Origin: Candidatus Panguiarchaeum symbiosum
Lineage (GTDB): Archaea > Asgardarchaeota > Njordarchaeia > Njordarchaeales > Panguiarchaeaceae
Reading direction: 5' to 3'
Assembly: GCA_024720975.1 (NCBI GenBank)
Contig: JANJXX010000001.1
Span: 346,811 to 409,838, forward strand
Length of the DNA stretch: 63,028 bases
A model generated the notes under the pieces. The model was given only the letters and a program-made list of their open reading frames with translations, made no database searches and was not told where the DNA came from. Both the position numbers and the translations under genes were made by a program. Below, piece after piece: positions 1-63,028 of this stretch. Position 1 is the first letter of the stretch. Every line of letters starts with the position of its first letter.

Positions 1-873
1 ACGTATCAGCTCACTTCCAAGCCTGCATTTAAGTCTGTATGGATAAGCGGACTTGTGATGGACGAAAAAGGCAGGAAAATGTCAAAAAGTCTTGGCAATA
101 TAATTTATCCAGGACCGCTGATAGAAAAATACGGTGCCGACGCTCTTCGATTTGCTGGAGCAGCAGAAGCGAAGCTGGGTTCGGATTTATTTGCCTCAGA
201 ATCCAAAATAGAAGCAGCTTCAAAGTTCATCCAGAAACTATACAGTATAGCTAGATTCATCTCTGCATTCCCAGAACCAAGCAGAAGCGAGATTGAACTG
301 CTAGCTCTAGATGAGTGGATCATCGCAGAAGCTAACGCGACGCTTGAAAAAGTGATAGAGTACTACGATAACTTTGACTTCTTCGCTGTAAATTTTGTTA
401 GAAACTTCGCATGGTATACATTTGCTGACCATTACATAGAACTCGTCAAGAGTCGAGCATACGGAAATGTCGGCAATGATAAACAACAAAAGGCTGCCTG
501 GTGGACACTTCATTATGTATTAAAGCTCGTTCTCAAAATGCTTGCACCAGTAACACCGTTTATTACTGATTATATTTACCATGCATTATACGGGAAAACC
601 ATCCACTTAGAAGCTTTTCCAAAGGTCGACAAGTATAATCCTGAACTACTAAATTACACTGGGCTTATTAAGGAAACTAACGCACGCGTGTGGACACTTA
701 AAAAAGAGAGAAAGCTGCCACTTAATGCTCCATTAAAATCAGTTCTTATACCAATTGAACTTAAACCCTTTGAGCTAGATCTCAAATCAGCTTACGTTGC
801 AGATAAAATAGAATACTTTGAGGCTGAAGGACAAATTGCAGATAAAGTCTCCAAAGTTTGCATCATCATCTAG
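1..873 (+). CDS. valS: Valyl-tRNA synthetase, C-terminal part (cut by window start)
   Basis: Charges tRNA-Val with valine in the cytoplasm. The frame is open from base 1, so the N-terminal catalytic and editing parts lie outside the window. Visible are the class I signature KMSKS in the stretch GRKMSKSLGN (about residue 28 of the visible part), followed by the typical IEKYGADALRF segment, and then an alpha-helical anticodon-binding domain ending in a basic region. The KMSKS context and the helical domain fit archaeal ValRS better than IleRS or LeuRS. The family assignment is firm; valine specificity is inferred from the resemblance around KMSKS. The downstream 170 bases are non-coding before nmd3. 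Confidence 0.88.
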   Translation, partial: TYQLTSKPAFKSVWISGLVMDEKGRKMSKSLGNIIYPGPLIEKYGADALRFAGAAEAKLGSDLFASESKIEAASKFIQKLYSIARFISAFPEPSRSEIELLALDEWIIAEANATLEKVIEYYDNFDFFAVNFVRNFAWYTFADHYIELVKSRAYGNVGNDKQQKAAWWTLHYVLKLVLKMLAPVTPFITDYIYHALYGKTIHLEAFPKVDKYNPELLNYTGLIKETNARVWTLKKERKLPLNAPLKSVLIPIELKPFELDLKSAYVADKIEYFEAEGQIADKVSKVCIII

Positions 874-1046
874 TTAGGATCTTTCTATCTTTCCAACTAT
901 AGGTCGACGTTCAAGGCCTGGTTAAACATTAGTGCACTATTGTGGAGACCAAGATACTTGCGCTCACACACTCCTAGTTTAAAGAAGTCATCTTTATCTC
1001 GAGTGAATTTTATAAAGATGAGTTCGTCGGGAAGCTGGTGTTTTGC

Positions 1047-1793
1047 TTGGCCCTAAAATACACCTATTTCTGCCCTAGATGCGGAAAGCCAACACAATAT
1101 AACAAGGAGAGAAACGGTCTTTGCATTGACTGCTTCGTAGAACTTGAAAAGGCTGAATTAGAAAACGAAGACTTCAAGTTCGACGTTACAATATGCATTG
1201 GTTGTGGAAGAATTAAACATGGTAACTTATGGCTAGAATTAAATAAGGAAGTCCTCAAAACAAGGTTGTATAGCTTAATTCATGGTACGAAGCTGAAATT
1301 TTATGACTTTGAAGTAGAACTACCAACAAATATAGACTTATCATCAGCATATCAGTACGATAAGCTAGACATTATAGCAAATGTATCCGTTAGGGACCAA
1401 AAAATCATAAGAAAGCAAATAACACTTAGGATAAATAAGGCCTTCTGTCCACTATGTTCCAAAAAGCAGAGCGGAAAATACTATGAAAGTGTTATTCACA
1501 TCAGGTTTCAGCGCGAAAGTCGATCCAAGCTTACGGAGGTTCTAAGTGAATTCATCAACACCACTACTACCAGATTGGAGAAACTGGAGACAATAGATGT
1601 TAAGAAGGAAGGCGAGGGAATCGTAATTAGGCTTTCCAGTAGAAAGTTAGCTAAAGAGTTGCTATCGGCTTTGAACAGGAAATTCTCACTTGCTATCCTT
1701 CGTAAATATCGAACGCCAGTAACTGTTAACATCAACAATAGACAACAACTCATCAACATTGATGTCTTCATAATTAGGTTATTTCAAGCATAA
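1047..1793 (+). CDS. nmd3: NMD3-family 60S/50S subunit export and maturation adaptor
   Basis: Archaeal homologue of NMD3, which binds the large ribosomal subunit during late maturation. The N-terminus carries zinc-binding pairs (CPRC, CIDC, CIGC) and a further CPLC pair follows in the middle (KAFCPLC), the order expected for the family. The length, about 249 residues, matches archaeal NMD3, which lacks the eukaryotic export tail. I chose TTG at 1047 because GGTG at 1037-1040 is a good SD 6 bases upstream; the GTG at 1038 lies inside that SD. It stands between valS and the convergent tbp gene, with a 35-base gap to the latter. Confidence 0.85.
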   Translation: MALKYTYFCPRCGKPTQYNKERNGLCIDCFVELEKAELENEDFKFDVTICIGCGRIKHGNLWLELNKEVLKTRLYSLIHGTKLKFYDFEVELPTNIDLSSAYQYDKLDIIANVSVRDQKIIRKQITLRINKAFCPLCSKKQSGKYYESVIHIRFQRESRSKLTEVLSEFINTTTTRLEKLETIDVKKEGEGIVIRLSSRKLAKELLSALNRKFSLAILRKYRTPVTVNINNRQQLINIDVFIIRLFQA

Positions 1794-1828
1794 GGTTGAG
1801 GGACTGCAGCGAAGATCATGATGTATTG

Positions 1829-2494
1829 TCACTCTAGAAAAGCATCAACTTGCGCAAGCCACTCATATAGCTTTTTAAGGGCCGATCTGATTTGATCTAA
1901 ACCCTTAGCTCCGGTGCAGACAGCTCTGCCCGATCTAAACAGTAATAGCACTACTCTATGTATTGTGTCCTTGTATATGCATCCGGGAAATATCTCTGGC
2001 TCATATATCACGTTATAGCCGCCAGAAAGCGCTATAAGGTCCAGATTTAGCTTTCGTCCGAGGTCTGCACTAGCGACTATGTTCTGTATTTTAAGTCCAA
2101 TATCGCTGGGTACTTCATATCCGCAGTGTTTTAAAATACTGATGAACCTATCAACTGCCTTCTTTAATTGTCCCTCCGAGCGCGTTCCTGTAACTACGCA
2201 GTTACCTGAGGAGAATATAAGCATAGAAGCCTTGACATCAGGAAATCTCATCTTTAATATGAGTCCTGGGAATTCTTGAGGCGAGTGCCGAGCAATTAGG
2301 GGAAATTCCTCGGTTCTTTCATGCTCTTCTCGAAACTCGTATATTTTCTGCAACTCTGTCTGCATTTTTAGAAGATCTTTGTACAATTGCGGTAAATTGA
2401 GTCTGATTCCTAGAATCAGCGAACCGACAATATTTTCAACTTTAAATTTGATTGATGGTTCTACAAATTCATATCCTGTTTCTTCTTCGGACAC
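1829..2494 (-). CDS. tbp: TATA-box binding protein with a long insertion in repeat 1
   Basis: Binds the promoter TATA box to start transcription with TFB. The two TBP repeats are clear: EFPGL...LIFSSG (repeat 1) and IFPGC...LLFRSG (repeat 2), keeping the four phenylalanines that kink the DNA. Repeat 1 has about 23 extra residues (roughly residues 40-65, charged and helical, containing MQTELQKIYEFREEHER) between its first strand and EFPGL; repeat 2 lacks them. At about 221 residues the protein is longer than usual archaeal TBPs (about 180-200). I chose GTG at 2494 since AGGTGA sits 5 bases upstream; ATG at 2500 touches that SD directly. ftsZ lies upstream on the same strand. Confidence 0.92.
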   Translation of the reverse strand: MSEEETGYEFVEPSIKFKVENIVGSLILGIRLNLPQLYKDLLKMQTELQKIYEFREEHERTEEFPLIARHSPQEFPGLILKMRFPDVKASMLIFSSGNCVVTGTRSEGQLKKAVDRFISILKHCGYEVPSDIGLKIQNIVASADLGRKLNLDLIALSGGYNVIYEPEIFPGCIYKDTIHRVVLLLFRSGRAVCTGAKGLDQIRSALKKLYEWLAQVDAFLE

Positions 2495-2533
2495 CCTCAT
2501 TCACCTTTATAAAAAGACAGATTTATAAACCTC

Positions 2534-2544
2534 TTATATTTAAA
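2534..2544 (-). promoter_or_regulatory. TATA-like box upstream of tbp
   Basis: An AT-only stretch (minus strand reads TTTAAATATAA) lies about 40-50 bases upstream of the tbp start and could place transcription start about 20 bases before the start codon. A second AT block, TTTATAAA at 2522-2529, is nearer. This is a pattern call only. Confidence 0.3.
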
Positions 2545-2595
2545 CCAATATTAAACCTGCTGTATATATTCGAGTATTTTGTTAGACGCGGACAA

Positions 2596-3723
2596 TCATG
2601 CGCTCGGAGTGTCCACGTCGGCTTCTCTCAGAAGGGAATCTTTTCCAAGTGGGCTTTTGAAAATCTCCTCACTATTGTTGAAATTACCCAATGGAACGTC
2701 TATACCAGTTATCATGCAAAATACGCGTATCTTTGACTTATACTGTGGAAGTATTCTTAATCCAAATATTATTTCTTTATCCTCGCCCAGAGTTGTTGTA
2801 AATGTATTAACTATGTCATAGGATTCACTTAAAGTTAGGTCCTCTCCTCCTACAATCTCCATTAGGCAGGACTTTCCTAGCGCTGGATTAATATCTAACA
2901 GCGGATTGTTCAATATCTTTTCAGCAACTTCCGTTGCACGCTTCTGGTCGGTTTTTTCTAAGGATGCAACACCAACAACGGCTATTCCCTTGTAAGATAA
3001 CACTTTACAAACGTCTGCAAAGTCTACATTAATCAAGCCAGGTTCGATTATTAGATCCTCTAGAGACTCCATTGACTGAACAAATAGGTCACCAGCTAAA
3101 GAGAATGCGCTGTGCATTGTTTGATGCGGAGCTACTTTTGCTAAACGTTCATTTGGAACAATTACTGTAACAGTTTGCATCCTCAAAATCTCACTTAAAG
3201 CCTCAAGCGCATTTCTAATACGCACACGCCCTTCGCACTTGAATGGTAAAGTGAGGAACGCTATTGATAATATACCCAGCTCACTAGTTAGCTCTAATAG
3301 AGCCGGTGCTGCGCCTGAACCTGTTCCTCCCCCGAGTCCCGAGACAACAACCACTAAATCAGCATCAGAAATTAGCTTCTCCACTTGCTCTCGAGATTCC
3401 TCAAAAGCTTTGCGACCTAGTATTGGGTCATTGCCAGCACCATAGCCCCGCGTTACTGTGCGCCCTATTAGAATACGCTGATGGGCTTTGCTTACACTCA
3501 ACTGGCTTGCATCTGTATTTATAGCTAATGTTTCAACGATTTTAGAACTGCGCATTCTTTCGAATAAAGCCGTGACAAAATTATTTCCAGCTCCTCCTAT
3601 TCCAATAACCTTTATCTTGGGAAGTTGAAGAGGAGTACTATCCTCGATGATTTTAGGACTACTTTCCATGCTTTCAGAGACTGATTCCGCAGCTAACTGA
3701 GCAATCAAGCTTTCTATATCCAT
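2596..3723 (-). CDS. ftsZ: Cell-division tubulin homologue FtsZ
   Basis: GTPase that polymerises into the division ring. After a 35-residue non-conserved N-terminal tail comes the nucleotide-binding core: IGIGGAGNNF near residue 40, the tubulin signature GLGGGTGSGAAP near 130, and the catalytic T7 loop NVDFADV in the centre of the protein. The length of 375 residues and these motifs fit FtsZ rather than CetZ or eukaryotic tubulin. The start ATG is preceded by AGGAGAT. The gene is divergent from archease, with 92 bases between them. The presence of FtsZ argues against Thermoproteota orders that divide only with Cdv/ESCRT proteins. Confidence 0.95.
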   Translation of the reverse strand: MDIESLIAQLAAESVSESMESSPKIIEDSTPLQLPKIKVIGIGGAGNNFVTALFERMRSSKIVETLAINTDASQLSVSKAHQRILIGRTVTRGYGAGNDPILGRKAFEESREQVEKLISDADLVVVVSGLGGGTGSGAAPALLELTSELGILSIAFLTLPFKCEGRVRIRNALEALSEILRMQTVTVIVPNERLAKVAPHQTMHSAFSLAGDLFVQSMESLEDLIIEPGLINVDFADVCKVLSYKGIAVVGVASLEKTDQKRATEVAEKILNNPLLDINPALGKSCLMEIVGGEDLTLSESYDIVNTFTTTLGEDKEIIFGLRILPQYKSKIRVFCMITGIDVPLGNFNNSEEIFKSPLGKDSLLREADVDTPSA

Positions 3724-3815
3724 ATCTATCTCCTATGAGCTTAAAAGCAAGAGAATTATTAAGACGACGAGATATCTAGATAATACTTAGCTAACGCATT
3801 ACCAAGGTGTCATGA

Positions 3816-4265
3816 ATGAAGAAGGATTTCGAAATCATTGAAAAATATACAGCAGATGTAGCATTTATTGCATATGGCAGAGATCTAGAGGAATTACTTA
3901 TTAACAGTGCTCGGGCACTGACCGCGATCCAGGTTGACCTAAGAAATGTTGAACCAAAGGAATGCGTTGAAATATCTATCGAGGCGCAAAACCTACTAGG
4001 TTTCCTCAGGAAGTGGTTAGAAGAGTTCCTTTATTTGAGAGATGCGAGACGCTTATTTATTAGCAGGATCACGGATATTTCCATCAACATAAAGTTATCC
4101 TCCCGAGAAGAGGACATTATCAGTGTGACAGCTAAAGTTTGTGGTGAAGAGTTCAATCCTCAAAAGCATGGAGGCTCCGTTGAGATAAAAGCCGTCTCAT
4201 ACCATGATATGGAAGTTGGTTTTAAAGATAATATGTGGTATGCGCATGTACTAGTTGACATCTAG
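3816..4265 (+). CDS. Archease, RtcB RNA-ligase activator
   Basis: Small protein that helps the RNA ligase RtcB load its nucleotide during tRNA splicing and RNA repair. Typical archease features are visible: an early TADVAFIAYG segment (usual form HTAD...AYG; the first His is Tyr here), the middle WLEEFLYL helix, and the C-terminal VKAVSYHDMEV-like stretch with WYAHVLVDI at the end. The length of 149 residues is normal. The start has AGGTGT 5-6 bases upstream. It overlaps nob1 by one base (TAGTG), so the two are probably co-transcribed. No rtcB gene is in the window. An intron-containing tRNA-Lys near 51.1 kb is a possible substrate of this pathway. Confidence 0.92.
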   Translation: MKKDFEIIEKYTADVAFIAYGRDLEELLINSARALTAIQVDLRNVEPKECVEISIEAQNLLGFLRKWLEEFLYLRDARRLFISRITDISINIKLSSREEDIISVTAKVCGEEFNPQKHGGSVEIKAVSYHDMEVGFKDNMWYAHVLVDI

Positions 4266-4825
4266 TGATATTCTTGCAAGCCGAAGAAATTGCAATTGTC
4301 TTGGACACTTCTGCAGTAATAAGGGGCCTGACATTCATAGAGGGTCTGAATGGTGCTGATAAAGTTGTGCGAACAGAAAGAATATTTCTCTTCTTACCGC
4401 ATTCAGTTGTTGAGGAGACCAAATACGAGAGTACGAAAGTACAACTAAACCTACTTTCGGATAGGATTACTGTTATAAAAGCGGGAAGGAAATATCTGGA
4501 TCAAGCCATGAAAATTGCAGCTAAAGTTGGACTTAAATCCGAGTTGTCCGAAACCGACTTAGAAGTTATAGCATTGGCTTTAGAACTTAAGGAGCGATAC
4601 AAAAGAGTCTATGTTGCTACTGACGACGCTAGGATTCAAAACGCCTGTGTTTTTTCAGGGATAGAAGTTATCGGATTCAAAAAGCGTATTAAGTATCTGC
4701 TGTTAAGGATTAAGAAGTGCTCAGTATGCGAATTTGAGTTTGACAGCGACACTAATGAATGCCCCAGCTGTGGTTCAGAAAAATTTAGATACATTGTAAG
4801 AAAGATAAAATTGCCATCTCACTGA
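4265..4825 (+). CDS. nob1: rRNA endonuclease Nob1 (PIN domain plus zinc ribbon)
   Basis: Endonuclease that trims the 3' end of small-subunit rRNA. The N-terminal PIN domain shows its acidic residues: VLDTSAVIRG near residue 14, VVEET, ETDLEVI and ATDDARIQ. A C-terminal zinc ribbon has CSVC and CPSC pairs. Length 186 and domain order match archaeal Nob1, and the zinc ribbon separates it from VapC-type toxin PIN proteins. The GTG start overlaps the archease stop codon by one base. Its substrate, the 16S gene with its separate processing stem, is at 47.8-49.3 kb. Confidence 0.9.
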   Translation: MIFLQAEEIAIVLDTSAVIRGLTFIEGLNGADKVVRTERIFLFLPHSVVEETKYESTKVQLNLLSDRITVIKAGRKYLDQAMKIAAKVGLKSELSETDLEVIALALELKERYKRVYVATDDARIQNACVFSGIEVIGFKKRIKYLLLRIKKCSVCEFEFDSDTNECPSCGSEKFRYIVRKIKLPSH

Positions 4826-5142
4826 AGAATTTCGCATCTTGTATTAAGATAAAATTTTCCTCACGCTTCAAGACGTAAATCACTGTAAGCAACATATGTA
4901 AGGAAGCTATCTTTGAGACGTTAAAATTGCCTCCAAGCGCAAATATGCAGTCATGTTGGTAAAGTTATGAGTAGCCTATCTGCTTAGGAATACAGCCACA
5001 AATGAACAATCTGTATTATTTTTGTATATGACAGAGGCAACAATGTTGATAGCGAAAATATTGCAATTGAAGGCTAAAAACATTAAAATGACAGGCCAAT
5101 TGATGCTCTGCCAATCTTACGACTAATTTGCAGGTGATTATA
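4826..5142. other. Non-coding spacer
   Basis: About 317 bases, AT-rich, between nob1 and dtdA. I see no convincing reading frame, tRNA or C/D-box pair. It should hold the dtdA promoter, and the last bases include AGGTGAT (about 5131-5138), the SD of dtdA. Confidence 0.5.
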
Positions 5143-5985
5143 TTGCATGATAGCAACATCTTGCTGGTTGCATCAAAACAGGATCTTGCTAGCATGAACA
5201 TCTTAAATAATTTGATGGAGCTAATAGATTTTGAGCCAACGAATATAATCTTCCACGGCAATAGACTACTTTTTTCCAAGACTTTGAATGCGTACTTACT
5301 GGTAATAGAGTGCGATTTGATAAGAGCAGATTTCTTAGACGAATTATCAGACGACTTCAATCGTCTTATATTTTTGTCAAAACATGCTTCAGAGAGCAAA
5401 CTACCTAGCCTGCTCGTACATTTTCCTGGGAATTGGACGGCGGACAATAGCATGGGTGGAAGACCTGAAGAACTTTCAATAGCAGATCCTGAGGTTCTTA
5501 AGGAAGTTGCGGTGAGATTATATCAGTATAAACATGATGGACTCATACCAGAGATTTATACCATAGGCATTGAAGTCACCCACCACGGGCCAACAATAGG
5601 TAAGGCCTGCACATTTATTGAAATCGGCAGCGACGCCGAAAGCTGGAAAGATCCGAATGCGGGACGAGTAATAGCTGAAATAATTATCGACTCTGTGAAA
5701 AATTTGAAAGATAAAAAAGGCACTGCAAAGCTAGGTCTTGGTGGTCCACATTATGGTCCTAAATTTTGGAGTATTTTGATCCATGAGAAGGAGATTCTAA
5801 TGGGCCACATCGCACCGAAGTATGTTATAGATGACCTAAACAAGGACACTATTAGAAAAGCTGTAAGCAAATCATTGCTTCCAATAGATTGCGCTTTGAT
5901 AGATTGGAAGGGTCTTACTAGCAAACAAAGAACTAAACTTGCGCAAATTCTAGCGGAGCTTGGTTTAATCTACAGACGCATATAA
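5143..5985 (+). CDS. dtdA: D-aminoacyl-tRNA deacylase, archaeal/plant type
   Basis: Hydrolyses D-amino acids wrongly attached to tRNA (DTD2/GEK1 family). The opening ILLVASKQDLASMN followed by NLMELIDFE is characteristic, as are TGIEVTHHGPT-like (IGIEVTHHGPT) and GLGGPHYGPKF in the C-terminal half, where His residues line the active site. The protein is about 280 residues, the usual size. I chose TTG at 5143 because AGGTGAT, a seven-base match to the 16S 3' end, lies 5 bases upstream; the earlier TTG (5128) and the GTG inside the SD are less likely. It stands alone between two spacers. Confidence 0.9.
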   Translation: MHDSNILLVASKQDLASMNILNNLMELIDFEPTNIIFHGNRLLFSKTLNAYLLVIECDLIRADFLDELSDDFNRLIFLSKHASESKLPSLLVHFPGNWTADNSMGGRPEELSIADPEVLKEVAVRLYQYKHDGLIPEIYTIGIEVTHHGPTIGKACTFIEIGSDAESWKDPNAGRVIAEIIIDSVKNLKDKKGTAKLGLGGPHYGPKFWSILIHEKEILMGHIAPKYVIDDLNKDTIRKAVSKSLLPIDCALIDWKGLTSKQRTKLAQILAELGLIYRRI

Positions 5986-6159
5986 CACCTCGCAATGTTC
6001 ATAAATAGACAAGCAATAGAAAATGCCAAACTAAGTTTTATGAACACTTTTTATTCCGGTGAAATCCTACTTTGTAGTGTTAGTAAAATGATATTGGAGT
6101 GCATTTAATCTCTGTCCTTTTATTTTATATATTTTAGTAGACATTTGAAGGGGTGCAAA

Positions 6160-6960
6160 ATGAGCTTCATAGCAGTACTAGAGGATGTAAAAATCGCACG
6201 AAGTCTCTTCAAAGGTGTTTCGAGTTTATTGTCGGAGGCTAATATGTACATTGATCACGATGGAATCCGAATTCAGGGTCTTGACGATAGCCGAGTAGCT
6301 ATGCTATCGCTTAAAATGCCATCATCAGCTTTTCACACATTTGACTTCACACCACCCGAGGGCTCTGAAGCAATTCAAATTGGTCTAAATTTCTCGGATG
6401 TAATAAAAGTAATGGCACATGCAAAAGCAAAAGATTCTGTTAAGTTTGCACTAGTGCAGGAGGAAAGACCCTACTTTGAGATGACATTCTTCAGAGGCAG
6501 CATGGAAGATATGACACAAGTGAGGATCTTTAAGCTGCCAACACTCGAAATCCCTGCTGAAACAATAACACTACGCGAGCTTGATCTTGATGTCACTGTG
6601 GAATTTGCTACAGGATCTTGGGTGGCCGAACTTGCTGCCAGTGCAGCAACAATCGCAGACGATTTACAAATTATTGCTAAAAAAGACGAGGAGAAGCTTA
6701 TCTTTTATGCAGAAGGTGACCTAGGAAAGTTTGAGTTTCCTATACTGCTTCCTCGTGATGAAATGGTAACACGATATGAAATTGTGAAAAACGCTAAATC
6801 CGTTTACTCCCTAGACTACCTTAGGAAAATGGGTATACCAGCAAAAATTGCTGATGGCGTATTACTAAGATTCTCTGAGAACATGCCAATGGAACTTACT
6901 TATATCGTCGGGGGCGGCTTCGAAATAAAATACTTGCTAGCACCAAGGGTCATTGGATAA
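6160..6960 (+). CDS. pcn: DNA sliding clamp PCNA
   Basis: Trimeric ring that tethers polymerase and other enzymes to DNA. Recognisable stretches are the N-terminal FKGVSSLLSEANMYID, GIRIQGLDDSRVAML, the loop region GLNFSDVIKVM, and the C-terminal KAKSVYSLDYLRKM-like (NAKSVYSLDYLRKM) and PMELTYIV followed by KYLLAPRV. Length 266 is standard. The ATG at 6160 has GGGGTG 4-5 bases upstream, so the upstream in-frame TTG at 6145 is rejected. One pcn is seen here; whether others exist cannot be told. The clamp loader genes follow at 10.6-13.5 kb on the other strand. Confidence 0.95.
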   Translation: MSFIAVLEDVKIARSLFKGVSSLLSEANMYIDHDGIRIQGLDDSRVAMLSLKMPSSAFHTFDFTPPEGSEAIQIGLNFSDVIKVMAHAKAKDSVKFALVQEERPYFEMTFFRGSMEDMTQVRIFKLPTLEIPAETITLRELDLDVTVEFATGSWVAELAASAATIADDLQIIAKKDEEKLIFYAEGDLGKFEFPILLPRDEMVTRYEIVKNAKSVYSLDYLRKMGIPAKIADGVLLRFSENMPMELTYIVGGGFEIKYLLAPRVIG

Positions 6961-6983
6961 AAATCAAACACAGGTTATTTGTC

Positions 6984-7406
6984 TTGCATGCAGCTATAAT
7001 CGCATTAGCAGCAGCAATAATCATTAATGGAATTCGTGTTTTTTCGGAGCTTCTCTTTGTAAATCCACACCAAGTTCGCGTGTTTAATCGCCTAATGAAG
7101 GAGTGGAGACAAAAAGCCCAAGAAGCAATCAAACGAGGGGATCCAAAACAGATGGAACGCATTAAACGAGAGAAGGCTAAAATAGACAGCCTGACAATGG
7201 CTGTATCTAAAATGCGATTCAAATCAATGATGACGACACTAACTGCATCGCTGTTAGTATTTTTTGTAGCCATCCAGAGCCTTTCCGAAAGCCTTATACT
7301 GGTACCTTTACTTGGTGAAATAACAGCAGTTTGGTTTCTGATTCTTTGCTCATTCGCGTGGAGCTCTATTTTCAGCATAATCTTAAAGCTTAAAGGATAT
7401 GAGTAG
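6984..7406 (+). CDS. EMC3/TMCO1-type membrane protein insertase (DUF106)
   Basis: Archaeal member of the Oxa1/YidC superfamily, thought to insert proteins into the cell membrane. The architecture is the expected one: an N-terminal hydrophobic helix (about residues 3-24), a long charged cytosolic coiled coil (QVRVFNRLMKEWRQKAQEA to KREKAKI), then two hydrophobic segments (about residues 82-105 and 110-133). Length 140 is short but usual for archaeal DUF106 proteins. The TTG start is weakly supported. It follows pcn closely, before rpl34e and cmk; in other archaea DUF106 genes are likewise found beside rpl34e and cmk. Confidence 0.8.
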   Translation: MHAAIIALAAAIIINGIRVFSELLFVNPHQVRVFNRLMKEWRQKAQEAIKRGDPKQMERIKREKAKIDSLTMAVSKMRFKSMMTTLTASLLVFFVAIQSLSESLILVPLLGEITAVWFLILCSFAWSSIFSIILKLKGYE

Positions 7407-7489
7407 ATCCGGCTCTCTGACGTTTTTTAAAAAATGTAAACATGGGATTATATTTGTACGCTCATCTTTAGTACTTTAACGTGATTCAC

Positions 7490-7771
7490 ATGCCTGCGCC
7501 TAGATATAGATCGCGCTCCCTCAGAAGACGAAACATAAGAACGCCAGGGGGTAGACTTGTTGTGCATTACAAGAAAAAAATCAAAGGAAAAGCACACTGT
7601 GCCATATGCGGTAAAGAGTTGTCTGGCGTTCCTAGAGAGGCCAAAGAACACCCTAAGTCATCACGACGACCTGAGCGCCCATATGGAGGCTTTCTTTGTT
7701 CAAGTTGTTTACAAAGGTACCTAACAAGAGCCACTATAGGAAAGTTTGCTCCGAGAATTTATTCAACATAA
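7490..7771 (+). CDS. rpl34e: Large-subunit ribosomal protein L34e
   Basis: Archaeal/eukaryotic-specific ribosomal protein. The N-terminus PAPRYRSRSLRRRNIRTPGG and the zinc pairs CAIC and CSSC fit the family, as does LSGVPRE. Length is 93 residues. I chose ATG at 7490, preceded by GTGATT as SD; the GTG at 7481 is part of that SD. It precedes cmk by 17 bases, a pairing common in archaea. Confidence 0.93.
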   Translation: MPAPRYRSRSLRRRNIRTPGGRLVVHYKKKIKGKAHCAICGKELSGVPREAKEHPKSSRRPERPYGGFLCSSCLQRYLTRATIGKFAPRIYST

Positions 7772-7788
7772 TTTGAGGTTCAAATTAC

Positions 7789-8382
7789 ATGGAATCTCAA
7801 ACTAGAAGCAAAAAAATAGTGATCTTATTCTCCGGACCGCACGCTTCCGGTAAGACTACCGTAGCAAAAGCGATCTCTGAGAAATTAGGCTTGAGGTATT
7901 TTTCGACCGGGGAGCTGTTTCGAAAAAAAGCTAAAGAGCTCGGAATGAGTTTAATTGAGTTTACAAAATACGTTGATGAGCACCCAGAGGTAGACTATGA
8001 GATAGACTCAATTGCAAAAGAGGAAATTAAAAAGGGAGACGTTGTACTCGATTCCCAACTTGCCTACTTCTTTGCGAAGGAGATAAACGATCCTGATATA
8101 ATTAAGATAAGTATCATGCTACATGCACCACTTAAAACACGAATAGAAAGACTCATGGAAAGAGAAAACTTGACTTATGATGAGGCAGCTAAGGAGCTCT
8201 CGGTGAGAGAGAAAAGAGAATACACTCGATTTAAACGGCTGTATAATGTTGATCTTTGGAGACCCGATGATTTTGATGTAATCGTAAACACGTCAAATAT
8301 GGATAAAAACTCGGTTATCGACTTATGCCTAGCCATTGTGGAAAAACTTATTAAATGTAGAGAGGAACCAGGCGAGAAATAA
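7789..8382 (+). CDS. cmk: Cytidylate kinase
   Basis: Phosphorylates CMP/dCMP with ATP in pyrimidine nucleotide metabolism. The P-loop reads GPHASGKTTV near residue 16, followed by FSTGELFRKKAKELGMSL, the CMP-binding region of the archaeal-type enzyme, and a lid with arginines. Length 197 is slightly longer than the usual 180. It directly follows rpl34e and is convergent with rpl14e (13-base gap). Confidence 0.9.
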   Translation: MESQTRSKKIVILFSGPHASGKTTVAKAISEKLGLRYFSTGELFRKKAKELGMSLIEFTKYVDEHPEVDYEIDSIAKEEIKKGDVVLDSQLAYFFAKEINDPDIIKISIMLHAPLKTRIERLMERENLTYDEAAKELSVREKREYTRFKRLYNVDLWRPDDFDVIVNTSNMDKNSVIDLCLAIVEKLIKCREEPGEK

Positions 8383-8395
8383 ATACAGGAACTAT

Positions 8396-8689
8396 TTAGA
8401 GGTATTCGCGTGGAATTCTGATAGGTTCTTTCATAAAGTTCTCTAAATTATGTTCTTTAATCGCTTTTAGAACGCTCTCATCACTTGCCCCTCGATCGAT
8501 TGTAACCCTAATATTTAGTGGTATTAAATGATCAATGTTCATTCGCCTTCGCTTTACGCCGTTCAGTAGGGGCGGTCCTGTTATCAATACGAAGTTTTCA
8601 TCGATTATATCGACAACAATTGCTTTTTTACCTGCGCGTCTTCCCCTTGATATAACGCAGCAGCGACCAATATCAAAGAGCCTAGGCAT
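8396..8689 (-). CDS. rpl14e: Large-subunit ribosomal protein L14e
   Basis: KOW-domain ribosomal protein shared by some archaea and eukaryotes. The protein begins [21 protein letters not shown], matching the family start, and continues with [17 protein letters not shown] and [14 protein letters not shown] chose ATG at 8689 since GGTGG lies about 7 bases upstream; the 12-residue upstream extension is not conserved. Its occurrence near rpl34e and cmk is the usual archaeal cluster. Confidence 0.93.
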
Positions 8690-8821
8690 GTACCTTCCAC
8701 CAGCAGCAACCTGCTGATTTAGCAACTTAAAATTCGCAAATGAATCTCAATTTTTCAATAATTAAAAAATAGTAGTTGTTGCATTATCGACTTACATAAA
8801 AGTGCAAAAGCAATTTTGTAT

Positions 8822-8901
8822 GGCCCGGCGGACTAACACCTGCTGGTCCTTGCGCGCTATTCCAGCTTACGCTCCCAGAGGCTCTCTCAGCCGGGCCTAC
8901 A
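8822..8901. ncRNA. GC-rich structured element, possible small RNA of unknown class
   Basis: A GC-rich island in an AT-rich spacer. A perfect 8-base-pair terminal helix is formed by GGCCCGGC (8822-8829) and GCCGGGCC (8890-8897). Inside are possible hairpins GGAC/GTCC (8830-8833 with 8846-8849) and GCTGG/CCAGC (8842-8846 with 8862-8866); these two share base 8846 and exclude each other. ACA follows the helix on both strands (8899-8901 on plus; three bases after the helix on minus), as in H/ACA guide RNAs. It lacks the GTTCRA T-loop of tRNAs and the conserved SRP and RNase P motifs. Strand and class are unknown. Confidence 0.5.
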
Positions 8902-8957
8902 AAATAAGAAACTTTTGAAATTAATTAACTATGAATTTTAGGTTGATGGGAGACTTC

Positions 8958-9506
8958 ATGAACAAAGTATACGTTTTAAGACTTGGCCATAGAGTCTCCC
9001 GCGATAAACGCATAACAACACACGTATGTTTAGTAGCCAGAGCCTTCGGCGCTAGTGGCTGCTTTATTACAGGTGATTTTGATCCAGGCGTAATTAGAAC
9101 CATTGATAATGTATGCAAAAGGTGGGGCGGAAGAGAGTTTGAATGTACATATGTAGAATCCTGGCGGAGTTTTTTAAAGGACCTGAGAAAAAACGAACAA
9201 AACATCATAGTTCATTTAACGATGTACGGTTTGAATTTACCTCAAGTAATAGATGACATCAGAGCGGCTTATGCCGCTGGAAGAAATATTATTATAGTGG
9301 TAGGATCGGAGAAGGTCCCTCGCGAAGTATACGAACTTAGTAACTTTAATGTCGCTATAGGCAATCAACCGCATTCTGAAGTAGCTGCTCTAGCAGTGTT
9401 CTTAGATTGGCTCTTCGAGGGAAAAGAACTTAGCTTGCGTTTCTCGGATGCTAACCTAGTGGTAATACCACAAGCTAGGGGAAAGAAAGTTGTCCGAGTC
9501 TCCTAG
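8958..9506 (+). CDS. trm56: tRNA (cytidine-56 2'-O) methyltransferase
   Basis: SPOUT-family enzyme that 2'-O-methylates C56 in the T-loop of archaeal tRNAs. The start VYVLRLGHRVSRDKRITTH followed by CLVARAFGA is diagnostic. The C-terminal knot region shows IIIVVGSEKVPREVYEL and NQPHSEVAALAVFLD, where the cofactor binds. Length is 182 residues. I chose ATG at 8958 (GGGAG upstream) over the in-frame ATG at 8931. It is monocistronic, downstream of the structured element. Confidence 0.93.
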   Translation: MNKVYVLRLGHRVSRDKRITTHVCLVARAFGASGCFITGDFDPGVIRTIDNVCKRWGGREFECTYVESWRSFLKDLRKNEQNIIVHLTMYGLNLPQVIDDIRAAYAAGRNIIIVVGSEKVPREVYELSNFNVAIGNQPHSEVAALAVFLDWLFEGKELSLRFSDANLVVIPQARGKKVVRVS

Positions 9507-9532
9507 TTTCGAGCACTTTTAGAAAGTAGACA

Positions 9533-10606
9533 TTAAGAACTTCTCAATCTCGCGCGAGCTGCGAAGTCAAGTCCAAGTTTATTCTCGAGTAATATCCTAG
9601 TCAATCTCTTTATTGTCTTCAATTCGTCGTTCTTAGGGACTGTGTTAAGATCAACTACATCAAGCACTCTGAGAAGTTCGGAGCGATATATAAGGTCTTG
9701 AGGAATTCGATCTATTTGCCGCAGTAATAACTCAAGGGCTTTGATTTTGACTCTTGAATTTTTCTCTCTCAGTAGTATCTGCTTCCCAATTATGTCTAAA
9801 TACGCATCGGCCAGTCTGGGGTCTATAGAAAGTATTGCATCAACTACATCGAGTGCTGCCATTCTTATTGCAGCTTTCTCAGATCGGAGCTTTTTTCTGA
9901 GCATCATAATTGTATCGTTTTCTAACTGCACTTTGCGATCCCTTATGAGCACTGCTAAGTTTCTGAGCGCTTCTTCAAGAACAAGATGCGATTCATCAGA
10001 AAGTGCATTTATTGTTGATTTCCTGAGAAATTCGGCTGCGGCTTCCGGATATTTAGTATAAATTTCACGCGAGTACCTTAGAGCATCTCTTTTAACCAAT
10101 GGCGGTAGATCAGAGATAACTTCGCTAATAGCATTTATTGTCGGACCTACCTTATCCTCGCACTGAATAGCAATCTGACTCAACAACAATATTGAGCCGT
10201 GCTTTATATCTCCATTAGGATGTTTGATTGTCTCAACACCAATCTTAAAGATTTCATCTGTATTATCAACAACTCCCTTGTTGATGATCCTTGAAATGCC
10301 GCGTAACACATTTCCAAGTACATTTGGGTGCTCCTCTTTTTTTAAGCAATCAAGTAGTATTGTATGGATTTCTTTCCTGAGACTATCCTCCACAATAGCA
10401 ATATCAGCAATGACATTTACTGCAACAGCCCTTATTTTCCAATCTTCGTCACTCAACGCCTTCTTTGCTTCTTCAAACAATTTTTTCCTGTCATATTTTC
10501 CCTGGATGGCATACTTTCCTAGAAGTTTCAAGGCTTTTCTCCGTCTACCAACGTATGGTGAATTAAGCCAGGCCTCCAAATACTTGATTATCACTTTAGC
10601 CACCAT
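9533..10606 (-). CDS. HEAT-repeat protein of unknown function beside rfcL
   Basis: A 357-residue protein made almost entirely of paired amphipathic helices of the HEAT/armadillo kind, for example EDWKIRAVAVNVIADIA, HPNVLGNVLRGISRI, KAAIRMAALDVVDAI and NSRVKIKALELLLRQI. Such solenoids act as protein-binding scaffolds. There is no catalytic motif, signal peptide or membrane segment. It starts 5 bases after the rfcL stop codon on the same strand, so it is almost certainly co-transcribed with the clamp loader. A role with RFC or PCNA is an inference from this placement only. Confidence 0.7.
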   Translation of the reverse strand: MVAKVIIKYLEAWLNSPYVGRRRKALKLLGKYAIQGKYDRKKLFEEAKKALSDEDWKIRAVAVNVIADIAIVEDSLRKEIHTILLDCLKKEEHPNVLGNVLRGISRIINKGVVDNTDEIFKIGVETIKHPNGDIKHGSILLLSQIAIQCEDKVGPTINAISEVISDLPPLVKRDALRYSREIYTKYPEAAAEFLRKSTINALSDESHLVLEEALRNLAVLIRDRKVQLENDTIMMLRKKLRSEKAAIRMAALDVVDAILSIDPRLADAYLDIIGKQILLREKNSRVKIKALELLLRQIDRIPQDLIYRSELLRVLDVVDLNTVPKNDELKTIKRLTRILLENKLGLDFAARARLRSS

Positions 10607-10611
10607 GGTTA

Positions 10612-12450
10612 CTACTCTTTGGAGATGAATTGATCTAGAGTGTCCGTCATCTCTTTTTTCGTGCTTTTTCTTTTTGTCCCTTTTTTAGCAGTTTTTAATT
10701 CTTCTTTTTTAGTTGGGATTGCTTTCTCTTTTTCAACTCCTTTTTCCTCAGCAGCTTTGGGCGAAGATACCTCTTCTTTGCCAGAAATTTTGAGTCGATG
10801 CCCCTCTTTAAGAGATCTTTTATACGCATCTCTAATTCTACTTCTCGTTTCCTCATCAGTGATGTATTCGCTGAGGAATGCCTCCACAGTATCTTGCGAG
10901 CAACCCAAAAACGTAAGTAAAGCGCCGATTATGTCCGGATTTGTCTTAGCAAAGTGAATAATTAGAGGAATGGACTTTATTACATCACGCCGTGATGTGT
11001 GCCAGTATTTAGCCAGAGAGACTACAAATTTGCCTAATGGGCCCTCGCCAGCCAGAGTCTGGTAAAGTTTCTGGAACTGCGTACCCAGTTTCGGAATATT
11101 TATGCGTTTTTTTCTCAAAGTCCAGTAGTCAGATCGGATACCATATTTAGCCATTCCGTAAGCTAATTTATCGAAAGCATTCACATATGCGACATACCAG
11201 TTGCCCTTTAATGCCCCGATTTTGTAGTAATAATCAGCATCCGCAATAGCCTTATAGAAACCGAAGATCTCATCCTTCTTTATGAATTCCCAAGAGTTGT
11301 CCCAAACGGCTAGAATCAGATCGTAAATGTCCTCTCCTGACTCTTCTAGATATCTTTTAGCGAGATTAATGTCGTCTTCAAGTTTTCCTGAGGAGCTCTT
11401 TAATCCGAATGCAAATCTAATAGAGTCTTGAAGCGAAGTCATCCTATCATGCCAGAGGGTAGGAAGCTTACCGGAATAGTAGTAAGTCTCAAGCGCTAAT
11501 ACGATACTTCTAAAGTCAGTTGCATATTTGGTAAGTTTATCTACGACGTCATCAGGTAAGTCCATCTTTACAGTACTTGCTATGCGCTTAATGAGGGCCT
11601 CTGCTTGATATTTCATGGGTCTATCAAAGAACACACTGATGCAATACCTAAATAACTGACGCACCTTAGGATCATGAAGTATGTTTGCAGTTAGTATGGG
11701 TGGGATTTTTATATCTTCAAGAAGCTTGAGTAATGCCTGAAAGCCTCCTTTATCTCTTTGACTACTCATACCATCCACTTCATCTAAAAGCAGGAGTCTG
11801 GGAGGTTTTTGAGGAAAATCGAGCCAGATAAAGAAGCCAGCACTCATAGATGCTTCTTTGATTACCCTTCTCACAGCCGCTCTACTTCGCTCGTCACTTG
11901 CATTAAATTCTACTACGTATACACCCTCATCGTTAGCAAGTGCATATGCTGTAGTGGTTTTCCCGCTTCCAGGGGGCCCTACCAGAAGCAACGGTTTGTA
12001 AGGTGGCATGGGATACATTATCGACATTAGAGCTTCTTTTCCCTCGGACTTCTTGTCAGAGATGTAGGAGATCCATACATCCTCGAGAAATCTCTCAAGA
12101 ACGGGTTTTGCTGTCTTTTTAATATCTGCAATACTTCCCTGCTGAAAAATTTTTGATTCTACTTCTGGGTTGCCAAGCCATTTCTCGAATGTTCCTAGGA
12201 AGTGCTCATGCCATGAATTTTTATGTCGCTGCCATAAGCGTCTATTTTCCTTATTACCAATGAATTCTCTCCAGCTACTGTAATATTTCTGAATCCAAAG
12301 AACTTTTAGGTTCCACAAACATACCCAAGCACGCCACCACTTTACTATGCTGTCCCTTTGAGACTTGGTAAGTATGACTTCGCTAAGTGACCTTGGACGA
12401 AATAGTTCAGTCCATGGAACTTGTACATGTTTTTGCCTGTCCTTAAGCAT
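10612..12450 (-). CDS. rfcL: Replication factor C large subunit with a long N-terminal insertion
   Basis: ATPase subunit of the clamp loader that opens PCNA. It shows Walker A GPPGSGKT at residues 158-165, FNASDERSR, and Walker B LLLLDEVDG. In ordinary RfcL the Walker A motif lies near residue 45; here about 110 Trp-rich residues (about 40-150) separate the N-terminal WTELFRPRSLSEV segment from it. The C-terminus is lysine-rich (about residues 545-600) and ends in TLDQFISKE, resembling a PCNA-interacting motif. Total length is 612. rfcS is 48 bases upstream and a HEAT-repeat gene 5 bases downstream, forming one likely operon. Confidence 0.93.
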   Translation of the reverse strand: MLKDRQKHVQVPWTELFRPRSLSEVILTKSQRDSIVKWWRAWVCLWNLKVLWIQKYYSSWREFIGNKENRRLWQRHKNSWHEHFLGTFEKWLGNPEVESKIFQQGSIADIKKTAKPVLERFLEDVWISYISDKKSEGKEALMSIMYPMPPYKPLLLVGPPGSGKTTTAYALANDEGVYVVEFNASDERSRAAVRRVIKEASMSAGFFIWLDFPQKPPRLLLLDEVDGMSSQRDKGGFQALLKLLEDIKIPPILTANILHDPKVRQLFRYCISVFFDRPMKYQAEALIKRIASTVKMDLPDDVVDKLTKYATDFRSIVLALETYYYSGKLPTLWHDRMTSLQDSIRFAFGLKSSSGKLEDDINLAKRYLEESGEDIYDLILAVWDNSWEFIKKDEIFGFYKAIADADYYYKIGALKGNWYVAYVNAFDKLAYGMAKYGIRSDYWTLRKKRINIPKLGTQFQKLYQTLAGEGPLGKFVVSLAKYWHTSRRDVIKSIPLIIHFAKTNPDIIGALLTFLGCSQDTVEAFLSEYITDEETRSRIRDAYKRSLKEGHRLKISGKEEVSSPKAAEEKGVEKEKAIPTKKEELKTAKKGTKRKSTKKEMTDTLDQFISKE

Positions 12451-12497
12451 GTCAATTCCCTTAGGATTGTTAGAATAGTTGCTATTCTAGAGATGCA

Positions 12498-13502
12498 CTA
12501 ACGTGCGCTCTTTCTGTATTTAGTGCCGAAATCCGTAATAATTGCAAGCAACGCCGACAGCTGTAGATAATCAGTAGCACCTTGAGATATTCTAAAGTCC
12601 AACTCACCGATGAGCTCCATTAATTTAATCTTGTCCTCGGGATCAATGGGAATAGCATTTCGAGCGATAGCTGCATAGATATCACGCAGTAAATCCACAC
12701 CACTAACTCCTTCTTCGGCTAGCATTGTGATCAACATTTTTCTGGCATCCTCGAATTTACCTGCAAACGCCAGTTGCAAGAGTTTGTTAACATGCTCCGG
12801 GAACACTATACCTGCGGTACGATAGACGAGGTCTTTATTAACAGGCACGCCAAAGTACGCAACACTTTGAAGCAAGTTTATCGCCTTTCTAAGGTCGCCT
12901 TCTGATACTTCAACCAGAGCGTCTAGACCATCTTCTTTTAGATCAACGTGTTCATTTTTTGCAATGAATCTTAGTCGCTCCTTTATAGCATCGTTTGACA
13001 GTCGTTTAAAACGAAATACAGCGCACCTTGATTGTATCGGCTCGATGATTTTCGATGGATAGTTGCATATTAATATGAACCGAGAGATATTAGCAAATTT
13101 TTCCATCATCCTCCTCAACGCATGTTGGGCTTCACTTGTCATCTGATCAGCTTCATCGAGGATTATTATCTTAAATGGAACTTCACCAACAACCATAGTT
13201 TTAGCATAGTTTTTCAGTTTTGTTCTGACAACTTCGATTTTGCGTTCATCACTTGCATTTAGCTCAAGTGTGTAAGTACGCCATGTATCACCGTATAATT
13301 CATACGCTATGCACAGGGCTGCTGTTGTTTTACCAGTCCCAGGAGGACCAGAGAAAAGCAAATTCGGAATATTCCTATTTTTTACAAACTCTTTTAAGGC
13401 AGCAACGATTTCTTCCTGATTTACAATATCGTCAAGTTTTTTAGGACGATATTTCTCAACCCAAAGAATATCTTCTCCCTCAATTCCCGTTTTTGCTGCC
13501 AA
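12498..13502 (-). CDS. rfcS: Replication factor C small subunit
   Basis: AAA+ clamp-loader subunit that forms most of the RFC ring. It has LWVEKYRPKKLDDIV, Walker A GPPGTGKTT, LNASDERK, Walker B IILDEADQM and the SRC sensor motif IQSRCAVFRFKRL. About 334 residues, the normal size. I prefer TTG at 13502 (protein MAAKTGIEGE) because GGTGA lies 5 bases upstream; ATG at 13514 would also be in frame. rfcL follows downstream. Confidence 0.95.
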   Translation of the reverse strand: MAAKTGIEGEDILWVEKYRPKKLDDIVNQEEIVAALKEFVKNRNIPNLLFSGPPGTGKTTAALCIAYELYGDTWRTYTLELNASDERKIEVVRTKLKNYAKTMVVGEVPFKIIILDEADQMTSEAQHALRRMMEKFANISRFILICNYPSKIIEPIQSRCAVFRFKRLSNDAIKERLRFIAKNEHVDLKEDGLDALVEVSEGDLRKAINLLQSVAYFGVPVNKDLVYRTAGIVFPEHVNKLLQLAFAGKFEDARKMLITMLAEEGVSGVDLLRDIYAAIARNAIPIDPEDKIKLMELIGELDFRISQGATDYLQLSALLAIITDFGTKYRKSAR

Positions 13503-13624
13503 GTTCGTCACCATAATTACATGAACTCAACCAACATAAAACCCAGATTTAATGCGATTCCTTATCTAATTTCAATAGGTTTCAAGAATAAAGCTAGAAA
13601 AAGGCAAAAATAGAGAGTCTAAAT

Positions 13625-14818
13625 TCAAAGTTTACCTTCGATGTATCTTCGCCAAAAGTTCGGTAGCGACTTTAATACTTCCTCGACTATCGATGTAATT
13701 TCACTCTTCACATTACTACCACCTTCTTCTCCAATGTATTCAACATAGACCATTTGCGGTTCAGTTATGGGCTTTCCTATTGTAGAAACTAGAACGACGT
13801 ATACCTCATCAAGGCACAATTCTTTTTGGATATTTTCTGCAGCTTTTTGCGCAGCATACTGATATATCTTACCAACATGCGATACCGGATTTTTTCCGGA
13901 GTGGGCCTCTATAGACATATACCTTAGGGGTGTTATCAATCCATTCCATCTGTTTCCTCTACCTATTTGCCCGTCGTCACCAGCTTCTGCGCTGGTACCA
14001 GTCACTGTAAGATAATATATACCTTTTTGGGGATTATCCGCCGTATTTATTTCTACATATAGTTCTCGATCCGTTAATTTTGATAGATGCTCATATAATT
14101 CAGATTTGACGGATTCCTTCAAACTAAGATAGTCATCTAAAGAGCTTAATTCGCGATCAACAGCAGCCATAGCAACCGTAAGTCTGATCTTATCATTTCT
14201 TCGAACAGCCATTACTTTTATGTCCTCTCCTACTGCAGGATATCTCCTTTTAAATTCCCTGCTGTTTAGCAACTGTTCTGCCCCCAGGCAAACTCTTTCA
14301 GTCTCACTTAGAGGGGCGAACCCAACACCTATACTTGTATCATTTGCTAATGGTGCTGGACTGTCTTTCACAGCCTCGAATAATTTCCTCAGATCTGTGC
14401 TTCCGGGTCTTATCGAGTATATTATTGATACATGCCTAAGTGGATCTAAGTATCTAAAGTTTTCTGAGAACCAATCAAAAGCTGCACTCCTAACGAGGAC
14501 TCCTATGGGCACTTCCTTTTCTAGTTCCCCATACACATGAAGAGTCGCTCGACCCACAAAATGAAGCAGAATTGGTTCCAATACTATTCCGCCGCCGAAT
14601 TGTGGTTGTGATCTGCCTCCAACTAACACACACTTGTCTATGTTAAAGTGCAGGGGAACACCGAAGTTTTCATAATAGTATTTAGTTAGATAGAGTGAGA
14701 TTTTTTCGCCTATTTCGTCGCATATCGTGTCAGGGTGACCAATGCCTTTCCTCTCGACTATTTCCACAGGTCTCTTATCCATTGGCGAGATTTTCTCTAG
14801 TTGATGAATCTCAATCAC
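13625..14818 (-). CDS. metK: Archaeal S-adenosylmethionine synthetase
   Basis: Makes S-adenosylmethionine from methionine and ATP; archaeal MAT class, distinct from bacterial MetK. Diagnostic motifs are [17 protein letters not shown] near the start and the glycine-rich [17 protein letters not shown] followed by LITPLRYMS. The length of 397 is normal for the family. GTG start at 14818. It supplies the methyl donor for Trm56, TrmI, PCMT and others in this window; ahcY recycles the product. It appears monocistronic. Confidence 0.95.
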
Positions 14819-14945
14819 TTGAAAAACACCAAAAAAGCGAGCTCATTGAAAAATCAAACATTTAAAAGTAACTGCACCAATTTAAAGCTGAAGAAATACA
14901 CTTACGAAATTCACCCAACGACTACAGAAAGAATTTTTCGATTCA

Positions 14946-15404
14946 TTATGAGCTCGTGCGCAACTCTTTAATGTACTTATAGTAAGAGAATCCTTGAGGA
15001 AGTCTACCTTTGGTCTTATAGTAGTCTATTAAGCGATTTATTTTTCCCTCAACTAATTGAAGCGCACGTTTAGAAACGAAATCCTTTTTATGCTGTAGAA
15101 GATGTTTCCTAATACTGACAGCCTGTCTGATTAAGCTCATTAAATCCTCTGGAATCTCCGGTTGCAGATTATGCTCTCTAAGTATCTGGTTTAACTTCTT
15201 ACCAAGTACGAATCTGACGGATGGTATCCCATATTGGTCTCTTAATATTAAGCCTATTTTTGCTGGGGGTTCACCTTTCTGTGCGAGATCAATAATTATG
15301 TTCTCTATTTCCTTTGGGGTAAGCGCAACGAAGCTGGGTCCACTGGTTCTATATAGCCTCTTAGATTGCGCCTTTCCACATTTTCGAGCATATAGCTTTG
15401 CCAA
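14946..15404 (-). CDS. rps15: Small-subunit ribosomal protein S15 (S13e type)
   Basis: Binds the central domain of 16S rRNA. The archaeal/eukaryotic N-terminal extension (KCGKAQSKRLYR) is followed by LAQKGEPPAKIGLILRDQYG, PSVRFVLGKKLNQIL, and the conserved S15 fold with RKHLLQHKKD and KINRLIDYYKTKGRLP. I chose TTG at 15404, preceded by GGTGAG 5 bases upstream, so the frame-extending GTG belongs to the SD. About 152 residues. Divergent from mbf1. Confidence 0.94.
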   Translation of the reverse strand: MAKLYARKCGKAQSKRLYRTSGPSFVALTPKEIENIIIDLAQKGEPPAKIGLILRDQYGIPSVRFVLGKKLNQILREHNLQPEIPEDLMSLIRQAVSIRKHLLQHKKDFVSKRALQLVEGKINRLIDYYKTKGRLPQGFSYYKYIKELRTSS

Positions 15405-15501
15405 TACACTCACCAAGCAATATTATGTTGGCAAAACCCCAATGAATCATTTCATTAATGTTTAAAGTAAAGAGAAGATATTGATATTTAAACGTTGAAA
15501 A

Positions 15502-16047
15502 TTGGTGGGTGCTCTGGCAGAAAAACTCGTGTGTGAAATTTGCGGAAGACCAGTGCATGGCAAAAAGTTTTATGTATTCCAAGACATAGAACTTTTGCTA
15601 TGTGAAATTTGCGCTAAACAACTACGTGCCAAGGAGATTGTCGCAGCCCCTGATACACTAACTCCCAGAAAACTAAAGGATGACACAAGAAAAACAGTAA
15701 TGGAGCTTCCAAAACAGCAGCCCAAAGAGCTCGAGTATGATTACGTAAAGGGCTTTGGGGATTTGATAAGAAACGCCCGAATTAAAAAAGGGCTCAAGCC
15801 TGAGAAATTAGCTATGATACTAGGTATCTCGCCCTCATATTTGCTTAAAATTGAACGAGAAAAAGTAAAGCCCGAGCTACACCTAGCACAAAGAATTGAG
15901 AAGGTTTTGAATGTAAGAATTCTAGTAAGAGTAGACACAAAATCACTTAGCCTTACTAGCGAACTTAAAGATGAACCTAAACCATTCACGCTAGGCGACA
16001 TACTGCTGATAGAAAAACCAAAGAAAAAATCAAGTAAAATGACGTGA
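15502..16047 (+). CDS. mbf1: Multiprotein bridging factor 1-like transcription factor
   Basis: Archaeal MBF1 with an N-terminal zinc ribbon (CEIC and CEIC pairs) and a central helix-turn-helix: FGDLIRNARIKKGLKPEKLAMILGISPSYLLKIEREK, given here only in outline, then KPELHLAQRIEKVLNV. Eukaryotic MBF1 links TBP to activators; in archaea it is associated with transcription or ribosomes. The start is uncertain: TTG at 15502, GTG at 15505, or a CTG at 15514 that would sit well behind GGTGGGT. It is followed 6 bases later by the kinase-like gene. Confidence 0.85.
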   Translation: MVGALAEKLVCEICGRPVHGKKFYVFQDIELLLCEICAKQLRAKEIVAAPDTLTPRKLKDDTRKTVMELPKQQPKELEYDYVKGFGDLIRNARIKKGLKPEKLAMILGISPSYLLKIEREKVKPELHLAQRIEKVLNVRILVRVDTKSLSLTSELKDEPKPFTLGDILLIEKPKKKSSKMT

Positions 16048-16053
16048 GAGAAG

Positions 16054-16635
16054 ATGCTAGGCGTTGGAATCGTCGGCATGCCAGGAAGTGGTAAATCCGC
16101 ATTAGGTGACGTTGCGAGAAAAAGAGGCGTCTTGGTTCTCAATATGGGCGACGTCGTCCGCGAGGAAATTATAAACAACGGCCTAGAACTTACATCAGAA
16201 AATTTATTGCATTACGCTGAAGAGCTTAGAAAGAAGCATGGGAGAGGTGCTGTAGCCGTTTTGGTAATAAATAGACTTAAGAAACTTCTCTTCGAAGAGG
16301 GAAAAGCAAAGGCTTTACCAAAAGTTGTTTTAATTGAGGGTCTCAGATCCCCAGAGGAAAAAAACGTTTTTGAAAAGTTCTTTGATAAGTTTTATGTAGT
16401 CGCTGTGCATGCTTCTCCCAAGACACGATACGACCGCATATTGTCGAGAAATAGACCCGATGACTTCAAGACTATTCCAGAGCTCAAAGAGCGTGATTAT
16501 AAAGAATTGAGCTTCGGTATAGGTGAACTAATGGCTATGGCAGATTTTCACCTAGTGAACGATAACAAACCAGTACACGAATTCATAAAGGAATGCGAGG
16601 AACTTATTGAAAAGATACTGAATCTAGATTGTTAG
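16054..16635 (+). CDS. P-loop nucleotide kinase-like protein (UPF0200 family)
   Basis: A 193-residue P-loop protein related to dephospho-CoA and nucleoside monophosphate kinases. It has Walker A GMPGSGKSAL, then NMGDVVREEI, EGLRSPEE (an acidic motif after the Walker B strand) and a lid-like RNRPDDFKTIPELKERD. Archaeal members of this family have no settled substrate. CoA synthesis is unlikely to be its role because a GTP-dependent dephospho-CoA kinase is present at 21 kb. The ATG has GTGAGA upstream. Its stop overlaps the alaS stop by a few bases (convergent genes). Confidence 0.8.
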   Translation: MLGVGIVGMPGSGKSALGDVARKRGVLVLNMGDVVREEIINNGLELTSENLLHYAEELRKKHGRGAVAVLVINRLKKLLFEEGKAKALPKVVLIEGLRSPEEKNVFEKFFDKFYVVAVHASPKTRYDRILSRNRPDDFKTIPELKERDYKELSFGIGELMAMADFHLVNDNKPVHEFIKECEELIEKILNLDC

Positions 16636-19382
16636 TTCCTAGTGAATTCCTCTAAAATCCGTTTCCTTATGATGATTAGTAGGTTATCTGATGGTATCTC
16701 TAGTTTTCCAAAGATCCTATCTTTTGCTTCTTTATATTCGGCGCGTAGTTGTTTAAGAACTTCTTTTATGGTATTTCTAAAAGCCTCGTCACCCTTAGCA
16801 ATGAATATATTCTCTGCAAGCGTCGTGCTGACTAACAAAATGTTATCTGTTTTGCTCTCTAGTCTATTCACGATATTGAAGAGTGAGTTAAGATCTAGAT
16901 CAATTCTTTCTAGCAGGAATTTCTTACCATCTATACTGACCACTTTATCCGAGACTAGCTTTTCTATGTTGTCTGAAATATACTTCCAGAGTTTTTGGAG
17001 TTCATCTTTCTGCCTCTTCCACTCAGAAAAGAATCTTGATGAAGTTTCTGCAAGCTTCTCTGGTCGTACCTTAAAGACTTCACAAGCCTCGTAGAGATGC
17101 CTGTCGCTAGAAATTATATGATCAATTGCGTATTCACCAACCGTGAATTCTAGTCGAATGATTCCATCATGAATTTTTTTAGAACCTAGAATTTTTATGG
17201 GTCCTACGAGAATTGTTTGCGGTAAATGCGTTCCACCACACGCTTCGACGTCCCAACCATCAATGTTTACTATTCTCAATACAGCTGATGGCACTGCTCC
17301 TCCTTGATATATCTTAACGCCAAATTTACGCTCTGCGTCAGTTCTATTCATAAATTCTATATAAACTGGTCTATTCTCTAAAACTACCTTATTTGCAAGC
17401 TTCTCGATTTCCTTTAATTCTTCAAAACTCAGATTTTCATAGTGCGAAATATCCAAATGAGCCTTATCAACCTTTTTTTCTGCACCCATTTGCCATACGT
17501 GAGGCCCTAGTACTCTTTGAGCTGCACCATTTATTATATGTGTTGCGGTATGGTGACGCATGAGCTGGAGTCTTCTATTCCAGTCGATAATACCCTTTAC
17601 CTTTCCAGTGTTTTCATGAATCGCTTCATTTAGTTCATGTATTATAACGTCTCCTACCTTGAAGACATTTACTACTCTGTATTCCTTACCGCCCGCTATA
17701 ATTATACCAGAGTCTCCTTCTTGGCCACCGCCTCTAGGATAGAAGGCTGTCATGTTCAACACAAGAAATCTATCCTTTGAAAATACAATTTCAGCCTCAA
17801 ATTCCTTCAGGAACTGATCTTCATAGTAAAGCTTCCTTGTGTGTGGAAGATTATTTATTTCCTTTCCCAGGAGCTCAACAATCTCGCGCTCAATCGTTTT
17901 CCTGTCGGTGCTTTCTACGTCTGGTTTATTGTACATTTCCTTAAGCCTATCATAGAAGTCGGATGAAATTTTCACGGTAATTCCTAAATCCAGTTTGTTG
18001 GATAAATACTCGACCTCTTCGGGGGGTATCCCATAGTTTAAGTATAAGTCCCGTAGTATAGGAAAATCAATGATTTTTTTCTTGGTCTTTCTAGCTATAT
18101 TCTTGAGCTCCCGAATAGCATTTTGTATGGTTTCCAAGAACCTATCCTGTTCTAGATGCCAGATTTTGATGGCTATTTTTTCGATTCCCTTTATCCTGTG
18201 AAACGTTCTAGAGAAGTATTCCACGGAACGTAAAATTAGCTCATCCCAAGCGATCTCTAGCTGATATTTTTCGGCCAATGAAATTGCTCGCCTTAGAATT
18301 GCTCGGAGATTAGCCGCACCCCCAATGTTAGCCGGTATGCCACCATCGGGTATTGCCATGATAACTGTCTTAACGTGATCTAAGATTGCATACATCGCCT
18401 CCAGTGGACCAAATATGCTTCTAAATTCATCTTCTGAAATCCCAAGTTTATCAGCAAGAGCCTTTCGAGTTGAACTAAAAATCTCATCGCTTTCGGTTTT
18501 AACCATACCTACATAGCGTCCATAGAGGAGCATTAAATCCTTATCTACTGAAATTCCCAGGTCCTTTTTTAACCATATGAAAATAGGGCCGAATGTGGCT
18601 TCATATATAGTTGGAGTTCCTTGTGTAAACCATGAGACCCTCTCAAGTCCCCAACCTACATCAAGAACTCTTATTGGTATTCGCTGAAGAGAACCATCAA
18701 CTATCTTGTACTGCATAAATACTCCGTTGACTATTTCTAGGCCGTGTGAGAAGGTTTCTAGAGATGGGCCACAATTGCCTCCCCCCTTCCACCAATCCTC
18801 TTTATATGTAAGTTCTTCAGGAGGCACCCCCAGAACTTTTGTCATGAATTCAAAGTTCAATTCCAGATATCGATCTTTCCAGTATCCTCCTTTCCATTTG
18901 TCACTGATGAATGCATGCTGACCACCCATCGTGAAACTCGATAGATGCCTGCCTGTTTTTCCAATGCGATCAATGTCACTAAATTCGCCTCCAAAGCGAA
19001 TGCACGGTTGAGGGACGACAAGTGGATTTGCGGGAGGATCAACATAACCCTCAACAACCCAGGGTTGGAATATAGCTATGCTTGCTATCGTGAAGTATAT
19101 ATCCTCCCTCCACCGAGCTACAACCGGGTAGTAATCCAGAACTTCATGTCCCCGCTTCTTGAAAAAGTCTAACCAACGTGATATTGTATTATGTATGTCC
19201 CAGTGTTCCACTGGATCAAGTCTTCTTACAAATCTGTACTCACCCTCACATTCAACATCGCCGCAAGTTTGTCTCTCTTCATTAAGAGTCCAAAAGAAAC
19301 CGCCGCATTTCGGACATTGCTTCCTGACAAAATTTTCGCGTCTGAAAAACTCGTTTTCATATTCCTTAGGATCTACTTGCAT
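16632..19382 (-). CDS. alaS: Alanyl-tRNA synthetase, archaeal type
   Basis: Charges tRNA-Ala and edits mischarged Ser/Gly. The N-terminus carries the archaeal zinc-binding segment (KQCPKCGGFFW with CGDVEC). Class II catalytic motifs follow, for example KEDWWKGGGNCGPS and GWGLERVSWF. The editing domain has HHTATHIINGA and, later, EACGGTHLP, the four zinc/His-Cys ligands. The C-terminal part is charged and coiled, ending in a shortened DHHA1-like region. Total 916 residues, normal for archaea. ATG start with GGAAGAG upstream. Confidence 0.96.
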   Translation of the reverse strand: MQVDPKEYENEFFRRENFVRKQCPKCGGFFWTLNEERQTCGDVECEGEYRFVRRLDPVEHWDIHNTISRWLDFFKKRGHEVLDYYPVVARWREDIYFTIASIAIFQPWVVEGYVDPPANPLVVPQPCIRFGGEFSDIDRIGKTGRHLSSFTMGGQHAFISDKWKGGYWKDRYLELNFEFMTKVLGVPPEELTYKEDWWKGGGNCGPSLETFSHGLEIVNGVFMQYKIVDGSLQRIPIRVLDVGWGLERVSWFTQGTPTIYEATFGPIFIWLKKDLGISVDKDLMLLYGRYVGMVKTESDEIFSSTRKALADKLGISEDEFRSIFGPLEAMYAILDHVKTVIMAIPDGGIPANIGGAANLRAILRRAISLAEKYQLEIAWDELILRSVEYFSRTFHRIKGIEKIAIKIWHLEQDRFLETIQNAIRELKNIARKTKKKIIDFPILRDLYLNYGIPPEEVEYLSNKLDLGITVKISSDFYDRLKEMYNKPDVESTDRKTIEREIVELLGKEINNLPHTRKLYYEDQFLKEFEAEIVFSKDRFLVLNMTAFYPRGGGQEGDSGIIIAGGKEYRVVNVFKVGDVIIHELNEAIHENTGKVKGIIDWNRRLQLMRHHTATHIINGAAQRVLGPHVWQMGAEKKVDKAHLDISHYENLSFEELKEIEKLANKVVLENRPVYIEFMNRTDAERKFGVKIYQGGAVPSAVLRIVNIDGWDVEACGGTHLPQTILVGPIKILGSKKIHDGIIRLEFTVGEYAIDHIISSDRHLYEACEVFKVRPEKLAETSSRFFSEWKRQKDELQKLWKYISDNIEKLVSDKVVSIDGKKFLLERIDLDLNSLFNIVNRLESKTDNILLVSTTLAENIFIAKGDEAFRNTIKEVLKQLRAEYKEAKDRIFGKLEIPSDNLLIIIRKRILEEFTRN

Positions 19383-19493
19383 GTAGCTCTTCCTTGGTTT
19401 AATCTACATTGAGATTAAGACCAAAATAGAACATTATGATGTAGTCCTATATTCTAATCTCTTAAGTATCAATATGTCGAATTGACCACTGCA

Positions 19494-20219
19494 CTATAAC
19501 TGCATGTAGTCTTCGATATAATCCAATACTATCTCTTCTAATCTCCTGCGGTCCTCTTCAAATATTTCGAGGGATTCTACACGCCCTCCTACATGCTCAG
19601 AGGAGCCTACTAAGATCTTGCCGTCGGGTCCTCTAACAAAAATACCCTCACTATAGAAGTGGTTCACTTTTATCGGAGGAGTATGAGCAAAAGCAACAAC
19701 TTCTCCCTTACTTATTTCAAGAGAAGAGGCAACTTCATACACTGACTCTAGATCAGTACATTCGTAGACGTACATTTCTTTAGCCCAGCGCAGAGGTTTT
19801 TTGTCAATGACTCTCACGAATAGTATGTTAAAAGCACTCAGTAGAGAGCTATCCTCAGTTTTCTTTATTCGTGATCCTAGGCTTCTTAGATTTAGTAACG
19901 CAAACCTTAGTAATTTTGCAGTATAGTCATCGCGATTTTTTGCTATTTGGAACCACTTCGTCCCCATTGCAGAAACATATGTAGATAGCAATTGGTTATA
20001 TGCTCTAAAAAGTCCTGAGAAAATGAGTTCATGCTTGCTCATTCGTGATTCTCGAATTTTATTCAGTGTTGAAGTCAAACGCTCCAGGATTTGCATGGCT
20101 TCATCCTTTTTAATTCCTGGGACTTTTCCCATCTTGGTTAATTCGTCAAGTTTTTCAAGCATTGCAATGGCCATAAGTATGCGAGCGTCAGTCTCTGTAT
20201 TAAACTTTTTACCTTTCAT
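19494..20219 (-). CDS. Conserved-looking protein of unknown function
   Basis: About 241 residues that I do not recognise. The first half is mainly helical and basic (ARILMAIAMLEKLDELTKMG, KLLRFALLNLRSLGSRIKK). The second half looks like alpha/beta with VVAFAHTPPIKVNHFYSEGIFVRGPDGKILVGSSEH, described here in outline, and an acidic C-terminus. No membrane segment or catalytic signature. I chose ATG at 20219 since GGTGGTGA precedes it. It is divergent from the coiled-coil gene at 20351. Confidence 0.6.
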   Translation of the reverse strand: MKGKKFNTETDARILMAIAMLEKLDELTKMGKVPGIKKDEAMQILERLTSTLNKIRESRMSKHELIFSGLFRAYNQLLSTYVSAMGTKWFQIAKNRDDYTAKLLRFALLNLRSLGSRIKKTEDSSLLSAFNILFVRVIDKKPLRWAKEMYVYECTDLESVYEVASSLEISKGEVVAFAHTPPIKVNHFYSEGIFVRGPDGKILVGSSEHVGGRVESLEIFEEDRRRLEEIVLDYIEDYMQL

Positions 20220-20350
20220 TTCACCACCCAAGTCTTCAGCACTTAAAGGCCTCGTTTAAACACCTGTTGCTTCTAAAAGGCAAATTCTAAAAAGCTATTT
20301 TATTTAATTCATGTTCTTTTAAACGAGTGAAGTAAAAAAGGCAGAAGCTT

Positions 20351-20968
20351 ATGCAAGATGCAGAGAAAGCTGTCGACTACTTCATAAAAATCTTAAGACT
20401 AGAACTAGGAGTAGAAATTAAAGAAACAGAGCAACCTACGAGTACCATCAGTCCAACAATTGCTGCTGAGATTCAAACCAGAGTGACAGGCCCTCCAAAT
20501 ACCTTGCCTGCCGCTGGCAGCCAAATAGCCACTGCTGAAGGTTTAGCCCAACAAACTGGATACCAAGAAATAATAACTCGCATGAACGAAGCTTTGCAAA
20601 ATCTCAGGGCATCAATAATGTCCAGGATTGAAGCACTTGAAAGGCGCATTTCCAACCTAGAAAAGGTTTTACAAACAAAATCAATCGAGCAACCTCTTAT
20701 TGAAAGTAGAACAAACACAGACATTCTTTCAAAATCGATCACAACAAGTATTAGCGTTGATCAGATAGACTTATTAGTTCATGAAGCGCGGGAGGAGTTA
20801 GCCAGAAAGGAAACCTCACTAGAGCAATTAATAAAAATTGAAGCCATCGAATGGCAATTAATCAAAGCACTGGAAAACAATGAGCGAGCAAGTGAGAAAA
20901 TACCTAAGGATCTCTTGTCGGCTCTCAGATTTGAGATAGCTCGGTTGAGAAAGAGCCTCCTGGAATAA
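20351..20968 (+). CDS. Coiled-coil protein of unknown function
   Basis: A 205-residue protein with a short N-terminal helix, a low-complexity Thr/Pro/Ala-rich linker (about residues 25-75), a coiled coil (SRIEALERRISNLEKVLQ, about 90-110), and a helical C-terminal domain (VDQIDLLVHEAREELARKE). No enzyme motif and no signal peptide. It could be a scaffold or adaptor. It is convergent with the CoA gene (16-base gap) and divergent from the unknown gene at 19.5 kb. Confidence 0.55.
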   Translation: MQDAEKAVDYFIKILRLELGVEIKETEQPTSTISPTIAAEIQTRVTGPPNTLPAAGSQIATAEGLAQQTGYQEIITRMNEALQNLRASIMSRIEALERRISNLEKVLQTKSIEQPLIESRTNTDILSKSITTSISVDQIDLLVHEAREELARKETSLEQLIKIEAIEWQLIKALENNERASEKIPKDLLSALRFEIARLRKSLLE

Positions 20969-20984
20969 CACATTAAAACACACT

Positions 20985-22085
20985 CTATTGTTTATTTCCA
21001 ACATCAACACTTTGCATTTTCAAGAGCAAATCTAGAGCATTCTCCTTGTGGTCGGAATCTACAATGAAGTAAATAAGTTTCTTTTTAAATGGATCGCCAT
21101 ATACGACAAGCGACCCCTCGGGAGCAAGCATCGTTGCTGGGAACCCTAAAAGATCCTCTTCACCATATACTGTTACTATGGTGGGATTTTCTTGAACAAA
21201 AGCTATTAGAGTAGCATACCAAGATTCCGTTGATATTCTGCCCGGCGGATTTATTACAGGAATCATTGGTGGAACATCAATAAGTTTCGTCTCTTCATTA
21301 ATGCAGTAGAAAGTCGCGTAACTGACTCCTTTCCGCTGAATTTTAAAATCCACCAGGGCAACCGAGACCGGGTAGCCAAACCTCAACAAATTCACAAATG
21401 CTGCATCACCAATCGCTATTACCCCACTTTTCTTAAACAGCTGGTAGTCAGGTAGGTACTTTGGCGATGTTATAGCTGCACCTTTTGGCTCCCGAATTTT
21501 CTTGATAACTTCATTTGTAAGTCTAAGCTCTGGTGGTCTAGGCGGTGGGAAGAAATCATTTAGTCTGTATCTTGTCGATGATATTATTTCTCCATAAGGA
21601 TCTCTAAGGAGGGGAATTCGAAGTATCTTTAACGGACTCAATCCATACTCTAATCTCAACTCGTTAAGTTTAAACGTTCTTTCTGTTACAGCAGGCTCGT
21701 TTGAAATCACTATTGAGTCAATATCCACAGCAAATTCTGAAGTAGTTGCAGGAGAGTACGGATCCTCGAGTTTATACATGTATGTTGCATTAGACTTACC
21801 TAAGCTAGAAATGAATTCCTCAACTCTTTTCTTCCTCAAATCATAGGGTTCTATTAACTCCGCCGCAATTTTTCTTAGGCTTTTAGCATATTGGTCTGAG
21901 GTGACACAAACAAGAACTCTCTTAGAAAAGATTAAAGCGACATTAATTAAGGTTTTGTGGCCAATGTGCAGGCGATCAAATGTACCTCCTATTGTACAGA
22001 AATTGAAGTTTACATTCCCAATTTGTAATTTATTCGGCGTTGGTAATCTTTTAATAAACCTCTGAAGTTGCGGTATGTTCCACAA
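20985..22085 (-). CDS. Fused phosphopantetheine adenylyltransferase and GTP-dependent dephospho-CoA kinase
   Basis: Would carry out the last two steps of coenzyme A synthesis in one chain. Residues about 27-180 are an archaeal/eukaryotic CoaD-type nucleotidyltransferase with GGTFDRLHIGHKTLI (the GHxGH-like site) and ISSTRYR at its end. Residues about 195-360 match the DUF359 family of GTP-dependent dephospho-CoA kinases, with GDAAFVNLLRFGYPVSVALVD, INPPGRIS and TVYGEEDLLGFPATMLAPEG. Length 366 equals both domains. The TTG start is weakly supported. In many archaea these are separate genes. The domain calls are firm; bifunctionality is inferred. Confidence 0.85.
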   Translation of the reverse strand: MWNIPQLQRFIKRLPTPNKLQIGNVNFNFCTIGGTFDRLHIGHKTLINVALIFSKRVLVCVTSDQYAKSLRKIAAELIEPYDLRKKRVEEFISSLGKSNATYMYKLEDPYSPATTSEFAVDIDSIVISNEPAVTERTFKLNELRLEYGLSPLKILRIPLLRDPYGEIISSTRYRLNDFFPPPRPPELRLTNEVIKKIREPKGAAITSPKYLPDYQLFKKSGVIAIGDAAFVNLLRFGYPVSVALVDFKIQRKGVSYATFYCINEETKLIDVPPMIPVINPPGRISTESWYATLIAFVQENPTIVTVYGEEDLLGFPATMLAPEGSLVVYGDPFKKKLIYFIVDSDHKENALDLLLKMQSVDVGNKQ

Positions 22086-22195
22086 ATCGAATCCCAGTTA
22101 GATTTGCGGGCTCTATAAGGATTCCATAAAATTCAAGAAACTTAACTTCTGAAATACATTTAGCTTCAAAGCGATATTCACCTCGTCCTCTAAGG

Positions 22196-24325
22196 TCAAA
22201 GCTTTATCTGGATCCCGCATCTATTTTTTGCAGCAATGCCACGCTTAAATTCTAACACTTCCTTTGCACCTATAACAGCCCGTCCTAATGCAATCAAATC
22301 TCTATTTTCATTGAGTACGAGAACTTCATCAGAAGCTCTGATTTGCGGATCCACATCAACGACAAACTTCGAGAATATACTCTTCCCATCTCTAACAAAG
22401 GGCTCTGCTTCATCTTTTAGAATTATACTGTATTGGAGCTTGTCTTTGAATTTCTCCCATAGTCTATAGGCGAGAAGTGGTTGCGGAACGATTTTGAAGC
22501 TTTCAGCAACTAGGGAGGCCATAAGCCACGTTCTACCTCTATTAACAAAAAGTTCTTGATATGGATCTTCGGGTACTTCCTCACCTTTCTTGATTTTATC
22601 CTTAACGATTTCCTCTAACTCCCATTGAATTATTCTCTCTTCACGCTCCCTAACGTCTGTGGCATAGATCTTTCGGAGCACTCCAGTCGTACGGGAGTAC
22701 TCGAACTTTACTCCTTCAACGACACTATCTGCTTCTTGTCCAAATTGAAACTTAAGCATTGCCTTAGTGACGTAGAGTCTAACTTTTTCGATGGGTATTA
22801 CTCCTACGTCTTGACCTGTGTATATTTCTCCAAATCCCAGATAATCTCGAAGTTTCAAGGCATACTCTTTGTTTTCATCGTAAATGTATACCTCCTTGAA
22901 CTTGCTTAATAGGTATGTTTCTATGGTATCCTTAGTCCATCTCAATGCATCCTCGGATATTGCCGTGCGGTAGGATATATGTTGGAAGAGAGGGTATACC
23001 ATTCTAATTTCTCGAGGAATGAGACAGAAAATATCGTCTAGTATCATTACCTGCGCATCAAGATACGTGGGTAATTTATGAGCACCCCTGGGCGTTGTAA
23101 CTATAAGTTTGTCACTCCAGATGAAGATACGCTCTTTCATGCGACTTTTATACCTCAGCACTGCTGGCAGGTTTATCTCTTCAGGTCTCGTTATGAGAAT
23201 TCCCCTCCTTTTAAATGTTGGTTCGTACAACTCAAAGAATTTGTAGATAGCATCTTTTCCACTTAGTAAGAGATTATATGCACGAGCTAGCTCTGGATGC
23301 GAAGACGCTCTTTGTGCAACAAGTTCCCAAAGCGTTCCCTCCCATATTGACTGTTTTATTCTCTTCAGCTCAGCCATAATTACATACAAGTTATGCATAG
23401 CTAAGTGATGCTGCCGCTCAATAGGAACCATTTCTAAGAGTTCCTTTGGTGAGTACTTGGTACAAACTGGACAGCTACATGGAAAATATTCCATGCGTTT
23501 AATGTTGTAAGTTCCATGCGTAGTCAAATAGCGACCGTCTTTCGCGGCCAGAGCATAGAGTGCACTATCAAAAGTATCGAATCCTAATAGAACAAAGAAA
23601 CTAAAGGTCATGGGATGGCCAACACCAAATAGGTGAAGTGGATAATTTGATGGAAAATTCTGTTTAACGAACAAAGCCGATCTTACGAGCTGATATATCT
23701 GGTATTCCTCTACATAGGGTACCAAACTTCCTAGCGCATACATTTTGAATGGAAATTTAAGCATTTCTCGAGCGGAGTACTCCAATAAGGTTTCTATGGG
23801 ATTGCCGTGCAGAGGACCTACCCAAATAATCTCACTCTCCTCGTTAATAAAACCACTTTTGCATGCTTCCTGAGCTCGTCTTATAGTTTCATCAATAGCT
23901 TTCTTTCTGGTTTCTAGATCGCCAGTATATAATGGAACATCGAGAATTACGCCAATGTCCACTCCTATGTCATTTTGAAACTTAACAATCTCTACGTTCG
24001 AAACTTCAACGTCACCATAAACAGAAAGCTGATACGCACCAGAGTCAGTCATAATGGGTCCTTGCCAGTTTCCGAACAACTTATGAATTCCGTTCTCGAG
24101 GGCCAATGTATGAAGCTTTTCATCGCGCCAGATTGTGTAAGCATTAGTTATGAATGCATTATAACCGAGAGTTCTAAGGTCCTCAGGAGATATTACAGGC
24201 ACGTGTATATTAACTACAGGAAAGAAGTAAGGCGTGTTTATTATGCCATGTTTGGTAAATATTTTTCCAATCCTTGCAGCAGCGTCTTTTTCTACTATCT
24301 CAAATACATGCTTCAATATAATCAC
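22196..24325 (-). CDS. tgtA: tRNA-guanine(15) transglycosylase (archaeosine synthesis)
   Basis: Exchanges guanine-15 in the tRNA D-loop for preQ0, the first step to archaeosine. The catalytic TIM barrel has MTDSGAYQLSVYG, DVPLYTGDL and HGNPIETLLEYSAREM. The zinc site is CSCPVC with a later HHLAMHN. After it come the archaeal C-terminal domains, ending in a PUA domain (about residues 630-709: VDPQIRASDEVLVLN, ALGRAVIGAKEVLEFKRGIAAK). At 709 residues it is longer than many homologues, with a helical stretch near 560-620. GTG at 24325 or TTG at 24316 could start it; the latter lies behind CGTGAT. Confidence 0.94.
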   Translation of the reverse strand: MIILKHVFEIVEKDAAARIGKIFTKHGIINTPYFFPVVNIHVPVISPEDLRTLGYNAFITNAYTIWRDEKLHTLALENGIHKLFGNWQGPIMTDSGAYQLSVYGDVEVSNVEIVKFQNDIGVDIGVILDVPLYTGDLETRKKAIDETIRRAQEACKSGFINEESEIIWVGPLHGNPIETLLEYSAREMLKFPFKMYALGSLVPYVEEYQIYQLVRSALFVKQNFPSNYPLHLFGVGHPMTFSFFVLLGFDTFDSALYALAAKDGRYLTTHGTYNIKRMEYFPCSCPVCTKYSPKELLEMVPIERQHHLAMHNLYVIMAELKRIKQSIWEGTLWELVAQRASSHPELARAYNLLLSGKDAIYKFFELYEPTFKRRGILITRPEEINLPAVLRYKSRMKERIFIWSDKLIVTTPRGAHKLPTYLDAQVMILDDIFCLIPREIRMVYPLFQHISYRTAISEDALRWTKDTIETYLLSKFKEVYIYDENKEYALKLRDYLGFGEIYTGQDVGVIPIEKVRLYVTKAMLKFQFGQEADSVVEGVKFEYSRTTGVLRKIYATDVREREERIIQWELEEIVKDKIKKGEEVPEDPYQELFVNRGRTWLMASLVAESFKIVPQPLLAYRLWEKFKDKLQYSIILKDEAEPFVRDGKSIFSKFVVDVDPQIRASDEVLVLNENRDLIALGRAVIGAKEVLEFKRGIAAKNRCGIQIKL

Positions 24326-24401
24326 GACCTAAGCGATTTTCATCATAACCTTTAAATGATTCAAGAGATATAATAGTGAGTTTCGAGATGCGTGATTATT
24401 A

Positions 24402-24665
24402 ATGCGAACTGCATCAGCTTTATTTATTGTAACATTGATAGCATCGTTGATCATACTGCTTCTTATAGTTATGCATATCCTTCCTATGGGATTCTTCCTT
24501 ATCGTACTCCTACCCTCTATAGGAGTAATCAAAAACACCAAGGGTTTAAGAACGCTACACCATTTTAAGGAGCATCCGAGTAAAGTGTTGTTCTGTCCGA
24601 ATTGCGGGTTCCCGCTAGGAGGGTATGAGAATTTCTGTCCGAGATGTGGATTTAGAATTCGGTAA
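24402..24665 (+). CDS. Small membrane protein with zinc ribbon
   Basis: An 87-residue protein with one long or two short hydrophobic segments (about residues 5-43, LFIVTLIASLIILLLIVMHI and FFLIVLLPSIGVI) and a C-terminal zinc ribbon of two CPxCG knuckles (FCPNCGFPLGG and FCPRCGFRIR). The ribbon would face the cytoplasm. The function is unknown. It precedes the degenerate helicase by 16 bases in the same direction. Confidence 0.6.
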   Translation: MRTASALFIVTLIASLIILLLIVMHILPMGFFLIVLLPSIGVIKNTKGLRTLHHFKEHPSKVLFCPNCGFPLGGYENFCPRCGFRIR

Positions 24666-24680
24666 AGAGCCGGTGTAATT

Positions 24681-26282
24681 ATGGATGATCCAATTAGCGA
24701 ACTCAGAAGACTTGCAGACAGGTTGCAGAATCTGTTGAAAAGCAAAAATATTGAGCCCCGAGCTTATCAATTTTGGATAGTCAATGCCATATGTAAGGCT
24801 AAGATTGAGGGAAAAAACGTAATACTAGAACTCGATGCCGGTATGGGAAAACGGATAATAATGTACATGATTACTCAACTTTTTGATAATGAAAGAATAC
24901 TGATAATAAGCCCTTCTCGTGCGTCGATCTGGGATATGGCTATAAAATTCCGAGAGCTTTCAGGCAGTGATGAATGGTTTGGCGTCTTAACTGGCGGAAC
25001 GCCGAAATGGTTGAAGAGAGGACTTTTATTGAATAGACGTGTAATTCTTGCAACTCCGATATCACTTGCAGGAGCGCTAAGGCACCAAGAAGTCGTTCCC
25101 AAGTTTGATATAATCATTATAAACGAAGCCGACAAAGTGATTCGACGTGTTGCTAGGACAAAGTGCACGGGAGTATCCTTTACTCACAAAATTAGATTCT
25201 TTGAAGACCTTATTGGAGAGAAAAATAAATTTGAAGAAGCACCAGATGTTTCATTAGCATACCCTTGGAATATCCTAAAAAGAATTCTACCGAAAGACGC
25301 GTGCTGGATTGGAATGAGTGGTACGCTGAGAGATGAACATTATACCATAGATAGTGAAGGGAGGGTTGTTGTTAGGAAAGAGATCGACACACTAGCAAAT
25401 GAACTTTTCCCAAGCAAGGAACTTGTGATATTAACAATGGATTCCCTCCTCGAGAGGACCGACTTAGGTGAATATATTATCAGGAACCTAACGATAATCA
25501 GGCCCGTGGGTGTCGAAGATCCTAATGTAGAGATCATATCGAGTGAAATCTCTGCCGAAATCGAAAGAGTGGTAGATAAAATACTCGAGCGCAACCGTGA
25601 ATTGTATCCGGCCGAGGAGACCCAATTCCGGACGCGGGAGAAAGTTATGGACACAATTGCAACCCTACCAAATACCGATCCATTAAAAGTAAAGTTTCTC
25701 AAGTTGGCCTTAGCTCGAAGACACCTATTTGCTGGAACGCCGTCAAGTTACTTTAAATTCTTAGCGCGACCTATGATCAAAAAGTTAATCAAGGAGCACA
25801 GGCAAGTGGATTTAGAGGATATACTACCTCGTGAATCGAAAAAAATGCAAGCAATAATCGAAATTATGAGAAGCTGGTGGGAGCATAGGGAGAGTAGTAT
25901 TGTAATATTAGCGTCATTTGTACGAACCGCACTTGATATTATCAAGCGCCTAAGGAATGAAGGCGTTAATAATGTGTTGCTACTAACGGGGAAAGTGAAA
26001 AACAAAAAGCTAGTACTCGAAAAATTCAAAAGTATGAAACAATCTGTTCTAGTGCTAACACCCGTAGCTGAAAGGGATTTAGATCTTCCCGAAGCTGGCC
26101 TAGTTATAGTTCACGACGTTGTATCCACTGCGAAGAGTATGTATCAACGCATCAAGCGCTCCAGACGTGGCTTGGTTATTATCTTGTACTACAAAAACAC
26201 CCATGAAGAAAAGAAAGTTAAGGTATTGCTTACAAGGATTATAAAAAGATATCCCTGGAGTGTAAGGATTCTTAGCAGGTAA
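24681..26282 (+). CDS. Hef-like superfamily 2 helicase with degenerate ATPase motifs
   Basis: A 533-residue protein with the two RecA-like domains of SF2 helicases but altered signatures. Walker A reads LDAGMGKRIIM (GKR where GKT is normal), Walker B IIINEADK (NEAD for DEAD/DEAH), motif III GMSGTLRD, and the second domain has LLLTGKVKN, VLTPVAERDLDLPEAG and a motif VI-like MYQRIKRSRRG. The layout, with a long insertion between the domains, resembles archaeal Hef/Mph1 proteins without nuclease domain. The lost Thr and Asp suggest weak or no ATPase activity. It precedes kae1 by only a few bases. Confidence 0.65.
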   Translation: MDDPISELRRLADRLQNLLKSKNIEPRAYQFWIVNAICKAKIEGKNVILELDAGMGKRIIMYMITQLFDNERILIISPSRASIWDMAIKFRELSGSDEWFGVLTGGTPKWLKRGLLLNRRVILATPISLAGALRHQEVVPKFDIIIINEADKVIRRVARTKCTGVSFTHKIRFFEDLIGEKNKFEEAPDVSLAYPWNILKRILPKDACWIGMSGTLRDEHYTIDSEGRVVVRKEIDTLANELFPSKELVILTMDSLLERTDLGEYIIRNLTIIRPVGVEDPNVEIISSEISAEIERVVDKILERNRELYPAEETQFRTREKVMDTIATLPNTDPLKVKFLKLALARRHLFAGTPSSYFKFLARPMIKKLIKEHRQVDLEDILPRESKKMQAIIEIMRSWWEHRESSIVILASFVRTALDIIKRLRNEGVNNVLLLTGKVKNKKLVLEKFKSMKQSVLVLTPVAERDLDLPEAGLVIVHDVVSTAKSMYQRIKRSRRGLVIILYYKNTHEEKKVKVLLTRIIKRYPWSVRILSR

Positions 26283-26288
26283 GTTAGG

Positions 26289-27269
26289 TTGAGGTACATA
26301 CTAGGGATAGAATCAACATCACATACCTTTGGAATAGGTCTAGTTGGACTTGACACCGGTGAAATCATTGATATATCAAGCACGTATACTCCTAAAGTAG
26401 GCGGAATACATCCTAGAGAAGCAGTTGAACATCACACAAAAGTCGCTCCACAACTACTTCAGAAAGCAATGGAGTACCTAAAACGAAGAGGAGGAAGGTT
26501 AGTAGCAATTGGTTTTTCAAGGGGACCTGGACTTGGTCCATGTCTACGTTTAGGAGCTACTTTAGCAAGAGCTCTCGCAGCACAGCTCTCTCTTAAGCTG
26601 TATGGTATACATCATGCGATAGCACATATTGAAATTGCGAAAAAAATAACGAATTCAAATGATCCACTCGTTGTTCTAGTATCAGGAGGACATACAACCA
26701 TAGCGTCTAAGGAAGGAAGTAGATACAGAGTTTGGGGTGAGACTCTAGACATATCCCTCGGAAATCTGATAGATATGTTCATGAGAGCTGCTGGATATCC
26801 ATCACCCGCCGGACCCCTGTGCGAGAAATTTGCGGCGGAGACGCAGGAGTACGTCGAGATTCCATATGTTGTAAAAGGAACTGACCTTTCCTTCTCGGGA
26901 ATGCTATCAGCATTGAAAGCGAAATTAAATGAGGGTCTTGATGTAAGGATCCTCTGTAAAAGTCTTCAGGAAACCGCCTTTGCCATGTTGTGCGAGGTCG
27001 TCGAACGCGCGCTAGCTCACTCAGAAAAAGCTGAAATACTCCTATGCGGTGGGGTAGCAAATAACAAGAGGCTCCAAGAAATGCTCAGCTTAGTAGCAAA
27101 AGAGTGGAATGCAAAATTTGCAGTCTCGCCGCGCTGGAATAGTGACAATGGGTGTATGATTGCCTACACTACTATGTTGTATTACTTAAATGGTGCCAAG
27201 CCGTTAGAAATAGAAGAAAGCTACGTTCTACCACTCTGGCGAATGGACAGTGTAGATTTGCCCTACTAG
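26289..27269 (+). CDS. kae1: KEOPS subunit Kae1, tRNA threonylcarbamoyladenosine synthase
   Basis: Catalytic KEOPS subunit that adds threonylcarbamoyl to A37 of ANN-decoding tRNAs. The ASKHA fold is clear: LGIESTSHTFGIG at the N-terminus, the metal-binding HHAIAHIE (HxxxH), VLVSGGHTTI, and LCGGVANNKRLQEM. Length 326 is usual. TTG start, with AGGT at the end of the preceding gene as a possible SD. The kinase partner Bud32 is separate at 41 kb instead of fused or adjacent as in some archaea. Confidence 0.95.
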   Translation: MRYILGIESTSHTFGIGLVGLDTGEIIDISSTYTPKVGGIHPREAVEHHTKVAPQLLQKAMEYLKRRGGRLVAIGFSRGPGLGPCLRLGATLARALAAQLSLKLYGIHHAIAHIEIAKKITNSNDPLVVLVSGGHTTIASKEGSRYRVWGETLDISLGNLIDMFMRAAGYPSPAGPLCEKFAAETQEYVEIPYVVKGTDLSFSGMLSALKAKLNEGLDVRILCKSLQETAFAMLCEVVERALAHSEKAEILLCGGVANNKRLQEMLSLVAKEWNAKFAVSPRWNSDNGCMIAYTTMLYYLNGAKPLEIEESYVLPLWRMDSVDLPY

Positions 27270-27399
27270 AGTTATACAGAGCTCGTTTAGGCTTGTTTAA
27301 TGACAATTTATGCCTCACTTTTACTATCATACGACTGTTTTAATAATCCCGAATAGTGAGTATTCATCTCGAAAGTTCATGATATGGTGTTTTTGACAT

Positions 27400-27603
27400 A
27401 TGCCGAAGGAGATAACTGATGTAAGCAAGATTGACGATATCCTCAAACAGACCTCGGAGATTAGAATTAAACGCCGCGAGGATTCTGTGAAGGTCAAGTT
27501 TAGAACTAAGAGGTACTTATACACAATAAAGCTTTCACCAAAAGAATTCGAAGCCATTTATCCTAAGCTACGTGAATTAGGAATAAAGATCGTCGAATTT
27601 TAA
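27400..27603 (+). CDS. rpl38e: Large-subunit ribosomal protein L38e
   Basis: A 67-residue eukaryotic-type ribosomal protein known in archaea mainly from TACK/Asgard lineages. It matches the family from end to end: MPKEITDVSKIDDIL, then IKRREDSVKVKFRTKRYLYT and IKLSPKEFE. The ATG lies downstream of GGTG. A TATA-like TTTTAATAA near 27339-27347 may serve it. ahcY follows after 32 bases. Confidence 0.9.
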   Translation: MPKEITDVSKIDDILKQTSEIRIKRREDSVKVKFRTKRYLYTIKLSPKEFEAIYPKLRELGIKIVEF

Positions 27604-27635
27604 ATCCTGCCATAATTAGCGGAGGTAATCTGCCT

Positions 27636-28886
27636 ATGACAAAGCATAAAATAAAAAGCATTGACCTGGCTGAGGATGGACAAAAGCGTATATTGTGGGC
27701 ACAGAGCTTAATGCCAACATTAAAGCTTATAGGAGAGGATTTTTCTAAAACAAAACCTTTGAAGGGATTGAAAATAGGGGCATGTCTACATGTAACAAAA
27801 GAAACCGCAAACTTAATGATAGCTCTCAAAAACGCTGGTGCAGAAGTTTTCTTATGCGGGTCAAATCCACTCTCGACACAAGATGACGTAGCTGCAGCCC
27901 TTGTAAAGTACCACGAAGTTAGCGTATTCGCATGGCGCGGTGAGACTGAAGATGAATACAAAGAGATGTTAAGAAGAGTAATTGAAAGCGAACCGAATAT
28001 AGTCATAGATGATGGCGGAGATTTAATCGTTATGCTTCACGAGGAATATAAAGACTTAGCTAAGGATATTCTGGGAGGTGCTGAGGAGACAACTACAGGG
28101 GTTTTAAGGGAAAAATCTTTGGAGCGTGATAGGAGACTTTTGTTCCCAGTTATTGCCACCAATGATGCCACCATAAAGAGACTGGTAGATAACAAATTTG
28201 GCACTGGACAATCCACAATTGATGGTATATTGCGAGCTACATCTATTCTCCTAGCTGGAAAAACTGCTGTCGTCGCTGGATACGGTTACGTAGGGCGAGG
28301 AATAGCCCAGAGATTAAGGGGTCTAGGAGCTAGAGTTATTATAACTGAAGTTGATCCTATAAAGGCCCTAGAGGCACACTATGATGGCTTTCAAGTCATG
28401 CCAATGGATGAGGCAGCTGAACTCGGTGATATATTCATAACAGCAACAGGGAATATTGATATAATACGCAAAGAGCACCTGTTAAAGATGAAGAACGGAG
28501 CAATACTATGCAATGCTGGCCACTTCGACGTCGAGATAAATCTTAAAGACTTAAGAGAGATCTCCACTGGAACAGAAAAAATCAATTACTGCGTAGAAAA
28601 GTATAGTTTAGAGAATGGACGGTATGTTTACTTACTGGGATGCGGAAGACTTGTCAATCTTGTCTGCGGCGAGGGGCATCCTCCTGAAGTCATGGACATA
28701 AGTTTCTCACTACAAGCGCTAGTAGCGAGGTATATTGCAAATAATTACGACAAACTTGAGAAAAGAATATACCAGGTCCCATATGAGATTGAGGAAGAAG
28801 TTGCTATGTATAAATTAAAAGCCTTAGGAATAAAGCTTGATGAATTAACACCCAGGCAGAGGGAATACTTAAAGAGCTGGAAGTAA
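27636..28886 (+). CDS. ahcY: Adenosylhomocysteinase
   Basis: Splits S-adenosylhomocysteine into adenosine and homocysteine, removing the inhibitory product of methyltransferases. Motifs are DDGGDLI, ATNDATIKRLVDNKFGTGQS, the NAD-binding VVAGYGYVGRGIAQR, and CNAGHFDVEI. The C-terminus ends LTPRQREYLKSWK, the short archaeal form without the eukaryotic KPDHYRY tail. Length 416. A strong SD, GGAGGTAAT, precedes the ATG. Confidence 0.96.
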   Translation: MTKHKIKSIDLAEDGQKRILWAQSLMPTLKLIGEDFSKTKPLKGLKIGACLHVTKETANLMIALKNAGAEVFLCGSNPLSTQDDVAAALVKYHEVSVFAWRGETEDEYKEMLRRVIESEPNIVIDDGGDLIVMLHEEYKDLAKDILGGAEETTTGVLREKSLERDRRLLFPVIATNDATIKRLVDNKFGTGQSTIDGILRATSILLAGKTAVVAGYGYVGRGIAQRLRGLGARVIITEVDPIKALEAHYDGFQVMPMDEAAELGDIFITATGNIDIIRKEHLLKMKNGAILCNAGHFDVEINLKDLREISTGTEKINYCVEKYSLENGRYVYLLGCGRLVNLVCGEGHPPEVMDISFSLQALVARYIANNYDKLEKRIYQVPYEIEEEVAMYKLKALGIKLDELTPRQREYLKSWK

Positions 28887-28944
28887 GTTTTTAAATGAAA
28901 AAACGTAAAGGATTAGGAAGAGAACTGAATGATGGTGATGCTAA

Positions 28945-29319
28945 ATGTCATACGTAGACTGGCAGGCACCTGAACCCCTAATGGAGGAAGCTACCGAATT
29001 TGTTAGAAAGGCTAGAGAGGCAGGGGGACTCATCAAAAAGGGAATTAATGAGACTACTAAAGCCATCGAGAGAGAACAAGCTAAACTTGTCCTGATAGCA
29101 TCTGATGTTAATCCTCCTGAGATAGTAATGCACTTACCACCACTGTGCAAAGAGAAGAACATTCCATACATTTTCGTTAAATCAAAAGAGGCGCTAGGAG
29201 CAGCTGCTGGTATCAAACGCCCAGCGAGTAGTGTAGCCATTGTCGATCCGGGGAAATTAGCCAGGGAACTTGAATCTCTAATACGAAAGATAAATGAAGC
29301 CCGATTAGGAAAACGCTAG
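28945..29319 (+). CDS. rpl7ae: Ribosomal protein L7Ae, kink-turn binding
   Basis: Binds kink-turns in 23S rRNA and in C/D and H/ACA guide RNAs. The family core is evident: [32 protein letters not shown], given in outline, then [16 protein letters not shown]. Length 124. The ATG has GGTGAT 4-5 bases upstream. First gene of the rpl7ae-rps28e-rpl24e cluster. Confidence 0.96.
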
Positions 29320-29329
29320 GTGCTCTCAC

Positions 29330-29632
29330 TTGTCTTCAATTGAAGAGAGGAAGCGAATAGAAGAAGCCGAAGCTTTGCTAGAAAGCCGCAGTCCGGAAGA
29401 AATGGAAAACATAGTAAAGACCATAGGAATGCCTTGCATTGTTGAGTGGATAGACCCCGATCGCTACGGACGCGCAGGCGAAATTATACGAGTCCGATGC
29501 CGACTTATGGCAGGTAAGGACAAGGGAAGAATTATAACTCGAAATGTTAAAGGACCTGTACGCGTAGGAGATATACTAATGTTACGTGAATGGGAAAGAG
29601 AAGTCCCAAAGGTAAAAGCGCGCTCCCGCTAG
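29330..29632 (+). CDS. rps28e: Small-subunit ribosomal protein S28e with N-terminal extension
   Basis: Lies near the mRNA exit of the small subunit. The S28e core begins near residue 32 (GMPCIVEWIDPDRYGRAGEI) and ends in the typical GRIITRNVKGPVRVGDILML. An extra acidic helical segment of about 30 residues (EERKRIEEAEALLESRSPEE) precedes it; standard S28e is about 70 residues while this one is 100. The TTG start has AGGTG upstream, overlapping the end of rpl7ae, so the extension seems genuinely translated. Confidence 0.92.
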   Translation: MSSIEERKRIEEAEALLESRSPEEMENIVKTIGMPCIVEWIDPDRYGRAGEIIRVRCRLMAGKDKGRIITRNVKGPVRVGDILMLREWEREVPKVKARSR

Positions 29633-29672
29633 CGGAGGATCTACTATCTATCAGTAAGCAGTAGATACTTGG

Positions 29673-29894
29673 GTGTCTAAGCTGACCAAATGCGATTTTT
29701 GTGGCAGACAGATAATAAATCCGGCAACATTGTTCATCTACGTCCTTAAAACGGGGCGTGTGTTGCATTTCTGCTCCGGAAAGTGCCGAAAGAATTATCT
29801 ACTTGGTCGCTCACCACGTAAGACTCTATGGACACTTTATCGCAGGGGAGCCAAGCAGACTAAAACTAAGGAAAGCCCAGAAAGAGCTAGATGA
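29673..29894 (+). CDS. rpl24e: Large-subunit ribosomal protein L24e
   Basis: Zinc-binding ribosomal protein near the L3/L14 region. It has KCDFCGRQI and, after VLHFCSGKC, the second cysteine pair, then RKNYLLGRSPRK. The length is 73 residues with a basic C-terminal tail. GTG start at 29673. In many archaea ndk and infB follow; here a convergent PRC-barrel gene overlaps its end instead. Confidence 0.92.
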   Translation: MSKLTKCDFCGRQIINPATLFIYVLKTGRVLHFCSGKCRKNYLLGRSPRKTLWTLYRRGAKQTKTKESPERAR

Positions 29895-30270
29895 GATTGA
29901 ACAGTCGAAGCATATCAAGAGATTTTTGCGATGTTTTTTCAGACCTTCCAGAATTGATTAATAATATCCTAGCGATCAGTGAGACCTCTTGCTGCAGCAG
30001 TTTAATTAAACCTTCTATGTCCTTAGCACTTGTAGAATCATAATAAACAGTCATATCTATTCGGATAAACTCTTTGTTTACATCAACGACAGCATTCATA
30101 GGAACCTTAAGCATGTAGTCCTTTCCCCCGACGATTAAGTATACAGTCTTTGTCCTTAAATCCAAAAACATGCCCAGACAAACGCCTACGAGTGCTGAAT
30201 TTTTGTCAATGACCTCTTTTCCGACAATTTCACCAGGTACGTTATACTCAAATAGCTTAACAGCAGTCAT
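29887..30270 (-). CDS. PRC-barrel domain protein
   Basis: A 127-residue protein whose first 80 residues resemble a PRC-barrel: GEIVGKEVIDKNSALVGVCLG, DLRTKTVYLIVGGKD, VPMNAVVDVNKEFIRI. PRC-barrels bind RNA or protein partners, and related archaeal proteins have been linked with CdvA-like or RimM-like functions. The C-terminal 45 residues are helical. It overlaps the rpl24e end by 8 bases (convergent). Function unknown. Confidence 0.6.
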   Translation of the reverse strand: MTAVKLFEYNVPGEIVGKEVIDKNSALVGVCLGMFLDLRTKTVYLIVGGKDYMLKVPMNAVVDVNKEFIRIDMTVYYDSTSAKDIEGLIKLLQQEVSLIARILLINSGRSEKTSQKSLDMLRLFNLI

Positions 30271-30431
30271 ATAAACTCATCAAGTTTATCAGCGGGTCTC
30301 TCTTTATGAGCTTTATAAATGTAGAAAATATTGTGACAATATCTCACGGTAATGATGATTCTAGGCGTTTCTGAGAGGGCAACTCTATGACGAACTGTAG
30401 CCCATCTGAACACTCTAAGGTGCATTATTAA

Positions 30432-31148
30432 TTGCCAAAAACTCATGCAATGAGAAACACCGAAATAACCGAAATTATGTACAGTGAGGAGCATTGGAAA
30501 CTCTTGCGATCAAAAAGAGATAAAGGCGTAAGCATTCTGACATTTCTATCTCATCATGGTTTAAATCCATTCATATTCGGGAGTGTTGCACGTGGGGATG
30601 TTCATAAGGATTCTGATGTAGAGATTGTTGTTACGAACCATAAAGCGTTGTCTCAAATCGAGCTACTACTTCTAAATAATTTCAACTTGGAGGAAAAAAT
30701 TATAGTTATGGCTACTCCTAGAAGTGCTCCTAAGGTCTATTTTAACATAAACCTTGAGGTAACAGTGGCAGTTCCTGCTGTCCCCCTCAATAAGAGCGAA
30801 TACGAGTTTTATAGCTTTGGAGGAAAAATACAGCTTCCAGAGGCCGCTGATTTTCGCAAAAGAGTCCCAGGAGTTAACAAGAAGCTTTGTTTAGTTTTAC
30901 CAACGCGATATGGACATAAAGAATACTCCATAATCGGCCGCGAGAGTGAAGTTGCAAGAATTTTGGGGATTAGCATACAAACGGTCATCGAGCGAGAAAC
31001 TATGTTGCTAAGAAGAAGACGAGCTGGCAGAGCTGGTGTTTTCTTAAAAGTCTACCTAGAACCATATGAAAGCACAGAGAAAGAGCTGGCAAAGCTTCAG
31101 GACTCTAATCCTGCTGTTAGAAGACTTCTCAGGGAGAGGGGTATTTAA
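30432..31148 (+). CDS. Predicted nucleotidyltransferase (COG1665-like)
   Basis: A 238-residue protein with a minimal nucleotidyltransferase motif: FIFGSVARGDVHKDSDVEIVV, described in outline, carrying GS followed by DxD-type acidic residues (DSDVE). A C-terminal region, GHKEYSIIGRESEVARILGISIQTVIERE, looks like a helix-turn-helix. Similar archaeal proteins are of unknown substrate. The TTG start is supported by AGGTGCAT about 6 bases upstream. It stands alone and is convergent with rnp3. Confidence 0.7.
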   Translation: MPKTHAMRNTEITEIMYSEEHWKLLRSKRDKGVSILTFLSHHGLNPFIFGSVARGDVHKDSDVEIVVTNHKALSQIELLLLNNFNLEEKIIVMATPRSAPKVYFNINLEVTVAVPAVPLNKSEYEFYSFGGKIQLPEAADFRKRVPGVNKKLCLVLPTRYGHKEYSIIGRESEVARILGISIQTVIERETMLLRRRRAGRAGVFLKVYLEPYESTEKELAKLQDSNPAVRRLLRERGI

Positions 31149-31188
31149 AAATTCAGTGCGTGCTTGAAAGCTTAATTATGTTCAGGAT

Positions 31189-31923
31189 CTATATGTTCAA
31201 GCGATTGCCTGAATGACCACCTTCCCTTGATACAACGACTTCTAGTGGAGTCAAAATAAGCTCCTTAGGAGTTTCCTTGAAGATTTTCTTTAGTATGTAG
31301 TCTCTAAAACCAAGCAGTTCTAAACAGTCTCTCAGAAATCTTGGACTTATCATTTCATATATAGATGATGCCCTGGAGCCTACCAACAATCTTAATCTTT
31401 TACTGTTAAGGAGCTTGTTGTTTCTACGAATGAGTTTAACATAACCCGCTCTTGTGCGAGAATCGGCGACTATAAAATCTCGAAACTGCAACTCTATAAA
31501 TTTGTAGTACTGTGAGAAAATATGCAGTGTTCTTGGATTTATCAACTCAGGTAAGGTCTCGAGACGTACACTTATCACAGAAACCTGTGGAATCTTAAGC
31601 CCCTCAATAAATTCTCGATTACTCCTAGCCTGGAGGAATATTATTTTACGACCGAAGGCCTCACTTAGTGTACTTTTGCTGCGTGAATCTATCGTTATTA
31701 TGGGTATTAATTTGGGGCTATTTTCAATTTGAATTTCACTGATGTCTACATCTAGGTTTGAGGTCTCAACCAATAGGTACTTGAGGCCCATGTGTTTACC
31801 TAGGAGCACCATCTGCTTTAAGCTTTCTAGATCTTTCGGGTTAATTACATCGATCAATGCTCCTGGCACCATCTGATCAATCTTTGGTATAGATTGTGAG
31901 TATGTCGCCATCTTGAAGTTCAT
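31189..31923 (-). CDS. rnp3: RNase P protein subunit Rpp30
   Basis: Protein component of RNase P, which trims the 5' leader of pre-tRNAs. The TIM-barrel/PHP-like fold is suggested by LLVETSNLDVDI, KIIFLQARSN, FIELQFRDFIVADSRTRAG and the signature-like LLVGSRASSIYEMISPRFLRD near the end. About 244 residues if ATG 31923 is used; that start overlaps the upstream GTPase gene by 47 bases, and ATG at 31872 is a possible shorter start. The sequence is rather divergent. Confidence 0.8.
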   Translation of the reverse strand: MNFKMATYSQSIPKIDQMVPGALIDVINPKDLESLKQMVLLGKHMGLKYLLVETSNLDVDISEIQIENSPKLIPIITIDSRSKSTLSEAFGRKIIFLQARSNREFIEGLKIPQVSVISVRLETLPELINPRTLHIFSQYYKFIELQFRDFIVADSRTRAGYVKLIRRNNKLLNSKRLRLLVGSRASSIYEMISPRFLRDCLELLGFRDYILKKIFKETPKELILTPLEVVVSREGGHSGNRLNI

Positions 31924-33046
31924 AGTCTAAACCCACAATTTTGTGCTTAATTGGAGATCCTTCGCGCTCAATTACAGCATATCGAAACTTCTCAACAAAA
32001 CTGTTGTGAATTTTTTCGCATGCATCCCTAACAGTTGCCGGCCTTCTGAGAACTAGCGCTCTATCTCTATTGACCTTACCTCCTTTTTTAGTCCATACGC
32101 GCAGTAGATTCATCTCCTCGAATATTGTTCTTCCAAGTAAATCAACATAATTATCGCGATACACACTGAATGGAATTATTGATAACACTCTGCTTACTTC
32201 CGATAACTTCCCCTTCACATGTTCTAAGATCTTATTTTCGTCGTCAGCAGCATCGACCTTATTCAATATAATTACCCCTTTCTTGAATGCGATCTTTGGG
32301 TTAAGAGCAAGGTATAAGTCAAACTCGGACACGTGGTCTTTAAACTCTACTATGCAATTTACTAGACGGTAACTCGCGAGGATTTCCTTCAGTTCCTCAA
32401 TAGAAAACGGAGAAAACTCATGTCCAATTATTGTGATACCTCCCCTAGAAAGTTTCTTAACCTCAATTGGTGGTTTAGGTCGAAGAGTGATGTTCGCATC
32501 CTGCATTGCCGAGATCAATGTCGAAAGTTGCCAGTCTATGTCCTGCGTTACGTCAATTACGAGCCCTACGAGGTCTGAATTATAGGCAATCCCCATTATC
32601 GCTCTTCCATTGGGTGTCTTATCGATATCATCACTTAGTATTGGGGGTGTATCGACGATATGAAATTCACAACCTTCCCACTTGAAGATCCCATCTTGGG
32701 GAATTTGCGTTGGCCTACCTATAGCATATTTCGATCCCGTAAGCCTATTCACAATACTAGTTTTACCAACGTAAGGTGTTCCTAAAAGGACTACCTGACC
32801 ATCCCCTTTTTTACGGAGCGAGAATAATGTGCTCGTTCTGCTTTTCCTAGCCTCGGCTTCCTTCGCTAGCTCTGCACGCAACTTTGCAAGCTTCAGTTTT
32901 AGATCTTTCAAAAGCTTCTCTGTTCCCTTATGTTTAGGAATACAGCCTATTAGATCCTCTAGCGCAACTATTTTCTCTTTTGTCGTTTGCGCCTCTTCGT
33001 ATTTCTTATAGTATTCAGCACATCTAGGCGGAACGTTCGTTACCAT
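31877..33046 (-). CDS. DRG-like OBG-family GTPase with TGS domain
   Basis: Archaeal/eukaryotic developmentally regulated GTP-binding protein family, linked to translation. After a helical N-terminus come G1 LLGTPYVGKTSIVN, G3 VDTPP (Pro for the usual Gly), and G4 LNKVD. The C-terminal about 70 residues form a TGS domain (VLRRPATVRDACEKIHNSFV, LQDGDILTIYTKD). Length 389. The DTPP variant of DTPG is unusual. It overlaps rnp3 and probably shares its transcript. Confidence 0.88.
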   Translation of the reverse strand: MVTNVPPRCAEYYKKYEEAQTTKEKIVALEDLIGCIPKHKGTEKLLKDLKLKLAKLRAELAKEAEARKSRTSTLFSLRKKGDGQVVLLGTPYVGKTSIVNRLTGSKYAIGRPTQIPQDGIFKWEGCEFHIVDTPPILSDDIDKTPNGRAIMGIAYNSDLVGLVIDVTQDIDWQLSTLISAMQDANITLRPKPPIEVKKLSRGGITIIGHEFSPFSIEELKEILASYRLVNCIVEFKDHVSEFDLYLALNPKIAFKKGVIILNKVDAADDENKILEHVKGKLSEVSRVLSIIPFSVYRDNYVDLLGRTIFEEMNLLRVWTKKGGKVNRDRALVLRRPATVRDACEKIHNSFVEKFRYAVIEREGSPIKHKIVGLDYELQDGDILTIYTKD

Positions 33047-33211
33047 AGCGAAGTTAACCCGGACAGCTTAATTTTGTACATGATCAAAGGCGATATGTGT
33101 CAAAGACATAATTAAAGTACAATAACAACAGATTAAATTCGATTTTGCTTTTCAGATTAGATCTATACTAATAACGCACAAATAGGGCTTTGTAAGAATT
33201 GGTGAATTTTT

Positions 33212-35158
33212 ATGAGGCGGTTTGTAAAACTAAGCACAACAATGATATTAATCTGCTTAATTCTAGCAATTCCGACGATGTCCATGTTAACCCTAGCTAC
33301 TCCGCCTGACATTGTCGTTCACATTAGAAGTCCGGACAGCACACCTGATTACGCACCTGAAATAATACTACCCCAGAATCAAACAGAAATCTGGCTTAAT
33401 CGAACCGTCAGAATTTCTGAGTTTCTATTCATCAGAGTTATTGATGAGTTTAATATTAGCAATACTAAGGATCGACCGTTTACTGCAATCGTTGTATACT
33501 ATCCAGTAAAATTCTGGGAGGACATGATATCAATTACTGTACTGGGTGCCTATAGAAATGACAGTTTCAGATCTTTAGAGTATGCGCTTTACTATAGGTC
33601 AAAAGAATACGTCGGTGTGCTGGTAAAGTTCTATACGTTACTGGATAAGTATTCTCTGATACTTCAAAACACATTCAAAGTCAGAGTAATTTTCGAACTC
33701 AGAGAGGGCCTGTTCGAAATCAAACCATACGGAACTAAGCTAGGCATATACCTAAACATGACCCCAACACCATTTGTTCCCTATCCAATAAAAAGTCTAG
33801 TAGTCAGCTTTATATCACCAGAAGACACTACGCTTGAGTTCGATTACGTTAAACCAACTTCCGGCAAGACGCTTTTTGGCGGTAACAACTTCAGGTATTC
33901 TAAAGAAAATCTTCCTCCGATGGATCCCTCACTAAATCTAACAAAGCAATTAAGTAGGTACGGCTTTGAGAGTGAGGTATGTGCCCTTTGGTCCACTACT
34001 AAGGCAATACCTGTCGTTAGGCATGCGAATCGCTCTGTATTTGTAACTAGATCTTACCAGGTTTACATTGTTGATAATTTAGTCGTATCCTGCTATTCTC
34101 TTGAAGCACCCGCAGAAAATCCGGAGGAGTCAAAATGGAAACTTTCAAGCATAAGAGTTGGGTTGGCTGCAAATGTTTCTCAGATCATAGAGGTCAAAGA
34201 TAACACAAGGAAACTAAGCTATGCGAAGGACCTAGATAAAGACCTACCAGAGTCCATTTACGTGCTAAGAGTGGACTTTCCAACACCTATTGTCGCTGGA
34301 GAAAGCAGGAATATTTACATAAAGTACCTCATAAAGCTAGATAAAAAGTTCATAAGCGGTGATAAATTTAATTTGAAGTTGCCAATAGCACCCCTTTTGA
34401 ACACTTCGCTATATACACTTAAATTGTCGATAAAGACATCAGCTCCTACAATTATTAACTTGCCTAAGGGTTATATTGCAAGATACTATAGCAGCGGTAT
34501 GGAGAACCTCTTCATTTCACAATTCAAGCAAGTAGTTCTTGCATTCGAAAGATTGAATCCCAAAGACATCGACTATGCACTGCTGACTATAGGCTATGAC
34601 TGGAAGATATTCTTGAGCTCATACTTTATACTTCTAATCTATGTGCTTATAGCCTCGATAGCTACAGTCGAGATCTCGTGCAGTATTCATAGGCTGGCTC
34701 GTAAACCAGTTAAACCCAAGGAGGTCAAGAAAATTGCGGACTTAGAAAAGTTTATCACGAACTATGAAACAATAATAGCAACTGATAAGGACTTATGGGC
34801 TGCAGCCTATGAGAATTTGCTGCTTAGAAGACCAGTAATGACGTTCATTAGCGATTATTCTAAGAAGATTATCAAACTTGGCGAAAAAATAGACTTGATG
34901 TTCATTACAATGAAGGGATTAAAATCTATTGCTGAGCTCTATGATTACCTAATCGAGTTGGAGAAAGTTGAAGAAAGATTAAGCATCTACAAACAAAGAC
35001 TCATAGAGTCTGCGGAGCGATATACGCGGGGTGAACTTCCCGATGCTGTATACACAACTAGAGTTGAAGCGATTCTACTAAACCTAAAAGACGATCTCAA
35101 TAGAAGAGAAATGTTAATCGCGAAGATACGTGACTGGTATTTGTCCTTAACAACGTAA
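33212..35158 (+). CDS. Probable ribophorin I homologue (oligosaccharyltransferase subunit)
   Basis: A 648-residue type I membrane protein. It has a signal peptide (residues 1-30, with a hydrophobic core MILICLILAIPTM), a long extracytoplasmic beta-rich part with at least nine N-x-S/T sequons, one membrane helix (about 466-490) and a 155-residue cytoplasmic coiled-coil tail. Size, layout and local similarity fit ribophorin I: PFVPYPIK (about 187-194) parallels FYSPYPTK, LFGGNNFRYSKENLPP parallels the LLDYGPF region, and the tail segment AERYTRGELPDAVY parallels AERLVAGKLKKDTY. Ribophorin I homologues have been reported in Asgard archaea. SD GGTGA precedes the ATG. A generic surface protein remains the alternative. 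Confidence 0.6.
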   Translation: MRRFVKLSTTMILICLILAIPTMSMLTLATPPDIVVHIRSPDSTPDYAPEIILPQNQTEIWLNRTVRISEFLFIRVIDEFNISNTKDRPFTAIVVYYPVKFWEDMISITVLGAYRNDSFRSLEYALYYRSKEYVGVLVKFYTLLDKYSLILQNTFKVRVIFELREGLFEIKPYGTKLGIYLNMTPTPFVPYPIKSLVVSFISPEDTTLEFDYVKPTSGKTLFGGNNFRYSKENLPPMDPSLNLTKQLSRYGFESEVCALWSTTKAIPVVRHANRSVFVTRSYQVYIVDNLVVSCYSLEAPAENPEESKWKLSSIRVGLAANVSQIIEVKDNTRKLSYAKDLDKDLPESIYVLRVDFPTPIVAGESRNIYIKYLIKLDKKFISGDKFNLKLPIAPLLNTSLYTLKLSIKTSAPTIINLPKGYIARYYSSGMENLFISQFKQVVLAFERLNPKDIDYALLTIGYDWKIFLSSYFILLIYVLIASIATVEISCSIHRLARKPVKPKEVKKIADLEKFITNYETIIATDKDLWAAAYENLLLRRPVMTFISDYSKKIIKLGEKIDLMFITMKGLKSIAELYDYLIELEKVEERLSIYKQRLIESAERYTRGELPDAVYTTRVEAILLNLKDDLNRREMLIAKIRDWYLSLTT

Positions 35159-35237
35159 TTTCTGCGAACCTTTTCACAAAACTTAATTACAATTTTTCCA
35201 GAATTTGGTATAACTTTGCTTATTAATGCCGAATACT

Positions 35238-35681
35238 CTACGTTTTTCTGTGTGTCCTCAGGTAATTTTGTAAACTGACTATTTCCCTTTCTAACTCCTC
35301 TGCTACTTGAATCAAATCTTCTATCGTTTTTGAGATTTTATTCAACGATTCGCGTAGACTATCCTCTCTTTCCCTCAGCGTTGATATGGCATCATCGATG
35401 GTCATGTAAACACACGTATTAGCACCAACGTTAACTAGTATTTTGTCCCCTATTTCTCCTTTTACATAGATAAACACATTAGGCCCCAAAGATATGAATC
35501 CGTTTAGCAGCTTCAAATTTCTGTTTTTTATCTTTTCTAGGGCATCTATCGTTATTAGAAGTTCCTCTAAGTCTCTCCTGTTATTTTCATAGAGCAACCT
35601 ATAGGCCTGTACAGTCTGCTGAATGTTCAAATAACGTGCATATTTTTCGCGAAGGACTTGCTCGATCTGCTCCGAAGCCAT
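35238..35681 (-). CDS. pfdA: Prefoldin alpha subunit
   Basis: Chaperone subunit that, with prefoldin beta, captures unfolded proteins for the thermosome. Two long coiled coils (about residues 5-55 and 95-140) flank a beta segment with GFISLGPNVFIYVKG and VNVGANTCVYM, the prefoldin alpha pattern. Length 147. The ATG follows GAGGAAT. It directly abuts rpl18a, an arrangement common in archaea. Confidence 0.92.
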   Translation of the reverse strand: MASEQIEQVLREKYARYLNIQQTVQAYRLLYENNRRDLEELLITIDALEKIKNRNLKLLNGFISLGPNVFIYVKGEIGDKILVNVGANTCVYMTIDDAISTLREREDSLRESLNKISKTIEDLIQVAEELEREIVSLQNYLRTHRKT

Positions 35682-35938
35682 TATTCCTCAACATACAAAA
35701 CTGGATCCTTGCTTAGAGCGATTTTTTGTAGTTTCCGATTTTTAAGCTCAGTGGGACTTATCTCATCAACTTTTATAATTTTTATGTCAAGTCTCTTGAT
35801 TTTTTGCGAACCAAGGAGGCTATAGAATTTCTCGAGCGCTTCGTTAATACTCAAAGCTCGTATTTCTTTATATAGGGTAAAGATCCTTCCTTGGCTACGA
35901 TATTTTGCTAATATCCTGAAGTTCTTCACATACAACTT
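35681..35938 (-). CDS. rpl18a: Ribosomal protein L18a/LX
   Basis: Small archaeal version of eukaryotic L18Ae/L20e. The order of elements is right: YVKNFRILAKYRSQG, then LYKEIRALSINEALEKFYS, then LGSQKIKRLDIKIIKV. I chose TTG at 35938 since GGTGTGG lies 6 bases upstream, giving about 85 residues; ATG at 35965 would overlap the upstream membrane gene. Downstream pfdA starts at the stop codon. Confidence 0.85.
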   Translation of the reverse strand, partial: KLYVKNFRILAKYRSQGRIFTLYKEIRALSINEALEKFYSLLGSQKIKRLDIKIIKVDEISPTELKNRKLQKIALSKDPVLYVEE

Positions 35939-35948
35939 CCACACCAAC

Positions 35949-36341
35949 TCATGAACTAAGTACATATATAAGCACTAATAAAGTCAAGGAAGGAAGTATA
36001 AGTATTGGGACGAAAAACTTTATAGGATCAACTGTTGCTGAAACTAGGTTTGAAAAACCCATGGCAAAAACAAGTGATATGAGTACATACACCGGAGTTA
36101 CCAGTATATGTGCAATCAGAATCGGCTCAATGTCATATTTAGAGATAATTTTAGTGGACAAATAACTGCCCACCACCATAGAAATAAAAGCAAAGCATAG
36201 CGCTGCAATCATTACCGTTAGCAAGATTAGGATCAACTCATAAATCCCCCCTATGGTAATTCTATAAGCGAAGGCATGTATTATAGTGCTATTCACAGTG
36301 AAACCTATCCCATATGAAAAAATCCACGATCCTTTTTTCAT
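35949..36341 (-). CDS. Four-helix membrane protein of unknown function
   Basis: A 130-residue protein, nearly all hydrophobic, with about four membrane helices (around residues 8-30, 33-60, 73-98 and 108-129). No conserved catalytic residues that I recognise. Its neighbours, rpl18a downstream and a NYN gene 12 bases upstream on the same strand, suggest co-transcription but not function. Confidence 0.6.
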   Translation of the reverse strand: MKKGSWIFSYGIGFTVNSTIIHAFAYRITIGGIYELILILLTVMIAALCFAFISMVVGSYLSTKIISKYDIEPILIAHILVTPVYVLISLVFAMGFSNLVSATVDPIKFFVPILILPSLTLLVLIYVLSS

Positions 36342-36352
36342 GGTAACCTACC

Positions 36353-36904
36353 TTATTCCTCTGCTTCAGTTAATTCGAGATATATAACTTCATCTGACGC
36401 ATTTTTAAGCGCTGTTGAAAACCCTTGTTCATAGCCAGCAATGATGGCTTTTATACCCTTCTCTTTTATCTTATGAACGATAGGAAGACATCTGCTGTCT
36501 CTACTTACAATTACAAAAAAATCGGGCGAGCATTCGTATATCATACGCGCAGCTTCTATGGCTAGCGTTACGTACGTTATATTTTCTTGAGTTAGAATAA
36601 CCTCAAAACCACTGGTTTGGAGTGCTTTTATGAGTGATGTTGGTGCATCTGATGTTACTATGGCTTTGGCTGCCCTTATTCGACCGTAATTCTTAGCTTT
36701 TCTTATAACATCCTTTAGAGACAACCGCTTTCCGTCAATTTTACGCAACATGTTAGGTCCGTCGATCAGAATTACAACCTCGTAACTTAAGCTTTTGAAA
36801 ATCCTCTTGAAGTATTCTTTAAGTCGATTCAAAGTGCTGAGGCCTCCGGTAATTTCTACTAATCCTGAAGTTTCTTCAATATTTTCTTCCATGTAATCTC
36901 CCAT
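36353..36904 (-). CDS. NYN/LabA-type PIN-fold protein
   Basis: A 183-residue protein whose core is a NYN domain, a PIN-like nuclease fold: VVILIDGPNML (first Asp and Asn), VTSDAP, VTLAIEAARMIY, and FFVIVSRDSRCLPIVHKIKEKG (later Asp). The acidic residues are retained, so RNA cleavage is possible. Substrate unknown. A paralogue without the N-terminal extension is at 57.7 kb. It lies between aif2a and the membrane protein, all on the minus strand. Confidence 0.8.
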   Translation of the reverse strand: MGDYMEENIEETSGLVEITGGLSTLNRLKEYFKRIFKSLSYEVVILIDGPNMLRKIDGKRLSLKDVIRKAKNYGRIRAAKAIVTSDAPTSLIKALQTSGFEVILTQENITYVTLAIEAARMIYECSPDFFVIVSRDSRCLPIVHKIKEKGIKAIIAGYEQGFSTALKNASDEVIYLELTEAEE

Positions 36905-36944
36905 AAGATGATAGTTCTATTAGAACACACCATTAATTACTGAG

Positions 36945-37775
36945 TTATGTTTGAATTATGTTCACTGTAGTTTTGTATTTTTTTGCGTCTGGCATACTAG
37001 CTAGCAGCGACTCCACTTTCTTAGCAAACTCCATTGCTGTATTTCGTATCTCATTTTTTTCGAATCCTTCAACCCAGATTGCATATCTGGGTGCGCTCTC
37101 ATATTTCACCTCTACATTCTTGAAATCTTTCAGTGCTTCTAATAACGCATTTCGTATGCGGATGACACCGTCTGGGGCCAAGGTTGATATATCAAGTAAA
37201 AATTTCATCTTCTGTCTTCTGATAGATATACTTTCGCTGGCTGTTTTGAAGACAATGTCAACGTACTCCGGGGGAACGCCACACTCTTCAAGAATTTGTT
37301 TACCTCTAATCACTGCATCTTCCATACCATCGAACGGTGTCTCATAGCAATTCATTAACGGAACATATATCTTCTCAACAACAGACTTCCAATCGAGTCC
37401 TATCTTGCTGCTTATAAGCAAAGCAAGACGGATAGATCTATTTAGCTTTCTCCAATATGATAACTTTGACTGAGACTCTTTCTTAGATAAACGCCTGAGC
37501 GAAGCATCGATATAACCTCCCTTCCCAACTTTAATAACCCTGGCAACGACTATTTGCTCTAGCTTATAGTATTGTCTCAGCGAGCGAACGATACCCCACT
37601 CGAGCTCTCTTAGGGGAACATAAGCTGTCTTGCCATACTCAGGCAAGTGAATGTATAGGCCATGATCTTGAATATCCACAACTCTTCCTACGACGATTTC
37701 GCCGGGGTGTGGAATGTCACGACGATACAATATGCTGCAAAATTCATGAATGGGAATTTCAACCTCAGTAGACAT
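36945..37775 (-). CDS. eif2a: Translation initiation factor aIF2 alpha
   Basis: Alpha subunit of the factor that brings initiator tRNA to the ribosome. The N-terminal S1 domain (PGEIVVGRVVDIQDHGLYIHL, in outline; then VPLRELEWG), the helical middle domain, and the alpha-beta C-terminal domain (PDGVIRIRNALLEAL, PRYAIWVEGFE) are all present. The start at ATG 37775 (protein MSTEVEIPIHEF) was preferred over an upstream in-frame ATG. About 276 residues, normal. Confidence 0.93.
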   Translation of the reverse strand: MSTEVEIPIHEFCSILYRRDIPHPGEIVVGRVVDIQDHGLYIHLPEYGKTAYVPLRELEWGIVRSLRQYYKLEQIVVARVIKVGKGGYIDASLRRLSKKESQSKLSYWRKLNRSIRLALLISSKIGLDWKSVVEKIYVPLMNCYETPFDGMEDAVIRGKQILEECGVPPEYVDIVFKTASESISIRRQKMKFLLDISTLAPDGVIRIRNALLEALKDFKNVEVKYESAPRYAIWVEGFEKNEIRNTAMEFAKKVESLLASMPDAKKYKTTVNIIQT

Positions 37776-37990
37776 TATTGCATCCCTATTATTAACTCTA
37801 ATGCAGAAACCCCAATGCTTTATCAAGTCTGAATTTTGCTAATAAACTTTTAACGTTAATAACCTAATGGCTTCCCAGGGGTATTATTATTTATTTAATA
37901 TCAGCAAATGTTTGTAAAAAGCAGTGCCACACATACAACATTAGTAGGCTTGATGTTCAAGACTGAATTCCTACAAGCTTGGTGTTAGAT

Positions 37991-38719
37991 ATGGGGAAGA
38001 GAACAAGAGCTCAGCGCTACGGAAGAGGGACTAATGCATTTAGATCTCCGCCCAATATTCACATAGCACCAGCAAAAATCCCAGATTGGCCTGAAACAAT
38101 GTCAGAAGGACAAAAAATTATTGGCGTGATCGAGGATATTGTACATGATGCAGGACGCTCCGCACCTCTTGCTGTCATAAGAACCTGGAGAGAGAACCGC
38201 GTTGAACGCATTTACTTGCCTTGTGTAGAAGGTTTATATGTTGGGAAGGAAATCCACGTTGGGATGGACGCGGAGTTAGATCTAGGAAATGTAGTTCCAT
38301 TAGGAAAAGTTCCAGAAGGGTTCTACGTGTCAAACATCGAAAAAACTCCTGGTGATGGAGGCAGATATGCACGCGCTGGAGGTTCATACGCGATAGTTAG
38401 AGCGCATGATCCCAAACGTGGTGTGACAGAACTTATTTTACCATCGAAGCGCATAATAAGCATTGACTCAAGGTGTAGATGCCAGGTAGGTATAATCGCA
38501 GGCAGTGGCCGAGAAGAGCTGCCACTTGTGAAAGCTGGAAATGCTTATTACAAATGGAAAAAACGCCCACGAAAATGGCCTAGAACACGCGGAACTGCTA
38601 TGAATCCTGTAGATCATCGCCACGGAGGCGGCCGAAGGCGCCGACCCGTAGCGCGAAATGCACCCCCCGGGAAGAAAGTTGGTATAATAGCACCAAAGCG
38701 CGTAGGAAAGCGCAGTTAG
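37991..38719 (+). CDS. rpl2: Ribosomal protein L2, encoded alone
   Basis: Core large-subunit protein close to the peptidyl-transferase centre. It begins MGKRTRAQRYGRG and contains GDGGRYARAGGSYA and the functional loop NPVDHRHGGG with its essential His. Length 242. ATG at 37991 has GGTG upstream. In most archaea this gene sits inside the S10 operon between L23 and S19; here it is flanked by aif2a and aif6 with no other S10 genes in sight. Confidence 0.95.
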   Translation: MGKRTRAQRYGRGTNAFRSPPNIHIAPAKIPDWPETMSEGQKIIGVIEDIVHDAGRSAPLAVIRTWRENRVERIYLPCVEGLYVGKEIHVGMDAELDLGNVVPLGKVPEGFYVSNIEKTPGDGGRYARAGGSYAIVRAHDPKRGVTELILPSKRIISIDSRCRCQVGIIAGSGREELPLVKAGNAYYKWKKRPRKWPRTRGTAMNPVDHRHGGGRRRRPVARNAPPGKKVGIIAPKRVGKRS

Positions 38720-38821
38720 AGCACAATACTACCTTCATGACCCTGCGTACACTTATCATACCATCAATACTTTTTATTGCTAATTCCACTTCTTTGCAGA
38801 TACGGATAGAGTACAGGATAT

Positions 38822-39556
38822 CTACCTTATCAGCACGTTATGCATACGAGCCAACTCGACTCCGGATGTTTTGTTTCCGACTAATAAAGCATAGTCATTC
38901 GCAACTGCCCCACTTCGCACAATAGGACTCCCCATGTTAACTGTGCTTACGATTGTTTTCTCTGGCAAGATGTTGAACAATTTTCTGAGTTCTTCTATTT
39001 CATTCTCGTTGAATAAGGGTGACAGAACTAAAGCTCTACTGTTCACTAAAGCAAAACTTCCTAATGCTTCAGTAAGGCTTGTTTTGAAGGGAACAACCTC
39101 CACATTGAGAACATCTTCGATTTTATTCATAGCCTCTCGATTTCTTCTGTATAGGTTATCATGGATTACAGCTATCATATCGTTAAGAAGGATAAAGTTT
39201 CCGAATGCATTGTTGGGTGTATTCTTGAGCTCAATTTTCTCGACAATAACTGCATCACCGAGAAATCTCTTGACATTCATTAATTCAACATCTAGTGTTT
39301 GAGGAGGTAATACGACACCATGCGAATTTGCCGCTACAAAGCAACCAACAAGATCTTCTTCGTAGATTCTTTGCATTAGTAGGGGGATTTTGGTGATTTT
39401 TCTTATTATATCCAGTGTCTGTGGTCGAAAACCCTCTCCTACTATGCAAAACTTGTTAGTGAGGACTATGTACGCACCGATATTCCAGGAGCCCATGTAG
39501 TCTATTACGGCATAGTTCTCCATTGTTTCGAGATTTTTCTGTATCTCTATCACCAC
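38822..39556 (-). CDS. eif6: Ribosome anti-association factor aIF6
   Basis: Binds the large subunit and prevents premature joining. The pentein repeats show as IGAYIVLTNKFCIVGEGF, DLVGCFVAANSHGVVLPP, FGNFILLNDMIAVIHDNL, LGSFALVNSRALVLSPLF and SGAVANDYALLVGNKTS. The length is 244 with the GTG start; ATG at 39523 is a plausible shorter start that aligns better with relatives. It is convergent with rpl2 and divergent from nadM. Confidence 0.9.
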   Translation of the reverse strand: MVIEIQKNLETMENYAVIDYMGSWNIGAYIVLTNKFCIVGEGFRPQTLDIIRKITKIPLLMQRIYEEDLVGCFVAANSHGVVLPPQTLDVELMNVKRFLGDAVIVEKIELKNTPNNAFGNFILLNDMIAVIHDNLYRRNREAMNKIEDVLNVEVVPFKTSLTEALGSFALVNSRALVLSPLFNENEIEELRKLFNILPEKTIVSTVNMGSPIVRSGAVANDYALLVGNKTSGVELARMHNVLIR

Positions 39557-39620
39557 ACAGACTTTTCCTAATTACGTTTTTTGGTATTATACTATTCGTT
39601 GTTGAAAAATAGGTGTCTTA

Positions 39621-40136
39621 ATGCCAAGAGCACTTTTCGTTGGACGCTTTCAACCTTTTCACAAGGGACATGAACATGCACTTAATCAAATACTTGAGCA
39701 TGAGAATGAAATTATAATTGCTGTCGGAACTACTCAGGAGAACTATACCTTTGAGAATCCATTAACTGCTGGGGAACGAATAGATCTTATCTGGACATAT
39801 CTTAAGAGTGAGGGGCTTTGTGAACGCGCAATTATATGTGCTGTCCCGGACATAAATAACAATTACCTATGGCCAAGACATGTGATGTCTTTAGTTCCAA
39901 AGTTTGATGTAGTCTATTCTGGGAATAATCTCGTCTTATTGCTGTTTGAATCGATGAACATCCCAGTTAAAAGAATCATTGAGGTAAATCGCTCGGAGTA
40001 TCAAGGAAGAGTCATTCGCCAAAGGATTCTCGAAGGAAAACCGTGGGAGCAGCTCGTCCCAGATGTCGTAGCTGATAGATTGAAGATTGTTGGTTTTGAG
40101 GAGCGCATAAGACGCTTGGCTAAATCTCACATTTGA
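39621..40136 (+). CDS. nadM: Nicotinamide-nucleotide adenylyltransferase
   Basis: Makes NAD from nicotinamide mononucleotide and ATP. It has the nucleotidyltransferase signature FVGRFQPFHKGHEHAL, GTTQENYTFENPLTAGERI and the C-terminal VNRSEYQGRVIRQRI (ISGTxIR-like site). Length 171, normal for archaea. AGGTG lies upstream of the ATG. Confidence 0.94.
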   Translation: MPRALFVGRFQPFHKGHEHALNQILEHENEIIIAVGTTQENYTFENPLTAGERIDLIWTYLKSEGLCERAIICAVPDINNNYLWPRHVMSLVPKFDVVYSGNNLVLLLFESMNIPVKRIIEVNRSEYQGRVIRQRILEGKPWEQLVPDVVADRLKIVGFEERIRRLAKSHI

Positions 40137-40221
40137 ATTTGCTGGATGCTAATTTTCGATTGACTTAAATTTCCTCAAAACAGCATTAGGTCAGATTTAC
40201 TGCAACATATGGCGGAAGCTT

Positions 40222-41097
40222 ATGCCTAAAGTAACTCTCATGTTCAAATCTAGAGATAATCTGTATTATGAATTCTTCATAGAGAACAGCGATGTGCATA
40301 TTATGAATACTCTCCGAAGGACCATACTAGCCGAAACAGTAACTTTAGCTATACACGACGTCTACATAAATCAGAACACATCTGTCATCCCAGATGAAGT
40401 AATAGCACAAAGATTGGGGCTTATTCCGCTGAGAGTTGAACCTTCAGAGCTTAATCTCACTGAGGAGGCCGCTGCTGTAGAGCCTGACCTAAAGAGACTT
40501 TATAAACTCACTGCAAGACTCAGATTGCGGAAAATAAACACTGAAGACGCCACCAAGGTTACTAAAGTCATAACCGTTTACTCAGGCGATTTGGAGTCTA
40601 TTGATAAAAAAACCTTGAGACCTGTTTACGATAATATTCCGATTGTTAAACTTGGACCGAAGCAAGAAATAGACCTTGAGTGCATTGCGAAAGTTGGTCG
40701 CGGCAAGGACCACGCAAAATTCTCCCCTGTCTCCACAGTAGCCTATAAGATCATGCCAACACTGAATGTTAAGGATAACTGCACCTCGTGTGGTGAGTGC
40801 GTTAACGCATGCCCATATAATTGTTTAGAGATGGAACTAGGCAAACCCGTCTTAAAAAGCCTCGGCCTTTACAACTGCGACCTTTGCCGCATCTGTGTAA
40901 GGCATTGTCCAGAGAAGGCACTGGAGATTGAACCCAATAACAGGGACTTCATATTCCGCATCAAACTCATAGGGCAGCTTCAAATTGATGAAATTCTAGA
41001 CCAAATAGACGCAATATTCGAAAGAAAACTTGACTACTTAGTTGATAAGATCGAGGAATCAATAAACGAATACCTCAAACAAACTACTCAAGAGTAA
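40222..41097 (+). CDS. rpoD: RNA polymerase subunit Rpo3 (D) with iron-sulfur domain
   Basis: Assembly platform of RNA polymerase, equivalent to Rpb3 and bacterial alpha. The dimerisation core has MNTLRRTILAE and VIAQRLGLIPLR. The inserted ferredoxin-like domain keeps two cysteine sets, CTSCGECVNACP and CDLCRICVRHCP, so two [4Fe-4S] clusters are possible. Length 291. It is not with rpl18e, rpl13, rps9 or rps4/rps11 genes as in many archaea; here it follows nadM and overlaps bud32 convergently by 14 bases. Confidence 0.95.
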   Translation: MPKVTLMFKSRDNLYYEFFIENSDVHIMNTLRRTILAETVTLAIHDVYINQNTSVIPDEVIAQRLGLIPLRVEPSELNLTEEAAAVEPDLKRLYKLTARLRLRKINTEDATKVTKVITVYSGDLESIDKKTLRPVYDNIPIVKLGPKQEIDLECIAKVGRGKDHAKFSPVSTVAYKIMPTLNVKDNCTSCGECVNACPYNCLEMELGKPVLKSLGLYNCDLCRICVRHCPEKALEIEPNNRDFIFRIKLIGQLQIDEILDQIDAIFERKLDYLVDKIEESINEYLKQTTQE

Positions 41098-41782
41098 ATC
41101 TCCACTTAGTTCTGCGTTCAGCAACGTATCTACCACGCATAAAAATCTCTTTCACTCTCTTAATTACTACATCCGCATTTCCATATTCAGATTCGTAACC
41201 CGAGAGGAACTCCGACCAATACTCCTGGTAATAATTGAAGTGGTATATTTCAAGACCTCTACTGAAGACTCTAAGTTCTACTGCATAATCCTCCGGATCT
41301 TTACTCCCGGTGTAGTAGCCTAGTCCAAAGTCTATAACGAATAATCTTCCACTTGGAGTTAATATTAAGTTCGAGGTAGTAAAATCTCCATGGATTACTC
41401 CCACATCATGAAGCCTACCAAGATAAGCTCCAGCCAGCCTGATATATTTTAGAGCCTGCTCCTGACGATGCTCAACCTCGAGCTTGAGGATAGCGCGCCT
41501 AAGAAGTTCCCCCTCTATATACTCAATGATAAGTGCGCAGGCATCCTCATCAACGTATAATACGTACGGCACTGGCACCCGAGCCGCCTTAGCCATACTT
41601 AGGAGTCTAGCCTCGCGTCGGGTTCTTCCTCTACGTATTTTTATATCAAGCAGTGGGTGCCTGTATTCTTTGGGAAACCTTAACTTTCTTACAGCTGGGT
41701 GTCCATAAAAGACTCCTTTATATACTTCAGCTTCAGCACCCCTAGATATCAGAATCCATTCCTCTCTCACCCAGATCCCCAT
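41084..41782 (-). CDS. bud32: KEOPS kinase Bud32
   Basis: Small atypical kinase/ATPase of the KEOPS complex that stimulates Kae1. Motifs: SRGAEAEVYKG (glycine loop), VRKLRFPKEYRHP, IHGDFTTSNLIL (catalytic Asp) and FVIDFGLGYY. The C-terminal end is basic (RRTKWRF). Length 232. It overlaps pelA by 41 bases. Kae1 is 14 kb away on the other strand. Confidence 0.93.
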   Translation of the reverse strand: MGIWVREEWILISRGAEAEVYKGVFYGHPAVRKLRFPKEYRHPLLDIKIRRGRTRREARLLSMAKAARVPVPYVLYVDEDACALIIEYIEGELLRRAILKLEVEHRQEQALKYIRLAGAYLGRLHDVGVIHGDFTTSNLILTPSGRLFVIDFGLGYYTGSKDPEDYAVELRVFSRGLEIYHFNYYQEYWSEFLSGYESEYGNADVVIKRVKEIFMRGRYVAERRTKWRFTLE

Positions 41783-42842
41783 GTAATCTATATCTTAGTA
41801 GTGCTATTATACCTCCGAAATTTTTTATCTTATCGTGCAAAGGATGAACCCTAGAAATTATCCTAATCTTAGCACGAAAATCGTTAGCACGCTTTATATA
41901 CTCCAGAATTTTACTGCGAACTGTGCATTCGGGATTATTTATGAGATCTATAATGACCAGGAGCTTTTTAGCAGCACCCCATTCTATCGCTTTCGAAACA
42001 GCCTCTAGACCATAGCATGCTAACCCATCCCCCCTCCCTAAATGCTCTAGGAATTCTTCATAATCCTTCAGGTCCGAAGCTACGAGAAATTCGTTTGTTA
42101 TCTTTAATACCGTACCCCTACGCAATACTTCGTTTATAGCTGCTTCCGTCCCTGAGCTTGCTTGATCTAATATAATTGGAACTCTATCTCCTAAATTTCT
42201 TCTCAAGAATTCAGCAAATTCCTCTTTAGTCAAACTAGGGCCCGCGATTATTATTCCTGAGATATTCCTGTATTTGCTCATAACCTCCGATGCCAGCTCC
42301 AAAACTTTCTTGAAGAATGCATTTCTCAAAGATGTAGCATCTGATGCATCCTTATATGAAATGTGCTGATAAACTGACGAGAAAATCTCAAGACTTCTGC
42401 CAGTGAGAACACCTATAGTAGCTTCATCACGCTCTATTGCAATTATGATTATTGGATTTAATCTACGCAGTGTATCAGCCTCCTTGAGTACCTCAATTTC
42501 AGCTTCTGAAAAACCATCTGAACGCATAATTTTAACTTTTGATCCTACCCTTAGTTGGATTGTGTGATATGCACCGAGCGGAGCAAAATTCTCAGGACCA
42601 CTGAATATTCTTCCCCCGATTCTTAGAGTTTCCAGCATTTCATGAAAGGCTAGTTTTTCAACTACGATGGTTAGTTTCATTTTCTTTCGTTCGCTTGTAC
42701 CTTCGAATTTCACTTTTCTGGCGGTAATAGCTTCTACTAGATCCCCAGGTCTGAGGAAATTCCACAAGGCAAATAAATCGTTTATATCCTCGACCTGTGC
42801 TTCTAGTACTCCTTTATTCATATCGATATTATAGATCCTCAT
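41742..42842 (-). CDS. pelA: Ribosome rescue factor Pelota
   Basis: Dom34/Pelota releases stalled ribosomes together with aABCE1. The N-terminal Sm-like domain has LWNFLRPGDLVEAITARKV and the eRF1-like middle and C-terminal domains include IVEKLAFHEMLETLRIGG, GRGDGLACYGLEAVSKAIEWGA (outline), LLVIIDL and IRIISRVHPLHDKI. It lacks the GGQ motif of aRF1, as expected. Length 366. It overlaps rimI upstream by a few bases and bud32 downstream, forming one operon. Confidence 0.93.
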   Translation of the reverse strand: MRIYNIDMNKGVLEAQVEDINDLFALWNFLRPGDLVEAITARKVKFEGTSERKKMKLTIVVEKLAFHEMLETLRIGGRIFSGPENFAPLGAYHTIQLRVGSKVKIMRSDGFSEAEIEVLKEADTLRRLNPIIIIAIERDEATIGVLTGRSLEIFSSVYQHISYKDASDATSLRNAFFKKVLELASEVMSKYRNISGIIIAGPSLTKEEFAEFLRRNLGDRVPIILDQASSGTEAAINEVLRRGTVLKITNEFLVASDLKDYEEFLEHLGRGDGLACYGLEAVSKAIEWGAAKKLLVIIDLINNPECTVRSKILEYIKRANDFRAKIRIISRVHPLHDKIKNFGGIIALLRYRLHGDLGERGMDSDI

Positions 42843-43419
42843 ATATCTCCAACGCGTTAATTTTCTTGAGTCTGAGGTAAAGTTCCTCTACAAGACTATC
42901 AACTTTGCTTCTGGGAATGGCCATAACGTATGCATCTTCGCCATCTGCATAATAATTAGCAACCCTTGCAACGACCTCAAAGCCAAGTTTATGATACAAA
43001 TTTTGGGCAGGAATATTCGATACTCTTACCTCTAGAAAAACTTCCGAAGCATTAAGCTTGAACATGTGTCTCATAGACACAACCATCAATGCAGATGCTA
43101 TTCCTCTACGTCTATAGTCAGGAAGCACACCAATACTAAATACATGACCCTTAGTTACTTTCCGATTTCTCTCAAAAAAAGACTTTGCGTCGAATTCAAG
43201 TTTGTTCATGCAATACCCAATTACTTCGTCATTCTGTAAGTCAACAGCAACGAAGAAAATGCTCCCAAAATTCCGTAGCATAGCCAAGAAGAGGGAGGTA
43301 CTATAGTTCTCTGGAAGAGTCCTTCTATTAACGCTAATGACACCAGCGATGTCCTCAATGCTACATCTCCGTATTTTTATACCATCTAGATTAAACTTAA
43401 ACTCGCTAGTACTTGCCAT
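42829..43419 (-). CDS. rimI: N-terminal protein acetyltransferase, RimI/Ard1 type
   Basis: GNAT-fold enzyme that acetylates protein N-termini. The CoA-binding motif is GVLPDYRRRGIASALM, followed by LEVRVSNIPAQNLYHKLGFEV, the usual motif B. About 196 residues. I chose ATG at 43419 (MASTSEFKF) because GGTGTC precedes it at a good distance; the GTG at 43428 is part of that SD. First gene of the rimI-pelA-bud32 group. Confidence 0.88.
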   Translation of the reverse strand: MASTSEFKFNLDGIKIRRCSIEDIAGVISVNRRTLPENYSTSLFLAMLRNFGSIFFVAVDLQNDEVIGYCMNKLEFDAKSFFERNRKVTKGHVFSIGVLPDYRRRGIASALMVVSMRHMFKLNASEVFLEVRVSNIPAQNLYHKLGFEVVARVANYYADGEDAYVMAIPRSKVDSLVEELYLRLKKINALEIYEDL

Positions 43420-43472
43420 AAATGACACCAGAGCTTGACTTAAAACTCTTTAATGAATCTAAAACCTTTCAT

Positions 43473-43751
43473 ATGGGAATAAAGATGAAGCTTGAAGAAA
43501 TTTTCAAAACAAACTTACAAACAAGACTACTGGAGATATTCTTAGAGAACCCTAACGAGTTATTCTCAATACGAGCATTAGCAGAGAAACTTTCAACATC
43601 TCCATCATCTGTGATACCGAGACTAAAAGCGCTTAAGGAGCTGGGAGTAATAAAAGAAACAGGTACAAACAGGCTCAAATTATATCAACTGAACCGAAAC
43701 AGATTGACAGAGGCGCTTGTTTCATTCTACAGGCAAATAAAGAGCCTCTAG
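43473..43751 (+). CDS. Winged-helix DNA-binding protein
   Basis: A protein of about 92 residues with a winged helix of the MarR/ArsR type: LEIFLENPNELFSIRALAEKLSTSPSSVIPRLKALKELGVI in outline, followed by a wing (KETGTNRLKLYQL). The start is uncertain; ATG 43473 or ATG 43485 are more likely than ATG 43422, which would overlap the divergent rimI start. Probably a transcription regulator; its target is unknown. It lies just upstream of the 23S rRNA promoter region. Confidence 0.7.
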   Translation: MGIKMKLEEIFKTNLQTRLLEIFLENPNELFSIRALAEKLSTSPSSVIPRLKALKELGVIKETGTNRLKLYQLNRNRLTEALVSFYRQIKSL

Positions 43752-43849
43752 ATTTAAGTTATATACCCATTAGAACATTCTTAGATACAACAAATAATAA
43801 ACAAAAATTGTAAATATGTCAGCAGTTAGCACCGTTATATACGAATTAA

Positions 43850-43858
43850 TAAATTTAA
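43850..43858 (+). promoter_or_regulatory. TATA-like box before 23S rRNA
   Basis: TAAATTTAA lies about 65 bases upstream of the 23S processing stem, in the AT-rich spacer. Transcription from about 43880 would include the whole stem. Pattern-based call. Confidence 0.4.
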
Positions 43859-43922
43859 CCCAAACACTGTAGTATAGACTTCTGGCACCCCCAAACAAAG
43901 GGGGTACATTTATCAACGGAAA

Positions 43923-43942
43923 GGAGAGGTAGACACACCTAG
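43923..43942 (+). repeat. 23S processing stem, left arm
   Basis: This 20-base arm pairs perfectly with 46962-46981 (reverse complement). Flanking the 23S gene on both sides, it would form the helix recognised by the splicing endonuclease or another nuclease to free pre-23S RNA. Confidence 0.85.
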
Positions 43943-46961
<3,019 letters not shown>

Positions 46962-46981
46962 CTAGGTGTGTCTACCTCTCC
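46962..46981 (+). repeat. 23S processing stem, right arm
   Basis: Perfect 20-base reverse complement of 43923-43942; closes the pre-23S processing helix. Confidence 0.85.
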
Positions 46982-47049
46982 TAGCATTTCTCCAGCGCTG
47001 ATTTCCTACTTGCCCTCTCGACTTTGACTCGCTACTTTTGATTGCAGAA

Positions 47050-47057
47050 CTTAAAAA
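47050..47057 (+). promoter_or_regulatory. TATA-like box before tRNA-Cys
   Basis: CTTAAAAA lies about 55 bases before the tRNA, suggesting its own promoter after the 23S transcript. Pattern-based call. Confidence 0.35.
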
Positions 47058-47109
47058 GGGAGAATTATAGATACGTTAGGTATAAGTAGCTGTAATTAAG
47101 AAGGAAGAA

Positions 47110-47184
47110 GGAGGGGTAGTGTAGGGGTAGCACGCAGGATTTGCAATCCTGAGGCCGCGGGTTCAAATCCCGCCCCCTCCACCA
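47110..47184 (+). tRNA. tRNA-Cys (anticodon GCA), CCA encoded
   Basis: Complete cloverleaf: acceptor GGAGGGG with CCCCTCC (47174-47180), D stem GTGT/GCAC, anticodon stem CAGGA/TCCTG with loop TTTGCAA (anticodon GCA at 47143-47145), five-base variable loop, T stem GCGGG/CCCGC with loop TTCAAAT. Base 73 is A (47181), followed by CCA in the genome. The anticodon means cysteine, yet Cys tRNAs normally carry U73, which is odd. No intron. Confidence 0.93.
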
Positions 47185-47756
47185 TCAATTCTTAGAATCT
47201 AATTATCCAAGCAGATTTTCCTTGAGAATGTCTCCTTTGTTCTATGCTGTTGGGAAATACGTTATGGGAGATTGATTCCACACCGACTGACGCATTCTAG
47301 CTAAACCTTGATTCGCTATGAACACTTCTTGAGTCTTAAGAACAGGATAACTCTACGCGCATATAAACGTCGGAATATAGAAGTAAGCTATTGCCCTACA
47401 TTAAGGATCTTCAAAATGCGCAGGACTGAGAAGTTTAGACACTAAACAAGTTGACCAATATTACAATCCAACTAGGACTAACATTAGAGAGGCGACCGCA
47501 AACCGAATAGTGAACAATATAAAAAATTCGGATTACTCGAGGGCATTCTAGTCATGCTTACTAATATGCTCCTGATTTATCTCTAAATGAATATGCTTTG
47601 AAATAGGGGCGAAATTACATTATCAGCAGCAACTGAAGGACGCTAGCCAATAAGCAAGATGAAAGTATGTATTGTGTAACAACACCACTGCAAAAACAGC
47701 AATACCTGCACAATCAAATATATTGCTGAATGAGTGGAGTTAGAAAGAGAATTAGG
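47185..47756. other. Non-coding spacer between tRNA-Cys and 16S
   Basis: About 570 bases, AT-rich. I see no reading frame with family resemblance, no tRNA and no clear C/D-box guide RNA. It is the convergent zone between the 23S/tRNA-Cys transcript and the 16S transcript, so terminators for both are expected here, but none stands out. Confidence 0.5.
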
Positions 47757-47781
47757 GGGTATCATGCTCAACATCCGGTCC
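47757..47781 (-). repeat. 16S processing stem, 3' arm
   Basis: 25 bases, a perfect reverse complement of 49359-49383. Together they enclose the 16S gene and would form the pre-16S processing helix. Confidence 0.88.
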
Positions 47782-47784
47782 ACC

Positions 47785-49300
<1,516 letters not shown>

Positions 49301-49358
49301 CTGCTTGGCGTGCCTCCCTTTTCCGGGAGGCATTATCGCCGTGGGACGTTTGAGGCGG

Positions 49359-49383
49359 GGACCGGATGTTGAGCATGATACCC
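49359..49383 (-). repeat. 16S processing stem, 5' arm
   Basis: 25-base perfect partner of 47757-47781, located about 58 bases before the 16S 5' end. Confidence 0.88.
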
Positions 49384-49764
49384 TTTCCGTTATTTTTGTT
49401 GCAGTCCCCGGATGCCCTTACCTTCATTCTTTTCAGGTGGGCTTTTGGGACTGCCAATAGTATAATACATTGGCTCCTGGTAGCTTTTTTTATTATTGTA
49501 TATATTATTATTATCATCGTTCATATTTGTGTTTTTAATTTATTATAAGTCTGCTTGTTTAAACTTTTATTAGATATATATTTTTCTGCAGTGCTGGAAG
49601 ACTTTGCAGGTTGATGCCGGAAGCTTCGCAAATATCAGTTGATTTTCATTTTCGGGTGTGTTTATTTTTCATCTCATGTTTTTGAATTAATTATAGGAAT
49701 AATCTAAAGGGAGAGATTATAGTGCTCAACTCTGTGATGAGAAGAAGTACCTCTGAGCTCTGCA
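49384..49764. other. Spacer holding the 16S promoter
   Basis: About 380 bases between the 16S leader and the radical SAM gene; strongly T- and A-rich around 49490-49590. The minus-strand 16S promoter should be here; TATTATA near 49465-49475 (minus strand) is one candidate TATA box. No credible gene is visible, although a 60-codon hydrophobic open frame exists on the plus strand within the AT-rich part. Confidence 0.45.
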
Positions 49765-50964
49765 ATGACGAGTTGGTCCTTCTCTGATGAATCTATAGAT
49801 TATACGGGTTGCTGTATGTCAGCACGTGACGTAATTGCAGATTTGGATTTGTCAGGTATTCCTACAGTTCCTTTCTGGCGCCCAGATAGTGTAGCTATTT
49901 TGAGGGATAAGGATGCTATAATTCGTTTTAATCGCTACTGGCGTATATTGTCTGGAAAGAGTCTGGCTAAGTATTTAATTGCGAAAAAATTCGCTGTCGA
50001 TGAGTATGATCCTCTGGATGAGAACTCTATGTGGCGTATACATCGCGATTACATGGAGGAATTTCACGATTTCTTAAATACAAGAAACGATAGGGAGATT
50101 TTAGATTGGTACGAGAAAAGCAGTTTTCCTCACTATAATTTGCTTCGACTTAAGCATGACTTATCGAATGCAATTGTAAAGAGCTGTAGGTTTTGTGAAT
50201 TTAAATGCAATATAAACAGGGCAGAGGGCGCTGTAGGAAGATGCCGAGTTGATGCTAAATCTCGTATAGCGTCAATTTTTGTTCATATTGGAGAGGAACC
50301 CGAGCTCGTTCCATCATACACAATATTCTTCTCCGGATGTAATTTTAGGTGCGTCTATTGTCAAAACTGGGACATCTCGCAAAGAATAACAGGAGTTCAC
50401 CTGCCACCCATTGAAGTCGCTATCCGTATTGATGAACGATTTCAAGCGAACGAAATTAGAAATGTTAACTGGGTCGGCGGGGATCCTACACCTAACATAC
50501 ACTTTATTCTAGGTGTATTGCTATACACTAATTCGAATGTTCCACAAGTCTGGAATTCAAATTTTTACAATAGCATTGAAGCCCTCCAAATACTTGACGG
50601 CGTTATAGATTTATGGCTACCGGACTTCAAATATGGAAATAATGAATGCGCAACTAGGCTTTCAGGTGCCCCAAGGTATTTTGATGTCGTGACTAGAAAT
50701 TTCAAGATAGTTAACGGAAATGGCGATGAGATATTAATAAGACACTTAGTTTTACCTAATCATTTAGACTGCTGCACAAAACCTATTTTGCGTTGGATAC
50801 ATGACAATTTAGATCTCTCTAAAGTACGTGTTAACGTGATGGCTCAATACCGACCTGAATATCAAGCCAGTGCGTATAAAGATATCTCTAGACGACTTAC
50901 GAAAGATGAGTTCAATGAAGCAATACAGTATGCACGAAAGCTCGAACTACCGTTAACCAGTTAA
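49765..50964 (+). CDS. Radical SAM protein of the PflX type
   Basis: A 399-residue protein with the radical SAM motif in SGCNFRCVYCQNW (CxxxCxxC for the [4Fe-4S] cluster) and, before it, a second cysteine group, CRFCEFKCNINRAEGAVGRC. This resembles COG1313, relatives of pyruvate formate-lyase activating enzymes. The substrate is unknown. An N-terminal region of about 130 residues precedes the cysteine group. Typical later elements: NWVGGDPTPNIHFIL and WLPDFKYGNNECA. ATG at 49765 is without a clear SD; ATG at 49816 is an alternative. It stands alone after the rRNA. Confidence 0.85.
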   Translation: MTSWSFSDESIDYTGCCMSARDVIADLDLSGIPTVPFWRPDSVAILRDKDAIIRFNRYWRILSGKSLAKYLIAKKFAVDEYDPLDENSMWRIHRDYMEEFHDFLNTRNDREILDWYEKSSFPHYNLLRLKHDLSNAIVKSCRFCEFKCNINRAEGAVGRCRVDAKSRIASIFVHIGEEPELVPSYTIFFSGCNFRCVYCQNWDISQRITGVHLPPIEVAIRIDERFQANEIRNVNWVGGDPTPNIHFILGVLLYTNSNVPQVWNSNFYNSIEALQILDGVIDLWLPDFKYGNNECATRLSGAPRYFDVVTRNFKIVNGNGDEILIRHLVLPNHLDCCTKPILRWIHDNLDLSKVRVNVMAQYRPEYQASAYKDISRRLTKDEFNEAIQYARKLELPLTS

Positions 50965-51030
50965 GTGAGGGTATCTCCAACGTATGTATAAGAATACACA
51001 TAAGTGCTCTTGTTGAGAAAGTGCAACATT

Positions 51031-51040
51031 AATTTTAAAA
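51031..51040 (+). promoter_or_regulatory. TATA-like box before tRNA-Lys
   Basis: AATTTTAAAA, about 55 bases upstream of the tRNA; it would place transcription start near 51062. Pattern-based call. Confidence 0.4.
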
Positions 51041-51092
51041 ATCATGAAGATAACTATTGATATCCACTTAATGGGGCATGGAAAACTTCCGA

Positions 51093-51185
51093 GGGCCGGT
51101 AGCTCAGCTGGAAGAGCGTCAGGCTTTTAACCTGAAACTCCGAGGAGGAGCAGGATGGTCGCGGGTTCGAATCCCGCCCGGCCCA
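51093..51185 (+). tRNA. tRNA-Lys (anticodon TTT) with a 20-nt intron in the variable loop
   Basis: Acceptor GGGCCGG/CCGGCCC, D arm GCTC/GAGC, anticodon stem TCAGG/CCTGA with loop CTTTTAA (anticodon TTT, 51126-51128), T arm GCGGG TTCGAAT CCCGC. Twenty extra bases, 51137-51156, lie after the anticodon stem. They fold as a bulge-helix-bulge: CCTG (51131-51134) pairs CAGG (51151-51154), with 3-base bulges AAA and ATG, and CTCC/GGAG forms the inner helix. Cutting each bulge after its second base leaves the normal variable loop AGGTC. Archaeal introns usually lie after position 37. Confidence 0.92.
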
Positions 51186-51360
51186 CTTCTAAACTACATT
51201 TTGTCGACTCGATTACCTTGCTATCCTTTTAGTGCGAGTCTTTACAGCCACCTACGAGAATAGGACCTTTATCTTGCAATGGGTCAAACAACCTCTTAGC
51301 TTGTAAATACCAGAAAAACTAGCATAACATGATGTTTGCAACATTCAATCATACAGTTAC

Positions 51361-53901
51361 TTAGACAATTCCTTCCTCAAAAACCTTCAGCAAATCCACG
51401 GCCTTATCAGCGTTCGGAACTCTCTCTCCACTTAGCATCTTCCGTAATATCTCTCGAGCCCCCCTTTGATTTAACGGCTTGTTATTGTTTCCACAATGAT
51501 AGGAAAAGACGCATTTATTGAAGGACTCCTTTGCCATACAGGATGGTGTTGATAATATCTTGTATGCTTTCTTCACAGCTTCTTCGAATCTGTCAAACAG
51601 AAGTGATGTTATTCCATTTCCTCCTGGTAGCGATTCATACACAACTATAAGTCCTGACTTTCCAAAGGATACTCCGCCGAGGTCATATTCTGAGCCACCT
51701 GAGATCATGTAAGTACCCTCAATCAGGATGTGTTCAACAGCATGATAAGCACCAGTTATCGCTTCTTCGTCTTTTTCCTCTGAGTACTCAGGAGCCAAGA
51801 AAAAGAGTCCATATGTGACATATTTGTAACTGATTACATCTTCTAGTAGCATATGAGCTATAGGTTCCTTCTGACCCTCTTCGTACAAATTGTATCCCCA
51901 AACACTTATTTTCATTTCTAGTAGCCCGTGGTGTATTATTGTTCCACAGGCTTCCCGCTTAGTAATGCTACCAATTGGTACGGCACTATAACTATACAGA
52001 GGTTTTGTGTAGATACGCTCATATTCAGGAGGTGCAGGTTCTACCTCTGCCCTTAACTTTGTCAGATCCAACGATCTAACTAAATATTTATTACCTTGAA
52101 CGATGTGTATCGCTCCTGGGTGAAGCTCTTTCACAGCTGTAACTATATCTCTACGGTCAATCCTTCTGTTGTTGCAATACACATCCACCTGGATATCTAC
52201 TCCACGTATATTCCTGCTGAAGTACTTATAGAATAGCACTCCATTTGCTACCCAGTGATCACCAACCTTCAGTAAGGCCCGTTCACTCTCGAGTTCGGCT
52301 ATTACCTCTCTTGGCAGGTTGAATTCGTGAATGTCAGCTTCCGAGAGTGGTTTTTCATAGGCCATTATATATATGTGCTGCTTTGCAATAAGTGGATTCC
52401 TTGGCTCTAGGTATCTACTGGAAATATCCCTAAAGTACTCTTCTGGATTAGTAGCATAGTACTCGGATATGGGATCATCTGATCTGAGAAGAAGTATAGC
52501 AGCACCGCTCTCTTTTCTCCTACCTGCTCTACCACTGCGCTGGATAAATCTATCCGAGGGCGCAATCTCCGTTACTACAGCCGATACGTTACCAATATCT
52601 ATTCCAAGTTCTAGTGTTGGCGTAGATATTATACCCAGCAGCTTACCGCTCTTAAAATCGCGCTCAATTTTCCTACGCACCTGAGCTGAAATGCCAGCTC
52701 GATGTATGTTCACCCTCTGAAAAACTTCGTAAAGCTTTGATCTCTTGATGAAATTATACGTAAGCTCTGCGCATGATCTAGTGTTACAGAAAACCAGAGT
52801 TTTAGTTCCATGCCTAATGAGCTCTGCCAATATTTTTGCGTTGGCATGAAACGTGGGAAGTTGGGTGTATAAGAAGAGAACATCGAGAGAAACTTTACGT
52901 CCGCTTCCGATTACAACCTTAACTTCATCATCTATAAGCTTCCTGGCTAGATCAGCCGGATTGTAAATTGTTGCTGATGCTAAGACTATTTGCAATTTTC
53001 TTTGGCTCGATTTTGCTAGTCTTCGCATCCGCTTTATAATGTAGTGTACATGACTTCCGAATGCGCCTGAATAAACATGCACCTCATCTAGGATCACTAA
53101 TTTTGCCGACAGGAAAAGTTTTGGTATCGCATTATTTTTAGAAATTTTAGGGAGCCAGTAATGTATCATATCGAAGTTCGTTATGAGTATATGCGGCGGA
53201 TCCTTGGTTATTTTCAGGCGTTCCTGTGCAGGAGTATCCCCATCAAGGACTGACACCCTAAGACCCAGAGGCCTGGAGTAGTATAGTATCTTCTCTAGCT
53301 GGTCTCTAGCCAGTGCTTTAGTAGGGTATATCATCAACACTGAAGGACATTCACCAGTTTCATAGGCGATGTCTAGAGCCGGTAGTAAAAAAGCTTCTGT
53401 TTTTCCCATAGCTGTCGGTGCTGTAATTATCACATTGTTACCACTACGTATAGATTTTATAGCCTCCTCCTGGAACTTATAGAGCCGCTCGATACCTCTA
53501 GCTAGGAGACTCTTACTGATCTCTACAGCAGTATTTTTAAGACCCAAAGTATAGAGGCTCTCTGGTGAAACTTCAACCCCTAGCTCTGGTGGTTCATTAT
53601 AGAGATTCCCATAGTAAATTGGTAACAACTCCAGGTAGTTACTTTCTCGTGCTTTTTCCATAATTATTTGGATAGGTTTGGATGCGCTTGGAGGTATCTC
53701 TCGCAGGGGAGACACGATTATCTTATCATCCTTCTTTTGTTCGAAACTTTCCGCAGTCTTCTCATCCTTCGTTCTGGCGAGTAGCTCTTGATAGTATCCA
53801 CACGATCTACAAATTATAACTACTTTTACTAGGTCAGTGTCAACTTTCCTCTTTTGAATCATCAATTCCTTCGAACAGTTAGGACACTTTGCGTTTAACA
53901 T
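51361..53901 (-). CDS. DEAD/DEAH-box helicase of the Hrq1/YprA family
   Basis: An 846-residue SF2 helicase probably acting in DNA repair. A zinc ribbon (CPNC and CRSC) opens the protein. The helicase core has Walker A TAPTAMGKTEAFLLP, Walker B VILDEVHVYSG, SATIYN, LVFCNTRS and QRSGRAGRR. The C-terminal DUF1998/MZB region has cysteines in CMAKESFNKCVFSYHC. This order matches COG1205 proteins related to eukaryotic Hrq1/RecQ4-like helicases. It lies 15 bases downstream of the GTPase fusion gene on the same strand and is probably co-transcribed with it. Confidence 0.88.
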   Translation of the reverse strand: MLNAKCPNCSKELMIQKRKVDTDLVKVVIICRSCGYYQELLARTKDEKTAESFEQKKDDKIIVSPLREIPPSASKPIQIIMEKARESNYLELLPIYYGNLYNEPPELGVEVSPESLYTLGLKNTAVEISKSLLARGIERLYKFQEEAIKSIRSGNNVIITAPTAMGKTEAFLLPALDIAYETGECPSVLMIYPTKALARDQLEKILYYSRPLGLRVSVLDGDTPAQERLKITKDPPHILITNFDMIHYWLPKISKNNAIPKLFLSAKLVILDEVHVYSGAFGSHVHYIIKRMRRLAKSSQRKLQIVLASATIYNPADLARKLIDDEVKVVIGSGRKVSLDVLFLYTQLPTFHANAKILAELIRHGTKTLVFCNTRSCAELTYNFIKRSKLYEVFQRVNIHRAGISAQVRRKIERDFKSGKLLGIISTPTLELGIDIGNVSAVVTEIAPSDRFIQRSGRAGRRKESGAAILLLRSDDPISEYYATNPEEYFRDISSRYLEPRNPLIAKQHIYIMAYEKPLSEADIHEFNLPREVIAELESERALLKVGDHWVANGVLFYKYFSRNIRGVDIQVDVYCNNRRIDRRDIVTAVKELHPGAIHIVQGNKYLVRSLDLTKLRAEVEPAPPEYERIYTKPLYSYSAVPIGSITKREACGTIIHHGLLEMKISVWGYNLYEEGQKEPIAHMLLEDVISYKYVTYGLFFLAPEYSEEKDEEAITGAYHAVEHILIEGTYMISGGSEYDLGGVSFGKSGLIVVYESLPGGNGITSLLFDRFEEAVKKAYKILSTPSCMAKESFNKCVFSYHCGNNNKPLNQRGAREILRKMLSGERVPNADKAVDLLKVFEEGIV

Positions 53902-53915
53902 CCCAATCTTTCAAG

Positions 53916-55610
53916 TTAAGCAGATATAAAATCCATGAGTTCTGACGACGGCGCTTCCTTAGATATTAGAACAAGTATCCCCTTTGATCCTCTAAAAACT
54001 ACAATGCTTCTAGAGCCTACTACTACTAATAGCTTATAATCGGGAAAGACCTCACTTACAGTCCTGTTCACTGAATACAATTTTAACAAAAATTCCCTCT
54101 GTTTCTCCGGGTCTCTCACAACTCCAGCATAAGCAAATTCTGCTTTTTCACCCTCGACAATCAATACGAAGCATTCGTCGCTCTTTAGTTTTTGTTGGAT
54201 GTTATCAACTAACTTTCTGAGGCTCTGATTTTTCGTTTGCTCTATGCTTAGACTTGGTTTTGATGGCATCCCCAGCTCTATTCGTGCCCACTTCTCGCTG
54301 CGTCCAAGTTTCGTAAGCGCTGAGTATATTTCTCTAGCGAGGGCGCTATTTATTTTAATTATGAGAATCTTCTCGCCCCTTATTGTAACGCACATTTCTT
54401 TACTCAAAACGAGCATGGCTTTTAGTATTCCAACATCTTCATCTACAACTGATATCACGCCCAGTAATTTCTTTATCATCTCCTCTTCATCAATATCGAG
54501 CTTGTCGCCTCGGATATTTCTAGCTACAAGTAACTTGTCCGGCTTAGCATCAACAATATAGACTTTGGAATCATATCCTATGCTAGCCTGAATATTGCTA
54601 GCCATAACCCAGCTTGAATCTTCTGGTGATGCCAATATTTGTGGAGATTTTGTCTCCGCAACCGAGATTATCTCCTCCGTTATAGAGAGCTCCTCAATGC
54701 TTGGTATTTTCTCTGGAACTTCTGTTTCTGGGATTCCAGTGGTTTCGACGATTTCTTTAGCAGCCTCGAAAATCTTGCCCTCTTCCTCGGGCTTGCCAAA
54801 TACCTTCTCAGCTTCTTTAGGAATTTCTGGTAATGGAGGAAGCGAAATCTCTTCAATTTTTTCGACAATCTCTGGTGCTTCTAGTTCTTTGGTACCGACT
54901 AACACTTCTGCTTCTTCCACTTTAATCGGTTCTGAAACCGCAACTGCTAGTTTGGAAGTTTTGATAATATATTGCTCTGATCTTTTTTTAAGTTGGCCGA
55001 CAATGTCATCCGGCAACTTAAGCTCGAAGTTAAGTCGCTCCACGCAGAAGAAAGTAAGATCTACATCTTCTGAACTTAGACATGAAATTATGAAGTGCGG
55101 AATTTCGTAACCATAGTAACTTACAACTTTCGATAAGTACTTAGCTATGTCATCACCAATTTTAACTGCCTCTGGATTTGGATTAATATCTCCTTTTGTA
55201 CCTACAACAGCCATAGCAATAGCAGATTTTAGGATCTCCTTCTTCTCAAGCTCGCTTTTAATCATATTGTATAATTCGTTGGCTGATGCTGGATTGGTGG
55301 AATCATAAAAGAATAACCAAATTACGGCCTTTTTAACTGCTTCTGTTCTCTGCTTTTCCAGTTCTTCCCTCCCTGGAACGTCGATCAACACGAGTTTGTA
55401 ATTCGTTACTGTTTCGAGAGTACCCATGACTGTTCTACGCTTGTAAGCTCTAGTTATCTCTATTATTTCTGGTTCCGTTGTTGTTTTTTCCTCGGGAACA
55501 TTTCTCCTTATTAGCGTATTGAGAAATTTTGACTTGCCGGAGCCCGATGGACCATATAATGCTACGCGTACTCTTGGAATCGCCCGCGGTATGAATTCGT
55601 CTTCTGACAT
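53916..55610 (-). CDS. Ras-like GTPase fused to two longin/roadblock-like domains
   Basis: A 564-residue protein. Residues 13-200 form a small GTPase domain: G1 GPSGSGKS (20-27), G3 DVPG (77-80), G4 TKGD (138-141). The position matching Ras Gln61 is Arg81, so intrinsic hydrolysis may be slow. Residues about 225-330 are a Glu/Pro/Ile-rich linker. Two alpha-beta domains follow (about 335-445 and 460-562): SKVYIVDAKPDKLLVARNI with MCVTIRGEKILIIKI, and ECFVLIVEGEKAEFAYAGV with VVVGSRSIVVFRG. The alternation of strands resembles longin/roadblock folds, platforms for small GTPases. No membrane anchor. SD GGTG precedes the ATG. Confidence 0.65.
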   Translation of the reverse strand: MSEDEFIPRAIPRVRVALYGPSGSGKSKFLNTLIRRNVPEEKTTTEPEIIEITRAYKRRTVMGTLETVTNYKLVLIDVPGREELEKQRTEAVKKAVIWLFFYDSTNPASANELYNMIKSELEKKEILKSAIAMAVVGTKGDINPNPEAVKIGDDIAKYLSKVVSYYGYEIPHFIISCLSSEDVDLTFFCVERLNFELKLPDDIVGQLKKRSEQYIIKTSKLAVAVSEPIKVEEAEVLVGTKELEAPEIVEKIEEISLPPLPEIPKEAEKVFGKPEEEGKIFEAAKEIVETTGIPETEVPEKIPSIEELSITEEIISVAETKSPQILASPEDSSWVMASNIQASIGYDSKVYIVDAKPDKLLVARNIRGDKLDIDEEEMIKKLLGVISVVDEDVGILKAMLVLSKEMCVTIRGEKILIIKINSALAREIYSALTKLGRSEKWARIELGMPSKPSLSIEQTKNQSLRKLVDNIQQKLKSDECFVLIVEGEKAEFAYAGVVRDPEKQREFLLKLYSVNRTVSEVFPDYKLLVVVGSRSIVVFRGSKGILVLISKEAPSSELMDFISA

Positions 55611-55767
55611 TAAAACACCCAGAACTATCTCTGATTCACCAATTGCTCAACTCTTGCCATTTTCATATGGTCAAGTAGCTTCGTAGCAGCCTAGGATTAG
55701 AACTGCAATTTATCTATTATGATATAAAATAGCAAGTATTAAATTTTGAATGAGTGTGAAGGGATGA

Positions 55768-56823
55768 ATGAGTAATAATATCAAAGGCAATCCTTTTAAG
55801 TATGCCATCACTATTGATCCGAAACAGCTTTTGGAAACCGCAGTTGGGAGATCTCTAAAGCTATCCTTACCGAAGATAAAAACAAGTAAAACCGAGAGAT
55901 TAAGGATCTTATTACTGAACAGGATCAGATACATTGAGAAGAACCTTGTAACAAATTTGCTTGAATTTCTCAGAAGGATACCCGATCTGGACAATACGCA
56001 TGAATTTTACAGAGCCGCTGTTGACGTTTACTTCAGCATAGATGAATTTAAGAAGACGCTAGGTCGCATTAGTGGCACGATTCGAGTTATTGAGAAACTC
56101 TCTGAGGAATACTTGCGAAACATTCGCGGAATAAAAGTAAATATTTACTTGCCAGAGACTTTTTTCGTGAGACACCTTAAGAAATTATGGCGTCAGTATT
56201 TAGCAAGAATGAATTCCTTCATATACGAAATCTCTGAGGCTTTTGATTACTTAAACTCAGCTATTAAAAAACTCAAGGCTCTTCCTGATTACAATCCTGA
56301 GCTGGAGACTATAATTGTCTGCGGTCCGCCAAATAGTGGAAAAAGCAGCCTCGTGGGGAAGTTATCAAATGCGCGGGTTCAGATAGCAGAGTATCCATTC
56401 ACTACAAAGAATGTTGTATTTGGCCATATCAAACTGAGGTCGCGGTTTGAGAAGACGATCCAGATAGTAGATACACCAGGACTTTTCGATAGGCCTTTAG
56501 GAGATAGAAAAAAGGAGGAGCTACTAACACTTCAATCCATAAGGACGATAGCTAATGGTGTTATATTTCTATTCGATTGCAGTGTCGAAAGGACTCTTAG
56601 TGCAGAGCAGCAAATTAGAATCTACCAGGAGGTAACCAGTTTTCTTCGTAATAGCAAGATAATAGCCGGCCTAAATAAGATTGACATTATGGATGAGAAA
56701 GTCTATAACGCTATATACGACTTTATTACAAGAGACATAAACATAAAGCCCATACCACTTAGCATAAAGCAGAGTATTGGTTTGGATCAAATCCTGAGTG
56801 AAATTGAACGTCTGTTCGGGTGA
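55768..56823 (+). CDS. Ribosome-assembly GTPase Nog1
   Basis: GTP1/OBG-family protein in large-subunit assembly. A helical N-terminal domain of about 170 residues (RIRYIEKNLVTNLLEFLRRI) precedes G1 CGPPNSGKSSLVGKL, the switch region EYPFTTKNVVFGH, G3 VDTPGLFDRP and G4 LNKIDIM. Length 351 matches archaeal Nog1. ATG at 55768 has GTGAAGGGAT upstream. It is followed by trmI after 6 bases. Confidence 0.93.
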   Translation: MSNNIKGNPFKYAITIDPKQLLETAVGRSLKLSLPKIKTSKTERLRILLLNRIRYIEKNLVTNLLEFLRRIPDLDNTHEFYRAAVDVYFSIDEFKKTLGRISGTIRVIEKLSEEYLRNIRGIKVNIYLPETFFVRHLKKLWRQYLARMNSFIYEISEAFDYLNSAIKKLKALPDYNPELETIIVCGPPNSGKSSLVGKLSNARVQIAEYPFTTKNVVFGHIKLRSRFEKTIQIVDTPGLFDRPLGDRKKEELLTLQSIRTIANGVIFLFDCSVERTLSAEQQIRIYQEVTSFLRNSKIIAGLNKIDIMDEKVYNAIYDFITRDINIKPIPLSIKQSIGLDQILSEIERLFG

Positions 56824-56829
56824 GAGCTC

Positions 56830-57612
56830 TTGGACGTTTTTCGCGAAGGAGATCTTGTAACCCTTTATGAACCGACCAAAAGGAGAAAACTTGTAGTAAA
56901 AGTCTCAAAGAACAAAAAAATACACACGCGCTGGGGATACATCGACTCTAACGATATCATAGGAAAGACTCCAGGTAGCTCGGTCAATACACACCTGGGA
57001 AAAAAACTCCTCATATTCAAACCGCTTTTATATGAGAAAATAGAACACTCAAGGTGCTTTACTTACGCTACGCAAATTGTAAGACCACGAGATTGGGGCT
57101 TAATAATAAGCTTTGCTGACATCTATCCTGGGAAGCGCGTTCTTGAAATAGGAACAGGGAGTGGAGCATTTACAGCAGTTCTCAGCCACCTTGTCTCACC
57201 TGGTGGTCGTGTATATTCATATGAAATAGACCAAAAGAGAGCACAAATCGCGATGGAAAATCTTAGGAACATAAATGCACCACCCGTATATGAAATCAAG
57301 ATCCGAGACGCTACCAAGGATGGTATTGAGGAAACCGACATCGATGTTGCCTTCGTCGATATACCAGAACCCTGGTTAGTAGTTGATAAAGTTCATAATG
57401 CTCTCAAACCATGTGGAATGCTAGTGTGCTACGTCCCTACATTTAATCAAGTCCATAAATTACTGGAAAGCATGCAGGGGCTATTCGAAGACATAAGAAT
57501 AGTAGACCACTTTTACAGAGAGTTACAAGCAAATCCAACCGCAGTTCGTCCCGTGCTGGAGGGTTATGTATTCTCTGCCTTCGTTGTATTCGGACGGAAG
57601 ATACTACAATGA
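56830..57612 (+). CDS. trmI: tRNA (adenine-N1) methyltransferase TrmI
   Basis: Methylates A57/A58 in the T-loop. SAM-binding motif VLEIGTGSGAFTAVL, then RVYSYEIDQKRAQIA and the catalytic-site VDIPEPW. An N-terminal beta barrel (EGDLVTLYEPTKRRKLVVKV) precedes. Length 260. The TTG start has GGTGAG 5 bases upstream, overlapping the nog1 end, so nog1 and trmI are co-transcribed. Confidence 0.94.
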   Translation: MDVFREGDLVTLYEPTKRRKLVVKVSKNKKIHTRWGYIDSNDIIGKTPGSSVNTHLGKKLLIFKPLLYEKIEHSRCFTYATQIVRPRDWGLIISFADIYPGKRVLEIGTGSGAFTAVLSHLVSPGGRVYSYEIDQKRAQIAMENLRNINAPPVYEIKIRDATKDGIEETDIDVAFVDIPEPWLVVDKVHNALKPCGMLVCYVPTFNQVHKLLESMQGLFEDIRIVDHFYRELQANPTAVRPVLEGYVFSAFVVFGRKILQ

Positions 57613-57723
57613 GACTGCTAAGAAATCTAACAATCAGCATATGATATGCTATTTTAACCATCAAATTAATTTGATTTATAAGAATGTCTCGTGCTACTAC
57701 TTCGTTGGCCCATAGTGTTATAG

Positions 57724-58170
57724 ATGATGATACTAATGCTCTCAGAGCAAAAAGATATCACTACTCCAGAAAGTCGCGTTGCTATATTGATTGATGCAAA
57801 CAGTGTTAGGGATCTTAAGACAATAATTAAAGCATATGAATCCGCACAAAACTTTGGAAGATTGATCTATGCTGGATTATATGTGGAAGAAAAAGACTTA
57901 ACGCTGATTGGCGCGATAAGCAGCGAACTCACGAAACGAGGAATAGATGTAAAGGTAACAATAGGACCCAATGAAATTAGCATGTCTTTAGATGCCATGG
58001 AAATAGCGTATGAGAAAAAGGCGGAATGTATAATCATATGCACCCGACGGGACAGTTTAACACCGGTATTTAAGGAGATCAAGAAATTAGGCACAAAAAC
58101 CGTCGTTTTTTCACCTATATCCGTTCCACTTGGATTCAACGAAATAGTCGATGAATCATATACAATATAA
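57724..58170 (+). CDS. Second NYN/LabA-type protein
   Basis: A 148-residue NYN-domain protein: VAILIDANSVRDL, YAGLYVE, SMSLDAMEIAYEKKAECIIICTRRDSLTPVFKEIK (in outline). The conserved Asp residues (ID.N, LD, RRDS) remain. It is shorter than the paralogue at 36.4 kb. Function unknown; members cut or bind RNA. It sits alone between trmI and the NSUN6-like gene. Confidence 0.75.
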   Translation: MMILMLSEQKDITTPESRVAILIDANSVRDLKTIIKAYESAQNFGRLIYAGLYVEEKDLTLIGAISSELTKRGIDVKVTIGPNEISMSLDAMEIAYEKKAECIIICTRRDSLTPVFKEIKKLGTKTVVFSPISVPLGFNEIVDESYTI

Positions 58171-58326
58171 CACTCGACTTTGATTTAACATTTGCTTCCA
58201 ATTCTGTAATACTTAGCGGTTATCTTCTACAATAGTTAATGTTCAAGTTATGTACTTTCATTTGGTCATATTGCTCTAAAGATCAAGTCTACCCCAAAAT
58301 ATCAACGAGACCTTTGGGTGAGACCG

Positions 58327-59559
58327 GTGTCAAACCCCGAAGCTAGAGGTCCAGAAGCTAGAAGACCACTATACATAAACAAGATCATTGGCACAGCGTC
58401 TAGAAACTACAATTTCTCTCCTGCAATCATAGCTAGACTCTCTTTCTGGTACTCGTACAGTAGGGCTATATCATTGGTTGAAACTCTAAGAAAACCTCCT
58501 AGAAATGTTGTTATCTGCGTAAATACACTACGAAGTAACGTTAGATATGTTATTGACGAACTTAAAAGAGCGGGTTTACCAACGACAATTAGCAAGATTT
58601 TCAAGGATACAATCCTGGTTCCAATCGAAGGACCTTTTCAACTTGAAGCATCCGAACTTAAGAAAATTATAGTTAAAGTACAAGCCGCCGAAGACATCAT
58701 GATGGGAGCTCCGAGACTCTACCATCCGGGGGTAGTACGATTGGAAGATGATATAAAGCCCGGGGATACTGTTGCTATATCAACGAGATTTGGCGATATT
58801 GTAGCTGTCGGAAAAAGTCTCATCGCGTCAACTGAAGAACCCTCCGGACCTGTTGCTGAAATAACTAAAAGCATCTATCAGAAACCTAATCTTAAGGCTC
58901 TTAAGATTTTCATAAGGGGCTTCGCTTATGAATCCAATCTGGCCTCACTCCAGGCCTTGGAAATGTGGGATGTTAAACCTGATTCTAGGATACTTATAAT
59001 CTCCCCAAAATTATCTGACTTGATCTGGACACTGAATCAAACTCGCTGTAAAGCTAATATCGTAATCATTTCAAAAACTTCTGCTGAAGAGAAAAAGCTC
59101 CAGGAGGGGTTAAGAAGCCTAAAAATGGAACAATACATCGATAAGATAGAGTGGATTGCTGGAAATTTAAAAAAGATAGATATAAGCGAGGGTGCCTTTG
59201 ATTATGTTTACATAAGACCCAAAAGTACAAAGCTAGGATTGCGACCTAGATTAGCTGCTCTTTTTAAAGAAAGAGATTTCATTAGTTGCTTCCGTGACGC
59301 ACTATTTTTAGTAAAGAAGTTCTCACCTGGCCTTAGAAAGGGAGGCAGGCTCTTGTATATAACAGAATCTCTTGATCCAATTGAAGGGGAATATATCCTA
59401 GAAATTCTCATAGAGAAACTCAAATTTAAGGCCGTTCGTCATCAAATAAAATTCGGTGAAACTGGCCTGCCCGGATTCGTTGGATCTGATTGCGCTTTGA
59501 GAGTATTCCCAGATAAACACGATGATGTAGGATTATTTGCTGCGGTAGTAACACGATAG
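58327..59559 (+). CDS. NSUN6-like PUA protein lacking the catalytic cysteines
   Basis: About 410 residues with the layout of NSUN6-type RNA m5C methyltransferases: N-terminal region, a PUA domain (about 115-185: AAEDIMMGAPRLYHPGV, KPGDTVAIST, VAVGKSL) and a Rossmann-like domain ending in CALRVFPDKHDDVGLFAAV, the usual family end. The working motifs are lost. The SAM loop normally DxCAAPGGKT reads ISPKLSDLIW (near 228-237), the DAPCSG site reads IRPKSTK (299-305), and TCS reads TES (349-351). So both cysteines are gone. GTG at 58327 lies behind GGTGAG; GTG 58318 belongs to that SD. Likely an RNA-binding pseudoenzyme. Confidence 0.75.
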   Translation: MSNPEARGPEARRPLYINKIIGTASRNYNFSPAIIARLSFWYSYSRAISLVETLRKPPRNVVICVNTLRSNVRYVIDELKRAGLPTTISKIFKDTILVPIEGPFQLEASELKKIIVKVQAAEDIMMGAPRLYHPGVVRLEDDIKPGDTVAISTRFGDIVAVGKSLIASTEEPSGPVAEITKSIYQKPNLKALKIFIRGFAYESNLASLQALEMWDVKPDSRILIISPKLSDLIWTLNQTRCKANIVIISKTSAEEKKLQEGLRSLKMEQYIDKIEWIAGNLKKIDISEGAFDYVYIRPKSTKLGLRPRLAALFKERDFISCFRDALFLVKKFSPGLRKGGRLLYITESLDPIEGEYILEILIEKLKFKAVRHQIKFGETGLPGFVGSDCALRVFPDKHDDVGLFAAVVTR

Positions 59560-59577
59560 GAACTTGTAATTACACTT

Positions 59578-60873
59578 CTAATTGCATTCCCATACATATG
59601 TACCACTCTTAGATGTTATGTACTCATTCTCGTAAACTAATCGCCCCCTGAGAAATGTAGCAATGACCTTTCCTCTAACAAGCATGCCATTATATGGATG
59701 CTGCGTGGCTTTTGATAGAGATTTGTCAGGATCTATAACTTCTTTGCACTTGGGATCGAAGACTACAAGGTCTGCTAGGTTACCTACTTTTATTCTTCCT
59801 TTTTTTCTAATGCCAAAAATTCTTGCTGGATTTTCAGAGGCCATTCTTACCAATAACTCAAAGTCTATGTTTGTTACTTTAGAAATGCTATAGAGGAGCG
59901 GAAGCAGGTATTGTATCCCAGCGATCCCCGGTGGAGCCTCACTAAAATCACATTCCTTTTCCTTATGCGAGTGCGGAGCATGATCCGAGGCTATAGCATC
60001 AACAAGTCCTCTTGCTACAGCTTTTATCAAGCTTATATGCGCATCTCTATTTCTTATAGGTGGAAGAACTTTGTATAGGGGCGATCTAGGATTTATTCTC
60101 TCCAGGAAAAACACTAGGTGATGTGGTGTTACATCACAAGTGATTCTAATTCCCTTTTTGCGAGCTTCAGCAATTTCTTTTACGACGGCATATGAGGTTA
60201 CGTGAGTTATGTGTACACGACATTTATTTTCCATCGCAAACTTTATAGCAACATCTAGGCCTTTCAACTCAGCCTGAATCGGGCGAATTGAATCAAGTTC
60301 ATGTGCATCTTTTGCTTTATTGTGATCAGTTACGTACTCTGGATGTTCTGCATGAAATACGTACAACAACTCCCTAGGTAAGCTCCACTTAAAAAGGTTC
60401 TCGATAGAGTTCCTGTGATATAGGTATACTTTAACGGGAACGGACCCATACTTCTTGTATATGTTTGACAATTCCGATGGAGAAGTCAACATTACATATA
60501 GAAAAAAGTCTGTGTAAGCATTTTTGGAAACTATCTGTAGCTTTTTTTTAAAATTTTCGAGGGAGTCTATGGGAGGGCGATTGTTAGGCATATCACCTAC
60601 TGTAGTTATACCAGAAGCTAAAGCCGCCTTGGATCCGGTTGCAAAGTCTTCCTTATACTCCTCACCAGGCTCCCTAAAATGAACATGTACATCGACTAAT
60701 CCAGGAATTATAAGATACTCTGAGGCATTATAGATAGCATCTACCTTCGATAAAATTTGCCTATTTACATAGCTAGATCTCCATATTCTAACTATATATC
60801 CACTGTCTGAAATTGCTATGTTAGCTCTTTGCCACTTTTCTCCAATGAACGCCAAACCCCTTAAGACTAACAT
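59578..60873 (-). CDS. pyrC: Dihydroorotase
   Basis: Third step of pyrimidine synthesis, cyclising carbamoyl aspartate. Metal-binding motifs DVHVHFREPG, HAEHP, HITHVTSYA and the catalytic ASDHAPHS are all present, with SKATQHPYNGM near the end. Length 431, class I amidohydrolase type. The ATG has GTGAT upstream. Other pyr genes are not in the window. Confidence 0.94.
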   Translation of the reverse strand: MLVLRGLAFIGEKWQRANIAISDSGYIVRIWRSSYVNRQILSKVDAIYNASEYLIIPGLVDVHVHFREPGEEYKEDFATGSKAALASGITTVGDMPNNRPPIDSLENFKKKLQIVSKNAYTDFFLYVMLTSPSELSNIYKKYGSVPVKVYLYHRNSIENLFKWSLPRELLYVFHAEHPEYVTDHNKAKDAHELDSIRPIQAELKGLDVAIKFAMENKCRVHITHVTSYAVVKEIAEARKKGIRITCDVTPHHLVFFLERINPRSPLYKVLPPIRNRDAHISLIKAVARGLVDAIASDHAPHSHKEKECDFSEAPPGIAGIQYLLPLLYSISKVTNIDFELLVRMASENPARIFGIRKKGRIKVGNLADLVVFDPKCKEVIDPDKSLSKATQHPYNGMLVRGKVIATFLRGRLVYENEYITSKSGTYVWECN

Positions 60874-60898
60874 GTAATCACTTTATGGACTAGGATTT

Positions 60899-61624
60899 TT
60901 AGATTTCGCTCATTGGAATACCATATTTACCCTTAAGCGGCACAAATCTAACTGGTTCTAGTTCTCTTGTAATAAACTCTTTTTCTCCGACCCTTACCAT
61001 CTTAACTAGAATCTGCCAATCGTATCCGATCTCGAGAGGCATGACCAATATGCCACCGATTTTAAGCTGGTATTTTAGAGGCTCCGGTATGCCTTTCCCT
61101 GCGGCTGTAACGATTATTGCATCGAATTTTCGATCTTTTTCTACCCATCCCATGCTTCCATCCCCAAGTCTTACGTCAACAACCTTTAGATAGTTTAACC
61201 GTTCTAGATTGGACTTGCCGAACTCGTAGATGTCAGGATCAATTTCCATAGAACAAACGGGTCTAGGGTTCATTTCCCTCTTATGACCACCAGTAACTAC
61301 TTCAGCGCATAAAGCAGCTTGATAGCCTGACCCTGTACCGACTTCAAAAACAGTCTTACCTTGCTTTAGTTCTGCATAGTGACACAATAGTAGACACATA
61401 GATATAGCTGATATTGTAGCATCTTTGATTATAGGCAAGGGCGTATCTACATATGCGTATTTTACATACTCTGGTAAGACGAAATACTCGCGAGGAACTC
61501 GCATGAATGCGTCTAAGTATATATCGTTAACTATACCACTATTTTTGAGTAGGACGTAGAGTGTACTTTTATCCTCCTCGAGCTTTTTGCGCAATTTAGA
61601 GTCAATGTAAGTACCTCCTAGCAA
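60899..61624 (-). CDS. pcm: Protein-L-isoaspartate O-methyltransferase
   Basis: Methylates isoaspartyl residues in damaged proteins for repair. Motif I is VFEVGTGSGYQAALCAEVV, with YVDTPLPI before it and AAGKGIPEPLKYQLKIGGILV after. About 235-241 residues. The start is unclear: TTG at 61624 is used, but the strong SD GGAGGT lies inside the frame just after it and points to a start a few codons further on, where only ATT and a later TTG are in frame. 13 bases downstream of rpl11. Confidence 0.92.
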   Translation of the reverse strand: MLGGTYIDSKLRKKLEEDKSTLYVLLKNSGIVNDIYLDAFMRVPREYFVLPEYVKYAYVDTPLPIIKDATISAISMCLLLCHYAELKQGKTVFEVGTGSGYQAALCAEVVTGGHKREMNPRPVCSMEIDPDIYEFGKSNLERLNYLKVVDVRLGDGSMGWVEKDRKFDAIIVTAAGKGIPEPLKYQLKIGGILVMPLEIGYDWQILVKMVRVGEKEFITRELEPVRFVPLKGKYGIPMSEI

Positions 61625-61637
61625 AAACTAGACACCA

Positions 61638-62147
61638 TTAGCTCAAGGTCTCATTCATAACTTTTTCGTACAAACCTTTCTGCTTAAGGAGATCTTCTAA
61701 CCTTGCTAACGCTTCTTTGGGATGAAGGCCTTCGACTCTAACTCCCATGGAGACGCAAGTGCCTATTACTTGCTTTATGCAAGATAAGAAATTCCTAGCA
61801 ATCATATTCTTTTTCTTGATACGTGCAATTTCAATAACATCCTCAATTTTAAGATTTCCTACGAATTCCTGTCCTGCTTTTCCAGATCCCTTTTCAATTT
61901 TAGCATATTTCGTGATTAGGGCTGATGTATAAGGCGTACCAACCTCTATTTTGTATTCTCTGGTTTCTTTGCTGAAAGTTATTTTAACGGGAACACGCAT
62001 ACCTTGATACTCAGCGGTAAGCTTGTTTATTTCTGTAATCACCTTACCAACCGGTAGACCCGCCTGTCCGAGAGCTGGGCCCATTGGGGGTCCGGGACTT
62101 GCCTGCCCTCCCTTGACTAAAAACGTTAACTCTTCCTTCTTTGGCAA
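61638..62147 (-). CDS. rpl11: Ribosomal protein L11
   Basis: Forms the GTPase-associated centre with 23S rRNA. The start MPKKEELTFLVKGGQASPGPP and the conserved PALGQAGLPVGKVITEINK-like stretch are clear, as is CVSMGVRVEG at the C-terminus. I chose TTG at 62147 because GGTGAT lies 4-5 bases upstream and related proteins begin MPKK. About 169 residues. L1, L10 and L12 are not adjacent, so the usual L11-L1-L10-L12 group is split or starts elsewhere. Confidence 0.94.
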   Translation of the reverse strand: MPKKEELTFLVKGGQASPGPPMGPALGQAGLPVGKVITEINKLTAEYQGMRVPVKITFSKETREYKIEVGTPYTSALITKYAKIEKGSGKAGQEFVGNLKIEDVIEIARIKKKNMIARNFLSCIKQVIGTCVSMGVRVEGLHPKEALARLEDLLKQKGLYEKVMNETLS

Positions 62148-62307
62148 AAACATCACCATCTCTCGTGAGACCTACTAGTATTAATCTAAAACATTTAAAG
62201 ATGTAGAATTCCGCTTACAAACCTTATAGGGATATTCCCAAAGCTTTCCTTTGGTAACATGTGACTTTATAAGAGAGTCAGACTTATTCTGACACACGGG
62301 GTTTAAT

Positions 62308-62721
62308 TTGAAGTTGTCGGTAGATCAACAGGCATTCCTTACATTGAGAAAACTTGGAATCCAAGCAATAGGTATTATTGAATTCGATGAAGTCTACGGA
62401 CCAATGCCAAAATTTATACACTCTCAACATGCGAAACTTGTGAGGAGAATCCTGCAGGATCAATTATTCTCTATGAAGCTATCAGTTCTCTCTAAGTATG
62501 CTTCGGAGGCCACATTAGCCGATGATCTGAGGGTAATAATCGAAACCTTCAGAAGCTCCGGTGATAATAGAGCAAAGATTAATTTCATAGTAGCGCAAGT
62601 CTCAGAAGAGGCCGACTATGCAAGAGTACGAGCACTTTTACGCGATATTTCCAAGAGGTTGAGCACAGCCGAAAGGATTGATAAGGAGAGCCTGGAGCGC
62701 ATCCTATGTGAAGCACTATAG
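62308..62721 (+). CDS. Small protein with a longin-like start, function unknown
   Basis: A 137-residue protein. Its opening, AIGIIEFDEVYGPMPKFI (about residues 20-37), recalls the first strands of longin domains in Nprl2/folliculin-type proteins, where a GP follows the first strand. Then come LVRRILQDQL, a strand-like KINFIVAQVSEE and a helical C-terminus. This assignment is weak and rests on local pattern only. TTG start. It is convergent with the truncated gene at the window end, with a 6-base overlap. Confidence 0.45.
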   Translation: MKLSVDQQAFLTLRKLGIQAIGIIEFDEVYGPMPKFIHSQHAKLVRRILQDQLFSMKLSVLSKYASEATLADDLRVIIETFRSSGDNRAKINFIVAQVSEEADYARVRALLRDISKRLSTAERIDKESLERILCEAL

Positions 62722-63027
62722 CTTACTCCTAATTTGCTTTATTAACTCAAACATTTTAGTGTAGTCCGTTATTCTTAGTTTAACCCTTTTGCCTTTCATC
62801 ATCAGATCCCATATCTTCGTTATTTCCCCTAGTTGATCAGTTAAATTTGAAAGATCTGGTCTTACTCTCTTTAGATGTTCAAGTATTCTATCCCATTCGG
62901 TTTCAGTTGTGCCAGTCTTGAGTTTTATAGCTTGCTTGAGGTCACCCACGATAATCTTAAATGCTTCCTCGAGACCACCTTTATACATATACCAGAGATA
63001 CCTACCATAGTATGGAGGAATTCCTTC
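62716..63027 (-). CDS. Unknown protein, C-terminal part (cut by window end)
   Basis: The frame stays open to the window edge: GIPPYYGRYLWYMYKGG precedes the in-frame ATG at 62988, so the gene probably begins outside. The visible 103 residues are helical and charged (LEEAFKIIVGDLKQAIKLKTG, TEWDRILEHLKRVRPDLSN, YTKMFELIKQIRSKL). I do not recognise a family. Confidence 0.5.
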   Translation of the reverse strand, partial: EGIPPYYGRYLWYMYKGGLEEAFKIIVGDLKQAIKLKTGTTETEWDRILEHLKRVRPDLSNLTDQLGEITKIWDLMMKGKRVKLRITDYTKMFELIKQIRSKL

Positions 63028-63028
63028 T

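Follow-up and report, generated by a model that had tools for sequence, protein, structure and literature searches.

The 564-amino acid protein considered here, encoded on the minus strand of the window (the whole analysed stretch of 63,028 nucleotides from Candidatus Panguiarchaeum symbiosum) by an ORF with an ATG start, is a lineage-specific version of the known GTPase–roadblock chain, not a new architecture. The family to which it belongs is set apart by the combination of a GTPase domain that scores as Rab/Ras, a long linker, one or two C-terminal roadblock domains, and a Lys or Arg at the position of Gln61 of Ras in each of the seven members (Table 1). The source is a 1.36-Mb MAG (81% complete) of the order Njordarchaeales in the Asgard phylum, a placement in line with the many small GTPases that genomes of this phylum contain. 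The GTPase gene is not a chance ORF because the seven members occur in three families of this order.

Table 1. The GTPase gene, its motifs and domains, and the divergently transcribed neighbour (positions in the window; residues of the encoded GTPase).
Feature	Residues	Positions	Strand	Remarks
Whole gene: Ras/Rab-like GTPase, Glu/Pro linker, two roadblock-type domains		53916..55610	-	564 aa
GTPase domain	13-198	55017..55574	-	Pfam Ras 16-149; Rab structures, Z about 20 over residues 8-198
P-loop G1 GPSGSGKS	20-27	55530..55553	-	G20, G25 and K26 invariant in 7 homologues
G3 DVPG (77-80) and Arg81 at the Gln61 position	77-81	55368..55382	-	Arg/Lys at the Gln61 position in 7/7
G4 TKGD	138-141	55188..55199	-	T138, K139 and D141 invariant (7 members)
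Glu/Pro-rich linker, probably disordered	217-321	54648..54962	-	pLDDT < 50; length varies among homologues
Roadblock-like domain 1	330-434	54309..54623	-	Predicted topology; pLDDT mostly 70-80
Roadblock domain 2	456-563	53922..54245	-	Element order as in domain 1; pLDDT 71-91 over most of the domain
NOG1-type GTPase, divergent neighbour		55768..56823	+	351 aa; Pfam NOG1_N 2.6e-19

The GTPase domain and the family

The membership of the N-terminal domain in the Ras superfamily is strongly supported by the G1, G3 and G4 motifs, the Ras profile and the Rab fold. Pfam Ras matches the window protein with an E-value of 3.3e-8 (33.7 bits, with the cut-off at 21.6) and also matches all seven family members, the family profile retrieves Rab structures from the PDB in a sequence search, and the model of the GTPase domain aligns with Rab structures over 164–168 residues (Z about 20, rmsd 2.1–2.5). 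The first-pass annotation, made from the sequence alone, had described a Ras-like domain with GPSGSGKS, DVPG and TKGD motifs, an Arg at the Gln61 position and a Glu/Pro linker, and each of these features is borne out. The Pfam Roc match to the window protein sits at the Roc cut-off.

The catalytic Gln is absent throughout the family, its place being taken by Arg or Lys in each of the seven proteins (Arg81 in the window protein). Position 61 varies within the Ras superfamily, with Gln in most members, not all, and in Ras, Arg or Lys at this position slows hydrolysis. The G3 motif itself is altered in two members, with Ala in place of Asp in one and Ser in place of Gly in the other, and therefore, some members may lack GTP hydrolysis altogether. 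Neither a lipid anchor nor a conserved membrane segment is seen, so that membrane recruitment, if any, would need a partner.

The seven members are found in 7 of the 10 Njordarchaeales genomes, and the six homologues of the window protein are 25–46% identical to it over the alignment. When 227 genomes of the phylum are searched by profile, the full-length architecture is confined to these seven proteins (E-values from 1e-141 to 1e-162), and the next best match (1.6e-11) covers the GTPase part only. A contig scan with the single window protein finds no relative, and the same scan with the family alignment yields six records, all encoding proteins already among the members. Both members from the window's genus (564 and 596 aa) possess two C-terminal units and the five others (373–420 aa) a single one, domain 1 being present in the window's genus only.

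Among the other matches to the family profile across the phylum, the longer Asgard ORFs that were read have designs other than GTPase–roadblock. The Asgard Rab-like GTPases L073, L076, L077 and L079 (in G026, G061, G067 and G127, respectively; 446–591 aa) combine a long Glu/Pro-rich linker with a four-cysteine, zinc-ribbon-like C-terminal end, another tethered-GTPase design. The 566-aa protein encoded at 158–1858 of L078 (G200) starts with HEAT-like repeats and ends with a Rab-like GTPase, the two being joined by a very acidic linker.

The linker and the C-terminal domains

In the full-length AlphaFold2 model, built on the alignment of the seven sequences, the approximately 105 residues of the linker fall under a pLDDT of 50 (the mean for the models is about 65), and the length of this region differs strongly between homologues. 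Beyond it, the model contains two domains for which the first-pass annotation had proposed a longin or roadblock-like fold, with structure prediction and fold search as the check. The roadblock part of this proposal stands and the longin part is not supported. The predicted helices (H) and strands (E) are H331-344, E349-355, E359-364, H373-392, E398-402, E406-411, E415-420 and H422-434 in domain 1, and H456-475, E479-486, E489-495, H501-521, E527-531, E535-540, E544-550 and H556-563 in domain 2. In both domains, this is the roadblock order, alpha-beta-beta-alpha-beta-beta-beta-alpha, and a second model, of residues 320–564, agrees with the first in this respect. Both domains open with a helix, and in both, the third strand of the second part of the sheet is followed by a single helix, compared with the longin order of beta-beta-alpha-beta-beta-beta-alpha-alpha; the longin reading is rejected on this predicted order of elements, in models of moderate confidence.

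The fold search with the full-length model is uninformative on the C-terminal part because only GTPases are listed, and the search was rerun on residues 320–564. Foldseek with this model puts RagA/RagC and MglB on top (probability 1.00, E-values from 1.4e-3), and the structural matches listed cover domain 2 only. For domain 2, the VIA Z is 11.8 with MglB (6h5b; rmsd 2.4, 101 residues aligned), 10.8 with the Asgard Roadblock3 (9jue), about 9.7 (9.6–9.7) with the C-terminal roadblock domain of RagA (6s6a), 9.3 with Gtr1-Gtr2 (3r7w) and 8.7 with LokiRagM (9m28). In profile comparisons, the C-terminal domains match Robl_LC7 proteins of the same order with an E-value of 3.7e-6, and the C-terminal profile of the single-domain members does so with 1.3e-6. 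On rerunning the Robl_LC7 comparison with 100 column shuffles, the real scores are 37.8 and 36.0, the shuffled means about 11 and 10, and the shuffled maxima 16.0 and 20.9. Pfam does not list Robl_LC7 for the window protein, and nothing meaningful is returned when the PDB is searched with a profile of the five C-terminal domains that occur singly; the same search with all nine C-terminal units has a Robl_LC7 protein as its best match, with an E-value of 0.17 that is suggestive only. Taken together, the fold search and the profiles strongly support the identification of domain 2 as a roadblock domain.

Domain 2 corresponds to the one C-terminal domain that the other members possess (profile comparison, probability 92, E-value 7.6e-7). 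Domain 1 shows a weak profile similarity to domain 2 (probability 50, E-value 1.6e-4), and the two C-terminal units likely stem from a duplication. The profile of domain 1 alone, made of two sequences, produces no significant match to Robl_LC7, so that its roadblock identity rests on the predicted topology, which points to a roadblock-like domain. Elsewhere in the window, at 62308–62721 on the plus strand, lies a gene for a 137-aa protein that starts with MKLSVDQQAFLTLRKLGIQAIGIIEFDEVYGPMPKF and matches no Pfam family at E-values up to 0.05; on visual inspection, this could be a small protein resembling longin or roadblock domains.

Phylogenetic position, gene context and possible function

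In a tree of 46 GTPase domains that includes 22 Rag-like rows, the family falls on the Rab-like side (support 95/98), at the end of a very long stem. An earlier tree with one Rag-like row had joined the family to that row (97/88), the program flagging the meeting of long branches; the kinship with Rag was lost with the denser sampling. These trees bear on the reading of the protein as a divergent Rag/Gtr-type GTPase, i.e. a fast-evolving Asgard Rag-like chain with a linker that would act as a roadblock-linked homo- or heterodimer. The identical order of domains, the place of the RagA/RagC C-terminal roadblock domains among the closest relatives of domain 2, the grouping in the one-Rag-row tree and the AU test, which does not reject the family together with the Rag-like GTPases (p 0.258), are all in line with such an origin. 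The denser tree speaks against it, as do the long linker that splits the domains and the profile data: Gtr1_RagA (PF04670) is not among the Pfam families matched by the window protein at E-values up to 10 and is absent from the 25 families listed, of 33, for the seven members, whereas L060, a Rag-like protein with the same domain order, matches it with an E-value of 1.4e-10. By profile, the GTPase domain thus appears Ras/Rab-like rather than Gtr1_RagA-like, and the Rag/Gtr origin is considered the less probable one.

The gene neighbourhood would also fit a different role, that of a ribosome biogenesis or translation GTPase that partners the divergent NOG1-type GTPase and is merely dimerised by its roadblocks. 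The two genes are arranged head-to-head in four genomes (G000, G001, G005 and G002) from two families, i.e. in the window and in L002, L003/L032 and L005/L036, but the pairing is missing at L033 (G008) and L035 (G003), the genes downstream of the family members vary between families, and divergent genes are not required to share a function. Such a role appears quite improbable, and overall, the gene context tells little about the function of the GTPase. Between the two divergent genes, a scan for sigma-70-type promoters finds nothing, the sigma-70 model being unsuited to archaea. On the other side, 15 bases downstream of the GTPase gene and on the same strand, starts a gene (51361–53901, minus strand) for a helicase-like protein with N-terminal zinc-ribbon-like cysteines; this gene also comes next to the GTPase gene, downstream of it, in L002, from the same genus.

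The reading that is favoured, and considered fairly probable, is that of a Ras/Rab-type small GTPase of Njordarchaeales that carries a flexibly tethered roadblock module of its own and acts as a slow switch regulated by the roadblock platform. By analogy with known roadblock proteins, the roadblock units would dimerise, between two chains in the members with one roadblock and possibly within a single chain in the two-roadblock window protein. The resulting dimer would serve as the platform on which the GTPase, a partner GTPase or a regulator is held, and would determine the nucleotide state. A slow intrinsic hydrolysis is suggested by the Lys or Arg that replaces Gln61, in which case the GTP state would be long-lived and its turnover dependent on a partner. 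The protein might then be a switch in the control of polarity, membranes or growth, along the lines of MglA-MglB or Rag-Ragulator. A bolder version, which is regarded as unlikely, is that the GTPase–roadblock chain originated independently for a second time, from a Rab/Ras-type GTPase, and that the tandem roadblocks form a pseudo-dimer regulating their own tethered Lys/Arg-61 GTPase, with platform-dependent hydrolysis. Should the fusion indeed be separate from the Rag GTPases, the joining of GTPase and platform would have happened more than once. The Lys or Arg present family-wide at the catalytic position is a directly testable feature.

Comparison with known systems

The first-pass annotation had described the GTPase and the platform as separate proteins in bacteria (MglA-MglB) and eukaryotes (Rag-Ragulator), and a chain with both as, to its knowledge, an undescribed architecture. 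Such a separation does not hold for the Rag/Gtr GTPases (RagA/RagC and Gtr1/Gtr2), which consist of a GTPase and a C-terminal roadblock domain in one chain; the Rag chains with known structures, about 300 residues long, align to the window protein through the roadblock part. Neither is the architecture undescribed in Asgard archaea. LokiRagM, of which the structure has been solved (PDB 9m28), is an Asgard Rag-like GTPase with a C-terminal part that aligns to domain 2. According to Tran et al. 2024 (PMC10933270), the MK-D1 genome has 74 small GTPases, 26 of which occur in combination with roadblock or longin domains, the Rag-like class includes GTPase–longin, GTPase–roadblock and three-domain fusions with the GTPase between longin and roadblock, and Asgard roadblock proteins form dimers. 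The Rag-like GTPase of L060 (1371–2333, minus strand; G003) lacks a long linker and ends in a roadblock-like part; next to its gene, downstream on that strand, come two uncharacterised genes, one of them possibly longin/roadblock-like. Matches to this protein are found in 225 of the 227 genomes of the phylum at E-values up to 1e-5; some cover the GTPase only, and many of those listed, including in the window's own genome, span the GTPase and the roadblock region. As for the distribution of the fusion, a point that the first-pass annotation had raised, it is the present version that is restricted to Njordarchaeales among the 227 genomes. The claim of a new architecture fails because the Rag/Gtr GTPases, the published Asgard fusions, 9m28 and the L060-type matches precede it. 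What the family adds to the Asgard small-GTPase/roadblock toolkit, a subject of research into how eukaryotic membrane and nutrient signalling arose, is a design that is confined to one lineage, has a long tether and, in one genus, carries two roadblocks.

The bacterial polarity switch MglA-MglB is a Ras-like GTPase with a roadblock partner that shares the xPG in G3 and includes, in MglB, the best structural match of domain 2; in bacteria, the two are separate proteins, and it is in the family of the window protein that Arg or Lys occupies the Gln61 position. Among the Roco proteins, LRRK2 also has an Arg in place of Gln61, its Roc domain reading DxxGREE. The window protein resembles Roco proteins in this Arg and in its Roc match at the Pfam cut-off, but no COR domain is found in it, and its C-terminal part is roadblock. 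The Asgard fusions of PMC10933270 fall in the same described class, GTPase plus roadblock or longin; they belong to the Rag-like class, and neither a long Glu/Pro linker nor tandem C-terminal roadblocks are mentioned in the text covered. The Rag/Gtr GTPases and the Asgard Rag-like proteins (LokiRagM, L060) share with the window protein the arrangement of a GTPase followed by a C-terminal roadblock in one chain, and their roadblocks match domain 2; in contrast to them, the window protein combines a GTPase that scores as Ras/Rab rather than Gtr1_RagA with a linker of about 105 residues, two roadblocks (in its genus) and the Arg/Lys at the Gln61 position.
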